Origin: Lachnospiraceae bacterium
GTDB taxonomy: Bacteria > Bacillota > Clostridia > Lachnospirales > Lachnospiraceae
Length of the DNA stretch: 64,000 nt
Assembly (NCBI GenBank): GCA_017469945.1
Contig: JAFUFI010000002.1
Span: forward strand, 62,001 to 126,000
Direction of reading: 5' to 3'
Below, piece after piece: positions 1 to 64,000 of this stretch (positions within the stretch are counted from its first letter, which is position 1; each line of letters begins with the position of its first letter). The notes beneath the pieces are model-generated. The model was not told the DNA's origin. It searched no databases and was given only the letters and a program-made list of their open reading frames with translations. A program made the position numbers and the translations under genes.

Positions 1-717
1 GATGCTTACCAGGATGGTAACAACGTTATCATCGAAGTAAGAGATGATGGTAACGGTATCGATATCGAGGCAGTAAGAGCAAAGGGAATCGAGCGCGGAG
101 TCATTACTCCAGAGCAGGCAGCCGCTATGAGCGACAAGGAAGTAATAAACCTTCTTTTCAATGCCGGATTCTCTACCGCAAAGAAAGTTACCGACGTATC
201 CGGACGAGGCGTTGGTCTTGACGTAGTTAAGTCAATGATCGAGTCCCTTAGCGGTGAAGTTGATGTTAAGAGTGAACTCGGAGTAGGATCCACATGGACA
301 ATCCGCCTTCCTCTTACCCTTGCTATCATCCAGGCTCTCATGGTTGTTGTCGGCGGAGAGAAATATGCTATTTCCCTCGGATCCATCCAGACCATCGAGA
401 CAATTGAAAAATCTGATATTAAGCTTGTACAGAACGAGGAGGTTATAAACCTTCGCGGTACAGTTATCCCTCTTATCAGACTCAACGAAGTTATCGAGAC
501 TGAGAGTCATCCCATTGATGAGAACTCCCTTATCGTTGTTATCATCAAGAAAGGTGATAAGATGGCCGGCCTTGTTATCGATGAACTCATCGGACAGCAG
601 GAGATCGTTATCAAGCCTCTCGGCAAGTATGTAAAGCATGTCAAGTTCATCACCGGTGCTACTATTCTCGGTGATGGTGAGGTTGCACTTATCTTTGATG
701 CAAATACGTTACTGTAA
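1..717 (+). CDS. cheA: Chemotaxis histidine kinase CheA, C-terminal part (5' end outside window)
   Basis: Only the last 238 codons are visible; the frame is open from base 1. The kinase autophosphorylates with receptor-bound CheW and passes phosphate to CheY. The visible part starts inside the ATP-binding (HATPase) domain: the G1 box DDGNGID is near residue 15 and the G2 box GRGVGLDVVK near residue 70. It ends with the CheW-like P5 regulatory domain (about residues 105-235), which docks to CheW and receptors. A good ribosome site (gaagggag) follows the stop and serves cheW 18 bases downstream, so the genes are one operon. Identification is secure; the histidine phosphotransfer and dimerisation domains cannot be judged. 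Confidence 0.97.
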   Translation, partial: DAYQDGNNVIIEVRDDGNGIDIEAVRAKGIERGVITPEQAAAMSDKEVINLLFNAGFSTAKKVTDVSGRGVGLDVVKSMIESLSGEVDVKSELGVGSTWTIRLPLTLAIIQALMVVVGGEKYAISLGSIQTIETIEKSDIKLVQNEEVINLRGTVIPLIRLNEVIETESHPIDENSLIVVIIKKGDKMAGLVIDELIGQQEIVIKPLGKYVKHVKFITGATILGDGEVALIFDANTLL

Positions 718-735
718 CGAAGGGAGAATAAAAAA

Positions 736-1233
736 ATGGATCAGCTTAGTACAAATAATAACCTTAATCTTCCGGAAGACGGAGATGAGACCAAAATAGT
801 TGATGTTACTTTCCAGTACATTGTTATTCGCCTCGGAGAAGAGCAGTATGGTATCGATATCAGCTATGTAAACAACATTGTAAGAATGCAGCGGATCACC
901 AGAGTTCCCAAGGTTGCTCCTTATCTTAAGGGTGTGATCAATCTTCGTGGTGAAGTCCTTCCCGTAGTAAGCTTAAGACTTAAGATGGGGCTCGATGAAG
1001 ATGTATTTGACAAGGCTACCAGAATCATTATCTTAAAGACCGAGAATGAAGGCCAGATCGGTATCATTGTCGATGAAGTTAAAGAAGTTGTTACCCTTTC
1101 GGAAAAGTCGATCGAGAAGATTTCTCACGACAACAAGAGCGAGAAGGCAAACTTCTTAAGCGGAGTAGGAAAGAACAACGGAGAGCTTATTTCCATACTC
1201 GACCTCAATATGATCTCGCTTGAGGACAACTAA
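736..1233 (+). CDS. cheW: Chemotaxis coupling protein CheW
   Basis: This 165-residue protein is one CheW domain, which bridges chemoreceptors and CheA at the cell pole. After a polar N-terminus of about 27 residues the fold begins at QYIVIRLGEEQYGIDI. The conserved block YLKGVINLRGEVLPVVSL near residues 63-80 is the receptor/CheA-binding core. Family length is 150-170 residues, so it is complete. The start ATG follows the AGGGAG site in the cheA-cheW gap. It is the second gene of the visible chemotaxis operon. Confidence 0.97.
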   Translation: MDQLSTNNNLNLPEDGDETKIVDVTFQYIVIRLGEEQYGIDISYVNNIVRMQRITRVPKVAPYLKGVINLRGEVLPVVSLRLKMGLDEDVFDKATRIIILKTENEGQIGIIVDEVKEVVTLSEKSIEKISHDNKSEKANFLSGVGKNNGELISILDLNMISLEDN

Positions 1234-1258
1234 TATTTCGATAAAGTGAGGATAAATA

Positions 1259-1879
1259 ATGGGTGATTTGAATCTTGCACAGGTTTCCGAGCAGTACTAT
1301 GATGTACTCAAGGAACTTGGAAATATCGGCGCTGGAAACGCTATGACGGCGCTTTCCCAGATGCTCAATTGTAAAATTGATATGAGAGTCCCCAAGGTCG
1401 AGCTGCTTGAGTTTTCCCAGGTCGGAGAAGCTGTAGGAGGCGACGAACAGATAATGGTCGGCGTTTTCCTCGGCGTTGAAGGAGACATTACGGGAAGTAT
1501 GCTCTTTCTCGCCGAAGTGTCATCCGCAAAGCATCTTATCGATAAGATAATGCCCGGAATGACACAGCCCGGAAATGAGTTTTCCGAGATGGAGCTTTCC
1601 GCTATGCAGGAAATCGGTAATATTATTACCGGTGCTTACCTTAACTCTCTTGCTACTATTACCAATCTCACCATATTCCCTTCGCCGCCGGCGCTTACGG
1701 TTGATATGGCAGCTGCCATAATGTCCGTTCCGGCTATCGAATTCGGAATTTACGGTGATAACATCCTTTTGATCCAGTCTCAGTTCTTTGATGAGGTTGA
1801 GATTGACGGATACTTTGTTCTTGTACCTGATATAGAGTCATATGAAAGAATACTTAGTTCATTAGGAATCAGTGTTTGA
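1259..1879 (+). CDS. cheC: Chemotaxis protein CheC, CheY-P phosphatase
   Basis: CheC removes phosphate from CheY-P and, in Bacillus-type systems, binds CheD to adjust receptor adaptation. Both phosphatase half-sites of the two-fold CheC fold are visible: ELGNIGAGNAMTALS near residue 20 and EIGNIITGAYLNSLA near residue 120, each with the catalytic Glu and Asn. The length (206 residues) is normal. It starts 25 bases after cheW behind a GTGAGGAT-like site. Having both cheC and cheD indicates the Firmicute type of adaptation rather than the enteric CheZ type. Confidence 0.96.
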   Translation: MGDLNLAQVSEQYYDVLKELGNIGAGNAMTALSQMLNCKIDMRVPKVELLEFSQVGEAVGGDEQIMVGVFLGVEGDITGSMLFLAEVSSAKHLIDKIMPGMTQPGNEFSEMELSAMQEIGNIITGAYLNSLATITNLTIFPSPPALTVDMAAAIMSVPAIEFGIYGDNILLIQSQFFDEVEIDGYFVLVPDIESYERILSSLGISV

Positions 1880-1896
1880 TTAATTCGGAGAATGCT

Positions 1897-2385
1897 ATGG
1901 GTGAAGTTATTAAAGTAGGAATGGCTGACCTGAAAACTTGCTGTCCTCCGAATACCGTGACTACGCTTGGACTCGGGTCCTGCGTTGGTGTTGCTATCCG
2001 CGACACATCCAACAAGGTCGGAGGTTTGGCACATGTTATGTTGCCGGACAGTACAGCTATCAAGAACAGTCAGACAAACATCGCAAAATTTGCGGACACA
2101 GGAATTGTTGAACTCGTACGACAGATGGAAGAATTGGGCGCGGTACGTCGCCGTATGGTTGCCAAAATTGCGGGCGGAGCTATGATGTTCTCTATGCAAA
2201 GTAAGAGTTCCGCGATGCAGGTTGGTGAGCGAAACGCTCAGGCAGTTAAAGACAAACTCAAAGAACTGGGAATACCCATTTTGGCAGAAGACACAGGACT
2301 TAATTACGGTCGTACAGTTATATTCGACCCTGAGACAGGCGATTTTGTTATCAAAACCGCCGGCAAGGGCGAAAAAGTGATCTAA
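1897..2385 (+). CDS. cheD: Chemoreceptor glutamine deamidase CheD
   Basis: CheD deamidates glutamines in chemoreceptors and is a CheC partner. The catalytic Cys lies in GLGSCVGVAI (C29) and the His in GLAHVMLP (H46), as in the family. The frame could open at a TTG overlapping the cheC stop (1876), but the ATG at 1897 has a CGGAG site six bases upstream and gives the usual length (162 residues), so this start was chosen. Both the position directly after cheC and the intact catalytic residues support a functional CheC-CheD pair. Confidence 0.95.
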   Translation: MGEVIKVGMADLKTCCPPNTVTTLGLGSCVGVAIRDTSNKVGGLAHVMLPDSTAIKNSQTNIAKFADTGIVELVRQMEELGAVRRRMVAKIAGGAMMFSMQSKSSAMQVGERNAQAVKDKLKELGIPILAEDTGLNYGRTVIFDPETGDFVIKTAGKGEKVI

Positions 2386-2418
2386 ATTTCTAATATGCTT
2401 AGATAGGGAGCTTGGCTG

Positions 2419-2709
2419 ATGGAAGAGACAGATAAGAAAAAATACCTGCCGGTTATAATGATGCTTCTTGGCGGACTTATTACGGTTGTTGTTACTTTTA
2501 TTCAATCTTTTTCCATTTTGGCCAAGCTCGCTTCTCTTATAGCGGTGATGGCGGTGATGTATTTCGTCGGCACCCTTATTGTCGTTGTACTCAGACACTT
2601 CGATAAGGTTAACAAAGAAAAAGAAGAGGCTGAGCGTAAGGCAAAAGAAGAAGAGGAGAGCATAGCATTGGCAACGGACGGAAACGTCGAAGAAAAAGAA
2701 GAGGTGTAG
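2419..2709 (+). CDS. Small two-helix membrane protein of the chemotaxis operon
   Basis: This 96-residue protein was not assigned to a named family. After a short charged N-terminus it has two hydrophobic segments (about residues 12-32 and 35-58) joined by a very short turn. A highly charged cytoplasmic tail rich in Lys and Glu (about residues 62-96) follows and is likely helical. It starts behind an AGGGAG site between cheD and the sigma-28 gene, and its stop is 12 bases before fliA, so it is co-transcribed with flagellar genes. A role in motility is inferred from position only. Confidence 0.75.
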   Translation: MEETDKKKYLPVIMMLLGGLITVVVTFIQSFSILAKLASLIAVMAVMYFVGTLIVVVLRHFDKVNKEKEEAERKAKEEEESIALATDGNVEEKEEV

Positions 2710-2721
2710 GGATAAAATCCG

Positions 2722-3492
2722 ATGGATGATGCTGCAAGAAAGAAACTTTTAGATGAATATTCTAAAAACAAGTCCCCGGAGCTGCGCGAGAAGCTGATCA
2801 TTGAATTTGCACCGCTAGTAAAGCTTGTCGCAGGCAGACTCAGCATGTATCTTGGATATAATGTTGAGTATGAGGACTTATGCAGCTATGGTATTTTTGG
2901 ACTTATTGATGCCATAGATAAATTTGACTTTTTGAAAGAAGTTAAATTTGAAACGTACGCAAGTCTGAGAATCAGAGGTTCTATCCTCGACCAGATACGT
3001 AAGATGGACTGGATACCCAGGACCATCCGTCAAAAACAGAAACAGATAGATGCCGTAATGAAACAGATCGAGCAGGAGAAAGGAAGACCTGCCACGGATA
3101 TTGAGATTGCCCAGGGGCTCGGTATTACCGAGGATGAGTTTTATGACTGGCAGTCCCAGATGAAGATTACGGGTCTTGTATCTTTGGATGAATTTATGGA
3201 GTCGGGAAGTGACGTACCCCAGCAAAACTACGGTGGTACCACGGCCCAGTTTATTTCGCCCGAAGAGAATATAGAAAAGCAGGAATTATACAAAATGCTC
3301 GGGGAAGCGATGCAGCTTCTTACCGAAAAAGAGCAAAAAATCATTGAACTGTACTATTATCAGGAGATGACCTTAAAGGAAATCGCAAACATCCTTGAGG
3401 TTACGGAATCGCGTATTTCCCAGTTGCATACCAGGGCAATCGGAAAGATGCGTTCCAAGCTGGGACCTTATATGGGTATTTTCCAGGCCTGA
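2722..3492 (+). CDS. fliA: RNA polymerase sigma factor for flagellar operons (sigma-28/FliA)
   Basis: This 256-residue alternative sigma factor directs transcription of late flagellar and chemotaxis genes. Region 2 is seen as YNVEYEDLCSYGIFGLIDAI near residues 46-65 with the strongly conserved FETYASLRIRGSILDQIR following. Region 4 near the C-terminus holds the helix-turn-helix TLKEIANILEVTESRISQLH that reads the -35 element. The length is standard for FliA/SigD. It sits after the chemotaxis genes, as in Bacillus and clostridia. Sites resembling its target sequence were found elsewhere in this window (23253, 31734, 61936), so its regulon is partly visible here. Confidence 0.96.
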   Translation: MDDAARKKLLDEYSKNKSPELREKLIIEFAPLVKLVAGRLSMYLGYNVEYEDLCSYGIFGLIDAIDKFDFLKEVKFETYASLRIRGSILDQIRKMDWIPRTIRQKQKQIDAVMKQIEQEKGRPATDIEIAQGLGITEDEFYDWQSQMKITGLVSLDEFMESGSDVPQQNYGGTTAQFISPEENIEKQELYKMLGEAMQLLTEKEQKIIELYYYQEMTLKEIANILEVTESRISQLHTRAIGKMRSKLGPYMGIFQA

Positions 3493-3510
3493 GAATATAA
3501 AGAATTGGGG

Positions 3511-3540
3511 TGTGCTTTTATAAGCACAACAGAAGGAGGA
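3511..3540 (+). promoter_or_regulatory. Hairpin plus strong ribosome site before a TTG start
   Basis: A seven-base-pair stem (tgtgctt / aagcaca, loop ttat, 3511-3528) ends two bases before AGAAGGAGGA (3531-3540), a near-perfect Shine-Dalgarno. The TTG at 3549 lies eight bases further on and decides the start of the DUF342 gene. The frame also contains an ATG at 3510, but that has no ribosome site. Whether the hairpin modulates translation is unknown. Confidence 0.55.
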
Positions 3541-3548
3541 CAAAAGCC

Positions 3549-5138
3549 TTGCAGAACGCGTATTACAAACTGGTAACCGTGCCCGGAGGTTTTGGTGTTC
3601 ATCTTTTTGCGCCTAAGGATGGCGGCGAGAAAATCGTTGTTCAGGAGCTTGTCAATTATCTCGATAATCAGCAAATTGCTTACGACCTTAGTGCTATGAA
3701 GACCGACGCTGAATCAGGAGAGGACAAGATCGTTAAATTGGGAGACGGGGAGTGCCCGAAGGTAAATGAAACCTATATTTTTTCAGCATCTCCCGACAAT
3801 ATGATCGCTGTAGCTAAATTTACTCCCGCTTCGGATACCGGAGAGAGAATGACTTATGAAGAGTTCATTAAGGATATGTCTTTCAGACAGATAAGAAGCG
3901 GTATTCAGGAAGAGATTTTAAAGAAGCATTTTTCGGGTCCCGGTTATTACGGGGTTCAGGTTCCCGTTGCGAAAGGCAAAAAGCCTCGTCAGGGAACAGA
4001 TGCTTTTATCGAATATTATTTCAATACCAAGATATCAGCACATCCCGAGATGGCTGAGGACGGAACTGTAGACTACTTCCACCTTAACATGGTAAACCAT
4101 TGCAAGGCGGGAGATATTCTTGCGAGAATAATCCCCGAAGACAAGGGAGAATCCGGAATCACAATACAGGGAGCCCCCATAAAGCCCAGGGATGTTCGCA
4201 CGGTTCGTCTCCACTTCGGAAACAATATACAGCTTTCGGAAGATCGTTTATCCATTACTTCAAAGGTAAACGGACATGTTATGCTTGTTGGAGATCAGGT
4301 CTTTGTTTCCAATATCTACGAGGTTGAAAACGTTGACAACAGTACCGGAAATATAGACTTTGACGGAAGCGTTAAGATAAACGGAAACGTGGCTACCAAC
4401 TTTGAGGTTAAGGCTACGGGTGATATTATTGTAAACGGAGTCGTTGAGGGTGCTACTCTCGAGGCCGGCGGAAATATCACCATCGCAAGAGGCATGAAGG
4501 GCATGAGCAAAGGTGTCCTCAAGGCCGGCGGAAACGTTATTTCCAAATTCATCGAAAACTCCACTGTAGAAGCCGGCGGATTTATCGATACCGAATCAAT
4601 CCTTCACAGTAATGTGCAGGCCGGATCCGATGTTAAGGTTACCGGTAAGAAAGGCTTCATCACGGGCGGAAGAGTTCAGGCGGAAAGCGTTGTGGAAGTA
4701 AGAACCCTGGGAGCTACAATGGGAGCCGCAACTATCGTTGAAGTAGGCGTAAATCCCCAACTCAAGGCTCAGTACATCCTTACACAAAAGGAAGTTGCCG
4801 AGATCGTAAAGACTATCAAAAACACACAGCCTGTTATTGCGAACTTTACCGAAAAGAAGGCAAAGGGTGCAAGATTTACCCCCGACCAGATTGAGTACGT
4901 TAAAAAAAGCGTAGCTCTTCTTGAAACCAAGAAAAAAGAGCTCGAGGAAAAGAGCGCGAAGCTTAAGGAACTTGACGAGGTCTTTGCCCAGACCAAGAAA
5001 GCTTCCGTAAGAGTTACCGGAGAAGTTTATCCCGGTACAACCATCGTCATCGGAGATGTTTCGATGAATGTACAGGACAGTTACAGATATTGCAGATTTG
5101 AAAAGGTTAACGGCGATGTCAAGATGATGCCGCTGTAA
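3549..5138 (+). CDS. DUF342/FapA-family polymer-forming flagellar assembly protein
   Basis: This 529-residue protein matches the DUF342 (FapA) family, cytoplasmic proteins with an N-terminal alpha/beta region and a right-handed beta-helix. Repeated glycine turns such as EAGGNITIARG, KAGGNVISKF, EAGGFIDTES and QAGSDVKVTG (about residues 310-380) are the beta-helix rungs. A coiled-coil follows (about 425-490, rich in Lys and Glu), then a short C-terminal beta part. Members usually lie beside sigma-28/flagellar genes, as here, and some take part in flagellar assembly or polar localisation; the exact role is not settled. The start is the TTG at 3549 because of the AGAAGGAGGA site; the upstream ATG would add 13 unlikely residues. 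Confidence 0.88.
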   Translation: MQNAYYKLVTVPGGFGVHLFAPKDGGEKIVVQELVNYLDNQQIAYDLSAMKTDAESGEDKIVKLGDGECPKVNETYIFSASPDNMIAVAKFTPASDTGERMTYEEFIKDMSFRQIRSGIQEEILKKHFSGPGYYGVQVPVAKGKKPRQGTDAFIEYYFNTKISAHPEMAEDGTVDYFHLNMVNHCKAGDILARIIPEDKGESGITIQGAPIKPRDVRTVRLHFGNNIQLSEDRLSITSKVNGHVMLVGDQVFVSNIYEVENVDNSTGNIDFDGSVKINGNVATNFEVKATGDIIVNGVVEGATLEAGGNITIARGMKGMSKGVLKAGGNVISKFIENSTVEAGGFIDTESILHSNVQAGSDVKVTGKKGFITGGRVQAESVVEVRTLGATMGAATIVEVGVNPQLKAQYILTQKEVAEIVKTIKNTQPVIANFTEKKAKGARFTPDQIEYVKKSVALLETKKKELEEKSAKLKELDEVFAQTKKASVRVTGEVYPGTTIVIGDVSMNVQDSYRYCRFEKVNGDVKMMPL

Positions 5139-5154
5139 CCGCAGGAGGAAAGGT

Positions 5155-5472
5155 ATGGCAGGACTCGATATCGCCCCTATTGTAAGGGCACAGGATTACA
5201 CTTTTATCAAACATAACGAAGATGTTAAGCCCGAAGTTGATCAAAGCCATATCAACATCGCCAGAGAGCAAAAAGAAACGCTTCAAAATAGTGACGTTGT
5301 TAATACTTCGGAAAGTCGCTGGCACTCAGGCCGCCATGATGCAAAGGAAAAAGGATCCAATGAATATCATGGAGACGGCGGAAAAGAAAGAAATAAACAG
5401 CCGGACCACAAAAAGCCCGTAGAGAAGATGGTTGTTAAAGGTACTTCAAGCGGGTTTGACCTTAAAATCTAA
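5155..5472 (+). CDS. Small hydrophilic protein of the flagellar operon, unknown function
   Basis: I do not recognise a family for this 105-residue protein. It has no membrane segment or signal peptide. Residues 1-50 could form short helices (IAPIVRAQDYTFIKHNED, then INIAREQKETLQ); the rest is rich in Lys, Asp, Gly and His and is probably disordered until the last ten residues. The start follows GGAGGAAAGGT, a strong ribosome site, 16 bases after the DUF342 gene, and the next gene begins 19 bases after its stop. It is therefore very likely a real gene translated with its neighbours, and probably flagellar or chemotactic by association. Confidence 0.7.
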   Translation: MAGLDIAPIVRAQDYTFIKHNEDVKPEVDQSHINIAREQKETLQNSDVVNTSESRWHSGRHDAKEKGSNEYHGDGGKERNKQPDHKKPVEKMVVKGTSSGFDLKI

Positions 5473-5491
5473 AGATTAGGATCGGAAGAAA

Positions 5492-6373
5492 ATGACACCA
5501 TTAGAGATTGTGCTGCTTGTATGCGGAGCGGCCTTATTCATACTGAGCTTTGCTATTCCCGTAGCCAAAAAAGAAGCCTCGGAAGAGATCAAGGATATGA
5601 TAGGAGCCGAGGTAAAACTTAAGGTTAAAGAGGAAATAGAAGAGCTCAGAAGCCATATTGACGGAGTTATCGACGAATCCATTGAATACGCTCAGGAAAA
5701 GACAGAGAGAAGTCTTGAGCGTATTTCGAATGAAAAGATAATGGCTGTAAACGAGTACTCGGATACCGTTCTCGACGAGATCAACAAAAACCACAATGAA
5801 GTTATGTTTTTGTATGATATGCTAAGCAGCAAACATGAAGACCTTAAGAATACCGTATCTGAGGCAAGCGTTGTAGCAAAGACAGCCAAAGAAAACGCCC
5901 TGGAAGCCAAAGATGCGGCAGAGGATGCGAGAGAGAGCACCGCTCAGGCGGAAGCCGCCATCACAGGATTTAAGAGCCTTTCATCTGAGAGCTTCCCCGT
6001 TGTGGATGCAGCGGCTGCTGTTCCGAAGGCTGAGAAGACGGAAAAGCCTGAAAAGCCCGGAAACGCCCCCGCGGAAGAAAGCAAGGCTTCAAAGGAGCCG
6101 AAGATCCGTACTTTAAAGTGGGCTGAGTTTGCACTTGAACAGGCTGATGAGGCGTATGAAAAGGAGAATCATACCGAGAAGCCCGCAGGTCAGCCTTTAT
6201 CTGCCGATATTCCCGCCGAGGATGTACCGCAGATAAAAGATACTCCCCAGGATCTTCTCCACGATCAGGTTATCGCTCTCCATAAACTGGGAAAGAGCGA
6301 TGTTGAGATCGCAAGAGCCCTGGATATGGGAGTGGGAGAGGTTTCTCTTATTATAGGACTACACGCTAAGTAA
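5492..6373 (+). CDS. Membrane-anchored coiled-coil protein with C-terminal HTH-like domain (DUF6115-like)
   Basis: Residues 5-24 form one membrane helix with almost no signal-peptide character, so the protein is probably anchored with its bulk in the cytoplasm. Residues about 30-160 are a long coiled coil rich in Glu, Lys and Ala. A Pro/Lys/Glu linker follows. The last 37 residues (HDQVIALHKLGKSDVEIARA onward) resemble the helix-turn-helix module found at the end of DUF6115-type proteins of Lachnospiraceae. It might tether DNA or a partner to the membrane, but that is inference. It belongs to the flagellar operon (19-base gap before it, 12-base gap after it). Confidence 0.75.
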   Translation: MTPLEIVLLVCGAALFILSFAIPVAKKEASEEIKDMIGAEVKLKVKEEIEELRSHIDGVIDESIEYAQEKTERSLERISNEKIMAVNEYSDTVLDEINKNHNEVMFLYDMLSSKHEDLKNTVSEASVVAKTAKENALEAKDAAEDARESTAQAEAAITGFKSLSSESFPVVDAAAAVPKAEKTEKPEKPGNAPAEESKASKEPKIRTLKWAEFALEQADEAYEKENHTEKPAGQPLSADIPAEDVPQIKDTPQDLLHDQVIALHKLGKSDVEIARALDMGVGEVSLIIGLHAK

Positions 6374-6385
6374 AGTGAGCGCAAT

Positions 6386-7108
6386 ATGAACACGAAGATC
6401 AGATTTTATATGCGCGGCCTCGGAATAGGAATCCTTGTTACAGCTCTTATTCTTATAGCCGTCAATTTAAAAAACAACAAAGGCGAGATGACTGATGCCG
6501 AGATAAGGGAAAGAGCCGCCGCCCTCGGTATGGTGGATGCAAACAGCTACTCCCTTACCGACGCTGCATCGGCTATGAATACAGAAAAAGAAGACGACGC
6601 CGAAACCGGTGAACCCCAAACCGATGAACTTAAAGAAGTAAATCCCGAAGAAGATGTAACTTCGGAAGAAACAAAAGCTGAGGAAACAAAGTCCGAGGAA
6701 GAAGTAAAGCCCGAGGAGCCGGCTTCCGACGAGACAAAGCCAGGGGAAGAGACAAAGCCCGAAGAAATCGAGGCTGAGGAAGTTAAACCTGACGAAACAA
6801 AGGCTGAGGAAGCAGGGCCCGAAGAAACGAAGGCAGAGGAAACAAAACCTGAGGGAGCTAAGGTAGAGGAACCTGCAGCCGGGGAGACAAAGCCCGCCGA
6901 GGGAAGTAAGGTTACAATCTCAATCGCAAGGGGAGCAGCTTCGGAGACTGCTGCCGCTACGCTTGCGGGAGCCGGCCTTATAGAAGATGCTGCAGACTTC
7001 AACAGCTATATGATCCGAAACGGATATGACAGAAGGATACATCCCGGTACTTTCGAGATTCCTACGGGCTCTTCATACGAAGAAATATGCAAAATCATTG
7101 CAGGTTAA
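6386..7108 (+). CDS. Membrane-anchored protein with Glu/Lys/Pro repeat and YceG-like C-terminus
   Basis: The 240-residue product has an N-terminal membrane helix (about residues 9-27), a short conserved-looking piece with ALGMVDANSYS, a long acidic repeat (about residues 70-175) built from units like ETKAEE and EVKPEEP, and a C-terminal domain of about 65 residues. That domain (VTISIARGAASETAAATLAG, later HPGTFEIPTGSSYEEICKII) resembles the substrate-binding repeat of YceG/MltG endolytic transglycosylases, but the catalytic domain is absent, so an enzymatic role is unlikely. The repeat may span the wall. It is the last gene before the rpsU promoter and has no obvious terminator of its own. 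Confidence 0.72.
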   Translation: MNTKIRFYMRGLGIGILVTALILIAVNLKNNKGEMTDAEIRERAAALGMVDANSYSLTDAASAMNTEKEDDAETGEPQTDELKEVNPEEDVTSEETKAEETKSEEEVKPEEPASDETKPGEETKPEEIEAEEVKPDETKAEEAGPEETKAEETKPEGAKVEEPAAGETKPAEGSKVTISIARGAASETAAATLAGAGLIEDAADFNSYMIRNGYDRRIHPGTFEIPTGSSYEEICKIIAG

Positions 7109-7117
7109 AAAAATTTG

Positions 7118-7146
7118 TTGACATGTAGTGCATTTGCGGATATAAT
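7118..7146 (+). promoter_or_regulatory. Consensus sigma-A promoter of rpsU
   Basis: TTGACA at 7118-7123 and TATAAT at 7141-7146 are separated by exactly 17 bases, so both hexamers match the consensus perfectly. Transcription should start near 7153, giving a leader of about 70 bases before rpsU. This is the strongest promoter seen in the window, in keeping with a ribosomal protein gene. Confidence 0.92.
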
Positions 7147-7221
7147 TTGAAACGGACTGTAGATTTTGACAGTCACAAAACCTGAGTCAGTCTCATGGGA
7201 CTGAAGGGAGGTCAAGAAAGC

Positions 7222-7398
7222 ATGTCAAGCGTTATCGTAAAAGAGAATGAATCTCTGGACAGCGCACTTCGCCGCTTCAAGAGAAGCTGTGCTAAGGCAG
7301 GTATCCAGCAGGAAATTCGTAAGCGCGAGCATTACGAGAAGCCCAGCGTCAGACGTAAGAAGAAGTCTGAAGCTGCCAGAAAGCGTAAGTTTAACTAA
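7222..7398 (+). CDS. rpsU: Small-subunit ribosomal protein S21
   Basis: The 58-residue product is S21, which binds the 30S subunit near the anti-Shine-Dalgarno region. The conserved start [20 protein letters not shown] and the basic tail [15 protein letters not shown] are typical. The reading frame is open from an ATG at 7195, but the ATG at 7222 is preceded by GGGAGG about ten bases upstream and gives the family length, so it was chosen. It is transcribed alone: a consensus promoter stands before it and a terminator directly after it. Confidence 0.96.
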
Positions 7399-7408
7399 CG
7401 TAAATCAG

Positions 7409-7437
7409 GCCCCTGGCTATTTGTCAGGGGCTTTTTT
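7409..7437 (+). terminator. Rho-independent terminator after rpsU
   Basis: The stem gcccctg / caggggc (seven pairs) with a nine-base loop is followed by six T residues. It begins 11 bases after the rpsU stop codon. Confidence 0.92.
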
Positions 7438-7486
7438 CCTTGATTGGGGGTATTGGGGGATGCGAAGGATCGGGAGTAGTAAATCA

Positions 7487-8362
7487 ATGATGGTACGAGA
7501 CATTATCATAACTGTAATCGCAGCGCTCGTATTATTTCTTATATGGGTCGCGGTTTTTGATACCAATCGTTTTACAATTAGCAAATATACATACAGTCAC
7601 CCGCTTATCAAAAGAGATTTTACTGCCGTGGTTTTATCCGACCTTCATAACAAAAAGTTCGGCAAAGACAATGCAAGGCTCTTAGAGGCGATAGAAGAAG
7701 CATCGCCCGATATTATTCTTATAGCGGGGGATATGATAAACGGCCATCCGAATGAAAACATCGATGGCACCTTACAGTTTTTGAAAGATATCTCATCTAA
7801 ATATCCTGTTTATTATGAAAACGGGAACCATGAGATGAGGCTTGATATATACAGAGACAAGTACGGAGACCAGTATGACGTATTCTGCGAAGCTATCAAA
7901 GAATACGGGATAAAGCTTCTTGTTAATGAAAGAGAAAGGCTTCCCGAATATGGGGTCACCGTTATTGGATCCGAGATAAACAAAAAGCATTATAAGCGCC
8001 TTGGGATCATACCCATGGAAGAAGGAGAGCTTTTATCGGAACTCGGAGACCCCGATAAGGAGTACTGCAACATTCTCCTTGCCCATAATCCGGACTTTTT
8101 TGAAGACTATTGCGAGTACGGCGCGGATATTGTTTTTTCCGGACATGTTCACGGAGGAATCGTAAGGATTCCCTTTATAAACAAAGGCGTACTTTCGCCC
8201 AATGCTACATTTTTCCCTAAGTATTACCAGGGAGAGTACAAATCGGGCTCCACAACCATGATAGTATCCAGAGGGCTCGGCTTCCACACCATCCCGTTTA
8301 GGATGTTCAATCCCGGAGATCTTGTGGTTGTAAGCTTTACCCCCGAAAAAGATAATAAGTAG
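7487..8362 (+). CDS. Membrane-anchored metallophosphoesterase
   Basis: This protein of 291 residues has an N-terminal membrane helix (about residues 5-22) and a calcineurin-like phosphoesterase domain. The metal-binding motifs run in order: VVLSDLHN, LIAGDMINGH, ENGNHE, LAHNPD and FSGHVHGG, so both metal sites look complete. Relatives (YkuE/YaeI type) cleave phosphodiesters of lipid or nucleotide substrates at the membrane; the substrate here is unknown. The frame extends far upstream through rpsU, so the start had to be chosen: ATG 7487 has GGGAG ten bases upstream. An ATG at 7460 is possible but has a badly spaced site. scpA begins nine bases after its stop. Confidence 0.88.
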   Translation: MMVRDIIITVIAALVLFLIWVAVFDTNRFTISKYTYSHPLIKRDFTAVVLSDLHNKKFGKDNARLLEAIEEASPDIILIAGDMINGHPNENIDGTLQFLKDISSKYPVYYENGNHEMRLDIYRDKYGDQYDVFCEAIKEYGIKLLVNERERLPEYGVTVIGSEINKKHYKRLGIIPMEEGELLSELGDPDKEYCNILLAHNPDFFEDYCEYGADIVFSGHVHGGIVRIPFINKGVLSPNATFFPKYYQGEYKSGSTTMIVSRGLGFHTIPFRMFNPGDLVVVSFTPEKDNK

Positions 8363-8371
8363 AGGCTTAAA

Positions 8372-9118
8372 ATGGCTATTCCCGTTAAACTTGAGGTATT
8401 CGAAGGCCCCCTTGACCTTCTTTTACACCTCATCGAGAAAAACAAGATTGATATATACGATATTCCCATAGTCCTTATTACGGAGCAGTACCTTGATTAC
8501 ATCAAAAAGATGGAGACCGAGGATATGAACGTGATGAGCGAGTTCCTGGTTATGGCGGCTACGCTTATCGATATTAAGTGCAAGATGCTCCTTCCTCCCG
8601 AAGTGGACGAAGAGGGAGAGGAAATCGACCCCAGAGCCGAGCTTGTGGAGAAACTGCTCGAGTACAAGATGTACAAGTATATGTCCTTTGAACTCCGGGA
8701 CAGACAGGTTGATGCGGCAACGGTCTTTTACCGCAAGAGAAATCTTCCCAAGGAGGTAAGCGGCTTTGTACCGCCTATTGACTATGAAGAGCTTGTGGGA
8801 GATATGAACCTTTCAAAACTTCATGAGATCTTTAAGACCATCATCAGAAGACAGGAAGACCGCGTCGACCCCATAAGGAGCCAGTACGGAAAGATCGAAA
8901 AGGAAGAGATTGATATGGATATGAAGGTGCTTTACGTAAGAGCCTTCGCCCAGACCCATAAAACCTTCTCTTTTACAAAGCTTTTGGAGAAGCAAAACAG
9001 CCGTGCCGAGATAATTGTCACTTTCCTCATCATCCTCGAAATGATGCATGATGGCGAGATTACGATCCATCAGGATGATATTTTTGACGATATTATAATC
9101 ACATCGAATGAGAGCTAA
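8372..9118 (+). CDS. scpA: Segregation and condensation protein A
   Basis: ScpA is the kleisin subunit that closes the SMC ring in chromosome condensation. The typical N-terminal sequence KLEVFEGPLDLLLHLIEKNK (SMC-neck-binding helix) and DIYDIPIVLITEQYLDYI are present, and the C-terminal winged-helix part (residues about 170-245) is intact. Length (248) is normal. It is followed five bases later by scpB, the usual pair. Confidence 0.96.
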   Translation: MAIPVKLEVFEGPLDLLLHLIEKNKIDIYDIPIVLITEQYLDYIKKMETEDMNVMSEFLVMAATLIDIKCKMLLPPEVDEEGEEIDPRAELVEKLLEYKMYKYMSFELRDRQVDAATVFYRKRNLPKEVSGFVPPIDYEELVGDMNLSKLHEIFKTIIRRQEDRVDPIRSQYGKIEKEEIDMDMKVLYVRAFAQTHKTFSFTKLLEKQNSRAEIIVTFLIILEMMHDGEITIHQDDIFDDIIITSNES

Positions 9119-9123
9119 TTAAA

Positions 9124-9693
9124 ATGGATAATAAAAAAGCTAAAATGATACTTGAAGGTGTCCTCTTTTCTATGGGAGAGTCCGTTGAGATCGGAAGACT
9201 TGCCGACGTCATCGAGATGGATAAAAGGCAGACAAGAAAGATTCTCGAAGAGATGAGCGAGGATTACAAATCAGGCGATCGCGGAATAATGATCACATGG
9301 TTTGAGAACGCCGTTCAGCTTTGCACAAAGCCTGAGATATACGATTCTCTTATAAAGATAGCCAAGAATCCCCCCAGATTCCAGCTTACGGATACAGTCT
9401 TGGAGACTCTCTCCATCATCGCCTATAAACAGCCGGTTACAAGGATAGAGATCGAAAAGGTAAGAGGTGTTTCCTGCGATCATGCCATAAATAAGCTTTT
9501 AGAGTATGACCTTATCCAGGAGCTGGGAAGACTTGACGCCCCCGGAAAGCCCCTTCTTTTTGGAACAACGGAACAGTTCTTACGAAGCTTCGGGGTACAC
9601 AGCCTCGATGAACTTCCTGAGATCAACCCTGTTCAGATAGAAGAATTCAAAAAGCAGGCGGAAGAGGAAATTCAGCTAAAGCTTGACATTTAA
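9124..9693 (+). CDS. scpB: Segregation and condensation protein B
   Basis: The 189-residue ScpB has two winged-helix domains that dimerise and bind ScpA. Conserved features are ILEGVLFSMGE at the start, LTDTVLETLSIIAYKQPVTR and EKVRGVSCDHAINKLLEYDL in the second domain, and GKPLLFGTTEQFLRSFGVHS near the end. It directly follows scpA and is followed by a terminator, so the metallophosphoesterase-scpA-scpB group is probably one unit. Confidence 0.96.
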   Translation: MDNKKAKMILEGVLFSMGESVEIGRLADVIEMDKRQTRKILEEMSEDYKSGDRGIMITWFENAVQLCTKPEIYDSLIKIAKNPPRFQLTDTVLETLSIIAYKQPVTRIEIEKVRGVSCDHAINKLLEYDLIQELGRLDAPGKPLLFGTTEQFLRSFGVHSLDELPEINPVQIEEFKKQAEEEIQLKLDI

Positions 9694-9747
9694 CGTACAA
9701 TTTAGATTATTTTCCGAAATTTAAACGATTTATTAGTTAATTCTTAT

Positions 9748-9777
9748 GCGGTTCGCTATTTGCGAATCGCTTTTTTT
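9748..9777 (+). terminator. Rho-independent terminator after scpB
   Basis: A nine-pair stem (gcggttcgc / gcgaatcgc, one G-T wobble) with a five-base loop is followed by seven T residues, 55 bases after scpB. Confidence 0.88.
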
Positions 9778-9855
9778 GTGCTATTATGATTAAGATAACA
9801 AAAAATGGGGAAAATTGTGCTTTTCTCTTATCATATATATTACGGAGGTTAACTT

Positions 9856-11283
9856 ATGAGCACTAATTTAGCAGCGAGCGGAAGAATCAAACAGCTGCTC
9901 GACGACAACAGTTTCGTTGAAATCGGCTCTCTTGTTACCGCAAGAGCTACTGATTTTAATATGAAGCCGGCAGAGCTGCCCTCAGACGGTTGTGTTACCG
10001 GTTACGGTACCATCAACGACAATCTTGTCTATGTATACAGTCAGGATGCGTCTGTTCTCGGTGGAACTATCGGTGAAATGCATGCCCGCAAGATCGTAAA
10101 CATTTACAATCTTGCTCTTAAAATGGGCGCGCCTGTTATCGGTATCATCGATTGCGCAGGCTTAAGACTTCAGGAGGCAACAGATGCGCTTAATGCATTC
10201 GGCGAAGTTTACGCCAAGCAGGTAGCAGCATCGGGCGTGATCCCTCAGATCACAGCTATTGTCGGAAAGTGCGGCGGAGGACTTGCTTTGTTCCCTACCC
10301 TTACCGACTTTACATTCATGATTAAGGATAATGCAAAGCTTTTTGTTAATTCTCCCAATGCCCTTGACGGCAATACCGAGCAAAAGAACAATACCGCTTC
10401 AGCCGCTTTCCAGGCTGTAGAAGCAGGGCTTGTTGATGTAGTTGACGAGGAAGAGGACCTTTATCAGGCAATCAGATCTCTTGTAGATTTCCTTCCCGCC
10501 AACAATTACGATGTTAACGACATCGAATGCACAGACGATCTCAACCGCACCTTCGACAATCTCGAAGGATTTGCCGGAGATACCGCAGAGCTCTTAAAGG
10601 TTATCGCTGATGACAACGATTTCTTTGAGATCAAGAGCTCATTCGCTTCAGAGATGGTTACCGGATTTATCCGTCTTGACGGTGTAACCGTCGGTGCTGT
10701 TGCAAACAGAAGCGAGATCCTTCCTGACGGAGATATGGAAGGCGAGAAGTTCGGTACCGTTCTTACCACCGCAGGATGCTATAAGGCAGAAGAGTTCATT
10801 AAGTTCTGTGACGCTTTTGATATTCCTGTACTTTCTCTTACCAATGTTACCGGATATGAAGCTACCGTTGCTTCCGAAAAGACCATCGCAAGAGCTGCAG
10901 CTAAGCTTACCGCTGCATTTGCGGGCGCTACCGTTCCCAAGGTTAATGTTATCGTAGGAAAGGCTTACGGAACCGCAGCAAATGTTATGAACTCAAAGGC
11001 TATCGGATGCGATATCACAATCGCATGGCCCGGCTCCAAGATCGGGACCATGGACAGCAAGCTTGCCGCAAAGATCATGTACGAAGGTCAGGGAAGCGAT
11101 GTTATCGATGCTAAGGCTAAAGAATACGAAGAGCTTACTCTTGCCGCTGCAAGTGCCGCAAGAAGAGGCTATGTAGACCAGATCATCGAGCCCGCCGATA
11201 CAAGAAAATACGTTATCGGCGCTTTCGAGATGCTCCTTTCAAAGGAAGAGATTCCTTACGACAAAAAGCATTTGACAATTTAA
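9856..11283 (+). CDS. Biotin-dependent acyl-CoA carboxyltransferase subunit (MmdA/12S-like)
   Basis: This 475-residue crotonase-fold carboxyltransferase moves a carboxyl group between an acyl-CoA and carrier biotin. Two half-domains are visible. The N-terminal half has GYGTINDNLVYVYSQDASVLGG and KCGGGLALFPTLTDF; the C-terminal half has FIKFCDAFDIPVLSLTNVTG and the oxyanion-hole block GKAYGTAANVMNSKAIG followed by AWPGSKIGTM. It is shorter than typical MmdA/12S proteins (about 510-525), and the first oxyanion motif is divergent. The biotin carrier, OadG-like and OadB-like genes follow, so it is the catalytic subunit of a sodium-pumping decarboxylase or a transcarboxylase. The acyl-CoA substrate (methylmalonyl-, glutaconyl- or malonyl-CoA) cannot be read from the sequence. 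GGAGG lies before its ATG. Confidence 0.88.
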   Translation: MSTNLAASGRIKQLLDDNSFVEIGSLVTARATDFNMKPAELPSDGCVTGYGTINDNLVYVYSQDASVLGGTIGEMHARKIVNIYNLALKMGAPVIGIIDCAGLRLQEATDALNAFGEVYAKQVAASGVIPQITAIVGKCGGGLALFPTLTDFTFMIKDNAKLFVNSPNALDGNTEQKNNTASAAFQAVEAGLVDVVDEEEDLYQAIRSLVDFLPANNYDVNDIECTDDLNRTFDNLEGFAGDTAELLKVIADDNDFFEIKSSFASEMVTGFIRLDGVTVGAVANRSEILPDGDMEGEKFGTVLTTAGCYKAEEFIKFCDAFDIPVLSLTNVTGYEATVASEKTIARAAAKLTAAFAGATVPKVNVIVGKAYGTAANVMNSKAIGCDITIAWPGSKIGTMDSKLAAKIMYEGQGSDVIDAKAKEYEELTLAAASAARRGYVDQIIEPADTRKYVIGAFEMLLSKEEIPYDKKHLTI

Positions 11284-11299
11284 GAAAGGTGGACGGAAC

Positions 11300-12145
11300 A
11301 TGAAGAAAATTCAACTCTTTATGGCGGCTGCCCTTTGCGTTTTCGGTCTGACTGCCTGCGGAAACACTGCTGCAGACAATACCGCATACGAATCGCAAAA
11401 GCTTGCTGCGGCTGAATCAAAAGCCGTAGGACAGGTGCTCCCCTGCATGGGATTCTTTACCGACGGAACCTTCGACAACTATGAAGCGCAATACGGCAAC
11501 ATTCCCTGGGATGAATACACCATGGAAGAAGTTGCAACAGCAGCTGAGCAGTTCTTCGGATTTGAAACCGACGGATATGGATTCTATAATGCCAGAAGCA
11601 GCTTTATTTCAGCATCCGAATCTATCGGAAGTATGAAAAAAGACGCTGAAACCGGTGCCATTGTTACCGGAAAAGTTAAGTCTTATATCGATGATCGTCA
11701 GATTATCGTAAGCGTACCTGTTGAATGCGAAAAGGGATCTGCTACCGCTGAAATCATTTTCAGCAATGATATGTTTATGAAGCTTGAGTCTGCTTCCCTT
11801 ACCGAGAATTACACAATGTCTCAGAAGATGGGCAAGGCAGGACTCAATACTCTTATGGGAATGGGAACCGTTTTCATAGTCCTCATCCTTATAAGCCTCC
11901 TCATCAGCGTCTTCGGAGTAATTCCCAAGATCCAGAAGGCTTCAGCGGAGAGAAAGAAAGCCGCAAAGGAAGCTAAGAGCGCCAATGAAGTAGGCATTGA
12001 AAACGCTGTTAACCAGATAATCGCAAGCGAGTCTGCAGAGGATGATACCGAGCTTGTAGCCGTTATCGCAGCAGCAATCGCAGCATACGAAGGAAACAGC
12101 AGCACAGACGGATACGTTGTCCGTTCAATTCGCAGAAGAAGATAA
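11300..12145 (+). CDS. OadG-family lipoprotein, small subunit of sodium-pumping decarboxylase
   Basis: The 281-residue product starts with a lipoprotein signal peptide ending in the lipobox LTAC (Cys near residue 20). An extracellular domain of about 150 residues follows, then one membrane helix (about residues 187-210, TVFIVLILISLLISVFGVIP), and a cytoplasmic tail rich in Ala, Lys and Glu that ends with an OadG/MmdD-like helix (DDTELVAVIAAAIAAYE) and a basic RSIRRRR end. OadG/MmdD proteins anchor and assemble the decarboxylase on its beta subunit. The large extracytoplasmic lipidated domain is an addition to the minimal 80-120-residue family form. The gene sits between the carboxyltransferase and biotin carrier. 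Confidence 0.85.
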   Translation: MKKIQLFMAAALCVFGLTACGNTAADNTAYESQKLAAAESKAVGQVLPCMGFFTDGTFDNYEAQYGNIPWDEYTMEEVATAAEQFFGFETDGYGFYNARSSFISASESIGSMKKDAETGAIVTGKVKSYIDDRQIIVSVPVECEKGSATAEIIFSNDMFMKLESASLTENYTMSQKMGKAGLNTLMGMGTVFIVLILISLLISVFGVIPKIQKASAERKKAAKEAKSANEVGIENAVNQIIASESAEDDTELVAVIAAAIAAYEGNSSTDGYVVRSIRRRR

Positions 12146-12174
12146 TCTATTTTAACTTTATGGAGGATTAACAA

Positions 12175-12549
12175 ATGAAAAACTATACTATTACCGTGAA
12201 CGGAAACGTATATGATGTTGTAGTAGAAGAGGGCGCTACCTCAGGAGCACCCGTAGCAGCAAAGGCACCCGCAGCTCCCAAGGCTACACCCAAGGCAGCA
12301 CCCGCTGCAGCACCCAAGGCAGCTGCAGGCGCAGGCTCTGTTAAGGTAGAAGCCGGCGCAGCAGGTAAGGTATTCAAGATTGAGAAGAAGGTTGGAGATG
12401 CAGTTAAGAAGGGTGATGCAGTAGTTATCATCGAGGCTATGAAGATGGAGATCCCCGTTGTTGCTCCCCAGGACGGAACCGTAGCATCAATCGACGTTGC
12501 AGTAGGAGATGCTATCGAAGCAGGCGCATGCCTTGCAACCCTTAACTAA
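12175..12549 (+). CDS. Biotin carboxyl carrier protein (MmdC/1.3S-like)
   Basis: The 124-residue protein carries biotin on the Lys of EAMKMEIPV (about residue 88) in a C-terminal biotinyl domain of about 70 residues. The N-terminal 20 residues (YTITVNGNVYDVVVEEG) and a flexible Ala/Pro/Lys linker (residues about 22-52) are typical of carriers that swing between a carboxyltransferase and a membrane subunit. Length matches the 1.3S subunit of transcarboxylase and MmdC. It is the only biotin domain encoded in the cluster, so both carboxyltransferases probably share it. Confidence 0.94.
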   Translation: MKNYTITVNGNVYDVVVEEGATSGAPVAAKAPAAPKATPKAAPAAAPKAAAGAGSVKVEAGAAGKVFKIEKKVGDAVKKGDAVVIIEAMKMEIPVVAPQDGTVASIDVAVGDAIEAGACLATLN

Positions 12550-12593
12550 CAGAGCGAGAACTTGCGTATAGACGCAATATTGGAGGTAATTAA

Positions 12594-13745
12594 ATGGCTT
12601 ACGTAGCTAATACGCTGAGCAACCTGCTTCATCAGACAGCATTCTTCAATTTAACATGGGGAAACTACTTGATGATCCTTGTTGCCTGCTTTTTCCTTTA
12701 TCTGGCAATACGCCACGAGTTTGAGCCGCTCCTTTTAGTTCCCATCGCATTCGGTATGCTTCTGGTAAATATCTATCCGGACATTATACGCAGTGCGGAG
12801 AGCGCAGCTAACGGACAGGGCGGACTCCTTTACTATTTCTATAAACTTGACGAGCTCGCAATTCTTCCTTCACTGATCTTCCTCGGTGTAGGAGCGCAGA
12901 CCGACTTCGGTCCCCTTATTGCGAACCCCAAGAGCTTCCTCCTCGGTGCAGCGGCACAGTTCGGTATTTTCGCCGCTTACTTCGGAGCAATCGCTCTCGG
13001 ATTTAACGACAAGGCAGCTGCCGCAGTTTCAATCATCGGCGGCGCAGACGGACCTACATCCATCTTCCTTGCCGGAAAGCTTGGACAGACGGCACTCCTC
13101 GGACCTATAGCCGTAGCGGCATATTCGTATATGTCCCTCGTGCCTATTATCCAGCCCCCTATCATGAAGCTTCTCACAACCAAGAAAGAGCGTGAGATCA
13201 AGATGGGTCAGCTTCGTCCCGTTTCGAAGCTTGAGAAGATTCTTTTCCCTATAATCATTACTATTGTTGTTTGCCTTATCCTTCCCACCACAGCTCCTCT
13301 TGTAGGTATGCTGATGCTTGGTAACCTCTTTAAGGAGTCGGGCGTTGTAAGACAGCTTACAGAGACTGCTTCAAATGCAATGATGTACATCGTTGTTATC
13401 CTCCTCGGAACTTCCGTAGGAGCTACCACCAGTGCAGAGTCCTTCCTCAACGTCAACACTTTAAAGATCGTTGGACTCGGACTTGTGGCATTTGCATTCG
13501 GTACCGCAGCCGGAGTTGTCTTCGGTAAGATCATGTGCGTTGCAACCAAGGGTAAGGTTAACCCCCTTATCGGTTCCGCAGGTGTATCCGCAGTACCTAT
13601 GGCAGCCCGTGTATCTCAGAAGGTCGGTGCGGAAGCAGATCCCACCAACTTCCTCCTCATGCATGCTATGGGACCTAACGTAGCCGGCGTTATCGGAACC
13701 GCCGTCGCAGCCGGAACTTTCATGGCGATTTTTGGAGTATTTTGA
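12594..13745 (+). CDS. oadB: Sodium ion-translocating decarboxylase beta subunit
   Basis: OadB/MmdB is the integral membrane subunit that decarboxylates carboxybiotin and exports sodium ions. The protein (383 residues) has about nine to eleven hydrophobic segments. The conserved motifs are present: IIGGADGPTSIFLAGKLG (Asp in the ion path) and LIGSAGVSAVPMAARVSQK near the C-terminus. The family more often has GNAGVSA; here the Asn is Ser. Length is slightly shorter than enteric OadB (433) but normal for clostridial forms. GGAGG precedes the ATG. Confidence 0.94.
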   Translation: MAYVANTLSNLLHQTAFFNLTWGNYLMILVACFFLYLAIRHEFEPLLLVPIAFGMLLVNIYPDIIRSAESAANGQGGLLYYFYKLDELAILPSLIFLGVGAQTDFGPLIANPKSFLLGAAAQFGIFAAYFGAIALGFNDKAAAAVSIIGGADGPTSIFLAGKLGQTALLGPIAVAAYSYMSLVPIIQPPIMKLLTTKKEREIKMGQLRPVSKLEKILFPIIITIVVCLILPTTAPLVGMLMLGNLFKESGVVRQLTETASNAMMYIVVILLGTSVGATTSAESFLNVNTLKIVGLGLVAFAFGTAAGVVFGKIMCVATKGKVNPLIGSAGVSAVPMAARVSQKVGAEADPTNFLLMHAMGPNVAGVIGTAVAAGTFMAIFGVF

Positions 13746-13762
13746 TTTAGCCATTATTTAAG

Positions 13763-13904
13763 CAGGCGAGCATGGATGACAGATTTCACGAGCGAACCAT
13801 GTAGCGCCGTCGGTACTTAACGAATACGAGTGTAACGAAGTATGAGTTTAGTTCCGCTACGTGTCGCGATTTGAGCCGCGAGGCGTGTGAGCGACGAAAC
13901 TGTC
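13763..13904 (+). repeat. Interspersed repeat, copy A (inverted partner at 48850)
   Basis: About 140 bases of the non-coding gap between oadB and the OadA-like gene match the reverse complement of 48850-48978. Shared blocks include caggcg, cacgagc, cgaatacga, aagtatgag, gagccgc and aggcgtgt, in the same order. Copy A carries a small insertion (gtgtaac) near 13830. The element contains an imperfect dyad (gtagcg at 13801-13806 region, cgctac at 13855-13860), so its transcript could fold into a hairpin. It interrupts an otherwise tight gene cluster. No coding potential was seen. Confidence 0.7.
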
Positions 13905-13954
13905 ATTCTGCGAACTGTTACTAGGATTTTAAACTTAAACGAAAGGATATCATC

Positions 13955-15382
13955 ATGGCAGAAATAGAAAAGAAACCCATCAAGATAACCGAGACCGTGC
14001 TCCGTGATGCACACCAGTCTCTTATCGCTACAAGAATGCCTACCGAGTTCATGCTTCCTATCGCAGAGAAGATGGATAAGGTCGGCTACCACTCAGTAGA
14101 GTGCTGGGGAGGTGCTACATTCGATGCATCTCTCAGATTCCTCAAGGAAGATCCTTGGGACAGACTTCGTAAGCTTCGTGACAAGTTCAAGAACACAAAG
14201 CTTCAGATGCTCTTCAGAGGACAGAATATCTTAGGATATCGTCCTTACGCAGATGACGTAGTTGATGCCTTCGTTGAGAAGTCAATCGCTAACGGAATCG
14301 ACATCATCAGAATTTTCGATTGCCTTAACTACATGCCTAACCTTCAGGAAGCAGTTAATGCAACCAACCGTATCAAGAAGCAGGAGGGAAGAGGACATGC
14401 ACAGGTTGCTCTTTCCTACACTCTCGGAGATGCATATACCCTCGAGTACTGGGCTAATATGGCTAAACAGATCGAGGAGATGGGTGCAGATTCAATCTGC
14501 ATCAAGGATATGGCAGGACTTCTTGTTCCTTACAAGGCTACCGAGCTTATCAAGGCTATGAAAGAGAACACCAAGCTTCCTATCCAGCTCCACACCCACT
14601 ATACTTCCGGTGTAGCTTCAATGACTTACCTTAAGGCAGTAGAGGCAGGCGTAGACGTTATCGACTGTGCAATGAGCCCTCTTGCTATGGGTACTTCACA
14701 GCCCGCTACAGAAGTTATGGTTGAGACCTTCAGAGGAACTCCCTACGATACCGGATACGATCAGGATCTTCTTGCAGAGATCGCTGACTACTTCGCTCCC
14801 TACAGAGATGAGTGCTTAAAGAGCGGACTTCTCTCACCCAAGGTTCTCGGTGTTAACATCAAGACCCTTCTTTATCAGGTACCCGGCGGAATGCTTTCCA
14901 ACATGGTTAGCCAGCTTAAAGAGCAGAACGCTGAAGACAAGTACCGTGAAGTGCTCGAGGAGATTCCCCGCGTACGTAAAGACCTCGGTGAGCCCCCTCT
15001 TGTTACACCTTCTTCACAGATCGTCGGAACCCAGGCTGTATTTAACGTACTTATGGGCGAGAGATACAAGATGGCTACCAAGGAGACAAAGGCAGTTCTT
15101 CGCGGCGAGTACGGCCAGACCGTTAAGCCTATGAGCCAGGAAGTAATCGATAAGGTTATTCCCGGAGAGAAGAGACTTACCGGACGTTTTGCAGATACTC
15201 TCGACAACGAGATGGATAAGCTTGAGAACGAGATGAAGGAATGGAAGCAGCAGGACGAGGACGTTCTTTCCTACGCTCTCTTCCCTCAGGTTGCTACCGA
15301 CTTCTTCAAGTATCGTCAGGCACAGCAGGAAAAGGTTGATATGACCCAGGCAGATACCGCAAACAAGGCATACCCTGTATAA
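13955..15382 (+). CDS. Oxaloacetate decarboxylase alpha/pyruvate carboxyltransferase (OadA/5S-like) without biotin domain
   Basis: The 475-residue TIM-barrel carboxyltransferase interconverts oxaloacetate and pyruvate with carboxybiotin. Family signatures are visible: TETVLRDAHQSLIATRM near the start, VECWGGATFDASLRFL, the carboxylated-lysine motif SICIKDMAGLL (about residue 185), and HTHYTSGVASM with metal-binding histidines. The protein ends at residue 475, after the PYC-type conserved domain, so it lacks the C-terminal biotinyl domain of ordinary OadA and must use a separate carrier, most likely the one at 12175. Its length matches the 5S subunit of transcarboxylase. A terminator follows. 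Confidence 0.93.
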   Translation: MAEIEKKPIKITETVLRDAHQSLIATRMPTEFMLPIAEKMDKVGYHSVECWGGATFDASLRFLKEDPWDRLRKLRDKFKNTKLQMLFRGQNILGYRPYADDVVDAFVEKSIANGIDIIRIFDCLNYMPNLQEAVNATNRIKKQEGRGHAQVALSYTLGDAYTLEYWANMAKQIEEMGADSICIKDMAGLLVPYKATELIKAMKENTKLPIQLHTHYTSGVASMTYLKAVEAGVDVIDCAMSPLAMGTSQPATEVMVETFRGTPYDTGYDQDLLAEIADYFAPYRDECLKSGLLSPKVLGVNIKTLLYQVPGGMLSNMVSQLKEQNAEDKYREVLEEIPRVRKDLGEPPLVTPSSQIVGTQAVFNVLMGERYKMATKETKAVLRGEYGQTVKPMSQEVIDKVIPGEKRLTGRFADTLDNEMDKLENEMKEWKQQDEDVLSYALFPQVATDFFKYRQAQQEKVDMTQADTANKAYPV

Positions 15383-15408
15383 TTTTTGGGCCAAGATAAA
15401 ATAAACAG

Positions 15409-15447
15409 ATACCCTTCGGATTTTTAAAAGCCGAAGGGTATTTTTTT
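15409..15447 (+). terminator. Rho-independent terminator after the decarboxylase cluster
   Basis: The stem atacccttcgg / ccgaagggtat (11 perfect pairs) has an 11-base loop and is followed by seven T residues (the first shared with the stem). Confidence 0.93.
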
Positions 15448-15477
15448 AGAATTTTTATGGAATAATTAGGTTACACA

Positions 15478-15486
15478 TGTTATAAT
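15478..15486 (+). promoter_or_regulatory. Possible extended -10 promoter of the hybrid kinase gene
   Basis: TATAAT at 15481-15486 is preceded by TG with one base between, an extended -10 element. The hexamer 17 bases upstream (tggaat) is a poor -35, which extended -10 promoters tolerate. It would give a leader of about 60 bases to the gene at 15554. Confidence 0.5.
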
Positions 15487-15553
15487 ATATAGACTATCTA
15501 TGTAATATTGCGATTGATACTGAAAACACGGTTAGCTTTTTACGGTAAAAGAT

Positions 15554-17755
15554 ATGATCCAATTATATTATGACACATTTGTGGGTATAGCGGGATTGCT
15601 GATGCTTGTGTTTATACTGAGATGGCGTAAAAATGCGTCATTTGAGTATATGTTTACTTTTGCCCTTGTACCTGTTGTTAATCTTGGATATTCATGGCTT
15701 GCGCATTCAAAGAGTCTCGGAGAGGCTCTGATGGCCAATAAGCTTACTTATATAGGCGGATGCTTCCTGCATCTGTTTCTTCTTTTCGGTATTATTTCTC
15801 TTTGCAATATAAAACTTTCAAGCTGGGTAAGAACCGGAATCGTATTTATAGCTTTTCTTATGTACGGCGGTGTTCTCACGATGGGAAGGAACGGGCTTTT
15901 CTACAAATCCGTCGATTTCAAGATTGAAAACGGAGTAGGATCCCTTATAAAAGAATACGGACCTCTTCATACGGTCTTTTATGTTTATATGATATCCATA
16001 ATGGCTCTTGGCGTAGGCGTACTTATCTACGCAATGCTCTTTAGGCCGGATACGTCCGTAAGAAACCTCTACGTTCTGATCGTACTCGATGTAATAAGCG
16101 TAACCGTATTTTTCGGAAGCAGAGCGATAAGCAAGAGTATCGGTATCGATGTGGAGGTTATGCCCGTTTTTTATGTACTTGCCGAGATTGTTTTCCTTTT
16201 ACTCTTCAGAAGGATCAAGCTGTACGATATTTCATCGGGTATTGCGGAAACCCTTCTTGAAGAGGGCAATGACGGAATCATCTGCTTTGACAGAAACAAA
16301 AGATTTCTTGTGGCCAATAAGACGGCTAAAAAGGCTATCCCACCCCTTGCAAACGCAAAAGCGGATTCGCCCCTTGACAGAAATGTGTTTGAATATGAGA
16401 CGATACTTAACTGTCTGAATATTTTTTCTCATAACGAGATAATCTCGGAGCCTTTTATTTTAGAGACTGAGGATAAGTTCTACGAAGTCACTCCTCAAAA
16501 CATGTACGATGGCAAGAGAGTCTGCGGATACTATCTGCTTCTTGTGGATGTTACCAAGGATCGCCAGTACAGCTTGAAGATGAAAGAGGCGGCGGAGAGG
16601 GCTATCGCCGCAGAAAAAGCAAAGAGCAGTTTCCTCGCTCAGATGTCTCATGAAATCCGAACCCCTATAAATGCCGTCCTTGGTATGAATGAGATGATCC
16701 TAAGAGAGGCGAAGGATGATGATATCATCGAATACTCGGAAAGTATTCAGGGCGCCGGAAAAACCTTGCTGCTTCTTATCAACAGTATCCTTGATTTCTC
16801 AAAGATAGAGAGCGGTAAAATGGAGATCGTTCCGGTTAAGTACAAGACAACGGATATGATCACAAACTGCCTAAACTCTATTATGCCCAGAGCCGCGGCA
16901 AAGAGCCTTGTAATTGTCAGAGAGATCGACCCGAATCTTCCGAGGGAAATGTACGGAGACGATGTGCGCTTTGCACAGGTAATTGTTAACCTCCTTACAA
17001 ATGCCGTAAAGTATACGGAGCGGGGAAGCGTTACCCTTGTGATCAAGGAACATTCAAGGACTGTCAATGACATCTTTATCCGGGTTGAGGTAATAGATAC
17101 CGGCATCGGAATAAAAGAAGAAGATATGGATAAGCTTTTCGAATCCTTCGGAAGGGTTGAAGAAAAGCGGAACAGAAACATCGAAGGCACGGGACTCGGA
17201 ATGAGTATCGTAACGGGTCTTTTGCAGATGATGGACAGCAGACTTGATGTAGAGAGTAAATACGGCGAGGGATCGAAGTTCTCGTTCGTTATCAAACAGC
17301 AGATTACCGACGCAAGACCCATTGGTGATTTCGACATCAGAAGCAGCGAGAAAAAGAAGATTGATCATCACGAAATGATCAATATTTCGGGAAAAGAGAT
17401 CCTTGTTGTTGATGATAACAGTATGAACCTCAAAGTAGCGTCGAGATTCTTAAAGCTTGCCGGAGTATCGGCGGATATAGCCTTCTCGGGGCCTGAAGCC
17501 ATCGAAAAGGTCAAGGCAAAACGCTACGATATGATCTTCCTCGATCATATGATGCCAAAGATGGACGGACTTGAAACTTTGGCTCTAATGAGAGAGAACA
17601 AATTACTTGACAATTATACAAAGGTTATCGCCCTTACGGCCAACGCCATAATCGGCGCAAAAGAGACATATCTCCAGGCGGGATTTGACGATTACCTTTC
17701 CAAGCCCATTGATATAAAGGGACTTGATGATATACTTCGTAAATATTTTGGTTAA
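15554..17755 (+). CDS. Hybrid sensor histidine kinase with membrane N-terminus and receiver domain
   Basis: Seven or so membrane helices (residues about 1-225) form an N-terminal sensor like the histidine-kinase 7TM module. A PAS-like domain follows (about 230-340, IAETLLEEGNDGIICFDRNK). The dimerisation domain has FLAQMSHEIRTPINAVLGM with the phosphorylated His near residue 366. The ATP-binding domain shows TNAVKYTERGSV, DTGIGI and GTGLGMSIV. The C-terminal receiver (about 612-733) has VVDDNSMNLKVA and the phospho-acceptor Asp of MIFLDHMMPKMDG near residue 664. Signals pass from His to the internal Asp and probably to an external carrier. No response-regulator output gene is adjacent, and the signal is unknown. 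Confidence 0.93.
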   Translation: MIQLYYDTFVGIAGLLMLVFILRWRKNASFEYMFTFALVPVVNLGYSWLAHSKSLGEALMANKLTYIGGCFLHLFLLFGIISLCNIKLSSWVRTGIVFIAFLMYGGVLTMGRNGLFYKSVDFKIENGVGSLIKEYGPLHTVFYVYMISIMALGVGVLIYAMLFRPDTSVRNLYVLIVLDVISVTVFFGSRAISKSIGIDVEVMPVFYVLAEIVFLLLFRRIKLYDISSGIAETLLEEGNDGIICFDRNKRFLVANKTAKKAIPPLANAKADSPLDRNVFEYETILNCLNIFSHNEIISEPFILETEDKFYEVTPQNMYDGKRVCGYYLLLVDVTKDRQYSLKMKEAAERAIAAEKAKSSFLAQMSHEIRTPINAVLGMNEMILREAKDDDIIEYSESIQGAGKTLLLLINSILDFSKIESGKMEIVPVKYKTTDMITNCLNSIMPRAAAKSLVIVREIDPNLPREMYGDDVRFAQVIVNLLTNAVKYTERGSVTLVIKEHSRTVNDIFIRVEVIDTGIGIKEEDMDKLFESFGRVEEKRNRNIEGTGLGMSIVTGLLQMMDSRLDVESKYGEGSKFSFVIKQQITDARPIGDFDIRSSEKKKIDHHEMINISGKEILVVDDNSMNLKVASRFLKLAGVSADIAFSGPEAIEKVKAKRYDMIFLDHMMPKMDGLETLALMRENKLLDNYTKVIALTANAIIGAKETYLQAGFDDYLSKPIDIKGLDDILRKYFG

Positions 17756-17779
17756 CAGCAGTAAGAGAGGATTTATTAA

Positions 17780-18331
17780 ATGGCACGTAAAGAATCTATA
17801 ACAATCGACATGATACTTAATACAGCTTTCGGAATGGTAAAGACTGACGGCATAGAAAATGTTACCGCAAGAAAGGTTGCCGCGGCAGCCGGCTGCTCCA
17901 CACAGCCCATCTTCAGAGTCTACAAGAATATGGAGGAGCTCCAGAGAGCGGTTTACGAAAAGAGTATCACATACTTCCTCGATTACTACAAAGCTTTCGA
18001 GAAAAAGAGCAATGTTCCCTTTACCAATTTAGGACTTGCCTACATTACCTTTGCAAGAGAAGAAAAGAACTACTTTAAGCTTCTTTTCCTCGGCGGATTT
18101 TCCGGCGGCAAGAGCATGTACGAGCTCTTAAACGGCGAGGATGGTAATGTCGTTAAGGAAATCAACCTTGCAAGAACAATGGGATGCTCCAACCCCGGAC
18201 ACATGTTTATGAAAATGTGGATCTTTATTCACGGTGCGGCCTGCATGACTTTATCGGGAGATTTCGACCTCACCGATGAGGAGACCACATCTTTATTGGA
18301 GAAATCCTACGAATCATTTTCAAGAGAATAA
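17780..18331 (+). CDS. TetR/AcrR-family transcriptional regulator
   Basis: The 183-residue protein has an N-terminal TetR helix-turn-helix (residues about 7-50; NVTARKVAAAAGCSTQPIFR is the DNA-reading part, with YKNMEEL following) and an all-helical C-terminal ligand/dimer domain. Such proteins usually repress a nearby gene until a small ligand binds. The ribosome site agaGAGG lies 20-25 bases after the kinase stop, so it may be co-transcribed with it. The target and ligand are unknown. Confidence 0.88.
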   Translation: MARKESITIDMILNTAFGMVKTDGIENVTARKVAAAAGCSTQPIFRVYKNMEELQRAVYEKSITYFLDYYKAFEKKSNVPFTNLGLAYITFAREEKNYFKLLFLGGFSGGKSMYELLNGEDGNVVKEINLARTMGCSNPGHMFMKMWIFIHGAACMTLSGDFDLTDEETTSLLEKSYESFSRE

Positions 18332-18349
18332 TGAAAGAGAGAAAACCGG

Positions 18350-19285
18350 ATGAATTCAGGTAAAGATGTGCTTTCCGTTATCAGAGAAAGCATGCCTACA
18401 ATGAGTAAAAGCCATAAAAAGATAGCTGCGTATGTGCTTGATATGTATGACGAAGCTGTATTTCTCACGGCGGCAAAGGTCGGCGAGGCTATAGGCGTCA
18501 GCGAATCCACCGTTGTGCGTTTTGCTATGGCTCTGGGGTTTGACGGATATCCCGAGTACCAAAAGGCTCTGGGGGAATGCATCAAGGGCAAGATTTCTAA
18601 GATGCAAAAGCTTGACGAAAGATACGGAAACAGTACCCAGTCCGAGATCGTTAAGTCCGTTCTTACCTCCGATATGGAAAAGATCCAGGACACCATAAAC
18701 AATCTCAACGCAGATGCCTTTGATGCCGCGGTAGATACGCTCCTTAGCGCCGATACCGTTTATATTATGGGTCTTAGAAGCAACGAGCCCCTTGCGGCAT
18801 TTTTACACTTTTACCTCAATATGATCCGGGATCATGTAGTACTTTTAAATACAACATCAACAACGGAAACCTTTGAACAGATGCTCAGGATAAGCGAAAA
18901 AGACTGCTTTGTGGGAATCAGCTTTCCGAGATATTCTATGAGAACCTTAAAGGCTATGGAGTTTGCCAGTGACAGGAGAGCCAAGATTATTTCTATCACA
19001 GACTCAGCCTATTCGCCCATGAACCTGTACTCTTCCTGTAACCTCTTTGCAAGAAGCGATATGGTTTCAATCGTTGACTCCCTTGTTGCGCCTCTTAGCA
19101 TCATCAACGCTCTTGTTGTGGCAATGTGTCTTAAAAGGCCCGAGGAGGTCAATAAAGACCTTAAGACCCTTGAAGATGTCTGGGGCAACTACCAGGTATA
19201 CCTTAATGATGAGATCAATTTCATCAATTCCGAGCCTATTCTCAATTATTCATTGAGAAAAAAGGAAGAAAAAAAGAATGAGTAA
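18350..19285 (+). CDS. MurR/RpiR-family regulator with SIS domain
   Basis: The 311-residue regulator has an N-terminal RpiR helix-turn-helix (about residues 1-77; LTAAKVGEAIGVSESTVVRF is its recognition part) and a SIS domain (about 115-260) that binds phosphosugars (TVYIMGLRSNEPLA, then VGISFPRYSMRTL). Relatives sense amino-sugar or sugar phosphates. A C-terminal extension of about 50 residues ends in a charged KKEEKK stretch, and the stop codon overlaps the next gene by eight bases. No sugar-metabolism gene is nearby, so its target is not evident. Confidence 0.9.
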   Translation: MNSGKDVLSVIRESMPTMSKSHKKIAAYVLDMYDEAVFLTAAKVGEAIGVSESTVVRFAMALGFDGYPEYQKALGECIKGKISKMQKLDERYGNSTQSEIVKSVLTSDMEKIQDTINNLNADAFDAAVDTLLSADTVYIMGLRSNEPLAAFLHFYLNMIRDHVVLLNTTSTTETFEQMLRISEKDCFVGISFPRYSMRTLKAMEFASDRRAKIISITDSAYSPMNLYSSCNLFARSDMVSIVDSLVAPLSIINALVVAMCLKRPEEVNKDLKTLEDVWGNYQVYLNDEINFINSEPILNYSLRKKEEKKNE

Positions 19286-20531
19286 TGTTTGCGTAATTGG
19301 CGGCGGCCCTGCCGGAATGATGGCAGCCATAGCCGCGGCAGATAAAGGACACAGTGTTGTTCTTTTGGAAAAAAATGAAAAGCTAGGGAAAAAGCTTTTC
19401 ATCACAGGCAAAGGAAGGTGCAATGTAACCAATGGCGCCGATGTGGAGACTTTGCTTTCAAATGTCGTTACAAATAAAAAGTTTTTATACAGTGCCTTTT
19501 ATTCCTTTGACAATCAGGCGCTGATGGATATGATAGAAAAGGCCGGATGCCCTTTAAAGACCGAAAGAGGGGAGAGGGTTTTCCCGGTTTCAGACCATTC
19601 CTCCGACATCATAAAGGCCTTTGAAAGAATACTTTCCGAAAAAAACGTTGAAGTAAGATTACATACAACGGTTAGGGAGATTGTAACCGAAGGTGATAAA
19701 CTGATCGGAGTAAAAGCCATAAAGCATAACCCTAACGGTACCGCCGGTAAGATACAGCTACTTAGAGCCGATGCTGTTATAGTCTGCACCGGCGGCGTAA
19801 GCTATCCCCTTACGGGCTCTACCGGAGACGGATACAGATTTGCGTACGGCACAGGGCACAGCCTTATTAAACCGAGACCATCCCTTGTACCTTTTGAGAC
19901 AAGGCAAAAATGGGTTAAGGACTGTATGGGACTTTCTCTTAAGAATGTCTCTATGAAGCTTGTAAGCGGTAAAAAGACCGTTTATGACGGATTCGGAGAA
20001 ATGCTCTTTACACATTTCGGGATAAGTGGTCCCCTGGTTTTGTCGGCAAGCGCCTATTACGACCCGGAAAAGCATAAAGATGCTAAAGCCGTAATTGATC
20101 TAAAACCCGCCTTGTCTGAAGAAGTGCTTGATAAGCGGATTTTAAGAGACTTTGATGAGCAGCTTAACAAATCCTTTGCAAACGCCCTTGGAGGACTTGT
20201 TCCTTCTTCGCTGATACCTGTTATAGCGGATGAATGTGGGGTAAGCAAAGAAAAAAAGGTACATGATATCACAAAAGAAGAGAGAAAGAGGCTTCTCTAT
20301 GCCCTGAAGAATCTTACACTTGATATTACGGGCTCGCGAGGTTTTGAAGAGGCGATTATAACCAAAGGTGGTATCAGTGTTAAAGACATAGATCCTTCGA
20401 CCATGGAGTCAAAGCATATAAAAAATCTGTATTTTGCGGGAGAGGTTTTGGACCTTGACGCATTAACGGGAGGCTTTAATCTTCAGATAGCCTGGTCGAC
20501 GGGGCACGCGGCGGGAGATGCCGTAAGATAA
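19278..20531 (+). CDS. HI0933/BaiN-like FAD-dependent oxidoreductase
   Basis: The 417-residue flavoprotein begins with a Rossmann dinucleotide fold (VCVIGGGPAGMMAAIAAAD) that binds FAD, followed by GKKLFITGKGRCNVTN, the signature of the HI0933-like family. Near the C-terminus AGEVLDLDALTGGFNLQIAW completes the FAD site. Family members are annotated as aminoacetone-oxidase-like or as BaiN, but true substrates are mostly unknown. It overlaps the RpiR gene by eight bases and lies 21 bases before cmk, an arrangement seen in many clostridia (flavoprotein-cmk-ispH). Confidence 0.92.
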   Translation: MSNVCVIGGGPAGMMAAIAAADKGHSVVLLEKNEKLGKKLFITGKGRCNVTNGADVETLLSNVVTNKKFLYSAFYSFDNQALMDMIEKAGCPLKTERGERVFPVSDHSSDIIKAFERILSEKNVEVRLHTTVREIVTEGDKLIGVKAIKHNPNGTAGKIQLLRADAVIVCTGGVSYPLTGSTGDGYRFAYGTGHSLIKPRPSLVPFETRQKWVKDCMGLSLKNVSMKLVSGKKTVYDGFGEMLFTHFGISGPLVLSASAYYDPEKHKDAKAVIDLKPALSEEVLDKRILRDFDEQLNKSFANALGGLVPSSLIPVIADECGVSKEKKVHDITKEERKRLLYALKNLTLDITGSRGFEEAIITKGGISVKDIDPSTMESKHIKNLYFAGEVLDLDALTGGFNLQIAWSTGHAAGDAVR

Positions 20532-20552
20532 ATATATGAATGGAGTTAAAAA

Positions 20553-21209
20553 ATGTCACTTAATATAGCAGTAGACGGACCTGCCGGAGCAGGAAAAAGC
20601 ACCATCGCAAAGCTTGTTGCGAAAAAGAAAAACATTATTTACGTAGATACGGGAGCAATGTACAGAGCGATAGCGCTTTATATCCTCAGAAAAGGCACGG
20701 ATATAAATGATCCCGATGCAGTATCAAAGGACTGTCTGGGAGCAAATGTAACCATAGGATACGAGGATGGAGCCCAGATAGTTTACTTAAACGGAGAAAA
20801 CGTAAATGCTTATCTTCGCACGGAGGAAGTCGGAAATACAGCTTCGAAGACAAGCGCAATTCCCGCTGTAAGAGCAAGGATCTTTGATCTTCAGCAAAAA
20901 CTTGCCCGGGAAAACGACTGTATTATGGACGGAAGAGACATCGGAAGCGTTGTACTCCCTAATGCAAATCCCAAGATCTTTCTTACCGCGTCGAGCGAAG
21001 TAAGGGCAAAGAGGCGTTTTGACGAGCTTACAGCCAAGGGGGAAACGCCCGATTTCGATAAGATAAAAGCAGACATAGAACAGAGAGATTATCAGGATAT
21101 GCACCGCGAGATCTCGCCTCTTGTAAAAGCTGATGATGCACACCTTATCGACACTTCGGATATGACGATAGACGAAGTTGTAGACACTATCTGCAGCCTT
21201 ATAGTATAA
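20553..21209 (+). CDS. cmk: Cytidylate kinase
   Basis: Cmk phosphorylates CMP and dCMP with ATP. The P-loop is in VDGPAGAGKSTIAK (residues 7-20) and the nucleotide-binding DTGAMYRAIALY follows. DGRDIGSVVLP and the lid region RDYQDMHREISPL are diagnostic. Length (218) is normal. GGAG lies before the ATG. It starts the cmk-ispH-S1 block. Confidence 0.96.
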   Translation: MSLNIAVDGPAGAGKSTIAKLVAKKKNIIYVDTGAMYRAIALYILRKGTDINDPDAVSKDCLGANVTIGYEDGAQIVYLNGENVNAYLRTEEVGNTASKTSAIPAVRARIFDLQQKLARENDCIMDGRDIGSVVLPNANPKIFLTASSEVRAKRRFDELTAKGETPDFDKIKADIEQRDYQDMHREISPLVKADDAHLIDTSDMTIDEVVDTICSLIV

Positions 21210-21223
21210 ATAATGGAGTTTTT

Positions 21224-22084
21224 ATGGAAATACGCCTTGCCAAAGAAGCGGGCTTTTGCTTCGGCGTAAAGCGCGCAGTGGGGACAGTTTACGAGAAAAT
21301 AAATACCGGGAGGCCGATATATACCTACGGCCCCATAGTCCATAACGAAGAAGTCGTAAGGCAGCTCGAAGAAAAGGGCGTTAAAGTGATTGAAGGCCCG
21401 GAGGCTTTGAGTAAGATGACTCCTGAGCCGGACGCCATTGTTATAATAAGAGCTCACGGCGTTCCGAAGGAAACCTACAGACTTCTCGAGGAAAAAGGCT
21501 TCGAGGTTGTTGATGCAACCTGTCCCTTTGTCAAAAAAATTCATAAAATCGTATCGGAAAAAAGTGCCGTCGGTGACTCCATACTGATCGTCGGAGACCC
21601 GCTTCACCCCGAAGTTATCGGCATAAAAGGGCAGTTTTCGGGGGAATGCATTGTCTTAAAAGACGTATCTGACGCTGAAAATTTTGTCGGGTATCCCGAA
21701 AAAAAGTATACATTGGTTTCTCAAACAACATTTCAGAGCAAGAAATTTAAAGAAATCGTTGAAATTCTTGAAAAAAAAGAGTACAATGTTCATGTTGTGA
21801 ATACAATTTGCAATGCGACTGAAGAAAGACAACGCGCCGCCGAGGTTTTGGCTAATGAGGCTGACGCTATGATCGTAATAGGAAGCGCAGGCAGTTCCAA
21901 TACCAGAAAGCTCTACGAAATCTGTAAAAACTGCTGTGAAAACACCTTTTACGTTCAGACACCCGACGACCCATATCTTGATAAAATCAGATCGGCAAAT
22001 CTGGTGGGTATTACCGCAGGGGCTTCCACCCCACAAAAATTAATCGAGGAGGTTCAAAATAATGTCAGAAGAACTTACTTTTGA
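21224..22084 (+). CDS. ispH: 4-hydroxy-3-methylbut-2-enyl diphosphate reductase
   Basis: IspH is the [4Fe-4S] enzyme that makes IPP and DMAPP in the last step of the MEP isoprenoid pathway. The three cluster cysteines are seen in AGFCFGVKRAV (C12), VDATCPFVKKI (about C100) and NTICNATEERQ (about C192), and TAGASTPQKLIEE near the end is conserved. The protein ends at 286 residues; in many clostridia IspH is fused to ribosomal S1 domains, but here the S1 gene is separate and overlaps by 23 bases. Confidence 0.96.
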   Translation: MEIRLAKEAGFCFGVKRAVGTVYEKINTGRPIYTYGPIVHNEEVVRQLEEKGVKVIEGPEALSKMTPEPDAIVIIRAHGVPKETYRLLEEKGFEVVDATCPFVKKIHKIVSEKSAVGDSILIVGDPLHPEVIGIKGQFSGECIVLKDVSDAENFVGYPEKKYTLVSQTTFQSKKFKEIVEILEKKEYNVHVVNTICNATEERQRAAEVLANEADAMIVIGSAGSSNTRKLYEICKNCCENTFYVQTPDDPYLDKIRSANLVGITAGASTPQKLIEEVQNNVRRTYF

Positions 22085-23195
22085 ACAAATGCTGGAAGAT
22101 TCATTCAAAACAATTCATACAGGAGAGGTAGTAGAAGGTACTGTAATCGATGTTAAGCCTGACGAGATCATTCTGAACATCGGATACAAGGCTGACGGTA
22201 TTCTTACTAAGTATGAGTACACGAATGACAACAGCGTTGACCTTACTACTGCGGTAAAAATCGGCGACACTCTTGAGGTTAAGATCCTTAAGGTTAATGA
22301 CGGCGATGGACAGGTTCTTGTAACCTACAAGCGTCTCCAGCAGGAGAAGGGCAGCAAGAGAATCGAAGAAGCTTTCAACAACCATGAAGTACTTAAGGCT
22401 GTTGTTAGCCAGGTTCAGGATGGCGGACTTACCGTTATCGTTGATGAGACAAGAATCTTTATTCCTGCAAGTCTTGTATCCGATACTTATGAGAGAGATC
22501 TTTCAAAGTATAAGGATCAGGAGATCGAATTCGTAGTTATCGAGTTCAGCCCCAGAAAGCGTCGCTGCATCGGCGATCGCAAGCAGCTTCTCGTTGCCAA
22601 GAAGGCAGAGCTTCAGAAAGAGCTCTTTGAGAAGATCCATGAGGGCGACACCGTTGAAGGTGTAGTTAAGAATGTTACCGATTTCGGTGCTTTCATCGAT
22701 CTCGGCGGAGTAGACGGACTCCTTCACATCTCAGAGATGAGCTGGGGAAGAGTTGAGCATCCCAAGAAGGTCTTCAAGGTTGGCGATACCATTAAGGTTC
22801 TCGTTAAGGAGATCAATGGAAACAAGGTTGCTCTTTCACTTAAGTTTGACGACCAGAATCCTTGGAAGGATGCTGCTGAAAAGTATGCAATCGGAAATGT
22901 TGTTACCGGTAAAGTAGCAAGAATGACCGAGTTTGGTGCTTTTGTAGAGCTTGACAACGGAGTAGATGCGCTTCTTCATGTTTCTCAGATCTCTAAGGAT
23001 CATATCGAGAAGCCCAGTGATGTACTTACTACCGGTCAGGAAGTTACCGCGAAGATCGTTGACTTCAACGAGGCTGAGCACAAGATCTCTCTTAGCATCA
23101 AGGCTTTAACTGCTCCCGAACCCAAGAAGGATGATGACGAAGATGTTGCGTCTGTTGATATCGACGCCGTAATCGCATCAGAGAGCGAAGAGTAA
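22062..23195 (+). CDS. rpsA: 30S ribosomal protein S1 homologue, four S1 domains
   Basis: The 377-residue protein has four S1 RNA-binding repeats: around residues 20-90 (GTVIDVKPDEIILNIGYKAD), 105-170 (AVVSQVQDGGLTVIVDETRI), 190-260 (VVKNVTDFGAFIDLGGVDG) and 275-345 (KVARMTEFGAFVELDNGVDA). An acidic tail follows. Clostridial S1 proteins of this size help recruit mRNA to the ribosome or act in RNA turnover. Its start ATG lies inside the 3' end of ispH with AGGAGG just upstream (22047-22052), so translation is coupled. A terminator closes the unit. Confidence 0.92.
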   Translation: MSEELTFEQMLEDSFKTIHTGEVVEGTVIDVKPDEIILNIGYKADGILTKYEYTNDNSVDLTTAVKIGDTLEVKILKVNDGDGQVLVTYKRLQQEKGSKRIEEAFNNHEVLKAVVSQVQDGGLTVIVDETRIFIPASLVSDTYERDLSKYKDQEIEFVVIEFSPRKRRCIGDRKQLLVAKKAELQKELFEKIHEGDTVEGVVKNVTDFGAFIDLGGVDGLLHISEMSWGRVEHPKKVFKVGDTIKVLVKEINGNKVALSLKFDDQNPWKDAAEKYAIGNVVTGKVARMTEFGAFVELDNGVDALLHVSQISKDHIEKPSDVLTTGQEVTAKIVDFNEAEHKISLSIKALTAPEPKKDDDEDVASVDIDAVIASESEE

Positions 23196-23208
23196 ATCAA
23201 AATATTTG

Positions 23209-23241
23209 CGACTGCTGAGTAATCTCGGCAGTCGTTTTTTT
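23209..23241 (+). terminator. Rho-independent terminator after rpsA
   Basis: An 11-pair stem (cgactgctgag / ctcggcagtcg, one wobble) with a four-base loop is followed by seven T residues. Confidence 0.93.
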
Positions 23242-23252
23242 GTTATAATGGA

Positions 23253-23279
23253 TAGATTTTGATTTATAAATTCCGATAT
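23253..23279 (+). promoter_or_regulatory. Sigma-28 (FliA)-type promoter of cheR
   Basis: TAGA at 23253-23256 and TCCGATAT at 23272-23279 are 15 bases apart. The Firmicute sigma-28/SigD consensus is TAAA-N15-GCCGATAT, so 10 of 12 positions match. Transcription would start near 23286, about 38 bases before the cheR ATG. A chemotaxis gene downstream makes the site plausible, and fliA is encoded in this window. Confidence 0.7.
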
Positions 23280-23323
23280 TTGGTGTATAGTAGTATGTAT
23301 AGATAAATATGGAGGTGTGTTCT

Positions 23324-24103
23324 ATGGAGTACGATTACGAATATTTCAAAAAAGAAATTCTAAAGCTTACACAGATCGACCTTAATGCTTACAAAGAGCG
23401 TCAGATGAAAAGGCGTATCGATACGCTTATCGGAAAGAATAAGATTGTCGGATATGACAAGTATGTTGATGCTCTGAAGAGCAACAAAGATATCTTTGAT
23501 GAATTTATCAACTATATAACCATCAACGTATCTGAGTTCTACAGAAATCCGGATCAGTGGGAATTTATGGATAAGGAGGTCTTCCCTGACCTTATCAGTA
23601 AGTTCGGAAAGAACTTAAAGATCTGGAGTGCTGCATGCTCGACGGGAGATGAGCCTTATTCACTTGTTATGGCTCTTTCCAAACATGTTCCGCTTAATCA
23701 GATAAAGATTTATGCAACAGACCTTGATAAGACTGTTATCGCCAAGGCTAAAGTCGGTCTCTACGACGCAAAGAGTATTGCGGGAGTACCGGAAGAGTTT
23801 AAAAAGAAATACTTTACTCAGGTTGGACCTTCTTACAAGATTTCCGAGGAGATTAAAGCGAGAGTTGAGTTCCATGAGCACAACCTCTTAAAGGACAAGT
23901 ATCCTACGGATTACAATTTTATCGTTTGCAGAAACGTTCTTATCTACTTTACGGATGAAGCGAAAGATGAGGTGTTTAAAAAATACTTCCAGAGTCTTAA
24001 GCCCGGCGGATACCTCTTTATCGGAAGTACCGAGCAGATCCTTAACTACAAAGAGATCGGCTACGAGAGAAAGAATTCTTTCTTCTACGAGCGCCCGATG
24101 TAG
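23324..24103 (+). CDS. cheR: Chemoreceptor methyltransferase CheR
   Basis: CheR methylates glutamates of chemoreceptors with S-adenosylmethionine. The 259-residue protein has the small N-terminal helical domain (residues about 1-75, with RQMKRRIDTLI) and the SAM-binding domain: FYRNPDQWE, LKIWSAACSTGDEPYSLVMA (SAM loop) and IVCRNVLIYFTDEAKD. An in-frame ATG at 23309 exists, but GGAGGTG lies between it and the ATG at 23324, so the latter is the start. It stands alone between two terminators, away from the main chemotaxis operon, with its own sigma-28-type promoter. Confidence 0.95.
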   Translation: MEYDYEYFKKEILKLTQIDLNAYKERQMKRRIDTLIGKNKIVGYDKYVDALKSNKDIFDEFINYITINVSEFYRNPDQWEFMDKEVFPDLISKFGKNLKIWSAACSTGDEPYSLVMALSKHVPLNQIKIYATDLDKTVIAKAKVGLYDAKSIAGVPEEFKKKYFTQVGPSYKISEEIKARVEFHEHNLLKDKYPTDYNFIVCRNVLIYFTDEAKDEVFKKYFQSLKPGGYLFIGSTEQILNYKEIGYERKNSFFYERPM

Positions 24104-24123
24104 AATCTTATATAAATATTTAA

Positions 24124-24153
24124 GCCACCGGCGTTTATGTCGGTGGCTTTTTT
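24124..24153 (+). terminator. Rho-independent terminator after cheR
   Basis: A seven-pair stem (gccaccg / cggtggc) with a ten-base loop is followed by six T residues. The next gene is convergent and ends 15 bases later. Confidence 0.9.
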
Positions 24154-24167
24154 ACTGCCTGAAAAAA

Positions 24168-25271
24168 TTAGTATGTCGTTCCGATAGTCTGAAGGATGTG
24201 GTTTGCATACTCCGTAAAGGCTGCCCTGTCTCTTTTAAGCTCATCCGTAAGCTCGAAGAAACACTCTTTACTCCTATATTCTCTACGGAAAACAGGCTCG
24301 AAAAGCGTGTCAAACTGGGGCAGATACCTGGACTGTTTTCTTGTGTAGCAGGTAGCAGCCGTAGCCTGTGTGCGATGCTCTTTTTCTACGAAGGAAGAGA
24401 CTGATTTGTGAAGGGCAACATCTTCCTCGGGAAGATAGTAGTAGTCCTTATAATTTGCATAGAAATACTTCATTTCCTCGTTGTAGATAGGGATCCTGAA
24501 AGATCCCTCGTCACCTTCTCCGTGGAAATAGCAGCCGTAAGCGGAGGCACTGACGCTCTTAGGGAGAGTAACGGGAAGCTGCGCAGTAAGAATAAGCTCC
24601 TGACGAATAGCTCCGCTGTAATCCTTTGTGCTTCCGGCAGATGCCTTTTTTACATGAAGGCTGTTGTTGAACAGATCAAAATAGGCGAGCATTGGAAGAA
24701 TACTCAGCATACCCTTAAGATCATCCTCGTTGTGCAAGAGGAGAGTATTGCGGGCAAACTCCGAAGGATCTTTGACGTAGTCATGGTAAACGCCGATAAG
24801 CTCACCACCGCTGAAAGCATCCTCTCTGTCTATGCCAAGATACTTTTCCATAGTCTTTTGCTTGCAGTTTTGAAGGCCTAAAAATACCTTACAGGGAGAG
24901 ATTCTCTTGTAAAGGTCTATGCCGGAGAAGGAGTCAAAGTTTATATCAAGCTCATGCTGCTTGCACTTTTGTACAAGATAGGGCATATCAAACTGGTTTC
25001 CGTTGAAATGCACAAGATATTTGTAATCCTTTGCAAAGTCATAGAAAGCCTTTAAGATATCTACTTCCTGTTCGTAGCTTTCGGCAAGATACTGGACAGT
25101 GCACCATTTTCCGCCTTCGTTGTAAGCGCATCCGATTAAGTACAGATAGGAACTGCGGGCGGTGAAACCGGTAGTTTCTATATCAAGAAAAATAAGCTCG
25201 TCTATGGGAGCAAGTCTCGATATGTCATATTCAATTTCAAATTCCTCAAGAGTTTCTTTGGATATTTTCAT
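24168..25271 (-). CDS. YprB-like RNase H-fold 3'-5' exonuclease domain protein
   Basis: The 367-residue protein contains a ribonuclease-H-like exonuclease fold of the YprB family. Expected acidic motifs appear: LIFLDIETTGF (DxE, near residue 28), VHFNGNQFDMPYLVQK (Asp near residue 100) and LLHNEDDLKGMLSIL (third motif, near residue 205). The C-terminal half is less conserved and has several Tyr/Cys residues. Substrate is unknown; relatives are annotated as nucleases. The frame is open 42 codons further upstream, but the ATG at 25271 has an AAAAGGAA-like site and gives the normal N-terminus MKISKETLEEF. It is one of three minus-strand genes and is divergent from rnfC. Confidence 0.85.
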   Translation of the reverse strand: MKISKETLEEFEIEYDISRLAPIDELIFLDIETTGFTARSSYLYLIGCAYNEGGKWCTVQYLAESYEQEVDILKAFYDFAKDYKYLVHFNGNQFDMPYLVQKCKQHELDINFDSFSGIDLYKRISPCKVFLGLQNCKQKTMEKYLGIDREDAFSGGELIGVYHDYVKDPSEFARNTLLLHNEDDLKGMLSILPMLAYFDLFNNSLHVKKASAGSTKDYSGAIRQELILTAQLPVTLPKSVSASAYGCYFHGEGDEGSFRIPIYNEEMKYFYANYKDYYYLPEEDVALHKSVSSFVEKEHRTQATAATCYTRKQSRYLPQFDTLFEPVFRREYRSKECFFELTDELKRDRAAFTEYANHILQTIGTTY

Positions 25272-25415
25272 ATTTTTTTCCTTTTGAAAAATCTGAGAGA
25301 CTATATATCGTATCATAACATAATTATCTATTAATAGTAGTATTTTTTTGAGAAAAAGTGTAAAATTATCATTAAGAGGTTCTGATTTTCGGACCATTTA
25401 AAAAGGAGACGTAAG

Positions 25416-26735
25416 ATGCCCAGATTTACTTTTTCGGGTGGAGTCCATCCTTTCGAGGGGAAGGAGCTTTCAAAGGACAAGCCCATCACAGATCTAAAGG
25501 CCGGCGAGATTTTGGTCTACCCGGTATCTCAACATATTGGCGCCCCCGCAACTCCAATAGTAAAAGTAGGTGACAGAGTCCTCAGAGGCCAGATGATAGC
25601 AGAGGCCGGAGGATTTGTTTCTGCGCCTGTTTTTTCATCCGTATCGGGCTCAGTCAAGGCAATCGAGCCGAGGCGTGTTGTTACCGGTGATATGGTTAAC
25701 AGCATCATCATCGAAAACGACTTCCTTGATGAAGAAGTTAAATACAATCCCCTTATGGACTGGAACCTTTCTTCAAGGGAAGAGATCCTTGATGCTGTTA
25801 AAAATGCCGGTATCGTAGGAATGGGCGGCGCGGGATTTCCGACCCACGTTAAGCTTTCTCCGAAGGAACCTGACAATATTACATATATCATCGCAAACTG
25901 TGCGGAGTGTGAGCCCTATCTTACCAGCGACTACAGAAGGATGATGGAAGAGCCCGAAAAACTTATCGGAGGTATGAAGATCCTTCTCCGCCTCTTTGAT
26001 AATGCCCACGGTATAATCGCAATCGAAGAGAACAAGCCTGACTGCATTGCTCTTTTAAAGAAGATGACCCATGAAGATAAGCGTATTACGGTTAAGGGCG
26101 TTTATACAAAGTATCCTCAGGGTGCTGAGAGAATGCTGATAAACGCTACCACAGGACGCAAGATCAATTCTACAATGCTTCCTGCGGATGTGGGATGTAT
26201 CGTGGACAACGTAGATACCCTTGTTGCAATCTATAATGCCGTTGTTTACGGAAAGCCTCTTATGGAGAGAATCGTTACCGTTACCGGCGACGCTGTAGCA
26301 GACCCGAGAAACTTTAAGATACCTATCGGTATGAGTTATCAGGAAGTCCTCGATGCAGACGGCGGTTTTAAGGTAACTCCCGAAAAGATCATCTGCGGCG
26401 GACCTATGATGGGATTTGCGATGTTCGGGCTTGACGTTCCTACTACCAAAACATCAACAGCCCTTCTTGCTTTTGAACATGACGAGGTGGCGGCCGCTGA
26501 GCCATCACCCTGCATAAAGTGCGGAAGATGCGTTTCGGTCTGCCCCGGAAGGGTAATGCCCAGCGCCCTGGCGGATTTTGCGGAACACTTCGATATGGAG
26601 AAGTTTGTTGAATACGGCGGAATGGAGTGCTGTGAATGCGGTTGCTGCAGTTTCATCTGCCCTGCAAAGAGACCGCTGACGCAGAGCATCAAATCAATGA
26701 GAAAAATAGAACTTGCCAACAGGCGTAAAAAGTAG
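25416..26735 (+). CDS. rnfC: Rnf complex subunit RnfC
   Basis: RnfC is the peripheral NADH-dehydrogenase-like subunit of the ferredoxin:NAD+ oxidoreductase that pumps Na+ or H+. The 439-residue protein has an N-terminal RnfC barrel-sandwich region, a nucleotide/FMN-binding part (GIVGMGGAGFPTHVKL, ANCAECEPYLTSDY), the SLBB domain, and two [4Fe-4S] motifs near the C-terminus: CIKCGRCVSVCP (about residue 368) and CCECGCCSFICPAKRP (about 407). It lacks the long Ala/Lys tail of gammaproteobacterial RnfC. It is the first gene of rnfCDGEAB with AGGAG before the ATG. Confidence 0.96.
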   Translation: MPRFTFSGGVHPFEGKELSKDKPITDLKAGEILVYPVSQHIGAPATPIVKVGDRVLRGQMIAEAGGFVSAPVFSSVSGSVKAIEPRRVVTGDMVNSIIIENDFLDEEVKYNPLMDWNLSSREEILDAVKNAGIVGMGGAGFPTHVKLSPKEPDNITYIIANCAECEPYLTSDYRRMMEEPEKLIGGMKILLRLFDNAHGIIAIEENKPDCIALLKKMTHEDKRITVKGVYTKYPQGAERMLINATTGRKINSTMLPADVGCIVDNVDTLVAIYNAVVYGKPLMERIVTVTGDAVADPRNFKIPIGMSYQEVLDADGGFKVTPEKIICGGPMMGFAMFGLDVPTTKTSTALLAFEHDEVAAAEPSPCIKCGRCVSVCPGRVMPSALADFAEHFDMEKFVEYGGMECCECGCCSFICPAKRPLTQSIKSMRKIELANRRKK

Positions 26736-26748
26736 GAGGGAGGAGAAT

Positions 26749-27714
26749 ATGGCTGAAGAAACTAAAGTAACAACATACAAAGTATCCTCCAATCCTCACG
26801 TAAGATCGAAGGCTACAACAGGCGGGATAATGCTCCTTGTTATTATCGCGCTGCTCCCCGCAACGGGCTTTGGTATTTACAATTTCGGATTAAGAGCGGT
26901 ATTTGTTATCGCTATAAGCATAGCCTCTGCGGTTTTGTCCGAGTTTTTATTCAATCTTATCCTTAAGAAAAAGCAGACAATAACAGACCTTTCCGCAGTA
27001 GTTACGGGCCTTTTGCTTGCCCTTAATATGCCGGTAAGTATCCCTCTTTGGATGCCGGCTCTCGGCAGCTTCTTTGCGATCATCGTTGTAAAGATGCTTT
27101 TTGGAGGAATCGGACAAAACTTTATGAACCCCGCCCTTGGCGCGAGATGCTTCCTTGTAATCTCGTTCCCTGCGGCTATGACAAACTTTGCAACCGATGC
27201 TTATACCGGAGCAACGCCCCTTGCTCTTTTAAAAGCGGGAGAGAGCGTAAATATCTTTGATATGATCATCGGTAAAACCTCGGGAACCATTGGTGAGACG
27301 TCTCTGATAGCTATCGTTCTCGGCGCATGCTTCCTCATCATTATGGGCGTCATCGACCTTATAATCCCCGGATGCTATATCGTAACATTCGTGCTTTTCC
27401 TTATAATCTTCGGACATCACGGATTTGACCCCGCATTTATCGCGGCGCATTTATCCGGCGGCGGTATTATGCTCGGTGCCTTCTTTATGGCTACGGATTA
27501 TGTTACAAGACCTATTACAAAATGGGGACAGGTTGTTTTCGGAGTATTCCTTGGAATTATGACCGGAATATTCAGAATCTTCGGTCCTTCGGCTGAAGGC
27601 GTATCCTACGCCATCATCTTAGGAAACCTGCTTGTACCTCTTATCGAGAAGTTTACAAGACCTACTCCTTTCGGATATAAGAGATCCGATCTTAAGAAGA
27701 AAGGAGGTAAGTGA
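26749..27714 (+). CDS. rnfD: Rnf complex subunit RnfD
   Basis: RnfD is an integral membrane subunit carrying covalently bound FMN. The 321-residue protein has nine or ten hydrophobic helices, and the FMN-attachment region is visible as DAYTGATPLALLK (Thr of SGAT/TGAT-type motif). RnfD and NqrB are homologous. The ATG at 26749 follows AGGAGGGAGGAG, a strong ribosome site; the frame is open 12 codons upstream into rnfC, which is not used. Confidence 0.95.
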   Translation: MAEETKVTTYKVSSNPHVRSKATTGGIMLLVIIALLPATGFGIYNFGLRAVFVIAISIASAVLSEFLFNLILKKKQTITDLSAVVTGLLLALNMPVSIPLWMPALGSFFAIIVVKMLFGGIGQNFMNPALGARCFLVISFPAAMTNFATDAYTGATPLALLKAGESVNIFDMIIGKTSGTIGETSLIAIVLGACFLIIMGVIDLIIPGCYIVTFVLFLIIFGHHGFDPAFIAAHLSGGGIMLGAFFMATDYVTRPITKWGQVVFGVFLGIMTGIFRIFGPSAEGVSYAIILGNLLVPLIEKFTRPTPFGYKRSDLKKKGGK

Positions 27715-27715
27715 T

Positions 27716-28348
27716 ATGTCTAAAGATATTAAAGTAATGCTTAAAGAAGCCGGAGCAATCCTTGTCATAACACTTATCGCCGGGCTTCTTTTGGGGTTTG
27801 TTTACCAGCTTACCTTAAAGCCCAGACAGTACCAGGAACAGCTTGCAATCAACAAGGCATGCAACGAGGTAATGCCGGAAGGAAAGGAATTCAAAGAAAT
27901 AGAGTTCGGCTTAAGCGCTGAAACGCTTCAAAAGCTTTCAGAAAACGGTATAACCGTTGGCACGGTTTATGAGTCGTATGATGCTTCGGGTGCCTTCTGC
28001 GGATATGTGGTTGAGTCTACATCATCACAGGGTTACAACGGAGATATCGTGCTTTACTTAGGAATAGACCCGTCAGAAAGCCCGGCTCATCTTTTGGGAG
28101 TTTCAATCCTTAAGATTTCGGAGACGCCGGGACTTGGTATGAGAGCGGGAGAGGTGCTTGTACCCCAGTTTAAAGATAAATCGGCTTTATCATTTATCTA
28201 TACTAAAAGCGGAGCTGTTTCCGACAACGAGATCGATGCCATAAGCGGCGCAACTATTACAACAAAAGCTTTTACGGGCGCTGTAAACGGAGCGCTGGAA
28301 GCGGCTGCGGAAATCTACGCAAACGCCGTAGCGGAAGGGAGGTTTTAG
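27716..28348 (+). CDS. rnfG: Rnf complex subunit RnfG
   Basis: RnfG is a single-span membrane protein with a periplasm-facing (here extracellular-facing) domain that binds FMN covalently through Thr. The helix is at residues about 10-32 (AGAILVITLIAGLLLGFVYQ). The flavin-attachment motif SGATITTKAF is near residue 180, preceded by ETPGLGMRAGE, another conserved stretch. The ATG at 27716 has AAGGAGG nine bases upstream; the longer frame from 27632 overlaps rnfD and is rejected. Length 210 is normal. Confidence 0.95.
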   Translation: MSKDIKVMLKEAGAILVITLIAGLLLGFVYQLTLKPRQYQEQLAINKACNEVMPEGKEFKEIEFGLSAETLQKLSENGITVGTVYESYDASGAFCGYVVESTSSQGYNGDIVLYLGIDPSESPAHLLGVSILKISETPGLGMRAGEVLVPQFKDKSALSFIYTKSGAVSDNEIDAISGATITTKAFTGAVNGALEAAAEIYANAVAEGRF

Positions 28349-28351
28349 CAG

Positions 28352-29122
28352 ATGAAAGATAAGAAAATCGCTGAACGCCTCATTAACGGACTTATAAAAG
28401 AAAACCCTACCTTCGTTTTAATGCTCGGCATGTGTCCGACCCTAGCGGTTACGACATCAGCTATGAACGGACTTGGAATGGGCCTTACGACGACTGTGGT
28501 ACTTGCCCTTTCTAACCTTATTATTTCGCTCCTTAGAAAGTTTATTCCAAACAGGGTGCGTATACCTGCATTTATCGTAATCGTTGCATCTTTTGTTACT
28601 ATGGTTCAGCTGCTTTTGGAGGCGTATCTGCCCTCGCTTAATACAGCGCTTGGCGTTTATATTCCCCTTATCGTAGTTAACTGCATCATCCTTGGAAGAG
28701 CCGAAAGCTACGCTTATCACAATCCGCCGATCCCGTCTCTTTTTGACGGACTGGGAATGGGACTCGGATTTTCCATCGCTCTTACCCTGATCGGTGCGGT
28801 ACGAGAGCTTCTTGGAGTAGGTGAGATCTTCGGATTTCATGTGATGCCTGCGGGATATACGCCTATCAATATCTTTGTACTTGCACCCGGAGCGTTTTTT
28901 GTACTCGCCGGCCTTACAGCCCTTCAAAACTTTATTAAGAAGAAGGCTGCCGATAGGGGCAAGGATGTTTCCAAGGTGCAGTCGGGATGCACCGAGGACT
29001 GCGCTTCCTGCGGCGACAAGGGATGCAGTAAGCGCTTTTACGATGCTGATGCACCGAAAGAAAACCCTGTAATAAACGCAGCCGAGAAAAACGTAGAGAA
29101 GGAGGAAACTGAAAATGAATAA
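28352..29122 (+). CDS. rnfE: Rnf complex subunit RnfE with Cys-rich C-terminal tail
   Basis: RnfE is a six-helix membrane subunit that forms an inverted pair with RnfA around a membrane iron-sulfur site. Helices cover residues about 20-195, with the conserved NPTFVLMLGMCPTLAVT (Cys in helix 1) and VPLIVVNCIILGRAE-type block (YIPLIVVNCIILGRAESYA, Cys in helix 4). The protein is 256 residues, longer than common RnfE. The extra tail has four close cysteines (C213, C217, C220, C225; C-x3-C-x2-C-x4-C) and then an acidic end. The stop overlaps rnfA by eight bases. Confidence 0.94.
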   Translation: MKDKKIAERLINGLIKENPTFVLMLGMCPTLAVTTSAMNGLGMGLTTTVVLALSNLIISLLRKFIPNRVRIPAFIVIVASFVTMVQLLLEAYLPSLNTALGVYIPLIVVNCIILGRAESYAYHNPPIPSLFDGLGMGLGFSIALTLIGAVRELLGVGEIFGFHVMPAGYTPINIFVLAPGAFFVLAGLTALQNFIKKKAADRGKDVSKVQSGCTEDCASCGDKGCSKRFYDADAPKENPVINAAEKNVEKEETENE

Positions 29123-29708
29123 TACTTCAACAGTAAGAGACCTCCTCATACTCCTTGTGGGATCATCCCTGGTTTCTAATGTAGTCTTATCTCAGTTTTT
29201 GGGACTCTGTCCCTTCCTCGGAGTATCGAAGAAGATAAAGACTGCAGCCGGAATGGGAGCGGCGGTCATATTTGTCATCACCCTGGCAAGTGCCGTAGCC
29301 GGTGTGATCTACAAGTTCATACTTGTGCCTTTTAACATTACATACCTTCAGACCATCGTATTTATTCTTGTAATAGCTGCGCTTGTTCAGTTTGTTGAGA
29401 TGTTCTTAAAGAAGGCTATTCCGTCTCTTTACGAGGCTCTTGGAGTATACCTTCCCCTTATTACGACAAACTGCGCTGTACTTGGAGTTGCTCTTACAAA
29501 CGTACAGAAAAACTACGGCATCGGAACCGGTGTTGTAAACGGATTTGCAACTGCGGTAGGATTTACGATTGCAATCGTGATCCTTGCGGGTATCCGTGAA
29601 AAGATGGAGTACAATAATATCCCCGAAAGCTTTAAGGGAATGCCATCGGTTCTTTTGACAGCCGGACTTATGGCAATCGCCTTCTGCGGCTTTTCAGGCT
29701 TATTGTAA
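29115..29708 (+). CDS. rnfA: Rnf complex subunit RnfA
   Basis: RnfA is a six-helix membrane protein paired with RnfE. The 197-residue sequence shows LSQFLGLCPFLGVSKK (Cys in helix 1) and YLPLITTNCAVLGVAL (Cys in helix 4), the conserved residues of the intramembrane cluster site. Length is standard (about 190-200). Translational coupling with rnfE is suggested by the overlap. It is followed 13 bases later by rnfB behind AAAGGAGGGG. Confidence 0.96.
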   Translation: MNNTSTVRDLLILLVGSSLVSNVVLSQFLGLCPFLGVSKKIKTAAGMGAAVIFVITLASAVAGVIYKFILVPFNITYLQTIVFILVIAALVQFVEMFLKKAIPSLYEALGVYLPLITTNCAVLGVALTNVQKNYGIGTGVVNGFATAVGFTIAIVILAGIREKMEYNNIPESFKGMPSVLLTAGLMAIAFCGFSGLL

Positions 29709-29720
29709 AGGAGGGGAAAT

Positions 29721-30521
29721 ATGAACTATATCGGAATAATAATAGCCGGCGCCGTAGTAGCTGCTGTAGGAATCTTCGTAGGATTGTTTCTTGGCGTAGC
29801 CGGTATCGTATTTAAAGTTAAGACCAATCCTAAGGAAGAGGAGGTTTTATCCGCTCTTCCCGGAAATAACTGCGGAGGCTGCGGATATCCCGGATGTTCC
29901 GGACTTGCCGCCGCCATAGCCGCGGGCGAGGCTCCGGTTAATGCCTGCCCTGTGGGCGGAGACGCAGTAGGTCAAAAAATAGCTGCAATAATGGGCGTAG
30001 AAGCCGCTTCCAGCGAAAAAATGGTAGCGTATGTAGCCTGCAAGGGCGACTGTGAGAAGGCCGGAACCAATTACGATTACATTGGAGCCAAGGACTGCCG
30101 AATGCTTGAGTTTGTACCCGATGGCGGACCTAAAAAATGCAACAGTGGATGCCTGGGCTTTGGAACCTGCGTAAAGGTTTGTCCTTTTGATGCAATCCAT
30201 GTTGTAAACGGGGTTGCGGTTGTTGATAAGGAAAAGTGTAAGGCCTGCGGAAAGTGCGTAGCCGCCTGCCCTAAAAAACTTATTTCTCTTGTGCCTTACA
30301 AGGCTAAGTACATTGTGGGATGCAGCTCAAAGGACAAGGGACCCGTTACTATGAAGGCCTGCTCGGTAGGCTGTATCGGCTGCGGAATCTGCGCAAAGAA
30401 CTGTCCTAAAGAGGCGATTACCTTAGTGGATAACCACGCGATAATCGACCAGGAAAAGTGCGTAGGCTGCGGAATCTGCGCCGGAAAATGTCCTAAAAAA
30501 ATAATCATTAAGGAAAACTAG
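29721..30521 (+). CDS. rnfB: Rnf complex subunit RnfB, multi-[4Fe-4S] ferredoxin-type protein
   Basis: RnfB is anchored by an N-terminal helix (residues about 4-27) and receives electrons from reduced ferredoxin. The 4Fe-4S (Fe-S domain) motif NNCGGCGYPGCSGLAAAI with a fourth Cys in NACPVGG is near residues 50-80. Then come C-x2-C-type ferredoxin clusters: CLGFGTCVKVCP, CKACGKCVAACP, CIGCGICAKNCP and CVGCGICAGKCP. The number of clusters fits clostridial RnfB. It is the last rnf gene; the next gene starts three bases after its stop. Confidence 0.96.
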   Translation: MNYIGIIIAGAVVAAVGIFVGLFLGVAGIVFKVKTNPKEEEVLSALPGNNCGGCGYPGCSGLAAAIAAGEAPVNACPVGGDAVGQKIAAIMGVEAASSEKMVAYVACKGDCEKAGTNYDYIGAKDCRMLEFVPDGGPKKCNSGCLGFGTCVKVCPFDAIHVVNGVAVVDKEKCKACGKCVAACPKKLISLVPYKAKYIVGCSSKDKGPVTMKACSVGCIGCGICAKNCPKEAITLVDNHAIIDQEKCVGCGICAGKCPKKIIIKEN

Positions 30522-30524
30522 TAT

Positions 30525-31721
30525 ATGAAATTGGGCGGAAACGACAATAGAATATCTCCTCAGATGGGAGCGGTGATTGTCGCTTCCGTCCTTCTTATTT
30601 TTGTTATCGTAGGGATAGCGGTTCTTCCCCAGCTTAAGAATAAAAAACACGACGTCGATTATTCTGCTGCGCTGGGAACGGTTTCAAGCTCTGAGACAAG
30701 TAAGAATCAAAACGCGGCAAATCCTGAAAGCTCCGACTCCGGTGCTGTTATAGGTGAGAAGGAGACTGACTACGGGATCACATCCCCGGAGGAACTTGAC
30801 TTTTGGAATCTGTATCCTGAGGTTCCCGAAAGCGGTAAGACCGAAATAGAAAAAGTACCTGACCTTGCCGGGGCAGGAGATAATAGCGCGGTGGGAAATG
30901 GACTGCTTCTTCCGAGCCAGTCCGGAACTGATGCGGGAACAGACGAGAACGATCCTTCAAAGGACGGAAAGCATACAGCAGTCACCTTGAGGGACGGCTC
31001 TACGGAGTGGGTTACCATATCCCAGTATCTCCCCAAGAATGAATATGATTTTTCAAATCTTGTCTGCAAGGATGATCGAATGGAATACTATCTTGACGGC
31101 AAGAAAATTTCTTATATCGGAATAGACGTTTCAAAGTACCAGGATTATATAGACTTTAACAAAGTTAAAAAAGACGGTATCGCCTTTGTGATGATACGCG
31201 TGGGCCTAAGAGGCTACGGAGACGGGCAGGTAACTCTTGATGATTACTTTTTCGATAATATAAAGAGGGCGACAGATGCCGGGCTTAAAGTAGGCGTTTA
31301 CTTTACTTCACAGGCTGTTAATACCGATGAGGCGGCGGAAGAGGCAAATCTTGTCCTTGAATCCATTGGTGATTATCATATCGATTATCCCATAGCTTTT
31401 GATATGAGATTTGTAAAAGGGGATACGGCGCGGATCGAGTCTCTTTCCGTTAACGAAAAGACAAATATCGCAAAAACTTTTCTTGATATTATAAGTGCCA
31501 AGGGTTATAATGCTTGTATACTCGGAACCAAGGAATGGTTCATTAAAGAGATAGAAATGTCTAAGCTTACTGCTTACGATTTCTGGCTTGAAGAGGAGGC
31601 GGATCTTCCTGATTATCCTTACAAGTTTTCTATGTGGCAGTATAAAAAGAGCGGCACCGTCGACGGCGTATCCGGTGTTGTGAATTTAAATATTTCTTTT
31701 GTGGATTATACCGAAAAATAA
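30525..31721 (+). CDS. Membrane-anchored GH25-like (lysozyme family) protein lacking the catalytic Glu
   Basis: One N-terminal membrane helix (about residues 16-36) is followed by a long low-complexity linker rich in Ser, Gly, Asp and Pro (to about 165) and a GH25 domain (about 197-398). The fold is clear: SYIGIDVSKYQDYIDFNKVK, GIAFVMIRVGLRGYGDGQVT, GLKVGVYFTSQAVNTDEA and FSMWQYKKSGTVDGVSGVVN. Asp201 of GIDVSKYQ and Asp293 are present, but the usual D-x-E of GH25 reads D293-M-R295, so the general acid Glu is replaced by Arg. It may be a binding protein for cell wall rather than a muramidase. It starts three bases after rnfB and so is probably co-transcribed with rnf. Confidence 0.85.
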   Translation: MKLGGNDNRISPQMGAVIVASVLLIFVIVGIAVLPQLKNKKHDVDYSAALGTVSSSETSKNQNAANPESSDSGAVIGEKETDYGITSPEELDFWNLYPEVPESGKTEIEKVPDLAGAGDNSAVGNGLLLPSQSGTDAGTDENDPSKDGKHTAVTLRDGSTEWVTISQYLPKNEYDFSNLVCKDDRMEYYLDGKKISYIGIDVSKYQDYIDFNKVKKDGIAFVMIRVGLRGYGDGQVTLDDYFFDNIKRATDAGLKVGVYFTSQAVNTDEAAEEANLVLESIGDYHIDYPIAFDMRFVKGDTARIESLSVNEKTNIAKTFLDIISAKGYNACILGTKEWFIKEIEMSKLTAYDFWLEEEADLPDYPYKFSMWQYKKSGTVDGVSGVVNLNISFVDYTEK

Positions 31722-31733
31722 AATAAGGCATCT

Positions 31734-31759
31734 TAAGTTTTTTCGTATTTTTTCGATAT
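31734..31759 (+). promoter_or_regulatory. Sigma-28-type promoter before a chemoreceptor gene
   Basis: TAAG at 31734-31737 and TTCGATAT at 31752-31759 are 14 bases apart. Against TAAA-N15-GCCGATAT this is 9 of 12 matches with spacing one short. It is weaker than the sites at 23253 and 61936, but its position before a chemoreceptor fits. The leader of about 90 bases then contains two hairpins: ttacc-gcaa-ggtaa near 31770-31785 and acggtagc / gctaaccgt (31809-31816 with 31834-31842). Confidence 0.5.
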
Positions 31760-31856
31760 AAATATTAATAATATTTACCGCAAGGTAATTTATTATAAAT
31801 ATTTTTTTACGGTAGCAAGAATGGGAACTCGAAGCTAACCGTAGGATAGGAGTAGT

Positions 31857-33527
31857 ATGAAAAAGAAAAGTGGAATCTCTATTTATCTGATGCAAATTCT
31901 CTTTGCACTTATCCCTCTTACTGTCGGAATTATTGTTGTGACAGCCTCAGCTGTACTTCAGCTTGACAGCCAGATGGAAAAGAGCACATTCTCAAGGCTT
32001 GAGACGGCCGCAATAGCGACGGCGAGATACTTCGAGTACGACATTAACGAAGGTATCCTGGCTCAGGATGATACAAGCTTTGAATACTGTGACAGTTTTC
32101 AGAAGTCCGGTGTGGAAGTAACCTTGTTCGTAGAAGATACAAGATATATCACATCCCTTAAAAATGCCGACGGAACGAGAAATATCGGCACTAAGGCCGA
32201 TTCCGGCATTTATCAGACGGTTAAATCCGGAAGCAATGTAGAGAAAAAAGACGTAACCATTGGCGGCAAAAAGTATTACGTTTTCTATATGCCTATTTAT
32301 TCGGAGGATGGCACATTCTACGGAATGAGCTTTTCCGGAGAGCTAATGGAATCCGTTGAAAAAGCGAAGAATCAGGTTGCGCTCAGTTCAATCGTTCTTG
32401 GTGGTGGAGTTTTGATCGTGTTTGCTGTTGTGGCATTTTTGGTTGCAAGACTTGTTGCTAATCCTATCATCGCTCTCCAGAATAACACTGAGGAGCTTGC
32501 AAAGGGTAATCTTAAGGCCGAGCTTCACACCAAGAGCCATGTAAGAGAGATAAGAGCTTTAATCAGTTCATCGGATGATTTAAAGAACGCTCTTACAAAC
32601 GCTGTGGGAACTGTTAAAACTTCAGCCGGTGAGCTAAGCGGAGCAGTTATAGACGTTGATTCAAAGACTACAAACAATGTAGAGAGTATCAACCAGATAA
32701 ACGAGGCGGTAAACGAAGTAGCCCAGACATCCCAGACTGTTGCTGAGTCGGCACAGAATATGTCTGAAAAGGCTATAGAACTCGGAGACAATATCGAGAG
32801 ACTTAACGAAAGCGTTGAGATCCTTAAGAATGCTTCCGACGAGATAATGGTAGCAAACAACGAAGCTACCGAGTATATGGATACCGTACTTAAGTCGAGC
32901 AACGAATCCGTTAACGCCGTTACCGAGATCAGTGACAAGATCAGCGCTACAAATGACGCTGTAAAAGATATCTCCGAATCTGTTCAGATGATCGATGATA
33001 TCGCAAGCCAGACCCAGCTCCTTTCACTTAACGCTTCCATCGAGGCGGCAAGAGCGGGAGAGGCCGGAAGAGGATTTGCAGTCGTTGCCGAGAGTATCAA
33101 GCAGCTTGCTGAAAGCAGCTCAGAAAATGCGGCAAAGATCAATGATATTGTTAAGAAGGTTACGGATATCTCCAATGAGACCGTACAGGTTGCCGAAAAG
33201 GTTAGAGGAATCATCGAAAGCGAGAGAGAGTATATTACCGAGACTCAGGGTAAGTTCACTATCCTCTCCGGAGCTGTAGACCAGAGCGTAGCCGGAATCT
33301 CAGCTATTTCAGAGATGACTGCGGAGCTTGACTCTATTAAGACCGAGCTTACCAATTCAACTACCGATCTCGGCGCAGTATCCGAGGAGCTTGGCGCCAG
33401 CGCCCAGGAAGTATCCGCAAGCTGCTCAACCGTAGCGGAGGCTTGCACCGATACCCAGGCCCGTACCGAAGAGATGAGAGCTATAGACGAGCACCTTGTA
33501 GAGGCTGTATCTTTCTTCGATCTGTAA
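31857..33527 (+). CDS. Methyl-accepting chemotaxis protein
   Basis: The 556-residue receptor has a first membrane helix (about residues 9-33), an extracellular sensor of about 140 residues (Cache-like: [32 protein letters not shown]), a second helix (about 178-200), a HAMP linker (about 200-255) and a long cytoplasmic helical hairpin. The hairpin tip that binds CheA/CheW reads [19 protein letters not shown] then [16 protein letters not shown]. The ligand is unknown. The start follows AGGATAGGAG. It stands alone between the rnf unit and a terminator. Confidence 0.95.
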
Positions 33528-33556
33528 GATTAGAAAAACAAATATACATAAAAACT

Positions 33557-33587
33557 GATCCCCGCATTTATATGCGGGGATCTTTGC
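33557..33587 (+). terminator. Terminator between convergent genes
   Basis: A perfect 11-pair stem (gatccccgcat / atgcggggatc) with a four-base loop is followed by only three T residues on this strand. On the opposite strand it is followed by cagttttta, so it could also stop transcripts of the minus-strand gene ending at 33644. It is probably bidirectional. Confidence 0.8.
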
Positions 33588-33643
33588 GTTTGGTATAAGT
33601 ATTATGCTTTTAATACATTCAGGTAAACTTTAAAGATATGCCT

Positions 33644-34456
33644 TTATGAATATGCTTTAAATTTTAGCACATTGTCTGAGATAGGAACCTTGAAATAAAT
33701 CTCGGCGTATTGTCTTGCAGAAATCTCTTCGATGTAGTTTTGTATAAAGTTCTTTTTACAGCCCGCTTTCCTTACAAGGTCAACAGCTTTGTTGTAAGCG
33801 ATGGCGGCCTCGAGTGCGGTTTCGTAAGTGCCTATGTGGAAGTATCCGTTTAAATGGATTCTTGCGTGGAACTTTCCCTTTGCGCCGGGACGGACTCCGT
33901 GGTAGGAGTTTAGGACCTTAAGATTCTCGCGCCTAAAGTCTAAGGTGTCTCCGTTAACGAATTTATAATCAACCCCGGCCGCAGCGTAGGGGCGTATTCC
34001 GTATCTTGTATAGAGAGTGATCTGGGATCCGTAGTCGGAGACGAAAAAATGTCCTCCTCTGGCCATGATCTTATGGGAAGAAAAATAGAAGAGATCGTCC
34101 ATATCGAATTTAAGGACTTTATCGGGGCTTAAGTAATACCGGAACATTTTTTTATCAACGTAGATAGGGGTTCCGATATAAATATCATTGTCCCTGAAAT
34201 TTAAAAGAACAACCCACTTGTCAAAGTTCAAAGGGTTGCCTTCCGTGTAGTCCTCAAGGCGGGTATATGTGGCCGCAAGAAGAAGACGCCCCATGCGGTA
34301 CGCCTGGTGAGCCTTTTCCGGAGTATCATAACTGCCTAAGGATATGTGCTTTGTTTTGTAGGTGAGAGACGAGCGGTAAAAAGGTGTTCCGTCTTTTCTT
34401 TTGGCGGGGAAAACGCCTTCAAGCCGAACGAGATCTTTATTATCATCTTTACTCAT
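33644..34456 (-). CDS. AP2-like/degenerate HNH protein, putative DNA-binding protein
   Basis: The 270-residue protein seems to consist of two AP2-like DNA-binding modules flanking an HNH-like core. The first module (residues about 12-60) reads RKDGTPFYRSSLTYKTKHIS then LGSYDTPEKAHQAY; the second (about 192-235) reads KGKFHARIHLNGYFHIGTYE then TALEAAIAYNKAVD. The centre (about 150-190) has VDYKFVNGDTLDFRRENLKV, like the C-terminal half of the HNH fold of AP2 homing endonucleases, but the catalytic His pair is not evident. It is probably a domesticated, non-cutting DNA-binding protein; enzymatic activity cannot be excluded. Its promoter appears to start transcription at the ATG itself. Confidence 0.7.
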   Translation of the reverse strand: MSKDDNKDLVRLEGVFPAKRKDGTPFYRSSLTYKTKHISLGSYDTPEKAHQAYRMGRLLLAATYTRLEDYTEGNPLNFDKWVVLLNFRDNDIYIGTPIYVDKKMFRYYLSPDKVLKFDMDDLFYFSSHKIMARGGHFFVSDYGSQITLYTRYGIRPYAAAGVDYKFVNGDTLDFRRENLKVLNSYHGVRPGAKGKFHARIHLNGYFHIGTYETALEAAIAYNKAVDLVRKAGCKKNFIQNYIEEISARQYAEIYFKVPISDNVLKFKAYS

Positions 34457-34462
34457 ATCTGC

Positions 34463-34491
34463 ATTATAACATTTGGTTATTTGATAGTAAA
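34463..34491 (-). promoter_or_regulatory. Sigma-A promoter giving a leaderless transcript
   Basis: On the minus strand TTTACT (34491-34486) and TATAAT (34468-34463) are 17 bases apart, and TG precedes the -10 with one base between. Six bases separate the -10 from the ATG at 34456, so +1 would be the A of that ATG. No Shine-Dalgarno is seen before the ATG, in agreement with a leaderless mRNA. Confidence 0.65.
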
Positions 34492-34593
34492 GACAGATAT
34501 TTTGTAGATATTTTGGGGATAATATTGTATACTGATAAAGATTGGGAAAGTAGACTTACTTGCCCGTAAAATTATAAATACGGAGGGATACAG

Positions 34594-36270
34594 ATGTACA
34601 GGGATCAAAAGATTCTCGTTGGTAAGACCGAAAAGGGTGAAGAAATCTTTATGCTGCCTAAGATGGCCAATCGTCACGGACTTATAGCCGGGGCAACCGG
34701 AACGGGTAAGACCGTTACCTTAAAGGTTTTGGCGGAGTCCTTCAGTGACGCCGGTGTGCCTGTTTTCTTCGCGGATGTAAAGGGTGACCTTTCGGGCTGC
34801 TGCGCCGGGGGAGTGATGAATGACAAAATCGCTTCAAGACTTGCAGGCCTTGGGATCGGCGAGGAGGAATTTGCTCTAAAGAAATACCCCGTTAATTTCT
34901 GGGACGTATACGGAGAAGAGGGTATGCCTCTTCGAACTACCATCACAGAGATGGGACCTATTCTTCTTGCAAGGATCCTCGGACTTACCGAAGTACAGAC
35001 TGACCTCCTTACAATAGCCTTCAAGGTAGCTGATGATAACGGAATGCTCCTTATCGATACAAAGGACCTTAAGGCAACACTTAACTACATCGGAGAGAAC
35101 GCACAGGATCTTTCCATGCAGTACGGAAATATTACAAAGCAGTCCCTTGCAGTTATCATCCGTTCTATTGTAGCTCTTGAGACAGAAGGGGCAGACCTCT
35201 TTTTCGGAGAGCCAGCTCTTTCCATATCCGATTGGCTCTCAAGAGATTGCGACGGAAAAGGTATCATCCAGATACTTGACTGCAGAAAGCTTGTAAACAA
35301 TCCTACCATGTACGCAACCTTCCTTCTTTGGATGATGAGCGAGCTCTTTGAGACTCTTCCCGAAGTCGGAGATCTTGAAAGACCCAAGATGATATTCTTC
35401 TTTGACGAGGCGCACCTTCTTTTTGACGATGCACCAAAGTCCCTCCTTACAAAGATCGAACAGGTTGTTAAGCTTATAAGATCAAAGGGAGTCGGAATTT
35501 ACTTCGTAACCCAGAATCCCGGAGATATCCCGGACGGAGTACTCGCACAGCTTGGAAACAAGGTTCAGCATGCTCTTCACGCGTACACACCTGCGGAGCA
35601 AAAGGCTGTTAAAGCGGCTGCTTCCTCCTACAGAGTTAACCCTGAGTTTGATACATACGAGACCATTATGGCGCTTCAGACAGGTGAGGCTATCTGCTCT
35701 ATGCTGGACGAAAACGGTGTACCGGGAGTCGCTATGAAGACTACGATCCTCCCGCCCCAGTCCTATATGGGAGCTGTAAGCGAGGAAGAGAGAGACAGAG
35801 AGATAAAGAGCAATCTTCTTTATACAAAGTATTCGGATTTCTACGACAGAGATTCTGCTTTCGAGTTTTTACAGAGAAGAAATATTGAACTTGCCGAGGC
35901 GGCCGAGGCCGAGAAGGCACGTATAGCCGAAGAAAAGGAAGCTGAAAAAGCGCGTATTGCCGAAGAAAAGGCTGCCGAAAAGGCCCGTATCGCCGAGGAA
36001 AAAGCTGCCGAAAAGGCTGCTCTTGCGGAGCAGAAAGCCGCAGAGAAAGCAGCTCTTGCAGAGCAAAAAGCAGCCCAAAAGGCAGCACTTGCCAAGCAGA
36101 AGGCTGTTAAGAGCGCTGTAAAGGGAGTTGCTTCTTCAACAGCAGGCACTCTCGGACGTCAGCTCGGAAAGAGCCTCGGAAGCGCGGGCGGTTCCTTCGG
36201 AAAGACTCTGGGAGGAAATGTCGGAGCTTCTCTCGGAAGAGGAATCATCGGAACTTTGTTTAAATTGTAA
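34594..36270 (+). CDS. HerA/DUF853-family ATPase with C-terminal Ala/Glu/Lys repeats
   Basis: The 558-residue P-loop ATPase has Walker A GATGTGKT at residues 33-40 and Walker B MIFFFDEAHLLFD near 270, with GVGIYFVTQNPGDIPDGVLA as the sensor region. It belongs to the DUF853 group of HerA/FtsK-like ATPases, possible DNA translocases with unknown partners. Residues about 430-510 form a helical repeat built from EKARIAEEKAA and later EKAALAEQKAA units; a glycine- and serine-rich tail follows (SLGSAGGSFGKTLGGNVGAS). No nuclease partner (NurA) is adjacent. GGAGGG lies before the ATG. Confidence 0.88.
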   Translation: MYRDQKILVGKTEKGEEIFMLPKMANRHGLIAGATGTGKTVTLKVLAESFSDAGVPVFFADVKGDLSGCCAGGVMNDKIASRLAGLGIGEEEFALKKYPVNFWDVYGEEGMPLRTTITEMGPILLARILGLTEVQTDLLTIAFKVADDNGMLLIDTKDLKATLNYIGENAQDLSMQYGNITKQSLAVIIRSIVALETEGADLFFGEPALSISDWLSRDCDGKGIIQILDCRKLVNNPTMYATFLLWMMSELFETLPEVGDLERPKMIFFFDEAHLLFDDAPKSLLTKIEQVVKLIRSKGVGIYFVTQNPGDIPDGVLAQLGNKVQHALHAYTPAEQKAVKAAASSYRVNPEFDTYETIMALQTGEAICSMLDENGVPGVAMKTTILPPQSYMGAVSEEERDREIKSNLLYTKYSDFYDRDSAFEFLQRRNIELAEAAEAEKARIAEEKEAEKARIAEEKAAEKARIAEEKAAEKAALAEQKAAEKAALAEQKAAQKAALAKQKAVKSAVKGVASSTAGTLGRQLGKSLGSAGGSFGKTLGGNVGASLGRGIIGTLFKL

Positions 36271-36312
36271 TCATTAACCGTTGGTTAAATATATTTTTAG
36301 GAGTAAACGATT

Positions 36313-37797
36313 ATGGAAATCATGTACAGCAGCACAAGAGGACACGGCGGAAAAGTTACTGCATCACAGGCAATCCTGAAAGGTCTTGCGGAAGACGGAG
36401 GACTTTTTGTTCCCGAGAAGATTCCTGCGCTCGATAAGAGCCTCAAGGAACTTTCAGAGATGACTTACCAGCAGGTAGCTTACGAGGTAATGAAGCTTTT
36501 CCTTACAGACTTTACCGAGGATGAGCTTAAAACCTGTATTAACAGAGCTTACGATTCAAAGTTTGATACCGAGGTTATCGCTCCTTTGGCATACGCGGAA
36601 GGTGCTTACTACTTAGAGCTTTTCCACGGCGCAACCATCGCCTTTAAGGATATGGCTCTTTCAATCCTTCCTCACCTTATGATCACATCTGCCAGAAAGA
36701 ATAACATCAAAAACGAGATCGTTATCCTTACCGCAACCAGCGGAGATACCGGTAAAGCCGCTCTTGCGGGATTTGCGGATGTAGAAGGTACAAGGATCAT
36801 CGTTTTCTATCCCAAGAGCGGTGTAAGCCCCATCCAGGAAAAGCAGATGGTTACCCAAAAGGGAAAGAATACCCTTGTAGTCGGAATCAAAGGAAACTTT
36901 GACGATGCACAGACCGGCGTTAAGAAGATGTTTGGCGACAAGGAACTTGAGAAGGAACTTGCAGGCAAGGGATTCCAGTTCTCTTCAGCAAACTCCATTA
37001 ATATCGGACGCCTTGTACCCCAGATCGTTTACTACGTATACGCATACGCTCAGCTTTTAAAAGAGGACAAGATAAAGGACGGCGAGGCAATTAATGTTGT
37101 TGTTCCCACCGGAAACTTCGGAAACATCCTTGCCGCTTTCTACGCTAAAAATATGGGACTTCCCGTAGCAAAGCTTATCTGCGCTTCAAATACAAATAAG
37201 GTTCTCTACGATTTCTTTGAGAGCGGAGATTACGACAGAAACAGAGAGTTCCATCTTACAACCTCGCCCTCTATGGATATTCTTATCTCTTCAAACCTTG
37301 AGAGACTTATTTATCGTATTGCGGGCAACGATCCCGAGCGTAACAGCGCTCTTATGGCGGATCTTTCTTCAAAGGGTATCTACTCTATTACAGACGAAGA
37401 GAGAAAGGGACTTAAGGACTTTTACGGCGGATTTTCCGATGAGGAAGAGACTGCTAAAGAAATCTCGAGAGTTTACAATGCTTGCGGATATGTTATGGAT
37501 ACCCATACCGCTGTCGCTTCAAGCGTATATCACAAATACGAGGAAAAAACAGGCGATAAGGCCGTAACTGTTATAGCATCAACAGCAAGCCCCTTCAAGT
37601 TTACAAGAAGCGTTATGAATGCCATCGACAAAAAGTACGATCAGTATGATGACTTTACTCTTATCGACGAGCTTTCAAAACTTGCAAATGTCAAGATTCC
37701 TCAGGCAATCGAAGACATCAGAACAGCTCCGGTTATTCACGACCATGTTTGCGAGATAAGCGAGATGCCCGATGTTGTAAGAGGATTTCTTAAGTAA
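36313..37797 (+). CDS. thrC: Threonine synthase
   Basis: ThrC converts O-phosphohomoserine to threonine with PLP. The N-terminal YSSTRGHGGKVTASQAILKG and the PLP lysine in GATIAFKDMALSI (about residue 115) are conserved, as is TATSGDTGKAALAGF for phosphate binding. The 494-residue length is that of the longer (class-I/yeast-like) form. A weak hairpin (ttaacc-gtt-ggttaa, 36274-36288) with a following T-rich stretch lies before the gene and may end transcripts from the upstream ATPase gene. AGGAG precedes the ATG. Confidence 0.95.
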   Translation: MEIMYSSTRGHGGKVTASQAILKGLAEDGGLFVPEKIPALDKSLKELSEMTYQQVAYEVMKLFLTDFTEDELKTCINRAYDSKFDTEVIAPLAYAEGAYYLELFHGATIAFKDMALSILPHLMITSARKNNIKNEIVILTATSGDTGKAALAGFADVEGTRIIVFYPKSGVSPIQEKQMVTQKGKNTLVVGIKGNFDDAQTGVKKMFGDKELEKELAGKGFQFSSANSINIGRLVPQIVYYVYAYAQLLKEDKIKDGEAINVVVPTGNFGNILAAFYAKNMGLPVAKLICASNTNKVLYDFFESGDYDRNREFHLTTSPSMDILISSNLERLIYRIAGNDPERNSALMADLSSKGIYSITDEERKGLKDFYGGFSDEEETAKEISRVYNACGYVMDTHTAVASSVYHKYEEKTGDKAVTVIASTASPFKFTRSVMNAIDKKYDQYDDFTLIDELSKLANVKIPQAIEDIRTAPVIHDHVCEISEMPDVVRGFLK

Positions 37798-37808
37798 GGA
37801 AGATTAAT

Positions 37809-38453
37809 ATGACAAACGAAGAAATGCTTTCCCATGTTGACCATACGCTTTTAAAGCCTTTTGCAAAATGGGAAGATATCATTAAGCTTTGCAACGAAGC
37901 TGTAGAATTTAAGTGCGCAAGTGTGTGCATCCCTCCCTGCTATATCGCAAGAGTTCATAAAAAATATCCGTCCCTTAATATCTGTACCGTTGTGGGATTC
38001 CCTTTAGGATACAGCGTTACTGAAAGTAAGATTGCGGAGACTAAAAAGGCAATAACCGACGGTGCTTCCGAGATCGATATGGTAGTAAATATTTCCGATG
38101 TGAAAAACGGAGATTACGATAAGGTAGAAGAGGAGATAAAAGCTCTTAAGGCAGCCTGCGGCGGCAAGATACTTAAGGTCATCATCGAGACCTGCTATCT
38201 GACTGATGATGAGAAAATAGCTATATGCAAGGCAGTTACGAATGCCGGGGCGGACTTTATAAAGACTTCAACCGGATTCGGAACCGACGGAGCTACCTTT
38301 GAAGATATTGAGCTCTTTAAAAAGCATATAGGACCTAATGTCAGGATGAAGGCAGCAGGCGGAGTATCTACCCTTGAAGATCTTGAGAAGTTTATAGGTC
38401 TTGGCTGTGACAGAGTAGGAACCAGCCGCGCAGTCGGACTTATTTCAAAGTAA
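37809..38453 (+). CDS. deoC: Deoxyribose-phosphate aldolase
   Basis: DeoC cleaves deoxyribose-5-phosphate to glyceraldehyde-3-phosphate and acetaldehyde. The Schiff-base lysine is in ADFIKTSTGFG (about residue 155); LSHVDHTLLKPFA at the start, VVGFPLGYSVTESKI and MKAAGGVSTLED are typical. The length of 214 residues is normal. It starts 11 bases after thrC and may be co-transcribed, although there is no metabolic reason for the pairing. Confidence 0.95.
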   Translation: MTNEEMLSHVDHTLLKPFAKWEDIIKLCNEAVEFKCASVCIPPCYIARVHKKYPSLNICTVVGFPLGYSVTESKIAETKKAITDGASEIDMVVNISDVKNGDYDKVEEEIKALKAACGGKILKVIIETCYLTDDEKIAICKAVTNAGADFIKTSTGFGTDGATFEDIELFKKHIGPNVRMKAAGGVSTLEDLEKFIGLGCDRVGTSRAVGLISK

Positions 38454-38470
38454 AAACAGGAGGTATTATT

Positions 38471-38746
38471 ATGTCAAAGTTTACAGAGGGTGATGTGCCT
38501 TACGAATACAGACCTTTGGGAGCCTGGAAGTATTTCTGGCTTGAAGTGCTTTTTGGAATTCCTTTTATAGGTCTTATCTTTACGATTGTTTTTGCCTGCG
38601 GTGCAAGCGGCAATAAGAATCTTACCAATTTTGCGCGTTCAAGATTCTGCGTGCTTGCTCTTGTACTTATCGTATGCGGCATAGCCTTTGCAATAGCGGC
38701 CGCAACCGGCGGGATTGCATCGATATTCGGATATTTTTCCGCTTAG
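38471..38746 (+). CDS. Small two-helix membrane protein, unknown function
   Basis: The 91-residue protein has two hydrophobic segments, about residues 23-42 (WLEVLFGIPFIGLIFTIVFA) and 62-88 (CVLALVLIVCGIAFAIAAAT), joined by a short loop with GNKNLTNFARSR. That loop resembles a conserved stretch in small Firmicute membrane proteins, but no function is known. AGGAGG precedes the ATG, and it lies 17 bases after deoC, so translation is very likely. Confidence 0.75.
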   Translation: MSKFTEGDVPYEYRPLGAWKYFWLEVLFGIPFIGLIFTIVFACGASGNKNLTNFARSRFCVLALVLIVCGIAFAIAAATGGIASIFGYFSA

Positions 38747-38788
38747 GATTATTTAGCGTTTAAATGCAAGAAAGAAGGATTTTTTTAG

Positions 38789-40708
38789 ATGTACAATGAT
38801 GTGATTAATAAGAGACTCGCTAGCCTTAGAAGTGCCATGAAGGCAGCAGGTATCGATTACTATCTTTTCGTTACCGCGGATTATCATTCTTCGGAGTATG
38901 TGAGTGATTTCTTTAAAGCAAGAGAATACTTTTCCGGATTTAACGGATCCAATGGTGATCTCCTTGTCTGGAAGGACGGAGCAGCCCTTTGGACCGACGG
39001 AAGATATTTTCTCCAGGCGGGAATGCAGCTTGAGGGAACCGGCATCGAGCTTATGAAGATGGCTATGCCGGGAGTTCCTACTGTAGAAGAATTCCTCGAA
39101 AAGAGTATGCTTCCCGGAGAGACTCTTTCCTTTGACGGAAGATGTATTCCTTTGGGAAGAGGAAAGGAACTTGAGGATGTTTGTAAGGCGGTCGACAAAA
39201 AGGCCTGCCTTGATGCCGAAAATCCTGATAAGACAAGTATTAAACTTGCCGATCTTGCTGACGGAGTCTGGACGGAAAGACCTGCGCTTCCGGCTAATAA
39301 GGTATGGCTTCTTACAAAGGAAGATACCGGAGAGTCTGTGGCAGAGAGACTTAAGAGAGTAAGAGAAGAGATGGATAAGAAGGGATGCGACGAGCTTGTT
39401 CTTTCTTCTCTTGATGATATAGCATGGCTTCTTTTACTTAGAGGCGCCGATATTGAGTTTAACCCCGTAGCTCTTTCTTACGCTGTAGTCAAAAAGGATT
39501 CCGTAGACCTTTATATCAATGAGGATATCGTAAGCGGCGAAGTAAAGAATACTCTCTCGAAAGACGGAGTCTGCTTTAAACCCTACAACGATATCTACGG
39601 AGATTTAAGAGCTGATTCGGATAAAGATATTACGTTTATGATCGACCCCAAGAGAGTTTCCTACTCAATCTATAAGGAGCTTACCGGGGAAGGAAAGAAA
39701 GCCAAAACAGTAGAGTGCAGATGCCCCATTACCCTTATGAAGGCCTGCAAGACTGAGGTGGAGATTGATTCCGAAAGAAAAGCACACATAATCGACGGAG
39801 TAGCTGTTACAAAGCTTCTTTACAGACTTTATAAGCTTAAAAACGACCCTGCTTTTAAGTCGGGCGAAAAGAAAGTAACCGAGCTTGAAGTGGCTGATGA
39901 GCTTCTTAAGTTAAGACAGGCGGGAGAGGGATTTTTGGACCAGAGCTTTGCGCCTATCATCGCTACCGCTGAACACGGTGCGATAATCCACTACGAGCCG
40001 GATGAAAAGTCCAATGCCGAAATAAAGAAGGATGCCTTCCTCCTTATGGATACCGGTGGTCAGTACAAGACAGGTACTACCGATATTACCCGTACCGTTA
40101 TGATGGGAGAGGCTTCGGAGGAGGAAAAGAAGCTCTATACCGCTGTTCTTTGTGGAAATCTAAGGCTTGCAAATGCTATATTCCCCGAGGGAACAAGCGG
40201 ACAAAACCTTGATGTCCTTGCAAGAAGCGAGCTTTGGAGAAGAGGCCTTGACTACCGCCACGGAACCGGCCACGGCGTAGGATTTTTGCTTAATGTTCAC
40301 GAAGGACCTCAAAATATAAACCTTAAGGGCGCTGCCGGAAAGCTGACAGAGACCTTTAAAGAGGGTATGATAACATCCGACGAACCCGGCGTTTATCTTG
40401 ACGGAGAGTTCGGCATAAGACTTGAGAATATGATGGTCTGCTTAAAGGCGGAAAAACTTGTAAAGAACGGAAAGTCTTTTGAATTTACCGGAAGAGAAGA
40501 AGGATACGCCAAGGAGTACGGACCTTTCTATGGTTTCGAGACTATTACCATGGTTCCTTTCGACAAGACAAGTATCGACAAGTCCCTTATGACGATTGAA
40601 GACATTGAACTTTTAAACGAGTATCATGCCAAGGTTTATAAGCAGATAGCACCTTTCCTTGACGAAGAGGAAAAGGTATGGCTCAAAGAAGAGACTGCGG
40701 CGTTATAA
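38789..40708 (+). CDS. Xaa-Pro aminopeptidase, M24 family (aminopeptidase P)
   Basis: The 639-residue protein has the three-domain layout of long aminopeptidase P: two creatinase-like N-terminal domains (residues about 1-310) and the pita-bread catalytic domain (about 325-560). The metal ligands are seen in LLMDTGGQYKTGTTDITRT (two Asp), HGTGHGVGFLLNVHEGPQ (His) and TSDEPGVYLDGEFGIRLE (Glu residues). A C-terminal domain of about 65 residues completes the eukaryote-like long form. It removes the first residue before proline and is cytoplasmic. Confidence 0.93.
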   Translation: MYNDVINKRLASLRSAMKAAGIDYYLFVTADYHSSEYVSDFFKAREYFSGFNGSNGDLLVWKDGAALWTDGRYFLQAGMQLEGTGIELMKMAMPGVPTVEEFLEKSMLPGETLSFDGRCIPLGRGKELEDVCKAVDKKACLDAENPDKTSIKLADLADGVWTERPALPANKVWLLTKEDTGESVAERLKRVREEMDKKGCDELVLSSLDDIAWLLLLRGADIEFNPVALSYAVVKKDSVDLYINEDIVSGEVKNTLSKDGVCFKPYNDIYGDLRADSDKDITFMIDPKRVSYSIYKELTGEGKKAKTVECRCPITLMKACKTEVEIDSERKAHIIDGVAVTKLLYRLYKLKNDPAFKSGEKKVTELEVADELLKLRQAGEGFLDQSFAPIIATAEHGAIIHYEPDEKSNAEIKKDAFLLMDTGGQYKTGTTDITRTVMMGEASEEEKKLYTAVLCGNLRLANAIFPEGTSGQNLDVLARSELWRRGLDYRHGTGHGVGFLLNVHEGPQNINLKGAAGKLTETFKEGMITSDEPGVYLDGEFGIRLENMMVCLKAEKLVKNGKSFEFTGREEGYAKEYGPFYGFETITMVPFDKTSIDKSLMTIEDIELLNEYHAKVYKQIAPFLDEEEKVWLKEETAAL

Positions 40709-40717
40709 CCATTGGAC

Positions 40718-40746
40718 TTGTTGCTTCTTTGAGTGTATAGTATAAT
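40718..40746 (+). promoter_or_regulatory. Sigma-A promoter of the response-regulator gene
   Basis: TTGTTG (40718-40723) and TATAAT (40741-40746) are separated by 17 bases. The leader would be about 67 bases. Confidence 0.7.
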
Positions 40747-40819
40747 AATAAAAATGAATTATGTTTTTTGTTTTCAGGATTAGCTTTACCATCAATATAC
40801 CGAAAGCAGGGTGATGATT

Positions 40820-41638
40820 ATGGGCAACAGATTATTACTTATCGGAAACGATAGCAATTTGATCGATCAGTTTTTTGATCGTATGGATTCTGAATTTACC
40901 TGTATTACTTCTTCAACCAGATACATCGATATAAACTGGCACAAAGAAAACTTTAATCCCGATGCGGTTGTCTTTTGTATGTTTAACGAGGACAGCAAAG
41001 AGCTTCCGAGAGTTAATTCCTTCAAGGAGGAATTTGTCAAAAAAGGAAAGTTCATTGCTATCGGCGGAAAGACGGAGCTGGAAAGCTTCAGCAGGCTCTC
41101 AAGCTCCAACAACTACTACCAGATAGCCGATCCGGGATCGGCTTCGGAGATAAAGCAGGAAGTACTTGATGTATTATCCGGAAAGCTTGCGAACAATGCT
41201 GCGCCTGAAAAGGAAGAGGCGCATGCTGCGGCGGTAGGCTGGGGAGACATCCTAAACCAGCTCGGCGAAGAGGAAAACAAAAAACATATCATTGTTATCG
41301 ACGATGATCCTCTGATGCTTAAAGTCATCAAGGATTATCTACACGAAGATTACGAGGTGGCTACCGCAAAGAGCGGACAGATAGCCTACAAATTCCTTGA
41401 AAAGAAACATACGGATCTTGTGCTGCTTGATTATGAAATGCCCGACGAAAAAGGACCGGATGTATTCAAAAACATCAGAGCGATTCCCGGAATGGAATCC
41501 GTACCCATCGTATTCTTAACAGGCGTAAAAGACAAAGAGCGTCTTGTTGAGATCGTAAAGGTAAAGCCCCAAGGCTATATCAGTAAGCCAATCGAAAGAA
41601 ATGCACTTTTTGAAATGATTCACAAGGTCCTGGTTTAA
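40820..41638 (+). CDS. Two-domain response-regulator protein without output domain
   Basis: The 272-residue protein has an N-terminal domain (about 1-115) with receiver-like topology (RLLLIGNDSNLIDQFFDRMD, then AVVFCMFNEDS) but no convincing phosphorylation site, and a C-terminal receiver (about 150-272) with IIVIDDDPLMLKVIKDYL, the acceptor Asp of LVLLDYEMPDEKGP, the Thr of VFLTGVKD and the Lys of GYISKPIE. There is no DNA-binding or enzymatic domain, so it probably acts through protein contacts. The ATG at 40820 was chosen because AGCAGG lies nine bases upstream; GTG 40811 and ATG 40814 are also in frame. Confidence 0.85.
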   Translation: MGNRLLLIGNDSNLIDQFFDRMDSEFTCITSSTRYIDINWHKENFNPDAVVFCMFNEDSKELPRVNSFKEEFVKKGKFIAIGGKTELESFSRLSSSNNYYQIADPGSASEIKQEVLDVLSGKLANNAAPEKEEAHAAAVGWGDILNQLGEEENKKHIIVIDDDPLMLKVIKDYLHEDYEVATAKSGQIAYKFLEKKHTDLVLLDYEMPDEKGPDVFKNIRAIPGMESVPIVFLTGVKDKERLVEIVKVKPQGYISKPIERNALFEMIHKVLV

Positions 41639-41652
41639 CCCGGGACCTTTTT
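41625..41652 (+). terminator. Rho-independent terminator overlapping the end of the response regulator
   Basis: A nine-pair stem (aggtcctgg / ccgggacct, one wobble) contains the stop codon in its loop and is followed by five T residues. Confidence 0.85.
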
Positions 41653-41727
41653 GAATATTTCTTGATTTTTGTATCGATTTTATTCTAAATTTTTTGTAAA
41701 AAAATTGTTTTCAGATAATTCCCGTCA

Positions 41728-41755
41728 TTGACAAAATTTTCCTAAATGGTAAAAT
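41728..41755 (+). promoter_or_regulatory. Sigma-A promoter and structured leader of pckA
   Basis: TTGACA (41728-41733) and TAAAAT (41750-41755) are 16 bases apart. Transcription should start near 41762, leaving about 97 leader bases. The leader begins with atAGGT (41761-41766), which pairs with acctat (41795-41800), and a small hairpin (atgt-tag-acat) lies inside that loop. Together they would fold the very 5' end of the mRNA. Confidence 0.8.
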
Positions 41756-41858
41756 ACAGAATAGGTAATTTTTCGCCCATGTTAGACATATGAAACCTAT
41801 AGTTTTTATTATCACACGCAGGCGTTAAAAATAAAAAACCAAGAAAGGATTAAAGTTT

Positions 41859-43472
41859 ATGAAGAACATTGACTTAACCCAGTACGGCATTTCAAATGCC
41901 ACAGAAATCATTTACAATCCCTCATACGAGCTTCTCTTCGAAGAAGAGACCAAGTCTGACCTTACAGGTTTCGACAAGGGAGTAAATACCGAGCTTGACG
42001 CTGTAAACGTTATGACCGGTATCTACACAGGACGTTCACCTAAAGACAAGTTCATCGTTGACGATGAGAAGGCTCATGACACAGTTTGGTGGACAAGCGA
42101 AGAGTATCCCAACGACAACCACAGAGCAACCAAGGAAGCTTGGGACGCTTGTAAGAAGCTCGCTGTAGAAGAGCTTTCAGGCAAGAAGCTTTACGTTGTA
42201 GATGCTTTCTGCGGAGCTAACAAAGACACCCGTCTTGCAGTTCGTTTCATCATGGAAGTTGCTTGGCAGGCACACTTTGTTAAGAATATGTTCATCCAGC
42301 CTTCAAAAGAGGAAGAAGAGAACTTCGTTCCCGATTTTGTTGTTTATAACGCTTCAAAGGCTAAGGTTACCAACTTCAAGGAGCTCGGACTCAACTCTGA
42401 GACCGCTGTTCTTTTCAACGTAACTTCAAAAGAGCAGGTTATCCTTAACACCTGGTACGGCGGAGAGATGAAGAAGGGACTTTTCTCAATGCAGAACTAC
42501 TTCCTTCCCCTCCAGGGCATGGCTTCTATGCACTGCTCAGCAAACACCGATATGGAAGGTAAGCATACCGCTATCTTCTTCGGACTTTCCGGAACAGGTA
42601 AGACCACCCTTTCAACCGATCCTAAGCGTCTCCTCATCGGTGATGACGAGCACGGCTGGGATGACAACGGAGTATTCAACCTTGAAGGTGGATGCTACGC
42701 TAAGGTTATCGGCCTTGACAAAGAGCATGAGCCCGACATCTACGGCGCTATCAAGAGAAATGCACTTCTTGAGAACGTTACCGTAGACGCTAACGGAAAG
42801 ATTGACTTCGACGATAAGAGCGTTACCGAGAATACTCGTGTATCTTATCCCATCGAGCACATCAAGAATATCGCTAAGAATGTAAACGGCGTATCTGCAG
42901 GCCCTGCAGCTGACAACGTAATCTTCCTTTCAGCTGACGCTTTCGGAGTACTTCCTCCCGTTTCAATTCTTACTCCCGAGCAGACTCAGTACTACTTCCT
43001 TTCCGGATTTACTGCAAAGCTTGCAGGAACTGAGCGTGGAATCACCGAGCCTACTCCTACCTTCTCAGCTTGCTTCGGACAGGCATTCCTCGAGCTTCAT
43101 CCTACCAAGTACGGCGAGGAGCTTGTTAAGAAGATGCAGAAGTCTGGCGCTAAGGCATACCTCGTAAATACCGGATGGAACGGAACCGGAAAGAGAATCT
43201 CTATTCCCGATACCAGAGGAATCATCGATGCTATCCTTAACGGAGACATCAAGAAGGCTCCTACCAAGAAGATCCCTTACTTCGATTTCGAAGTTCCTAC
43301 CGAGCTTCCCGGAGTTTCTACTGAGATCCTTGATCCCAGAGATACTTACGCTAACGCTTCCGAGTGGGAAGAGAAGGCAAAGGATCTTGCAGGAAGATTC
43401 ATCAAGAACTTCAAGAAGTATGAGACCAACGAAGCTGGTAAGGCTCTCGTTGCAGCAGGCCCTCAGCTTTAA
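41859..43472 (+). CDS. pckA: Phosphoenolpyruvate carboxykinase (ATP)
   Basis: The 537-residue enzyme interconverts oxaloacetate plus ATP with PEP plus CO2 plus ADP. The ATP P-loop is in [20 protein letters not shown] (about residues 245-262), the metal/substrate site in [20 protein letters not shown], and [13 protein letters not shown] near residue 58 binds oxaloacetate. In rumen and gut fermenters it usually runs in the CO2-fixing direction for ATP gain. It has its own promoter and terminator. With the decarboxylase cluster at 9856-15382 it defines the oxaloacetate node. Confidence 0.96.
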
Positions 43473-43493
43473 TCCTAAGCTAAATATTTCAAA

Positions 43494-43521
43494 AGACCGT
43501 CACTTTTGTGGCGGTCTTTTT
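43494..43521 (+). terminator. Rho-independent terminator after pckA
   Basis: A ten-pair stem (agaccgtcac / gtggcggtct, one wobble), loop of four T, followed by four to five T residues. Confidence 0.9.
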
Positions 43522-43604
43522 GTCATATTGGAAAGCGCTCCGGTCTTTTCGAAACGATAAAATGCTTAGCGAGGACGCGGCTCTTTACTCTTTTTGAAAA
43601 CCCT

Positions 43605-43633
43605 TTGACTGACAGCGGTATTAGTTGTAAAAT
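43605..43633 (+). promoter_or_regulatory. Sigma-A promoter before a small membrane-protein gene
   Basis: TTGACT (43605-43610) and TAAAAT (43628-43633) are 17 bases apart. The predicted start near 43640 leaves about 55 bases before the ATG at 43695. Confidence 0.75.
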
Positions 43634-43694
43634 ATTGTAATGTGCGTGGACTATGTCCGGACGCATTAAAGCAATAGGATTTAAGGGTAGATTT

Positions 43695-44030
43695 ATGATT
43701 ACAAGCCTTATGTTACTGGAAGCGGCGCTTCCTGCGGATGCGGCAAATGAAGCAATAAATTTAAACGAAGAGATAGCAAATTTCGGTCCGGCAGAGTTTA
43801 TTTTCTCCGGTTTCGGACTGCTTGTGCTTGCGGCTATTTTTGTCATTCCTCTTTTTATTGCTACGATCCCGGCAAATATCGCCAAAAAGAAGGGCAGGAA
43901 TTTTGCGGGTTATTATCTTTTCGGATATTTTGCCTTTATTCCTGCTTTAATAGTTACGCTTTTGCAAAAACCGATCCCACAGGAAGAGATAAAAAAGAAG
44001 TCTATGCTTGATAAGGCAAAGGGAAGGTAG
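43695..44030 (+). CDS. Small membrane protein, unknown function
   Basis: The 111-residue protein starts with a hydrophobic stretch (MITSLMLLEAALPADAANEA) that looks like a signal peptide, followed by a strong membrane helix (about residues 39-60, GLLVLAAIFVIPLFIATIPA), a basic loop (NIAKKKGRNFAG) and a second helix (about 74-90). The C-terminus is basic. The start at 43695 is chosen over the upstream ATG at 43653 because AAGGGTAG lies just before it. No family was recognised. It has a good promoter and precedes the 6S RNA gene. Confidence 0.7.
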   Translation: MITSLMLLEAALPADAANEAINLNEEIANFGPAEFIFSGFGLLVLAAIFVIPLFIATIPANIAKKKGRNFAGYYLFGYFAFIPALIVTLLQKPIPQEEIKKKSMLDKAKGR

Positions 44031-44053
44031 GGGCGGAAAATTGGCCTAAAAGG

Positions 44054-44082
44054 TTGATACTTTCGTTATATTTTAGTATAAT
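44054..44082 (+). promoter_or_regulatory. Sigma-A promoter of the 6S-like RNA
   Basis: TTGATA (44054-44059) and a perfect TATAAT (44077-44082) are separated by 17 bases. The start would fall at 44089, exactly at the base of the terminal stem of the RNA. Confidence 0.85.
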
Positions 44083-44088
44083 GAAGGT

Positions 44089-44266
44089 GGCCCTAAGGTC
44101 AGTCTCCGGTATTTTTGAACCTACATTTACCTTTAACGGGATTCCTATATCGCCCGTCGGATGTCAGGCCCCCTCGTAAGAGCCAGGGGAAGGCAGATGT
44201 CAGGGTTGCGGTTGCCCACCTAGCTTTAGCTAGGCGTCAAAAGGCGGAGACATTTCCAAAGGGCTA
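44089..44266 (+). ncRNA. ssrS: Probable 6S RNA
   Basis: No open frame covers this 180-base stretch, but it has a strong promoter and paired ends: gccct (44090-44094) pairs with agggc (44260-44264). Inside, further stems are visible: gccccct / agggg around 44172-44197, and cctagc-tttagctagg near 44217-44233. The 5' part contains ttttgaacctaca and gggattcctatat, which resemble clostridial 6S RNAs as I remember them. Size and a long rod with terminal stem agree. 6S RNA binds RNA polymerase holoenzyme and lowers sigma-A transcription in stationary phase. No intrinsic terminator is evident; the next gene starts 23 bases later. The class is inferred without a covariance search. Confidence 0.7.
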
Positions 44267-44288
44267 TTGTTGTGCCCAAATTTAGATT

Positions 44289-45278
44289 ATGCGGATTATT
44301 AAAAAGCTTTATAAAATCTATGATGATTTCGCGAGAAGCGTTAAAAGACTGAACATAGATGCTTATGCGGCATGTACATCTTTCTTTTTGCTTTTGTCCT
44401 TTACGCCGATGCTGATACTTCTTTGCTCGATACTCCCCTTTACGAGGATTACCGAGGCGGATTTGATACTCTTTATCGAAGGTTTCCTTCCGGCGATATT
44501 TTGGGACCTTGTAAAAAGGCTTGTGGACAGCGTTTATTCCGGCGGATATGCCGTACTTACAGTTTCCGCCATCATCACCCTTTGGACGGCGGCGAAAGGT
44601 GTTTCAAGTCTTGTTCAGGGGCTTAATGCGGTTTACGATGTTGAGGAAAAGCGAAATTATTTCGTAAGAAGAGGCGTTTGCTGCCTTTACACATTGATAC
44701 TTTTGGCTGCTTTGTATATAAGCCTTTTGCTTATGGTCTTCGGCAAATCCATCTCGGAGTATTTGAGCGCCGTATGGCCCTGGTTTGATGAGTTTCAGGG
44801 ATATATCGTAAGGCCCAGGCACCTTTACATATTTTTGATACTTACGCTGTTTTTTACGGTTCTCTACTCATTTTTGCCCAACAAAAAGCAAAAGTTCAGA
44901 GAACAGCTCCCCGGGGCGGTATTTTCATCCCTTTGCTGGATAGGCTTTTCCGCGATCTTTTCGTTTTACGTAAGCCGCTATAACGCTTACAGTATGTACG
45001 GAAATCTCGCTATGGTCATCGTGGCTATGATCTGGATGTATTTTTGCCTTTTGTTTTTCCTTTATGGGGCGTATTTGAACAGATATTTTAAGCCGGTCAA
45101 TATCGTACTTGTCTATCCGAAAAAGCACCGCGAGATTTTAAACGCGAAAAGTCCGAAAGACGAAGAGTCGGCTCTTTTCGGAAAGTCGCTGAGGAAGCCC
45201 TTGGGACATGAAAATGACGACAAGCGCAGCGAAGAGATTAACGAAGAAATCAGAGACGTACAGGATTATTTGAAATAG
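44289..45278 (+). CDS. YihY/UPF0761-family membrane protein
   Basis: The 329-residue protein matches the YihY (formerly annotated RNase BN/BrkB) family: six to seven helices, with FARSVKRLNIDAYAACTSFF, LLSFTPMLILLCSILPF and LWTAAKGVSSLVQGLNAVYD near the N-terminus, and YNAYSMYGNLAMVIVAMIWM in the last helices. The C-terminal 50 residues are charged and cytoplasmic. Function is unknown; earlier tRNA-processing claims were withdrawn. The ATG has no clear ribosome site, and the gene lies directly after the 6S-like RNA, so its message may be made by read-through of that promoter. Confidence 0.9.
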   Translation: MRIIKKLYKIYDDFARSVKRLNIDAYAACTSFFLLLSFTPMLILLCSILPFTRITEADLILFIEGFLPAIFWDLVKRLVDSVYSGGYAVLTVSAIITLWTAAKGVSSLVQGLNAVYDVEEKRNYFVRRGVCCLYTLILLAALYISLLLMVFGKSISEYLSAVWPWFDEFQGYIVRPRHLYIFLILTLFFTVLYSFLPNKKQKFREQLPGAVFSSLCWIGFSAIFSFYVSRYNAYSMYGNLAMVIVAMIWMYFCLLFFLYGAYLNRYFKPVNIVLVYPKKHREILNAKSPKDEESALFGKSLRKPLGHENDDKRSEEINEEIRDVQDYLK

Positions 45279-45333
45279 GATCGTTTAATCGTGACTATTT
45301 TTAATATATTACATAATTAAGGAGATATGAAAA

Positions 45334-46377
45334 ATGAAGGATCTATCAGAACTTCAGAGTCAGATTGAAAGCTTAAAAGCACAGATCCGTGAGTTTGCCG
45401 AAAAGCAGAGCAGCTCAAAGGATCTTTATGAGCTTAAGAAGTCTTTTCTTGACTCTAAGCAGGGTAAGCTCTCTGCACTTATGAAAGAAATGGCACAGGT
45501 TCCCGCCGAACAGAAAGCTAATTTCGGTAAGAGCGTTAACGAAGCAAAGCAGTGGGCACTGGGATTCTTTGATGATATAGATAAAAAGCTCAAGGAAAAG
45601 GAGCTTAAGCTTCGCTACGAGAGCGAAAAGATCGATATTTCGATGCCTTCTGTTAAGCAAAAGAGCGGAAATCTTCACCCCATCACCACCGTTAGAAATC
45701 AGCTCATCGATATCTTTGCGGGAATGGGATTTTCCGTATACGAAGGAACCGAGATAGAGAAGGATTTCTACAACTTTACTGCTCTTAATACTCCTGCGGA
45801 CCATCCCGCAAGAGATATGCAGGATACTTTCTATCTCTCACCTGAGTTCCTCCTTAGGACTCAGACTTCGGCAGGCCAGATCCATGTTATGGAATCCACC
45901 AAGCCTCCCATCAAGATTGTCAGCCCCGGAAAAGTATTCCGCTCGGACGACGATGCTACCCATTCGCCTATGTTCTCTCAGATGGAGGGACTCGTAGTTG
46001 ACGAGGGTATCAACCTTTGCGACTTAAAGGGAAGCCTTGATATGTTCGTAAAGCAGATTTTCGGCGAAGAGACTACAACAAGACTCCGCCCTTCATACTT
46101 CCCCTTCACAGAGCCTTCCGTTGAGGTAGACGTAAGCTGCTTCCAGTGCGGCGGCAAGGGCTGCAAGCTTTGCAAGGGAACCGGCTGGATAGAAGTTTTG
46201 GGAGCCGGCGTTGTTAACAAAAAGGTACTTGAAAACTGCGGAATTGACTCCGAAAAGTATTCGGGCTTTGCCTTCGGACTCGGACTTGAGCGTATCGCAA
46301 TGCTTAAATACGGCATCAACAATATCAAGATGCTTTTCGAATCCGATCTCAGAGTACTTGACCAGATCGACGATTAA
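45334..46377 (+). CDS. pheS: Phenylalanine--tRNA ligase alpha subunit
   Basis: PheS is the catalytic class-II subunit of the alpha2-beta2 enzyme. An N-terminal coiled coil (about residues 1-95) binds tRNA. Motif 2 and 3 regions are visible: [38 protein letters not shown], and [18 protein letters not shown] at the end. Four cysteines in [18 protein letters not shown] (about residue 268) form a zinc-knuckle-like loop seen in part of the family. GGAG precedes the ATG. pheT follows. Confidence 0.96.
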
Positions 46378-46398
46378 TGAATACGGAGGAAACCAAAG

Positions 46399-48819
46399 AT
46401 GTTAGTTCCACTTAGCTGGTTAAAAGATTATGTTGATATAAATGTTACACCCGATGAACTTGAGGAGAAGCTTTTCTCCTGCGGTTTTGAGGTAGAAGAG
46501 AAATACCAGGTCGGCAAGGATATAAGCGGCGTTGTAGCCGGTAAGGTCATTACCTGTGAGCCCATCCCCGAGACCCATCTTCATGTCTGCACAGTAAATG
46601 TTGGCGGAGACGAAGACATACAGATCTGCTGTGGCGCCGATAATGTCTGCGCAGGCGGCATCTTCCCTGTTGCCCTTCCCGGAGCAGTTGTTTATGCTAC
46701 AGCCAAGGACCACGTTACTATCGAAGGAGTTATGACCATCAAAAAGGGTAAGCTCCGCGGATACGAATCAAACGGAATGCTTTGCTCCGGAGTAGAGATC
46801 GGACTTAACGAAAACCTCTATCCCGGTGCAGGATACAACGGACTTCTTGTTCTTCCCGAGGATACAAAGCTCGGAACGGATATCAAGGAGATCACAGGCC
46901 TTGATGACTGGATCTTTGACGTATCTATCACTGCCAACAGACCCGACTGCCAGAGCATCTTCGGTCTTGCAAGAGAGGTAGCTGCGGTACTTAAGACCGA
47001 GCTTCACGAGCCTGCTCTTGATTTCCATCCCACTGATGTTAAAAAGGACGGATTTAAGGTCAGCGTCGAGGCACAGGACATCTGTCCCAGATATTCAGCT
47101 CATTACGTATACGACGTAAAGCTTGGTGAGTCCCCTGCGTGGATGAGAAGAAGACTTGCTCTTGTAGGAAATAATTCGATCTCAAATATCGTTGATATTA
47201 CAAACTATGTTTTAAGAGAGCTCGGTCAGCCTCTTCACGCTTTCGATTGCAACTTCCTTGAAGGCAACGAGATCTGCGTCAGACGCGCTAAGGAAGGCGA
47301 GAAGATCACAACTCTCGACGAGAAGGAATTTACCCTTACCACCGAGAACCTTGTTATCTGCGACGGAGTAAAGCCTGTAGCCCTTGCGGGTATCATGGGC
47401 GGATTAAATTCTGAGATCAGAGAAAATACAACCGAAGTTATCTTCGAAGCTGCAAAGTTTGCAAGAGACAATATCCGTAAGAGCTCAAGAGCCCTCGGAC
47501 AGTCTTCCGACTCCAGCCAGAGATATTCAAAGGGCGTTGATGAGTACGCAACCGTTATGGCTATGAAGAGAGTCCTTCATCTTGTTGAGGAGCTTGGCTG
47601 CGGTAAGGTTTCATCTACACATGAAGACGTGAGCACCGGAAAGAGCTTAGAGCCCAGACCCTTAAAGGCAAGCATCAAGAAGGTTAACGGCGTACTCGGT
47701 ATCGAGGTACCTACTGAAGATATCAAGGACATCCTTACAAGACTTTACTTTAACCCCGAGATAAACGGCGACGAGCTCACCATTCACATTCCCGCTTACA
47801 GAGAGGATATGGAGGATTATCCCGATATCTCCGAGGAGCTTATCAGAATGTACGGATACGATCACATCAATCCTACATTTATGCCCACCGCTAAAGTAAC
47901 CATCGGTGGTCAGTCGCCCCGCCAGAAGACTACTCTTCATATCAAGAAGGCTCTTTGCGCAGCCGGCGCATACGAGGGAATGCATTATTCATTCTTCTCA
48001 CCTTCGGATCTTGATTTCCTCTCTCTTCCCGAGAATGCTCCGGAGAGAAGCGCCATCAGGATCCTCAATCCTATCAATGAAGAGCTTTCCCTTATGCGTA
48101 CAACTCTTGCGGCACAGATGATCCACGCTATGGGAAGAAACCAGAAGCGCGGCAACTTAGAGGGCAAGATTTACGAGATCGGAAACAGATTCATCCCTAA
48201 GTCACTTCCTCTTACCGACTATCCCGACGAGAGAGAGACTCTCTGCATCGGTGTATTCGGAAAGAAAGAGAGTTTCTTTACTCTCAAAGGTCTTGTCGAG
48301 ACGGTAGCTGATGCTCTTAACATAAGCTTTACCTTCGAAAAGACCGAGAAGCCTTTCCTTCATCCCTACCAGGCCGCTAAGGTTCTTTGCGAGGGCAAAG
48401 AGATCGGATATCTCGGAAGGGTAACCTACGAGATCATGAACGCAGAGAGCATGAGATATCCTGCTTATGTTGCAGAGCTTGATCTTGAGACTCTTTCAAA
48501 GTTCTACGGAAAGGCACCTGTATTTGCGCCTCTTCCGAAGTACGCTACCGAGTCCAGAGACCTTGCGCTTATTATGGACAAGGAGATCACCTGCGGTCAG
48601 GTTGAATCCGTTATCGCATCAGCTTGCTCTTATGTAAGCGACATCAAGCTCTTTGATGTATACGAGGGTGAGCAGATTGCAGCCGACAAGAAGAGTATGG
48701 CGTTTACGGTAACATTTACTCCCGGCGACGAGGAGTTTACAGCTGAGGCTGTTGACGGATATGTACACAAGATCTTAAAGAACCTGAAGAAGGAGCTTGA
48801 GATCGAACTGCGCGTGTGA
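46399..48819 (+). CDS. pheT: Phenylalanine--tRNA ligase beta subunit
   Basis: PheT (806 residues) carries the tRNA-binding OB fold (residues about 40-150, GKVITCEPIPETHLHVCTVN), the B3/B4 editing domain (about 210-390, with RELGQPLHAFDCNFL), the B5 domain (about 405-475), the catalytic-like core and the C-terminal anticodon-binding domain (about 712-805, FAPLPKYATESRDLALIMDK). It edits mischarged Tyr-tRNA(Phe). The length is normal. It starts 21 bases after pheS. No T-box leader is evident before pheS. Confidence 0.96.
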   Translation: MLVPLSWLKDYVDINVTPDELEEKLFSCGFEVEEKYQVGKDISGVVAGKVITCEPIPETHLHVCTVNVGGDEDIQICCGADNVCAGGIFPVALPGAVVYATAKDHVTIEGVMTIKKGKLRGYESNGMLCSGVEIGLNENLYPGAGYNGLLVLPEDTKLGTDIKEITGLDDWIFDVSITANRPDCQSIFGLAREVAAVLKTELHEPALDFHPTDVKKDGFKVSVEAQDICPRYSAHYVYDVKLGESPAWMRRRLALVGNNSISNIVDITNYVLRELGQPLHAFDCNFLEGNEICVRRAKEGEKITTLDEKEFTLTTENLVICDGVKPVALAGIMGGLNSEIRENTTEVIFEAAKFARDNIRKSSRALGQSSDSSQRYSKGVDEYATVMAMKRVLHLVEELGCGKVSSTHEDVSTGKSLEPRPLKASIKKVNGVLGIEVPTEDIKDILTRLYFNPEINGDELTIHIPAYREDMEDYPDISEELIRMYGYDHINPTFMPTAKVTIGGQSPRQKTTLHIKKALCAAGAYEGMHYSFFSPSDLDFLSLPENAPERSAIRILNPINEELSLMRTTLAAQMIHAMGRNQKRGNLEGKIYEIGNRFIPKSLPLTDYPDERETLCIGVFGKKESFFTLKGLVETVADALNISFTFEKTEKPFLHPYQAAKVLCEGKEIGYLGRVTYEIMNAESMRYPAYVAELDLETLSKFYGKAPVFAPLPKYATESRDLALIMDKEITCGQVESVIASACSYVSDIKLFDVYEGEQIAADKKSMAFTVTFTPGDEEFTAEAVDGYVHKILKNLKKELEIELRV

Positions 48820-48849
48820 TTTGATCCCGGTGACGGTGGTAGCAGCGCC

Positions 48850-48978
48850 GGTTCCGTCGCAAACACGCCTTGCGGCTCGATGTCGCGTACGCAGCGGTAC
48901 TAAGCTCATACTTCGTATTCGCTAAGTGCCGGCGACGCTTTACGGTTTGCTCGTGGAACCTGTCGCCACTCCCGCCTG
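48850..48978 (-). repeat. Interspersed repeat, copy B (inverted relative to 13763)
   Basis: The reverse complement of this stretch matches 13763-13904 in order: caggcg, ccacgagc, cttagcgaatacg, aagtatgag, cttagt, ccgct, gagccgc, aggcgtgt and gcgacg. The copy lacks the small insertion of copy A. It begins 31 bases after the pheT stop. The two copies lie about 35 kb apart in opposite orientation. Confidence 0.7.
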
Positions 48979-49192
48979 TATATGGTATTTTGTTTACACG
49001 TGCAGCACGATAGGAGGGACGCAACGAACGGAGCTTTAGTCGCTTGGACGACGCCGTTTTTATCTCCGTTATCTTTAAAACGCTATTCGGTATTCGAGGT
49101 GCGAACGCTGATGCGTTTGTTTAGCAGCGGAAGATTGAGCGCTTAGCTGTAGCTGCGCTGCGAAATCGGTCCCGACGATATTGTTCGAGCAG

Positions 49193-49295
49193 CTCGCCAT
49201 GATGAGGCGAGCGTCGCAATCGCCCTAAAATCCGAGTTATAGCCTTACTCACAATCACGCAACAAGTTGCGTGACTAAGTTAAAGTCGGGCGATT
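49193..49295. repeat. Hairpin and nested inverted repeat
   Basis: A hairpin (ctcgcc, 49193-49198, with ggcgag, 49206-49211) is followed by an outer dyad aatcgccc (49218-49225) / gggcgatt (49288-49295) that encloses tcacgcaac (49255-49263) / gttgcgtga (49266-49274), a near-perfect 20-base palindrome. Such nested dyads are typical of small mobile repeat elements or cruciform-forming sites. Confidence 0.6.
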
Positions 49296-49328
49296 TTGTA
49301 CTTAGCAGCGCTGCGCAAGATAAGCTCT

Positions 49329-49527
49329 TGCGAAATCGTGCGGAGAAACGAATGCGTCAGCGCTCGCACCGGGAAAGCGGAAAGCGTGTTTGCGAAGACC
49401 CTGCACCGAACCCGCCGCGAGGATGAAGGCTGCGAAATCGTGCGGAGAAACGAATGCGTCAGAGCTCGCGCCGGGAAAGCGGGAAGCGTGTTTGCGAAGA
49501 CCCTGAACCGGACACGCCGCGAGGATG
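49329..49527. repeat. Two tandem 102-base repeat units
   Basis: The unit begins tgcgaaatcgtgcggag at 49329 and again at 49431, a period of exactly 102 bases. About 96 bases of the two units can be compared, with about six substitutions. As 102 is a multiple of three, an open frame runs through both units, but the peptide simply repeats (CEIVRRNECV twice) and has no ribosome site, so it is not a gene. Confidence 0.85.
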
Positions 49528-49588
49528 GAATAGATACAAACGTATAGAGATACGGTTTTATAGATTTATAAAGAAATGAGGAATTACC

Positions 49589-51019
49589 ATGGAACACAAA
49601 AACGTATGGGAGTCTTACGACGAGAAAGACTTAAAGAAACTTAACAAACTCTGCGACGACTACAGAGAGTTTATCAGCAATGCAAAGACCGAGCGCGAGT
49701 GCGTTGACCTTATTGTTAACACCATCGAGAAGGATGGCTACAAAGAGCTTGAGAGCCTTATCGAAAAGGGAACAAAGCTTAAGGCCGGAGATAAGGTTTA
49801 CAGCGTGCATATGAACAAATCAGTATGCATGTTCCGCATCGGAAAGAAGCCTATGACTGAAGGCCTTAACATCCTTGGCGCTCATATCGACAGCCCCAGA
49901 ATGGACGTTAAGCAGAATCCTCTCTACGAGAAGGATGGATTTGCTTACCTTGACACCCATTACTACGGCGGCGTCAAGAAGTATCAGTGGGTAACTATCC
50001 CCCTTGCTCTTCACGGCGTTATCGTTAAAAAGGACGGAACTACAGTAGAAATCAATATCGGAGAAGATGAGAACGATCCCGTATTCTTCGTATCAGACCT
50101 TCTCATCCACCTTGCAGCTGAACAGCTCGAGAAGAAGGGTGCAAAGGTTATCGAGGGCGAGGCTCTTGATATCATCGTTGGTAATAAGCCTATCCATATC
50201 GAGAAGACTGAAAAGAACGGCAAGAAGAAGGACAAAGAGGAAACCAAGACCAAGGAAGCCGTTAAGGCAGGCGTTCTCGATATCCTTAAGGCAAATTACG
50301 ATATCGAAGAGGAAGACTTCCTCTCAGCAGAGATCGAGGTTGTTCCCGCAGGTAAGGCAAGAGATGCCGGCTTCGACAGAAGCATCATCTTAGGCTACGG
50401 CCAGGACGACAGAGTCTGCGCTTATACCTCAATGCAGGCTATGCTCGACAGCCCCGTTTGCGACAGAACTACCGTATGCATCCTTGTTGATAAAGAGGAG
50501 ATCGGCTCTGTTGGCGCTACCGGAATGCAGTCACACTTCTTCGAGAATGCAGTTGCCGAAGTTATGAACTTAAACGGCGAGTATTCAGAGCTTAACTTAA
50601 GAAGATGCCTTAACAGAAGCTGCATGCTTTCTTCAGACGTGTCTGCCGGCTTCGATCCTACCTATGAGGGAAGCTTCGAGAGAAAGAATGCCGCATTCCT
50701 CGGAAAAGGAATGGTATTTAACAAGTTTACCGGAGCAAGAGGAAAGAGCGGATCCAACGATGCCAATGCTGAGTATATGGCAAAGATCCGTGAGGTTATG
50801 GAAAAGGACGGAGTTCTCTTCCAGACTGCAGAGCTTGGCAAGGTTGATGTCGGCGGCGGCGGAACCATCGCTTACATCCTTGCTCTTTACGGAATGAACG
50901 TTATCGATTCGGGAGTTGCTGTACTTAATATGCACGCTCCCTGGGAAGCTACAAACAAGGCTGATATCTACGAGACCTACAGAGGATACAAGGCTTTTGC
51001 AAAGCATGCTTCCATGTAA
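49589..51019 (+). CDS. M18-family aminopeptidase
   Basis: The 476-residue zinc aminopeptidase has the M18 signatures: NILGAHIDSPRMDVKQNPL (first metal His and Asp), HYYGGVKKYQWVTIPLALHG, LGYGQDDRVCAYTSMQAM (bridging Asp), LVDKEEIGSVGATGMQSHF (catalytic Glu pair) and MHAPWEATNKADIYETYRG near the end. An internal charged loop (about residues 205-225, rich in Lys) is a modest insertion. It removes N-terminal residues, mostly acidic ones, in the cytoplasm. GAGGA lies before the ATG. It is separated from pheT by the repeat tract. Confidence 0.94.
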   Translation: MEHKNVWESYDEKDLKKLNKLCDDYREFISNAKTERECVDLIVNTIEKDGYKELESLIEKGTKLKAGDKVYSVHMNKSVCMFRIGKKPMTEGLNILGAHIDSPRMDVKQNPLYEKDGFAYLDTHYYGGVKKYQWVTIPLALHGVIVKKDGTTVEINIGEDENDPVFFVSDLLIHLAAEQLEKKGAKVIEGEALDIIVGNKPIHIEKTEKNGKKKDKEETKTKEAVKAGVLDILKANYDIEEEDFLSAEIEVVPAGKARDAGFDRSIILGYGQDDRVCAYTSMQAMLDSPVCDRTTVCILVDKEEIGSVGATGMQSHFFENAVAEVMNLNGEYSELNLRRCLNRSCMLSSDVSAGFDPTYEGSFERKNAAFLGKGMVFNKFTGARGKSGSNDANAEYMAKIREVMEKDGVLFQTAELGKVDVGGGGTIAYILALYGMNVIDSGVAVLNMHAPWEATNKADIYETYRGYKAFAKHASM

Positions 51020-51034
51020 TAAAGCGGATTAGAT

Positions 51035-52066
51035 ATGGAACTTAAAAAATCAGATTTTTATTTTGATCTTCCCCAGGAGCTTATTGCTCAGGATCCCTTA
51101 GAGGACAGATCCTCCAGCAGGCTCCTTGTGGTTGACAAGGAAACAGGAAAAACAGAGCATAAGATCTTCCGGGATATAGTGGACTATCTAAATCCCGGAG
51201 ATTGCCTTGTACTCAACAATACAAAGGTTATTCCCGCAAGACTTTACGGAGAAAGGGATAAGACCGGCGGAGCCGTAGAAGTACTTCTCCTTAAGCGAAA
51301 AGAGAATGATATCTGGGAGACTTTAGTTAAGCCCGGAAAGAAATGCAAGCCCGGTCAAAGACTTGTCTTCGGGGACGGTAAGCTTAAGGCAACTGTCCTT
51401 GAGACAATAGAAGACGGCAACAGGATTATACAGTTTGAGTACGAAGGTATCTGGGAGGAGGTTTTGGACAGCCTTGGCGAAATGCCCCTTCCCCCTTACA
51501 TAACCCATAAGCTTGCGGACAAGAACAGATACCAGACCGTCTACGCAAAGTTTGAGGGATCCGCAGCAGCTCCTACCGCGGGATTACACTTTACCCCCGA
51601 GCTTTTAAAGAAGATCGAGGATAAAGGAATAAAGCTTGCATACGTAACCTTGCATGTGGGTCTCGGAACCTTCAGACCCGTTAAGGAAGAGAATATCCTC
51701 GACCATCATATGCATACGGAAGTATATCAGGTTACGAAGGAAGCGGCTGATATTATAAACGAGACAAAAAAATCCGGCGGAAGAGTTATCTGCGTCGGAA
51801 CCACAAGCTGCAGAACGGTAGAGAGCGCTTCGGATGAAGACGGCATTGTTAAGGCCGGCAGCGCGGATACATCGATCTTTATCTATCCCGGATATAGGTT
51901 TAAGGTTTTAGACTGCCTTATCACCAATTTCCATTTGCCTGAAAGTACGCTGGTGATGCTGGTTTCAGCCCTTGCGGGAAGAGAGAATGTTCTTGCGGCT
52001 TACGAAGAAGCCATCAAGGAAAAGTACAGATTTTTCTCCTTCGGAGATGCCTGCTTTTTCCATTAA
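51035..52066 (+). CDS. queA: S-adenosylmethionine:tRNA ribosyltransferase-isomerase
   Basis: QueA transfers the ribosyl part of SAM to preQ1 in tRNA to make epoxyqueuosine. The conserved blocks are [55 protein letters not shown] and [20 protein letters not shown], then [19 protein letters not shown]. Length (343) is normal. It begins 15 bases after the aminopeptidase. After the stop a five-pair dyad (accgg / ccggt) without a T-run lies at 52069-52085. Confidence 0.95.
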
Positions 52067-52136
52067 GACCGGGGTTAAGCCGGTGATTTATAGGTATTTT
52101 CATTAACCTTAACCTAAAGTATGAAGCCTTCATATC

Positions 52137-52165
52137 TTGTGGCTTTTAGCTAATTTTGGTATAAT
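52137..52165 (+). promoter_or_regulatory. Sigma-A promoter of the PilZ/acyl operon
   Basis: TTGTGG (52137-52142) and a perfect TATAAT (52160-52165) are 17 bases apart. Transcription should start near 52172. The rest of the 179-base gap upstream back to queA holds no further gene. Confidence 0.8.
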
Positions 52166-52175
52166 AAATTGATAT

Positions 52176-52235
52176 GCTGCCCGGGCGGCGGGGCAGCTTG
52201 TAAAAACAAAGTTTAGGCCGGCCGCAGGCCAAAAA
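52176..52235 (+). promoter_or_regulatory. GC-rich hairpins in the leader of the PilZ operon
   Basis: The stem gctgccc (52176-52182) / gggcagc (52191-52197) lies just after the predicted transcription start, and a second small dyad (ggcc-ggccgca-ggcc, around 52217-52231) lies before the AGGGGAAC ribosome site. The first could protect the 5' end of the mRNA or act as a regulatory stem; no known riboswitch was recognised. Confidence 0.55.
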
Positions 52236-52245
52236 GGGGAACAAT

Positions 52246-52593
52246 ATGGCAGAAGTTGATGTAGAGAGAAGAAAAAGCAAAAGAATGCACATGGACTCAA
52301 AGCTCGTTATCAAGAGACTTGACGGCGGAGCTGATGAGGAAGTTGATATCGAGATCAGCGATGTGTCAAAGACCGGCGTTGGTTTTGTATGCAAGACTCC
52401 TCTTCTTATCGGTACGGTTTACGAGTCATACCTTACGATCTGGACAAAGGAAGTACTCCACGCATTTTTGCAGATCGTACGTATCGAGCTTCGTGAAGAT
52501 ATGTACTATTACGGAGCATCTTTTGTCGGCATGCCTGAGATGGATGCAGCGAGAATCGAGACATACCAGACTCTCACAGAAAACGGAGTATAA
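52246..52593 (+). CDS. PilZ-domain cyclic-di-GMP-binding protein
   Basis: The 115-residue protein is one PilZ domain. The c-di-GMP motifs are intact: R9-K-S-K-R13 (RxxxR, in VERRKSKRMHM) and D39-V-S-K-T-G44 (D/NxSxxG). The rest (VGFVCKTPLLIGTVYESYLT and YYYGASFVGMPEMDAARIE) is the usual beta-barrel plus helix. It has no attached effector domain, so it probably acts by binding a partner. It is the first gene of a nine-gene operon; the next gene begins 15 bases after its stop. Confidence 0.9.
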   Translation: MAEVDVERRKSKRMHMDSKLVIKRLDGGADEEVDIEISDVSKTGVGFVCKTPLLIGTVYESYLTIWTKEVLHAFLQIVRIELREDMYYYGASFVGMPEMDAARIETYQTLTENGV

Positions 52594-52608
52594 GGAAGTA
52601 TTTTTACA

Positions 52609-54528
52609 ATGTCTGATGGCATAAATTATGATCTTGATAAATATGTTAGTGATAAGATAAAGCGATTCGAGGAATCTGAGAAAAACTACAAGGCTATTTT
52701 CCGAATGATGACCGATGAGGCCGACAAGCTTTTTGCAGAGTCTAACGACGGCTACAAGATCACAAGCATCACATACGGACAATTCAAAGAGAGAACTGAG
52801 CAGATGGCCGGTTCTCTCTTAGCGGCGTTAAAAGATGTATCAGAGGGAAGCTTCGTAGGAATCTATATGAACAACTCCGAGGAGTGGCTCGAAGTATTCT
52901 GGGGGCTTTTGATGATCGGATACCGTCCCGTGCTTATGAACAACCGCATGGGTAAATCCTTGCTGGAAGATATTATCGGGGATTACGGTATCAAAGCTGT
53001 TGTATCGGACGGCGAGAGCTTAGGGGAGAGGACTCTTAATATCGAAGACCTTAAAAAGTCTGCGGAAAAAGGCGATATCAGCAAAAGAAACTGGGCTGAC
53101 GAGATCGTACTTATGTCCTCCGGTACATCAAGCCATGTCAAGCTTTGCATCTACAACGGTGAGACTATGTACTATCAGATCTGTGACAGCGCAAGGATCA
53201 TCAAAGAATGCAAGCAGATAAAAGCGCATTATAAAGGAGCCTTAAAACAGCTTACTTTCCTTCCCTTTTACCATATATTCGGACTTGTTGCTGTGTTTAT
53301 GTGGTTTGGATTTTTCAACAGAAGCTTTGTATTTTTAAAGGACTTTTCATCGGAGACGATCTTAAATACCGTAAGGCGCCACAAGGTTACCCATATTTTC
53401 TCAATCCCGCTTCTTTGGAATACGATCTACGAGACTGTAGTTCGTACCGCCAAGGAAAGAGGGGAGTACGAGAAGCTGCAAAAGGGAATCAGGATCTATG
53501 AAAAGCTTTCATGGGCTCCGGGTCTTGCAAGAGCTTTTTCAAAGCTTGCTTTTAAATCCGTCAGAGAGCAGATATTCGGGGACAGCATTAAGTTCCTTAT
53601 AAGCGGCGGAAGCGCAATCAGCCCCGAGGTACTTAAGTTCTTTAATGCCATCGGTTACCACCTTGCCAATGGTTACGGTATGACGGAGATCGGAATTACC
53701 TCCGTTGAGCTTTCAAACAGATGGAGCGACCTTACGGACAAGTCCGTAGGTAAGCCTTTTTCATCGATCGAGTACAAGATTTCAGAGGACGGTGAGCTTC
53801 TTGTAAAAGGCCTTACTATGGCAGATATCGTCATGGAAGGCGGCAAAGAGGTTGACCGCACGGTAGACGGCTGGTTTTGTACCAATGACCTTGCCGAGGA
53901 GAGAGACGGAAGATACTTTATTCTTGGCAGAAAAGATGATGTTATAATCGGTCTTTCCGGAGAGAATATCAATCCCGATGTCCTCGAGGAAAAGATCAAG
54001 ATAGAAGGCGCCGAAGGAATCTGCATTACAAGCTGCAAGGTGGGAGAAAACACACTTCCTGTGCTTCTTGTAAAGGTTTCACCCTACGCATCCGGCGATT
54101 CTTTAAAGGAAATCGAAGGCCGTGCCTTAAAGTGCTTAAAAGAGTTTGACATTGAAAGACTTATCGGAAAGGTCATCTTAACAAGCGCATCCTTAATGGA
54201 TGAGAACGACTTTAAGTTTAACAGAAAGAAGATCCGCGAGAAACTTGAAAAGGGCGTGATAAGCGCGGTTAATCCCGAAAATGACGGCTTCAAAGAAAGC
54301 GAACTTACGGCTATGGTAGCCGAAGTGATTGCCGAGGTGCTCGGCAAAGATCTTTCAAAGGTGACTCCCGGAGCGGATATTTTCTTTGATCTTGGCGGAA
54401 GCAGCCTTGATTATTTCACCATCATCATGGAACTTCAAAAGAAGTTCAGGGTGAAATTCCCTTCCGAAGGGGAACAGAGCTTCAAGACCGCAGGTGAGTT
54501 TGCGGACTATATAGAAAAACACAGGTAA
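52609..54528 (+). CDS. Acyl-activating (AMP-forming) ligase fused to an acyl-carrier domain
   Basis: The 639-residue protein joins an adenylate-forming ligase (about residues 15-540) to a carrier domain (about 560-639). Ligase motifs are visible: LMSSGTSSHVKLCIYN (about 168-183, phosphate loop), LANGYGMTEIGITS, GWFCTNDLAEERDGRYFILG, GRKDDVIIGLSGENINPDVL and the C-terminal Lys region FKFNRKKIREKL. The carrier has FFDLGGSSLDYFTIIMELQK with the phosphopantetheine Ser at about residue 599. The phosphate loop deviates from the common TSGTTGxPKG. The enzyme probably activates a carboxylic acid (likely a fatty acid) and loads it on its own carrier. It belongs to the PilZ operon. Confidence 0.9.
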   Translation: MSDGINYDLDKYVSDKIKRFEESEKNYKAIFRMMTDEADKLFAESNDGYKITSITYGQFKERTEQMAGSLLAALKDVSEGSFVGIYMNNSEEWLEVFWGLLMIGYRPVLMNNRMGKSLLEDIIGDYGIKAVVSDGESLGERTLNIEDLKKSAEKGDISKRNWADEIVLMSSGTSSHVKLCIYNGETMYYQICDSARIIKECKQIKAHYKGALKQLTFLPFYHIFGLVAVFMWFGFFNRSFVFLKDFSSETILNTVRRHKVTHIFSIPLLWNTIYETVVRTAKERGEYEKLQKGIRIYEKLSWAPGLARAFSKLAFKSVREQIFGDSIKFLISGGSAISPEVLKFFNAIGYHLANGYGMTEIGITSVELSNRWSDLTDKSVGKPFSSIEYKISEDGELLVKGLTMADIVMEGGKEVDRTVDGWFCTNDLAEERDGRYFILGRKDDVIIGLSGENINPDVLEEKIKIEGAEGICITSCKVGENTLPVLLVKVSPYASGDSLKEIEGRALKCLKEFDIERLIGKVILTSASLMDENDFKFNRKKIREKLEKGVISAVNPENDGFKESELTAMVAEVIAEVLGKDLSKVTPGADIFFDLGGSSLDYFTIIMELQKKFRVKFPSEGEQSFKTAGEFADYIEKHR

Positions 54529-54545
54529 TTAAAGTGGTTGCATTT

Positions 54546-55823
54546 ATGAACTGGTTCACCAAGATCACAGGGTGGCCGGCGCAGTTTGCGGTATTTAGAA
54601 CAAAAATATATTACGAAGACAAAAAGAAACAGGGAAGACATATAAAAGGTCCCGCCATAATCATCTCAAATCACACATCGGTTTTTGATTATGCCGTATA
54701 CCTCTTTGTATTTTTTACGAGAACTCTCAGATTTCAGATGGCGGAAGTCCTCTTTAAGAAAAAGTTTCTCGGCCCCTTTTTAAAGCTTATGGGCGGTATA
54801 TACGTTAACCGCGATACTTACGATTTTTCCTTTGTGGGAAAGAGCCAGGCAATACTTGAAAAGGGCGGTGTAGTCGGAGTCTTTCCGGAGTCGAGGATAC
54901 CTCGCCCCGAGGAAAAAAGACCTCTGGAGTTTAAACCGAGCGCAGCTTACCTTGCTTATATAAGCGGTGTACCGATAATACCTATCGTAACCAACGGTTC
55001 TTACTTTAATCTCAAAAAAAGAGCCCGTGTTCTTATCGGAACTCCTATAGATATCAGTATTTACTGGGATCCGAATAAAGAGAGAAGAGAGAATCTCAGC
55101 TTTATAACGGATATCCTTAGAAAAGAGATCATCCGCCTTACAAAAGAGCTTAAAAAGCGTCAGGAAAGAGACGAGCTCAGACCTCCTTTTTACTACTTCT
55201 TTAACGATATTATCAGAATCACGGCGGCTTTCCCCGCTCTCGTCTGGTTTAGACCGAAGGTAGTTTACTCTAGTAAGGAAGCCAAAAAGAAATACAAAAA
55301 GGGCGTTATGTTTTACGCGAACCACACGGGCTTCGGCGACCCTTTGTATATTATGACCTGCATCTATTACAGACGTATCCACTTTGTTGCGATGCAGGAG
55401 ATACTTGACAACCCCAAGATGCACTTTTGGTTTGACAAAGGATTCAGAGTCATCCCCATAGACCGGGAGAATATGAATATGAATTCCTTTAAAAAGCTTA
55501 CGGCCTTCCTTGACGCGGGCTGTGCGGTAGGCATCTTTCCCGAAGGACATATAAAGACAAGCGACGAGGCTGTTGATGATTTCAAAAACGGACTTGTTCT
55601 TATGGCCTTAAAGGGTAAATGCCCTCTTGTCCCTCTTTACGTTGAAAAGAGAAAGCACTGGTACAACAGACTTGTTCTTTTCCAGGGGGAGGCAATAGAT
55701 CTAAACGCTATGTACGGCTCTATGCCCACAATGGCGCAGATAGAAGAAGCCGGAAAGATGTGCAGGGACAGGGAGATCGAGCTTGCCGAGCTTTGCAGGC
55801 AGTACTATTCAAATAAACAGTAA
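54546..55823 (+). CDS. Tandem two-domain PlsC-type acyltransferase
   Basis: The 425-residue protein contains two 1-acylglycerol-phosphate-acyltransferase-like domains. In the first, the catalytic H-x4-D is SNHTSVFDYA (H43, D48) and the acceptor motif is VFPESRIP. In the second, YANHTGFGDPLYI (about residue 255) and IFPEGHIK (about 335) repeat the pattern. Both domains thus look active. Amphipathic stretches suggest membrane association. A GTG at 54534 is in frame; the ATG at 54546 is chosen, with a weak AGTGG site. It lies after the ligase-carrier gene, so it may move the acyl group to a lipid or other acceptor. Confidence 0.9.
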   Translation: MNWFTKITGWPAQFAVFRTKIYYEDKKKQGRHIKGPAIIISNHTSVFDYAVYLFVFFTRTLRFQMAEVLFKKKFLGPFLKLMGGIYVNRDTYDFSFVGKSQAILEKGGVVGVFPESRIPRPEEKRPLEFKPSAAYLAYISGVPIIPIVTNGSYFNLKKRARVLIGTPIDISIYWDPNKERRENLSFITDILRKEIIRLTKELKKRQERDELRPPFYYFFNDIIRITAAFPALVWFRPKVVYSSKEAKKKYKKGVMFYANHTGFGDPLYIMTCIYYRRIHFVAMQEILDNPKMHFWFDKGFRVIPIDRENMNMNSFKKLTAFLDAGCAVGIFPEGHIKTSDEAVDDFKNGLVLMALKGKCPLVPLYVEKRKHWYNRLVLFQGEAIDLNAMYGSMPTMAQIEEAGKMCRDREIELAELCRQYYSNKQ

Positions 55824-55834
55824 GGAGTCCTAAA

Positions 55835-56083
55835 ATGGACAGAGAAGAAATATTAAACGGACTTAGAGAAATCCTTAAGACCATCGAAGGTCATGACGAC
55901 GCGGTAATCGACGCCGCTACCGAAAGCAGCAGCTTAAAGAACGAGCTTGGACTTAATTCCATCGGAATGCTTTATATTATGATAACGATCGAAGAGAAGT
56001 TTGATGTCAGCTTTGAGAATACAAACGCAAACGATTTTCAGACTGTCGGAGATGTTATAGACTTTATCGAGGCAAATGCATAA
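55835..56083 (+). CDS. Acyl carrier protein
   Basis: The 82-residue acidic protein has the four-helix carrier layout. The phosphopantetheine Ser is S42 in NELGLNSIGMLYIMI; the residue before it is Asn rather than the common Asp. It ends with DFQTVGDVIDFIEAN, typical for carriers. It is separate from the carrier domain fused to the ligase, so the operon encodes two carriers. AAGGAG precedes the ATG. Confidence 0.92.
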   Translation: MDREEILNGLREILKTIEGHDDAVIDAATESSSLKNELGLNSIGMLYIMITIEEKFDVSFENTNANDFQTVGDVIDFIEANA

Positions 56084-56104
56084 GCAAAAGAAGAGGTAGA
56101 AACG

Positions 56105-56539
56105 ATGAAGTGGTCCGTCAGAGAGGGCAAACCGGGCGATATGGTCCGGGTAAAAGTTAATAGCAAGATGGACCATTACGGAGTATATGTCAGTGACGAT
56201 GAGGTTATAGCCTTCGGGCTTAATCCCGCGCTCCTTGCAGGAGTCCCCGAGAGTGAGGTAAAGATCTTATCAACCGATATCGACAAGTTCAGAAACGGCG
56301 GATACCCCGAGTTTGCTGACTTGTCCTTTGGAGAAAAGCTTAAGCGCTTTAAGACTGAAAAGATAATCGAAACCGCCAGAGGCCGAATCGGCGAGGGCGG
56401 ATATAACATCGTTTACAATAATTGCGAGCACTTTGCGTATGAATGCATCTTCGGTATGAAGTATTCTTCGCAGACGGAGGCCGCAAAAGAAGCCATAAAG
56501 GAAATGGCTACCGGAAAGAAGACTAACGGAGAGGAATAA
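56105..56539 (+). CDS. LRAT-like (NC domain) acyltransferase/protease-fold protein
   Basis: The 144-residue protein resembles the lecithin-retinol-acyltransferase family. It has the His of KMDHYGVYVSDDEVIAFG (H24) and the catalytic Cys of YNNCEHFAYECI (C107, with H109). The family often has a second His in VIH; here the position is Ala (A36). Family members take an acyl group from a phospholipid onto Cys and pass it on or hydrolyse it. A long C-terminal helix follows (residues 118-140). In this operon it may act on the same lipids as the tandem acyltransferase. It lies 21 bases after the carrier gene. Confidence 0.85.
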   Translation: MKWSVREGKPGDMVRVKVNSKMDHYGVYVSDDEVIAFGLNPALLAGVPESEVKILSTDIDKFRNGGYPEFADLSFGEKLKRFKTEKIIETARGRIGEGGYNIVYNNCEHFAYECIFGMKYSSQTEAAKEAIKEMATGKKTNGEE

Positions 56540-56545
56540 ACCTGA

Positions 56546-57457
56546 ATGTGTCTTTTAATTTCACACAGCATCTTTAAAAGAGTATTCGGGCGTCAGACCG
56601 ATCCGCCGCTCGATGAGATAGATCTTAACGGAACTCACTACGAAGAGTGGAAAGATATAATCTACGGAAGCATTAAAAGGCTCCGGGCCCTTAGCTGGGA
56701 AAAGCTTTATATAAAGGGCTGCAACGGAGATAAGCTCTCGGCTTTAAGGTACGACAACGGCTCGGATAAAACAGCTGTTTTGTACCATGGCTACAGAACC
56801 CACCACTTTTCAAATACGGCAGTTGCCGCCGGATACTTTTTAGACAGAGGATACAATTTAATACTCATAATCTCGAGAGGACACGAGGGCAGCGAGGGAC
56901 AGTATATAACCTTTGGTGCGTTAGAGCATAAAGATTTGCTCCTCTGGCTTGATATGTTTGAGAAAAAGCTGGGACTTAAGAAGATGGTGATCTACGGCAT
57001 ATCTCTCGGAAGCAATGTTGTGATGAGGGCTTCGGAGTTTATTAAGCCCGGCGCTGTCAAAGCGATCATCGCGGACTGCGGATTTATAAATACCAAGACC
57101 ATCATCCATACTCAGGTAGCGGCAAGGAGCAAAAACAAGTTTCAAAGGATCGTTTTTCCTTTCCTTGCGGTACCGGTTGTCAGAGGTATGAGACATCACG
57201 CCAAAAAAGCCGGATTTGATATATTCGACGGAGATACGAGAGTTTCGGTTTCAAGGACTAAGATTCCGATCTTCTTTATCCACGGCGAAAAGGACGATGT
57301 AGTTCCTATCAAGGAGACTAAGGAAAACTTTAAAGCCTGCGCATCGCCCAAGGATATCTTTATTTCAAAGAGAGCTTCCCACGGAGGAAGCTTCGCAGAC
57401 GGAGGAGAGGAGCTTGCAAGAATGCTTGATTCGTTCCTCGCTAAATATGTTAATTAA
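56546..57457 (+). CDS. Alpha/beta hydrolase with Ser nucleophile
   Basis: The 303-residue hydrolase has the nucleophile elbow GISLGS with Ser153, the oxyanion region VLYHGYRTHHFSN, the acid in FIHGEKDDVVP and the His in RASHGGSF. It resembles BAAT-like/lipase-type hydrolases of Firmicutes (serine aminopeptidase S33 type). There is no signal peptide. It starts six bases after the LRAT-like gene. The substrate is unknown; a lipid or acyl ester fits the context. Confidence 0.88.
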   Translation: MCLLISHSIFKRVFGRQTDPPLDEIDLNGTHYEEWKDIIYGSIKRLRALSWEKLYIKGCNGDKLSALRYDNGSDKTAVLYHGYRTHHFSNTAVAAGYFLDRGYNLILIISRGHEGSEGQYITFGALEHKDLLLWLDMFEKKLGLKKMVIYGISLGSNVVMRASEFIKPGAVKAIIADCGFINTKTIIHTQVAARSKNKFQRIVFPFLAVPVVRGMRHHAKKAGFDIFDGDTRVSVSRTKIPIFFIHGEKDDVVPIKETKENFKACASPKDIFISKRASHGGSFADGGEELARMLDSFLAKYVN

Positions 57458-57486
57458 TTGTTTTATAAAAGGAAGGAAACTTATTT

Positions 57487-58419
57487 ATGGGAAACTTTGT
57501 AATTCTTACCGACGCAAGCAGCGACCTTACACAGGATATCAGAGAGAGATTTGATATCGATTACATCAAGGGCCATCTTCAGATGCCCGATGGAAGAAGC
57601 GTTCCTCTTTGCCTTGAGTGGACTGAGGACTATGAGCATGATTCATTTTATGCCGCTGTTAAGAAGGGCGCAGCTTACGCTACTTCACCTGCCAACGTTG
57701 CAGAGTATGCCGAGAAAATGACCGAGTACGTAAAGGAAGGAAAAGACGTACTTGTTATCTGCATCTCAACCGGACTTTCCGGAACCTACAACTTCGCAGT
57801 AGAAGCTAAGAATCAGGTAGAAAAGGAATATCCTAATGCAAAGATCTTTGTTGTTGACTCCCTTCGCTACAGCGTACTCGAGGGTATGATCTGCGTTAAG
57901 GCTTCTCAGATGAGAGCAGAAGGCAAGACCATCGAGGAGACCTACGAGTGGATCGAGGCAAACAAGAACTGCTACCATCAGATGGGATGGCTCGACGATC
58001 TTTCATTCGTAGCTAAGAAGGGACGTATGTCCAACAGCAAGGCTTTCTTCGGACAGCTTGTCGGAATCAAGCCCCTCGGAGACATCTCTTCAAACGGACT
58101 TACCACCGTTATCGGTAAGGCTAAGGGAGCAAAGGCAGGATTCGAAGCAATCCTCGCTTATATGGAGGAGACTATCGAGAATCCTTCAGAGCAGACCATC
58201 TTTGTCGGAACCTCTGACAGAGAGAAGGACGCTGACAAGCTTGTTGAGCTTATCAAAGAGAAGTTCGCTCCCAAGGAAGTCATCAAATCATTCGTATTCC
58301 CCAGCTGCGGAGTAAACATCGGCCCCGGCCTTTGCGCTGCTTTCTATTACGGAAAGCCTATCAGCGATGATATGAAGCCTGAGGAAGCCCTTATGAACAA
58401 AATCCTTGAGAAGAAGTAA
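57487..58419 (+). CDS. DegV-family fatty-acid-binding protein (FakB-like)
   Basis: DegV/FakB proteins bind a fatty acid and present it to FakA for phosphorylation. The 310-residue protein has VILTDASSDLTQDI at the start, YATSPANVAEYAEKM, LVICISTGLSGTYNFAVEAK (carboxylate-binding TGLSGTY) and VFPSCGVNIGPGLCAAFYYG near the end. Length is slightly greater than the usual 280. The DAK2 gene follows 14 bases later, which strongly supports a fatty acid kinase pair. GGAAGG precedes the ATG. Confidence 0.92.
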   Translation: MGNFVILTDASSDLTQDIRERFDIDYIKGHLQMPDGRSVPLCLEWTEDYEHDSFYAAVKKGAAYATSPANVAEYAEKMTEYVKEGKDVLVICISTGLSGTYNFAVEAKNQVEKEYPNAKIFVVDSLRYSVLEGMICVKASQMRAEGKTIEETYEWIEANKNCYHQMGWLDDLSFVAKKGRMSNSKAFFGQLVGIKPLGDISSNGLTTVIGKAKGAKAGFEAILAYMEETIENPSEQTIFVGTSDREKDADKLVELIKEKFAPKEVIKSFVFPSCGVNIGPGLCAAFYYGKPISDDMKPEEALMNKILEKK

Positions 58420-58433
58420 AAGGGATCTTTACA

Positions 58434-60107
58434 ATGAACTCCAACGAAATAACTATAGACGGAAAGCTTATGGCGGCATGCGTGAAAGCGGGTGCTGCCA
58501 GGCTTGAAAAAAATGAAGCGCTTATCAATCAGCTGAACGTTTTCCCGGTGCCCGACGGTGATACGGGATCAAATATGCTGACGACTTTGCGCGGCGGACT
58601 TAGTGCGGCCAAAAATACAGAAAACTTAAGCGAGTATATGTCATCCCTCGCTACCGGAATGCTCTTTGGAGCTAGAGGAAACTCAGGGGTTATCTTTTCA
58701 CAGATCTTTTCCGGTATCGCAGAAGAGCTTAAGGGTAAGGACAAAGCAGACTGCTCCGAGATGCTTAAGGCTCTTGAAAATGGAGCGAAGGTTGCATATC
58801 AGAGCGTCGTTACCCCTACGGAAGGAACTATCCTTACCGTAGCAAGGGAGGGCGCTGAAGGCTTCTCAGGTGAGGGACTTGAGGACATAAATGTCTGGGA
58901 CTTTTTCAAGATCTATATCGAGAATATAAAAGAAGCTCTTGAAAAAACTCCCGACCTTTTACCCATCCTTAAGAGCGCCGGCGTAGTAGACAGCGGCGGA
59001 TACGGATTCGTTAAGTTCTTTGAAGGCTTTACAAGCGCGGCTCTTGACGGAAGCTTTAGCGAAGCCGAGGACGTAAACGTAAATCTTCCTTTGCCCAATC
59101 TTTCAAAGTGGCATGACGATTCGGACGAGGAAGCCTTCGGATTTTGTACCGAATGTATCGTTACCTTAAACGAGGATAAAAATATAAGAGAAGAGACCGT
59201 AGAGTACCTTACCTCTATGGGTAAATCTGTTGTCTGCGTACAGAGCGGAAACATCTTAAAGCTCCATGTTCATACCCTCGAGCCTTTAAAGGTATTGGGC
59301 CATATGCAGGAGCTTGGCGTTTTCTATAATGTCAAGATCGAGAATATGGACAATCAGGTTTCGAACAATACGGAATCTGTGGACAGCGTTTCCCAGACTA
59401 TGAAGGAAAAGCATGACGAGCAGGTTCGCGAGATTCATCACGGTATCGCTTATATCGCGGTAGCCAATGGTGACGGTGTCATCAAAGCCTTCAAGGACTT
59501 TGGCTGCGAGATAGTTTTAAACGGCGGCCAGACTATGAATACCTCCGTTGAGGAATTCGTGGAAGCCTTTAAGCAGCTTGATGCAGAGACCATCATCGTT
59601 ATGCCCAACAACTCAAATATCGAAGCTGCCGCAAAGCAGGCTGCCAAGATATTCGGAGAGGACAGGGTGATGATCCTTCCCACAAAGTCAATCGCAGAAG
59701 GATACTTCGCGATGTCTATGGGTATCACAGACAGATTCGAAGCTGATGAGGTTTACAACCAGATGAAACAGGGGATGGACGGCGTAGATACCATCTGGAT
59801 CTCTAAGGCTATCAGAGATGCAAATGTTGACGGCATTTCCTGCAGAGAAGGAGATTACCTTGCTCTTTATGGAAAACAGATCGTTGCCACAGACCCTGAC
59901 AGACTTGAAGCTGTTAAAAAGGTTCTTGAACAGACTCCCGATATCGAGGATAAGTACGTTCTCCTTGTATTTAAGGGAAAAGACGTTACGGACGAAGAGT
60001 GCGACGAGCTTACCGAGTTTATCGAGGATACTTACGACTGGCTTGATGTCGGTATTATCGACGGCGGCCAGGAAGTATACGATTTTGTTATCGGAATTAC
60101 GGGTTAA
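58434..60107 (+). CDS. DAK2-domain kinase (FakA-like fatty acid kinase)
   Basis: The 557-residue protein has an N-terminal DhaL/DAK2 domain with INQLNVFPVPDGDTGSNML (Asp residues that bind Mg-ATP, about residue 38) and MLFGARGNSGVIFSQIFSGI. A middle domain and a C-terminal DegV-like part with MNTSVEEFVEAF and IVMPNNSNIEAAAKQAAKI follow, as in FakA. FakA phosphorylates FakB-bound fatty acid to acyl-phosphate, which enters phospholipid synthesis. Its place next to the DegV gene and acyltransferases agrees. No plsX or plsY is in the window. Confidence 0.92.
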   Translation: MNSNEITIDGKLMAACVKAGAARLEKNEALINQLNVFPVPDGDTGSNMLTTLRGGLSAAKNTENLSEYMSSLATGMLFGARGNSGVIFSQIFSGIAEELKGKDKADCSEMLKALENGAKVAYQSVVTPTEGTILTVAREGAEGFSGEGLEDINVWDFFKIYIENIKEALEKTPDLLPILKSAGVVDSGGYGFVKFFEGFTSAALDGSFSEAEDVNVNLPLPNLSKWHDDSDEEAFGFCTECIVTLNEDKNIREETVEYLTSMGKSVVCVQSGNILKLHVHTLEPLKVLGHMQELGVFYNVKIENMDNQVSNNTESVDSVSQTMKEKHDEQVREIHHGIAYIAVANGDGVIKAFKDFGCEIVLNGGQTMNTSVEEFVEAFKQLDAETIIVMPNNSNIEAAAKQAAKIFGEDRVMILPTKSIAEGYFAMSMGITDRFEADEVYNQMKQGMDGVDTIWISKAIRDANVDGISCREGDYLALYGKQIVATDPDRLEAVKKVLEQTPDIEDKYVLLVFKGKDVTDEECDELTEFIEDTYDWLDVGIIDGGQEVYDFVIGITG

Positions 60108-60149
60108 GGCCTGCGGACTTTAGATTAAACAATCAGGAGAAGATTTGAT

Positions 60150-61106
60150 ATGCCCGGATTTATAATACCCATAATTATAGCAGCAATACTTATTCCCGGT
60201 ATTGTCATAATGCTTGTAAAAACTCTTCCTATCGCTGATATGGTCTTTAGGACTCAGTTTACAAGACCTAAGGATGCGACTGCCGGCTGGACAAGAGGCG
60301 TTTGCTCTTTCCCGGACAACGAAGAGAATATGGAGATGCACAGACAGGGAATGGCCTGGGCTGAGGAGAATAAAGAGTTTATCCATGAAGTTACTATCCG
60401 TAACGACGGACTGAAGCTTTGCGGACAGTACTTTGACTTTGGCTTTAAAAAGGCAGCAATCTTCCTTGCGGGAAGAGCGGAGCCCTGCACATATTCCTAC
60501 TACTTCGCGATGCCTTACAGAGATTTCGGATACAATGTTCTTGTTATAGATAACAGAAGTACCGGATTTTCCGAAGGAGAGTTTTCCACTGCAGCTATGA
60601 AGGAAGCAAAAGACGTTGCAAAGTGGATCGAGTTTCTTACAAATGACCTTAAAAACGAAAAGGTTCTTATCCACGGCATCTGTATAGGAAGCGCTACCGG
60701 ACTTCGCGCTGTTACAAGAGAGAACGCGAAAAATGTTGAGGCCCTTATTGCAGACGGAATGTATGAGACTTTCTACGAAACTCTTCGTACACATTTTATC
60801 GCTCTTGATAAGCCTGTATTTCCCGTTTGCCATGAAGTAGTCTGCAAGATTTACAAGCTTACGGGAAAGAATGTTATGTCGGAAGGCCCTGTAAAGGATA
60901 TAAAGCTTCTTGATATTCCTTTTCTTATGATCCACGGAAAAGAGGATGTTTTCTCTCTCCCCGAGAAGGCGCAAAAGATGTTTGACTCCTGCCCTTCACC
61001 TCATAAAAAGCTTGTCTGGTTTGAAAAGGGAATGCATTCGCATCTAAAGATCGTAGCTCCCGTTAAGTACGACGAGACCGTTAAAGAATTTATTGAATCA
61101 TTATAG
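60150..61106 (+). CDS. Membrane-anchored alpha/beta hydrolase with Cys nucleophile elbow
   Basis: The 318-residue protein has an N-terminal hydrophobic helix (about residues 5-27, IIPIIIAAILIPGIVIMLVK) and an alpha/beta-hydrolase domain. The nucleophile elbow reads G-I-C-I-G, with Cys178 at the place of the usual Ser. The acid (FLMIHGKEDVFSLP) and His (EKGMHSHLKIV) are present. Cys elbows are known in dienelactone hydrolases and in PHA synthases (G-x-C-x-G), where a thio-acyl intermediate forms. It closes the acyl operon; a terminator follows six bases after its stop. An acyl-transfer role is possible but unproven. Confidence 0.85.
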   Translation: MPGFIIPIIIAAILIPGIVIMLVKTLPIADMVFRTQFTRPKDATAGWTRGVCSFPDNEENMEMHRQGMAWAEENKEFIHEVTIRNDGLKLCGQYFDFGFKKAAIFLAGRAEPCTYSYYFAMPYRDFGYNVLVIDNRSTGFSEGEFSTAAMKEAKDVAKWIEFLTNDLKNEKVLIHGICIGSATGLRAVTRENAKNVEALIADGMYETFYETLRTHFIALDKPVFPVCHEVVCKIYKLTGKNVMSEGPVKDIKLLDIPFLMIHGKEDVFSLPEKAQKMFDSCPSPHKKLVWFEKGMHSHLKIVAPVKYDETVKEFIESL

Positions 61107-61111
61107 AATTT

Positions 61112-61142
61112 CAGCCCTGCTTTTTAGGCAGGGCTGTTTTTT
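61112..61142 (+). terminator. Rho-independent terminator after the acyl operon
   Basis: A perfect nine-pair stem (cagccctgc / gcagggctg) with a seven-base loop is followed by six T residues. Confidence 0.93.
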
Positions 61143-61149
61143 GACGGTA

Positions 61150-61875
61150 TTAAAGCTTTCTTGCTCCGCGGTCTCCACGGAGTATTTTATTTTGGTCGGA
61201 AGGGGAGATCTCTCTGATCATCCCTTTTGAATTGTATGTCGTAAGCATATCTGTATTTCTTGCGGGGAATTTCTTTCCCTCTTCGGAGATAAGGTTTCGG
61301 AAAAGATCCTTGTCCCCATCCTTTAATGCCTTCTTTATATTTTCATCCCTGTTTTTTTCGAGGGCTTCTATATCAGAAGCTGAAGCGGATATTTCGAGGG
61401 ATACTTCGTCTGAAGAAACTCCTGTGAGGGAATTGTCGTTTTTTTGCCCCTGATCCTTTGGCGACATAACCGGCGGGATTTTCTCGAGGCCGTCGGAGAT
61501 CGGTTTACTGTCCCAGAGGTTTCCGAAAATCTTCTTTATATTGTTCCAGATGCTTTCAAAAAAGTCCTTTATATTTTCCCAGAGCATATTGGCGGTAGCC
61601 GTTATCTGGTCGGGAGCTTCTTCTTTATTATCTTTTGAATCTTTTAAGGATGCCTTTCCGAGACTTTCGGCAAAGGAAGGATTCTTTTCGCCTGCGGTAA
61701 CATTTTTTTGCTTTTCATCCGCGGCAGAAGAGGACTCGTAGATAACACCCCCTTGTCCATCCTGCTTATCAAGGGCGGATTTAAGGGAAAACTGCTCACT
61801 GCCCTCCGGGGCATTTACCTTGGAGGACTGGGGCTGATATGCGCTTGGAATGTTGTTATTTACAGGATTTATCAT
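61150..61875 (-). CDS. Unknown hydrophilic protein, probable sigma-28-dependent gene
   Basis: I do not recognise a family for this 241-residue protein. It has no signal peptide and no membrane helix. The first 95 residues are Ser/Gln/Lys/Glu-rich and probably disordered. Residues about 97-125 have an amphipathic, Trp-rich stretch (ANMLWENIKDFFESIWNNIK, then IFGNLWDS). A second helical part (about 170-205, DIEALEKNRDENIKKALKDG) and a basic conserved-looking end (NKILRGDRGARKL) follow. Its promoter is of the sigma-28 type, so it is likely a motility or late flagellar protein, perhaps secreted or a regulator. It is alone on its strand. Confidence 0.78.
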   Translation of the reverse strand: MINPVNNNIPSAYQPQSSKVNAPEGSEQFSLKSALDKQDGQGGVIYESSSAADEKQKNVTAGEKNPSFAESLGKASLKDSKDNKEEAPDQITATANMLWENIKDFFESIWNNIKKIFGNLWDSKPISDGLEKIPPVMSPKDQGQKNDNSLTGVSSDEVSLEISASASDIEALEKNRDENIKKALKDGDKDLFRNLISEEGKKFPARNTDMLTTYNSKGMIREISPSDQNKILRGDRGARKL

Positions 61876-61909
61876 CGTTTTACCGCCTCAAGACCAATAT
61901 ACATTAATG

Positions 61910-61936
61910 ATTTCGGCTAATCAAGAACGAAATTTA
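61910..61936 (-). promoter_or_regulatory. Sigma-28 (FliA)-type promoter
   Basis: On the minus strand TAAA (61936-61933) and GCCGAAAT (61917-61910) are separated by exactly 15 bases. Only one position of the -10 differs from GCCGATAT. Transcription would start near 61903, about 28 bases before the ATG at 61875. This is the best sigma-28 match in the window. Confidence 0.78.
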
Positions 61937-62082
61937 GGGATTTATTAAATTTTTGTGACGAATGGCAGATTATAGGGCTGAATGACTGGTAAAAGGGATA
62001 GAAAGCCTTAGGCTAATTTGTTACAATCTGAATGTATCGTGGGATAGGAAACTGAATCTTTTCCAAAACCCGGGGAGGACGC

Positions 62083-62523
62083 ATGACTGATAAAGAATTA
62101 AGGAAACTATCAAGGCAAGACCTTTTACAGCTTTTAATCGCCCAGGGACGCGAGGCTGCAAGCATCGAAGAGCAGCTTAAAGAAGCTAAATATAACGAAC
62201 AGAGACAGTTCGACAGTAACGAAAGATTAAGAGACCGTATCGCTGACAGAGAGGAAACTATAGAGCATCTCAAAGAAAAGCTTACCGGCAAGGACGAAAA
62301 GCTCAACGAGAAAGACCGCGAGATCGCAGAGCTTAAGGATCAGATAGCGATGCTTAAGGCAAACGGATTCTCAGCCGACGGGACCGGAATGATAGACGGA
62401 AACAGACCCCTTGGGTCTATCGCGGAAGCCGCCCTTGCACTTAACGATGTATTCGCTGCAGCACAAAAAGCTGCTGATATGTATATAGCAAACGCCAAGA
62501 GGATTGCCGAGGGAGATAACTAG
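62083..62523 (+). CDS. Coiled-coil protein upstream of signal peptidase I
   Basis: The 146-residue protein begins with MTDKELRKLSRQDLLQLLIA, a short helical head seen in small Lachnospiraceae proteins found near signal peptidases and surface-protein genes. Residues about 28-92 are a coiled coil rich in Glu, Lys and Arg. A Gly-containing break (NGFSADGTGMIDGNRPLGS) and a last helix (SIAEAALALNDVFAAAQKAA) follow. No signal peptide or membrane helix is present. GGGGAGG lies seven bases before the ATG. It is two bases before the signal peptidase gene and probably works with it, role unknown. Confidence 0.75.
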   Translation: MTDKELRKLSRQDLLQLLIAQGREAASIEEQLKEAKYNEQRQFDSNERLRDRIADREETIEHLKEKLTGKDEKLNEKDREIAELKDQIAMLKANGFSADGTGMIDGNRPLGSIAEAALALNDVFAAAQKAADMYIANAKRIAEGDN

Positions 62524-62525
62524 CA

Positions 62526-63101
62526 ATGGCATTTGATTCCTTACCTTCATTAAATCAGCTTGAAGCCGAGCTTAAGAGGGAAAAAAGAAAAAAGAATTAC
62601 GGACGAGCCCTTCGCAGTACCCTTTTCACACTGCTTGTTGTAGCGGCGGCAGCAATACTGATCGTAGTCTTGTTCCTGCCGGTTTTACAGATTACCGGAG
62701 CTTCGATGTCACCGAACCTTAAAAACGGAGACGTAGCGGTAGCGGTAAATGTTAAAAACTACGAGGTCGGCGAAATAATCGCTTTCTACTATAACAACCA
62801 GCTGATGGTTAAGAGAGTAGTGGGAGTCGGAGGAGATGAGATAAACATCGACAAAGACGGAGTCGTTTACAGAAACGGCGAGATGCTTCCGGAAAGCTAT
62901 CTTACAGAGAAAAGCGCCGGAACAAGCGATATTGAATATCCCTACACCGTTCCCGATGAACAGTATTTTGTACTGGGAGACAACAGGTACATGAGTATCG
63001 ACAGCAGAGTTTCCACAGTAGGTTGTATAGACAAATCTCTGGTAGCCGGAAGAGTATTCTTCAGAATATGGCCCTTTAAATCTTTCGGTCTTATCAAATA
63101 A
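62526..63101 (+). CDS. lepB: Signal peptidase I
   Basis: The 191-residue enzyme removes signal peptides from exported proteins at the outer face of the membrane. It has one membrane helix (residues about 33-54). The catalytic Ser is S60 in TGASMSPNLKNGD and the Lys is K96 in QLMVKRVVGVGGDEINI. FVLGDNRYMSIDSRVSTVG is the conserved box E. The one-helix form is typical of Firmicutes. The gene may serve the large surface protein that starts 50 bases downstream. Confidence 0.94.
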   Translation: MAFDSLPSLNQLEAELKREKRKKNYGRALRSTLFTLLVVAAAAILIVVLFLPVLQITGASMSPNLKNGDVAVAVNVKNYEVGEIIAFYYNNQLMVKRVVGVGGDEINIDKDGVVYRNGEMLPESYLTEKSAGTSDIEYPYTVPDEQYFVLGDNRYMSIDSRVSTVGCIDKSLVAGRVFFRIWPFKSFGLIK

Positions 63102-63151
63102 CAGTTATTTACTTGTTGGTTTTAAGTCTTCTTTAAGGAGGAAGCAGCAAT

Positions 63152-64000
63152 ATGAAATTTTCGATAAGAGAGCAGGCTGCGAAAGTACTGAGCAAGAGAA
63201 AAAAGCATAGCATATATGTCCTTTCGGTTTCGATTGCCGCAGTATTTACGGTTGTTGGCGTAGTATATGGACTCACCAGACCCGGACGCGCTTTTTCAAG
63301 TCTTCAAAAGACATTGGAGTGCAACGCGCAGGCACATACCCACACAGCCGAATGCTATGATGCTGAAGGAAATCTTATATGCGGAATGGCGGATTACTTC
63401 GCACACGTACACGATCCCGAGCTTTGCTATGACGAAAACGGCGATCTTGTATGTCCTCTTCCCGAGATCATCCCTCATGAGCATGATGACAGCTGCTACA
63501 TCGAGAGACTTGAGCTTATTTGCGGTATAGAAGAGGGACAGGTTGTAGACAGAAACGGAAATCCCGTTTTTGACGAAGCCGGAAATCCTCTTTTTGACAT
63601 AAATGCTGTTCCGGAAATCGGAAGCATTGAAATTCTGGGAACTGTTGAAGATGTCACCGAAGCCGAGGTAACCGAAGAAACTGATGCAAATCAGGAGGTT
63701 ACCGAGGAGGGTGATAATCTCGAAGCAGCAGGAGAGGCTTCAGAAGAAGCTTCAGAAGAAGCTCCCGCTGCAGACGTTACTGAGGGAACCACCGAAAACG
63801 GTGACAGTAACGCTCCGGCACCCGACGATACTTCCGCCGAGGGAACCCCTGCTGAGGGTGCTCCCGCAGAGGAAACGGGTATAGATGAAACAAACAGTCA
63901 GGAGACTCCTGCAGAGACTACAACTCCCGACATCATCGAAGAGACCGTTGACCTCGGCGGCGCAGGTGCCGATATCGCAGAAGGCGGATACACCACTCAC
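63152..64000 (+). CDS. Large surface protein, N-terminal part (3' end outside window)
   Basis: The frame is open from ATG 63152 to the window end (283 residues). AAGGAGGAAG lies before the ATG. A basic N-terminus and a hydrophobic segment (about residues 22-42, SIYVLSVSIAAVFTVVGVVY) form a signal peptide or anchor. Then come three related units with the pattern H-x-H-x(2-4)-C-Y and a later Cys: HTHTAECYDAEGNLICG, HVHDPELCYDENGDLVCP and HEHDDSCYIERLELICG (about residues 62-127). Such units occur in large Firmicute cell-surface proteins and may bind metal. From about residue 155 the chain is an acidic Glu/Thr/Ala/Pro-rich stalk. The rest, including any sortase motif, is outside the window. Confidence 0.85.
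   Translation, partial: MKFSIREQAAKVLSKRKKHSIYVLSVSIAAVFTVVGVVYGLTRPGRAFSSLQKTLECNAQAHTHTAECYDAEGNLICGMADYFAHVHDPELCYDENGDLVCPLPEIIPHEHDDSCYIERLELICGIEEGQVVDRNGNPVFDEAGNPLFDINAVPEIGSIEILGTVEDVTEAEVTEETDANQEVTEEGDNLEAAGEASEEASEEAPAADVTEGTTENGDSNAPAPDDTSAEGTPAEGAPAEETGIDETNSQETPAETTTPDIIEETVDLGGAGADIAEGGYTTH

Follow-up and report, generated by a model that had tools for sequence, protein, structure and literature searches.

A candidate flagellar accessory protein of Lachnospiraceae with a putative sigma-28 promoter in one clade

FlgM (PF04316), an anti-sigma-28 factor and export substrate, is one of the described proteins that come close to the subject of this study, a 241-residue protein encoded in a 2.62-Mb draft genome of a Lachnospiraceae bacterium. 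Both have a sigma-28 box and a cysteine-free N-terminus of similar sequence flavour, but the 241-residue protein shows no FlgM domain match, is two to three times longer and adds a Trp helix and a C-terminal module; moreover, a canonical flgM gene is located elsewhere in the genome. DUF6033 (PF19498; contig C30 of genome G000) and two DUF5610-like proteins (genomes G079 and G272) are likewise unknown-function proteins of flagellated Lachnospiraceae. According to a simple sigma-28 box score, whose maximum is 11.1, the genes for DUF6033 (10.4) and for the G272 protein (10.1) possess a similar box, whereas the G079 gene reaches only 8.1. The DUF5610-like pair (L160:9516-10181 and L159:9767-10387) contains GVVYEPS in the leader like the 241-residue family but differs in its C-terminal parts, and DUF6033 has neither the C-terminal part nor the leader in common with it. 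The G272 protein matches DUF5610 (PF18433) below the cut-off; no DUF5610 match was obtained in the genome containing the gene studied here, nor in the control genomes. Finally, the tape-measure Trp repeat (PF05017) resembles the protein by an 11-residue W/I/F repeat in one helix. Compared to tape-measure proteins, however, the product has only 241 residues, one short helix and no phage context. As to the promoters, the part of one report considered here describes that SigD promoters of C. difficile tolerate changes in the -10 element, e.g., ACGAAAA before flgK (PMC3865298), and in the part considered of another, two promoters are given for the fibrisolvens flagellin gene (PMC3720852).

The window, i.e., the whole stretch of DNA that was analyzed, comprises 64,000 nucleotides (contig JAFUFI010000002.1, positions 62,001 to 126,000). 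It contains the following features:

2722..3492, plus strand: fliA (sigma-28), after cheW, cheC and cheD genes (by eye), approximately 58 kb from the 241-residue protein gene
61112..61136, plus strand: terminator-like hairpin between the 241-residue protein gene and a convergent hydrolase gene
61150..61875, minus strand: coding sequence of the 241-residue protein (ATG at 61875, stop codon 61152-61150)
61883..61889, minus strand: possible ribosome-binding site GAGGCGG, read from the sequence
61896..61924, minus strand: sigma-A-like site TTGATT-N17-TATATT, which overlaps the sigma-28 box and harbors the sigma-28 -10 element within its spacer
61910..61917, minus strand: putative sigma-28 -10 element GCCGAAAT, identical to the -10 element before mbl of the same genome
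61933..61936, minus strand: putative sigma-28 -35 element TAAA

The names of mbl, fliW, the che genes and the neighboring genes (no family call) were assigned by eye. Flanked by the convergent hydrolase gene and the hairpin on one side and by divergent genes on the other, the gene seems to stand by itself. Terminator-like sites such as this hairpin occurred twice in the stretch, with 1.4 expected from shuffles. The divergent flank consists of a coiled-coil-like gene and a signal peptidase gene, both directed away. Behind the latter, a 1422-residue protein with His/Cys motifs repeated close to the N-terminus begins (63152-64000, continuing in L102). The fliA product of the window exceeds the TIGR02479 cut-off. 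After fliA and a 542-residue protein gene, a 105-residue protein without Pfam match is encoded at 5155-5472; related genes of like size reside at the same place in five relatives.

The whole putative sigma-28 box, TAAATTTCGTTCTTGATTAGCCGAAAT (61936-61910, minus strand), reads TAAA-N15-GCCGAAAT with a spacer of exactly 15 nucleotides. An earlier, sequence-only reading, in which no strand was named, had called this promoter near-perfect, a fair description given one mismatch to CCGATAT in an element that mbl shares. The end of the -10 element lies 34 nt from the ATG. With a start 6-7 nt downstream of it, the leader would thus measure about 28 nt, in agreement with the value given previously. TAAAN14-16GCCGAWAW matched once in the window, while 0.21 matches were expected, and 19 of 100 shuffles contained at least one match, so that the motif by itself does not settle the matter. 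Genome-wide, TAAAN14-16GCCGAWA yielded 22 matches compared to 15 for the backward-read control. Five of the 22 are well placed, which means outside of open reading frames of at least 150 codons and no more than 150 bp from a start with a ribosome-site-like sequence. They precede mbl, fliW, the DUF6033 gene, the gene of a 349-residue orphan protein and the 241-residue protein gene. We consider the motif alone weak evidence for a sigma-28 promoter, whereas its position and company point strongly to one. Two genome matches (L040 and L041) were found directly after an open reading frame read as smpB and may, judged by this position, lie inside the tmRNA gene.

The box of the 241-residue protein gene scored 10.1, the same as mbl, and fliW scored 10.8. 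Among the flagellin genes of the genus, 23 of 29 parsed reached at least 9.4 and the remaining six 6.1-8.0. These 29 go back to 30 loci, one per genome, of which one, a spurious open reading frame in L064, was removed and another, L086, yielded no row; the L057 row is cut by a contig end. All flgM genes that could be parsed (18 of 29 loci) scored 9.0-9.7. In a background of 382 open reading frames, which includes flagellar stretches picked by the analyst, only seven attained a score of at least 10: the 241-residue protein gene twice (the window and its copy L102), its G005 orthologue, fliW, mbl, the DUF6033 gene, and a 103-residue frame without a flagellar look. The 349-residue orphan gene (G000:C5:2297-3346; L157, L034) has a perfect box (11.1) 69 nt upstream of its start; its product lacks a Pfam match and has matches in 17 of the 31 genus genomes. 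On the contig of the DUF6033 gene (G000:C30:97131-98036; L153:7131-8036) there is also a flagellin gene, and the gene of a 964-residue DUF6240 protein (L154:7270-10164) is located immediately upstream of a flagellin gene and has a weak box (8.4). Our literature search on DUF6033 and DUF6240 disclosed no paper.

To what extent the box is conserved was determined by scoring the upstream regions of 38 family members, 27 of the genus and 11 of other genera. Five of them contain a box (9.7-10.8); the other 33 score at most 8.4. All five carriers belong to one clade of six species (support 94/92), the sixth species (G021) being without box, and none of the 32 upstream regions outside this clade revealed a sigma-28 box. 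Upstream of the genes of a sister clade of three, TTTA-N15-TTCGATAT was found, which may represent a decayed sigma-28 box or, alternatively, a sigma-A site. Of the 13 members of a third clade, 12 share an aligned TTGCC-type site together with a -10 element resembling TAAAAT. The TTGATT-N17-TATATT site is not above chance in the window sequence alone, and TTGA..TATATT sites aligned with it exist in L003 and L004. As single sigma-A matches mostly do not exceed chance, only the alignment across species counts. On a fair reading of these data, sigma-28 control would be a property of the six-species clade, perhaps in addition to sigma-A. The suggested sigma-28 control is thereby retained as likely for the gene's own lineage, but finds no support as a general rule.

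The 241-residue protein has matches in 28 of the 31 genus genomes; the three genomes without match (G015, G024 and G030) are 81, 72 and 68% complete, respectively. Two named relatives, L031 (93% identical) and L032 (58% identical), originate from the Lachnospiraceae MAGs RUG13622 and RUI450. Compared to the 93% identical orthologue, dN was 0.030, dS 0.221 and dN/dS 0.14. The protein is real and under purifying selection. Alignment A1 comprised 26 of the 28 positive genomes, leaving out L022 (strand handling) and L025 (a fragment); L022 was added to alignment A2, and L025 was not used further. By profile search, clear members were identified in 11 further genera, which are 19-26% identical to the window protein. 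Its architecture is as follows:

61726..61875, minus strand: predicted unstructured leader, residues 1-50, in the genus with the motifs FS(L/M)..A(L/I) and GV.Y(E/D)
61507..61605, minus strand: amphipathic Trp-rich helix, residues 91-123 (LWENIKDFFESIWNNIKKIFGNLWDS)
61153..61380, minus strand: helical C-terminal module, residues 166-241, ending PARNTDMLTTYN..G.I.EISPSDQNKILRGDRGARKL

Most members start like M[IV].[PRK][VI], and parts of the leader motifs FSL..AL and GV.YE are present in the other genera. The disordered N-terminus and the Trp-rich amphipathic stretch that had been noticed in the sequence were both recovered. AlphaFold predicted no stable structure for the first 60 residues (pLDDT block means 34-53), and the hydrophobic moment amounts to 0.80 at residues 99-116. 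The Trp helix and the C-terminal module are connected by a variable linker. Within the module, A+NS.LLT.YD..G.I...SD...ILHGDR is conserved best; T212, Y214 and G218 do not vary among 24 sequences and represent the best conserved columns across genera. Besides a helix at residues 91-121 and several helices within 166-233, predicted with moderate confidence, the AlphaFold model contains little else (mean pLDDT 54.6 for the whole protein and 66.2 for the C-terminal module alone).

In Pfam and NCBIfam, the window protein passed no cut-off except that of the 11-residue TMP repeat. For 26 members, Pfam gave the TMP repeat in two and PF22422 (E 0.002) and PF02514 (E 0.005) in one each, and the FlgN, FliS and FliT chaperone models of Pfam and NCBIfam were not among the matches listed for family members. 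The best match among solved structures was a Gp14 chain (E 0.041 over 28 columns). As anticipated, no described family fits, and judged by Pfam, NCBIfam, PHROGs and solved structures, not by literature, the family is undescribed. A search of 393 genomes of the class yielded ten matches outside family f1, all of them weak (E 2e-4 or worse) and situated in open reading frames of 473-2660 residues, mostly over the Trp-helix columns.

To study the relation to the flagellum, 250 genomes of the taxonomic family (at least 90% complete, about one per genus) were sampled, 123 of which contain FlhA. Clear members occurred in 13 of the 123 FlhA-positive genomes (G000, G002, G033, G041, G062, G079, G091, G125, G134, G176, G218, G224 and G247) and in none of the 127 FlhA-negative ones. 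A wide occurrence of homologues in non-flagellated species, which according to the earlier reading would have refuted its proposal, was thus not seen in this sample. A 14th match in the FlhA-negative genome G056 covers only columns 84-125 (the Trp helix) of an 801-residue open reading frame; it was not recovered with a wider profile and not counted as a member. Fisher's test, a statistic that ignores phylogeny, gave p = 7e-5 without and 6e-4 with G056. The wider profile produced six more weak matches (E 1.5e-6 to 0.008). When opened, those in G272, G109, G067 and G055 and a second weak match in G079 turned out to be other proteins; the matches in G208 and G192 reside in open reading frames of 1248 and 1113 residues. 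Since only 13 of 123 FlhA-positive genomes have a clear member, the family is not needed for the flagellum. In the genus, FliA exceeded the cut-off in 26 and flagellin in all 31 of the 31 genomes. In the six relatives inspected (G001, G002, G017, G023, G026 and G029) the gene is located next to tsf, 5-7 kb past fliA, and converges on the che-fliA genes; by coordinates G022 shows the same position relative to che-fliA. In the 11 other genera, no flagellar gene was seen within about 10 kb of the family gene (neighbors by eye). A flagellar link of the family is supported.

Against this link it may be argued that the protein is a sigma-28 client outside the flagellum, which is co-expressed with motility but acts in cell separation, surface properties or metabolism. 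There is precedent in C. difficile, where SigD directly controls outside genes such as an iron transporter gene, as stated in the portion of PMC3865298 used here, and the neighbors of the gene in this genome, like those in the 11 other genera, are non-flagellar by eye. A general function, however, would not predict that clear members are confined to FlhA-positive genomes, and we regard this explanation as unlikely. It is very unlikely that the gene is simply a sigma-A gene with a sigma-28-like box arisen by chance. The overlapping TTGATT-N17-TATATT site with its aligned counterparts in L003 and L004, the TTGCC-type site of the other clade and the 0.21 matches expected per window would agree with it. 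On the other hand, five of the six clade species have boxes, three of which differ in sequence and distance, just 4 of 379 background open reading frames score at least 10 after removal of the three rows of the 241-residue protein gene, and the single sigma-A matches are mostly within chance themselves.

Another explanation, quite unlikely in our opinion, is that the protein is a flagellar export substrate which leaves the cell in the manner of FlgM and may act as another secreted regulator or as a surface protein. It is based on the leader: in a shuffle test against the FlgM leader of the genus, the N-terminal 30 residues gave a mean z of 1.87 in 39 rows, which are related and include one protein twice (window and L001), compared to 0.16 in 80 control proteins, and z exceeded 2 in 51% of the family rows and 6% of the controls. 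In other genera, 4 of 11 rows attained p of at most 0.05. A profile comparison (hhalign) of the family leader with FlgM was null, however, and the relatedness of the rows also argues against this explanation, so the FlgM-like leader may be taken as a lead only. The same test yielded p values of 0.90 for DUF6033, 0.59 for DUF6240, and 0.51 for the 105-residue protein encoded behind fliA; the two DUF5610-like proteins gave 0.06 and 0.25, and the 349-residue orphan gave 0.03. The unstructured N-terminus and the lack of cysteine would fit export as well. The 38 members, which together comprise 9,250 residues, are devoid of cysteine, although about 115 were expected at the control rate of 1.25%. 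As a mark of export this proved not diagnostic, since the exported FlgK, FlgL and FliC have two to three cysteines here and 24 of 112 control open reading frames of 150-320 residues have none; FlgN, FliW and CheW have none either. A substitute for FlgM could be ruled out because canonical FlgM exists in 29 of 31 genus genomes. The FlgM domain (PF04316/TIGR03824) was not among the listed matches, one of 26 members giving E 0.085 with TIGR03824. The Trp-rich repeat might also suggest a remnant of a phage tail tape-measure gene, as the Pfam TMP repeat (PF05017) matched the protein above the cut-off (E 0.0011) and PHROGs tape-measure matches went down to 1.3e-4. These matches mainly lie on the helix, no phage record matched, two plasmid records did so over 25 residues only, and the gene is present with one common architecture in 28 of 31 genus genomes, with no phage genes noticed alongside by eye. 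A phage origin was ruled out on these grounds; the remnant explanation is largely contradicted and extremely improbable.

We favor the interpretation that the 241-residue protein is a lineage-specific flagellar accessory protein, which would be under sigma-28 control in one clade, and put its probability at roughly 55%. A mostly unstructured protein behind a sigma-28-type switch, with clear relatives found only in flagellum builders of the same bacterial family, is probably a minor additional part or helper of the flagellum. Of the earlier proposal of a late flagellar component or motility regulator, this much stands: the gene is likely of the late class in its own lineage and flagellum-linked (13 of 13 clear members FlhA-positive). 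Its synthesis would coincide with that of the late flagellar proteins, once the hook is complete and FliA is freed from FlgM. By its unstructured N-terminus and its Trp helix, the protein may dock to the export apparatus, to an export chaperone or to the membrane, and one specific partner may be bound by the conserved helical module at the C-terminus, which has a basic tail. In this way the protein could tune late assembly or filament function, the core machine not being built by it. Other lineages probably produce this protein from a different promoter, which may be of the sigma-A type. A bolder version, a new Lachnospiraceae flagellar family with FlgM-like leader export, a Trp helix linking late assembly to the envelope, and an ancestral other promoter that gave way to sigma-28 control in one clade, is quite improbable as a whole. 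If it were true, sister species would show the rewiring of a flagellar checkpoint directly. As the promoter differs between close relatives, these could be compared for the cost or benefit of tying the gene to the flagellar switch. The immunity of the host is stimulated by flagellins of motile gut Lachnospiraceae, as far as the part of PMC3720852 considered here goes. Several genes of this genome that have good sigma-28 boxes are without known function, and the family is a testable candidate with defined motifs.

Elsewhere in the window, positions 56105-56539 encode a bacterial LRAT-domain protein (PF04970, E 4.3e-18), whose gene is surrounded by acyl-carrier-like, acyltransferase-like and hydrolase genes (neighbors by eye).
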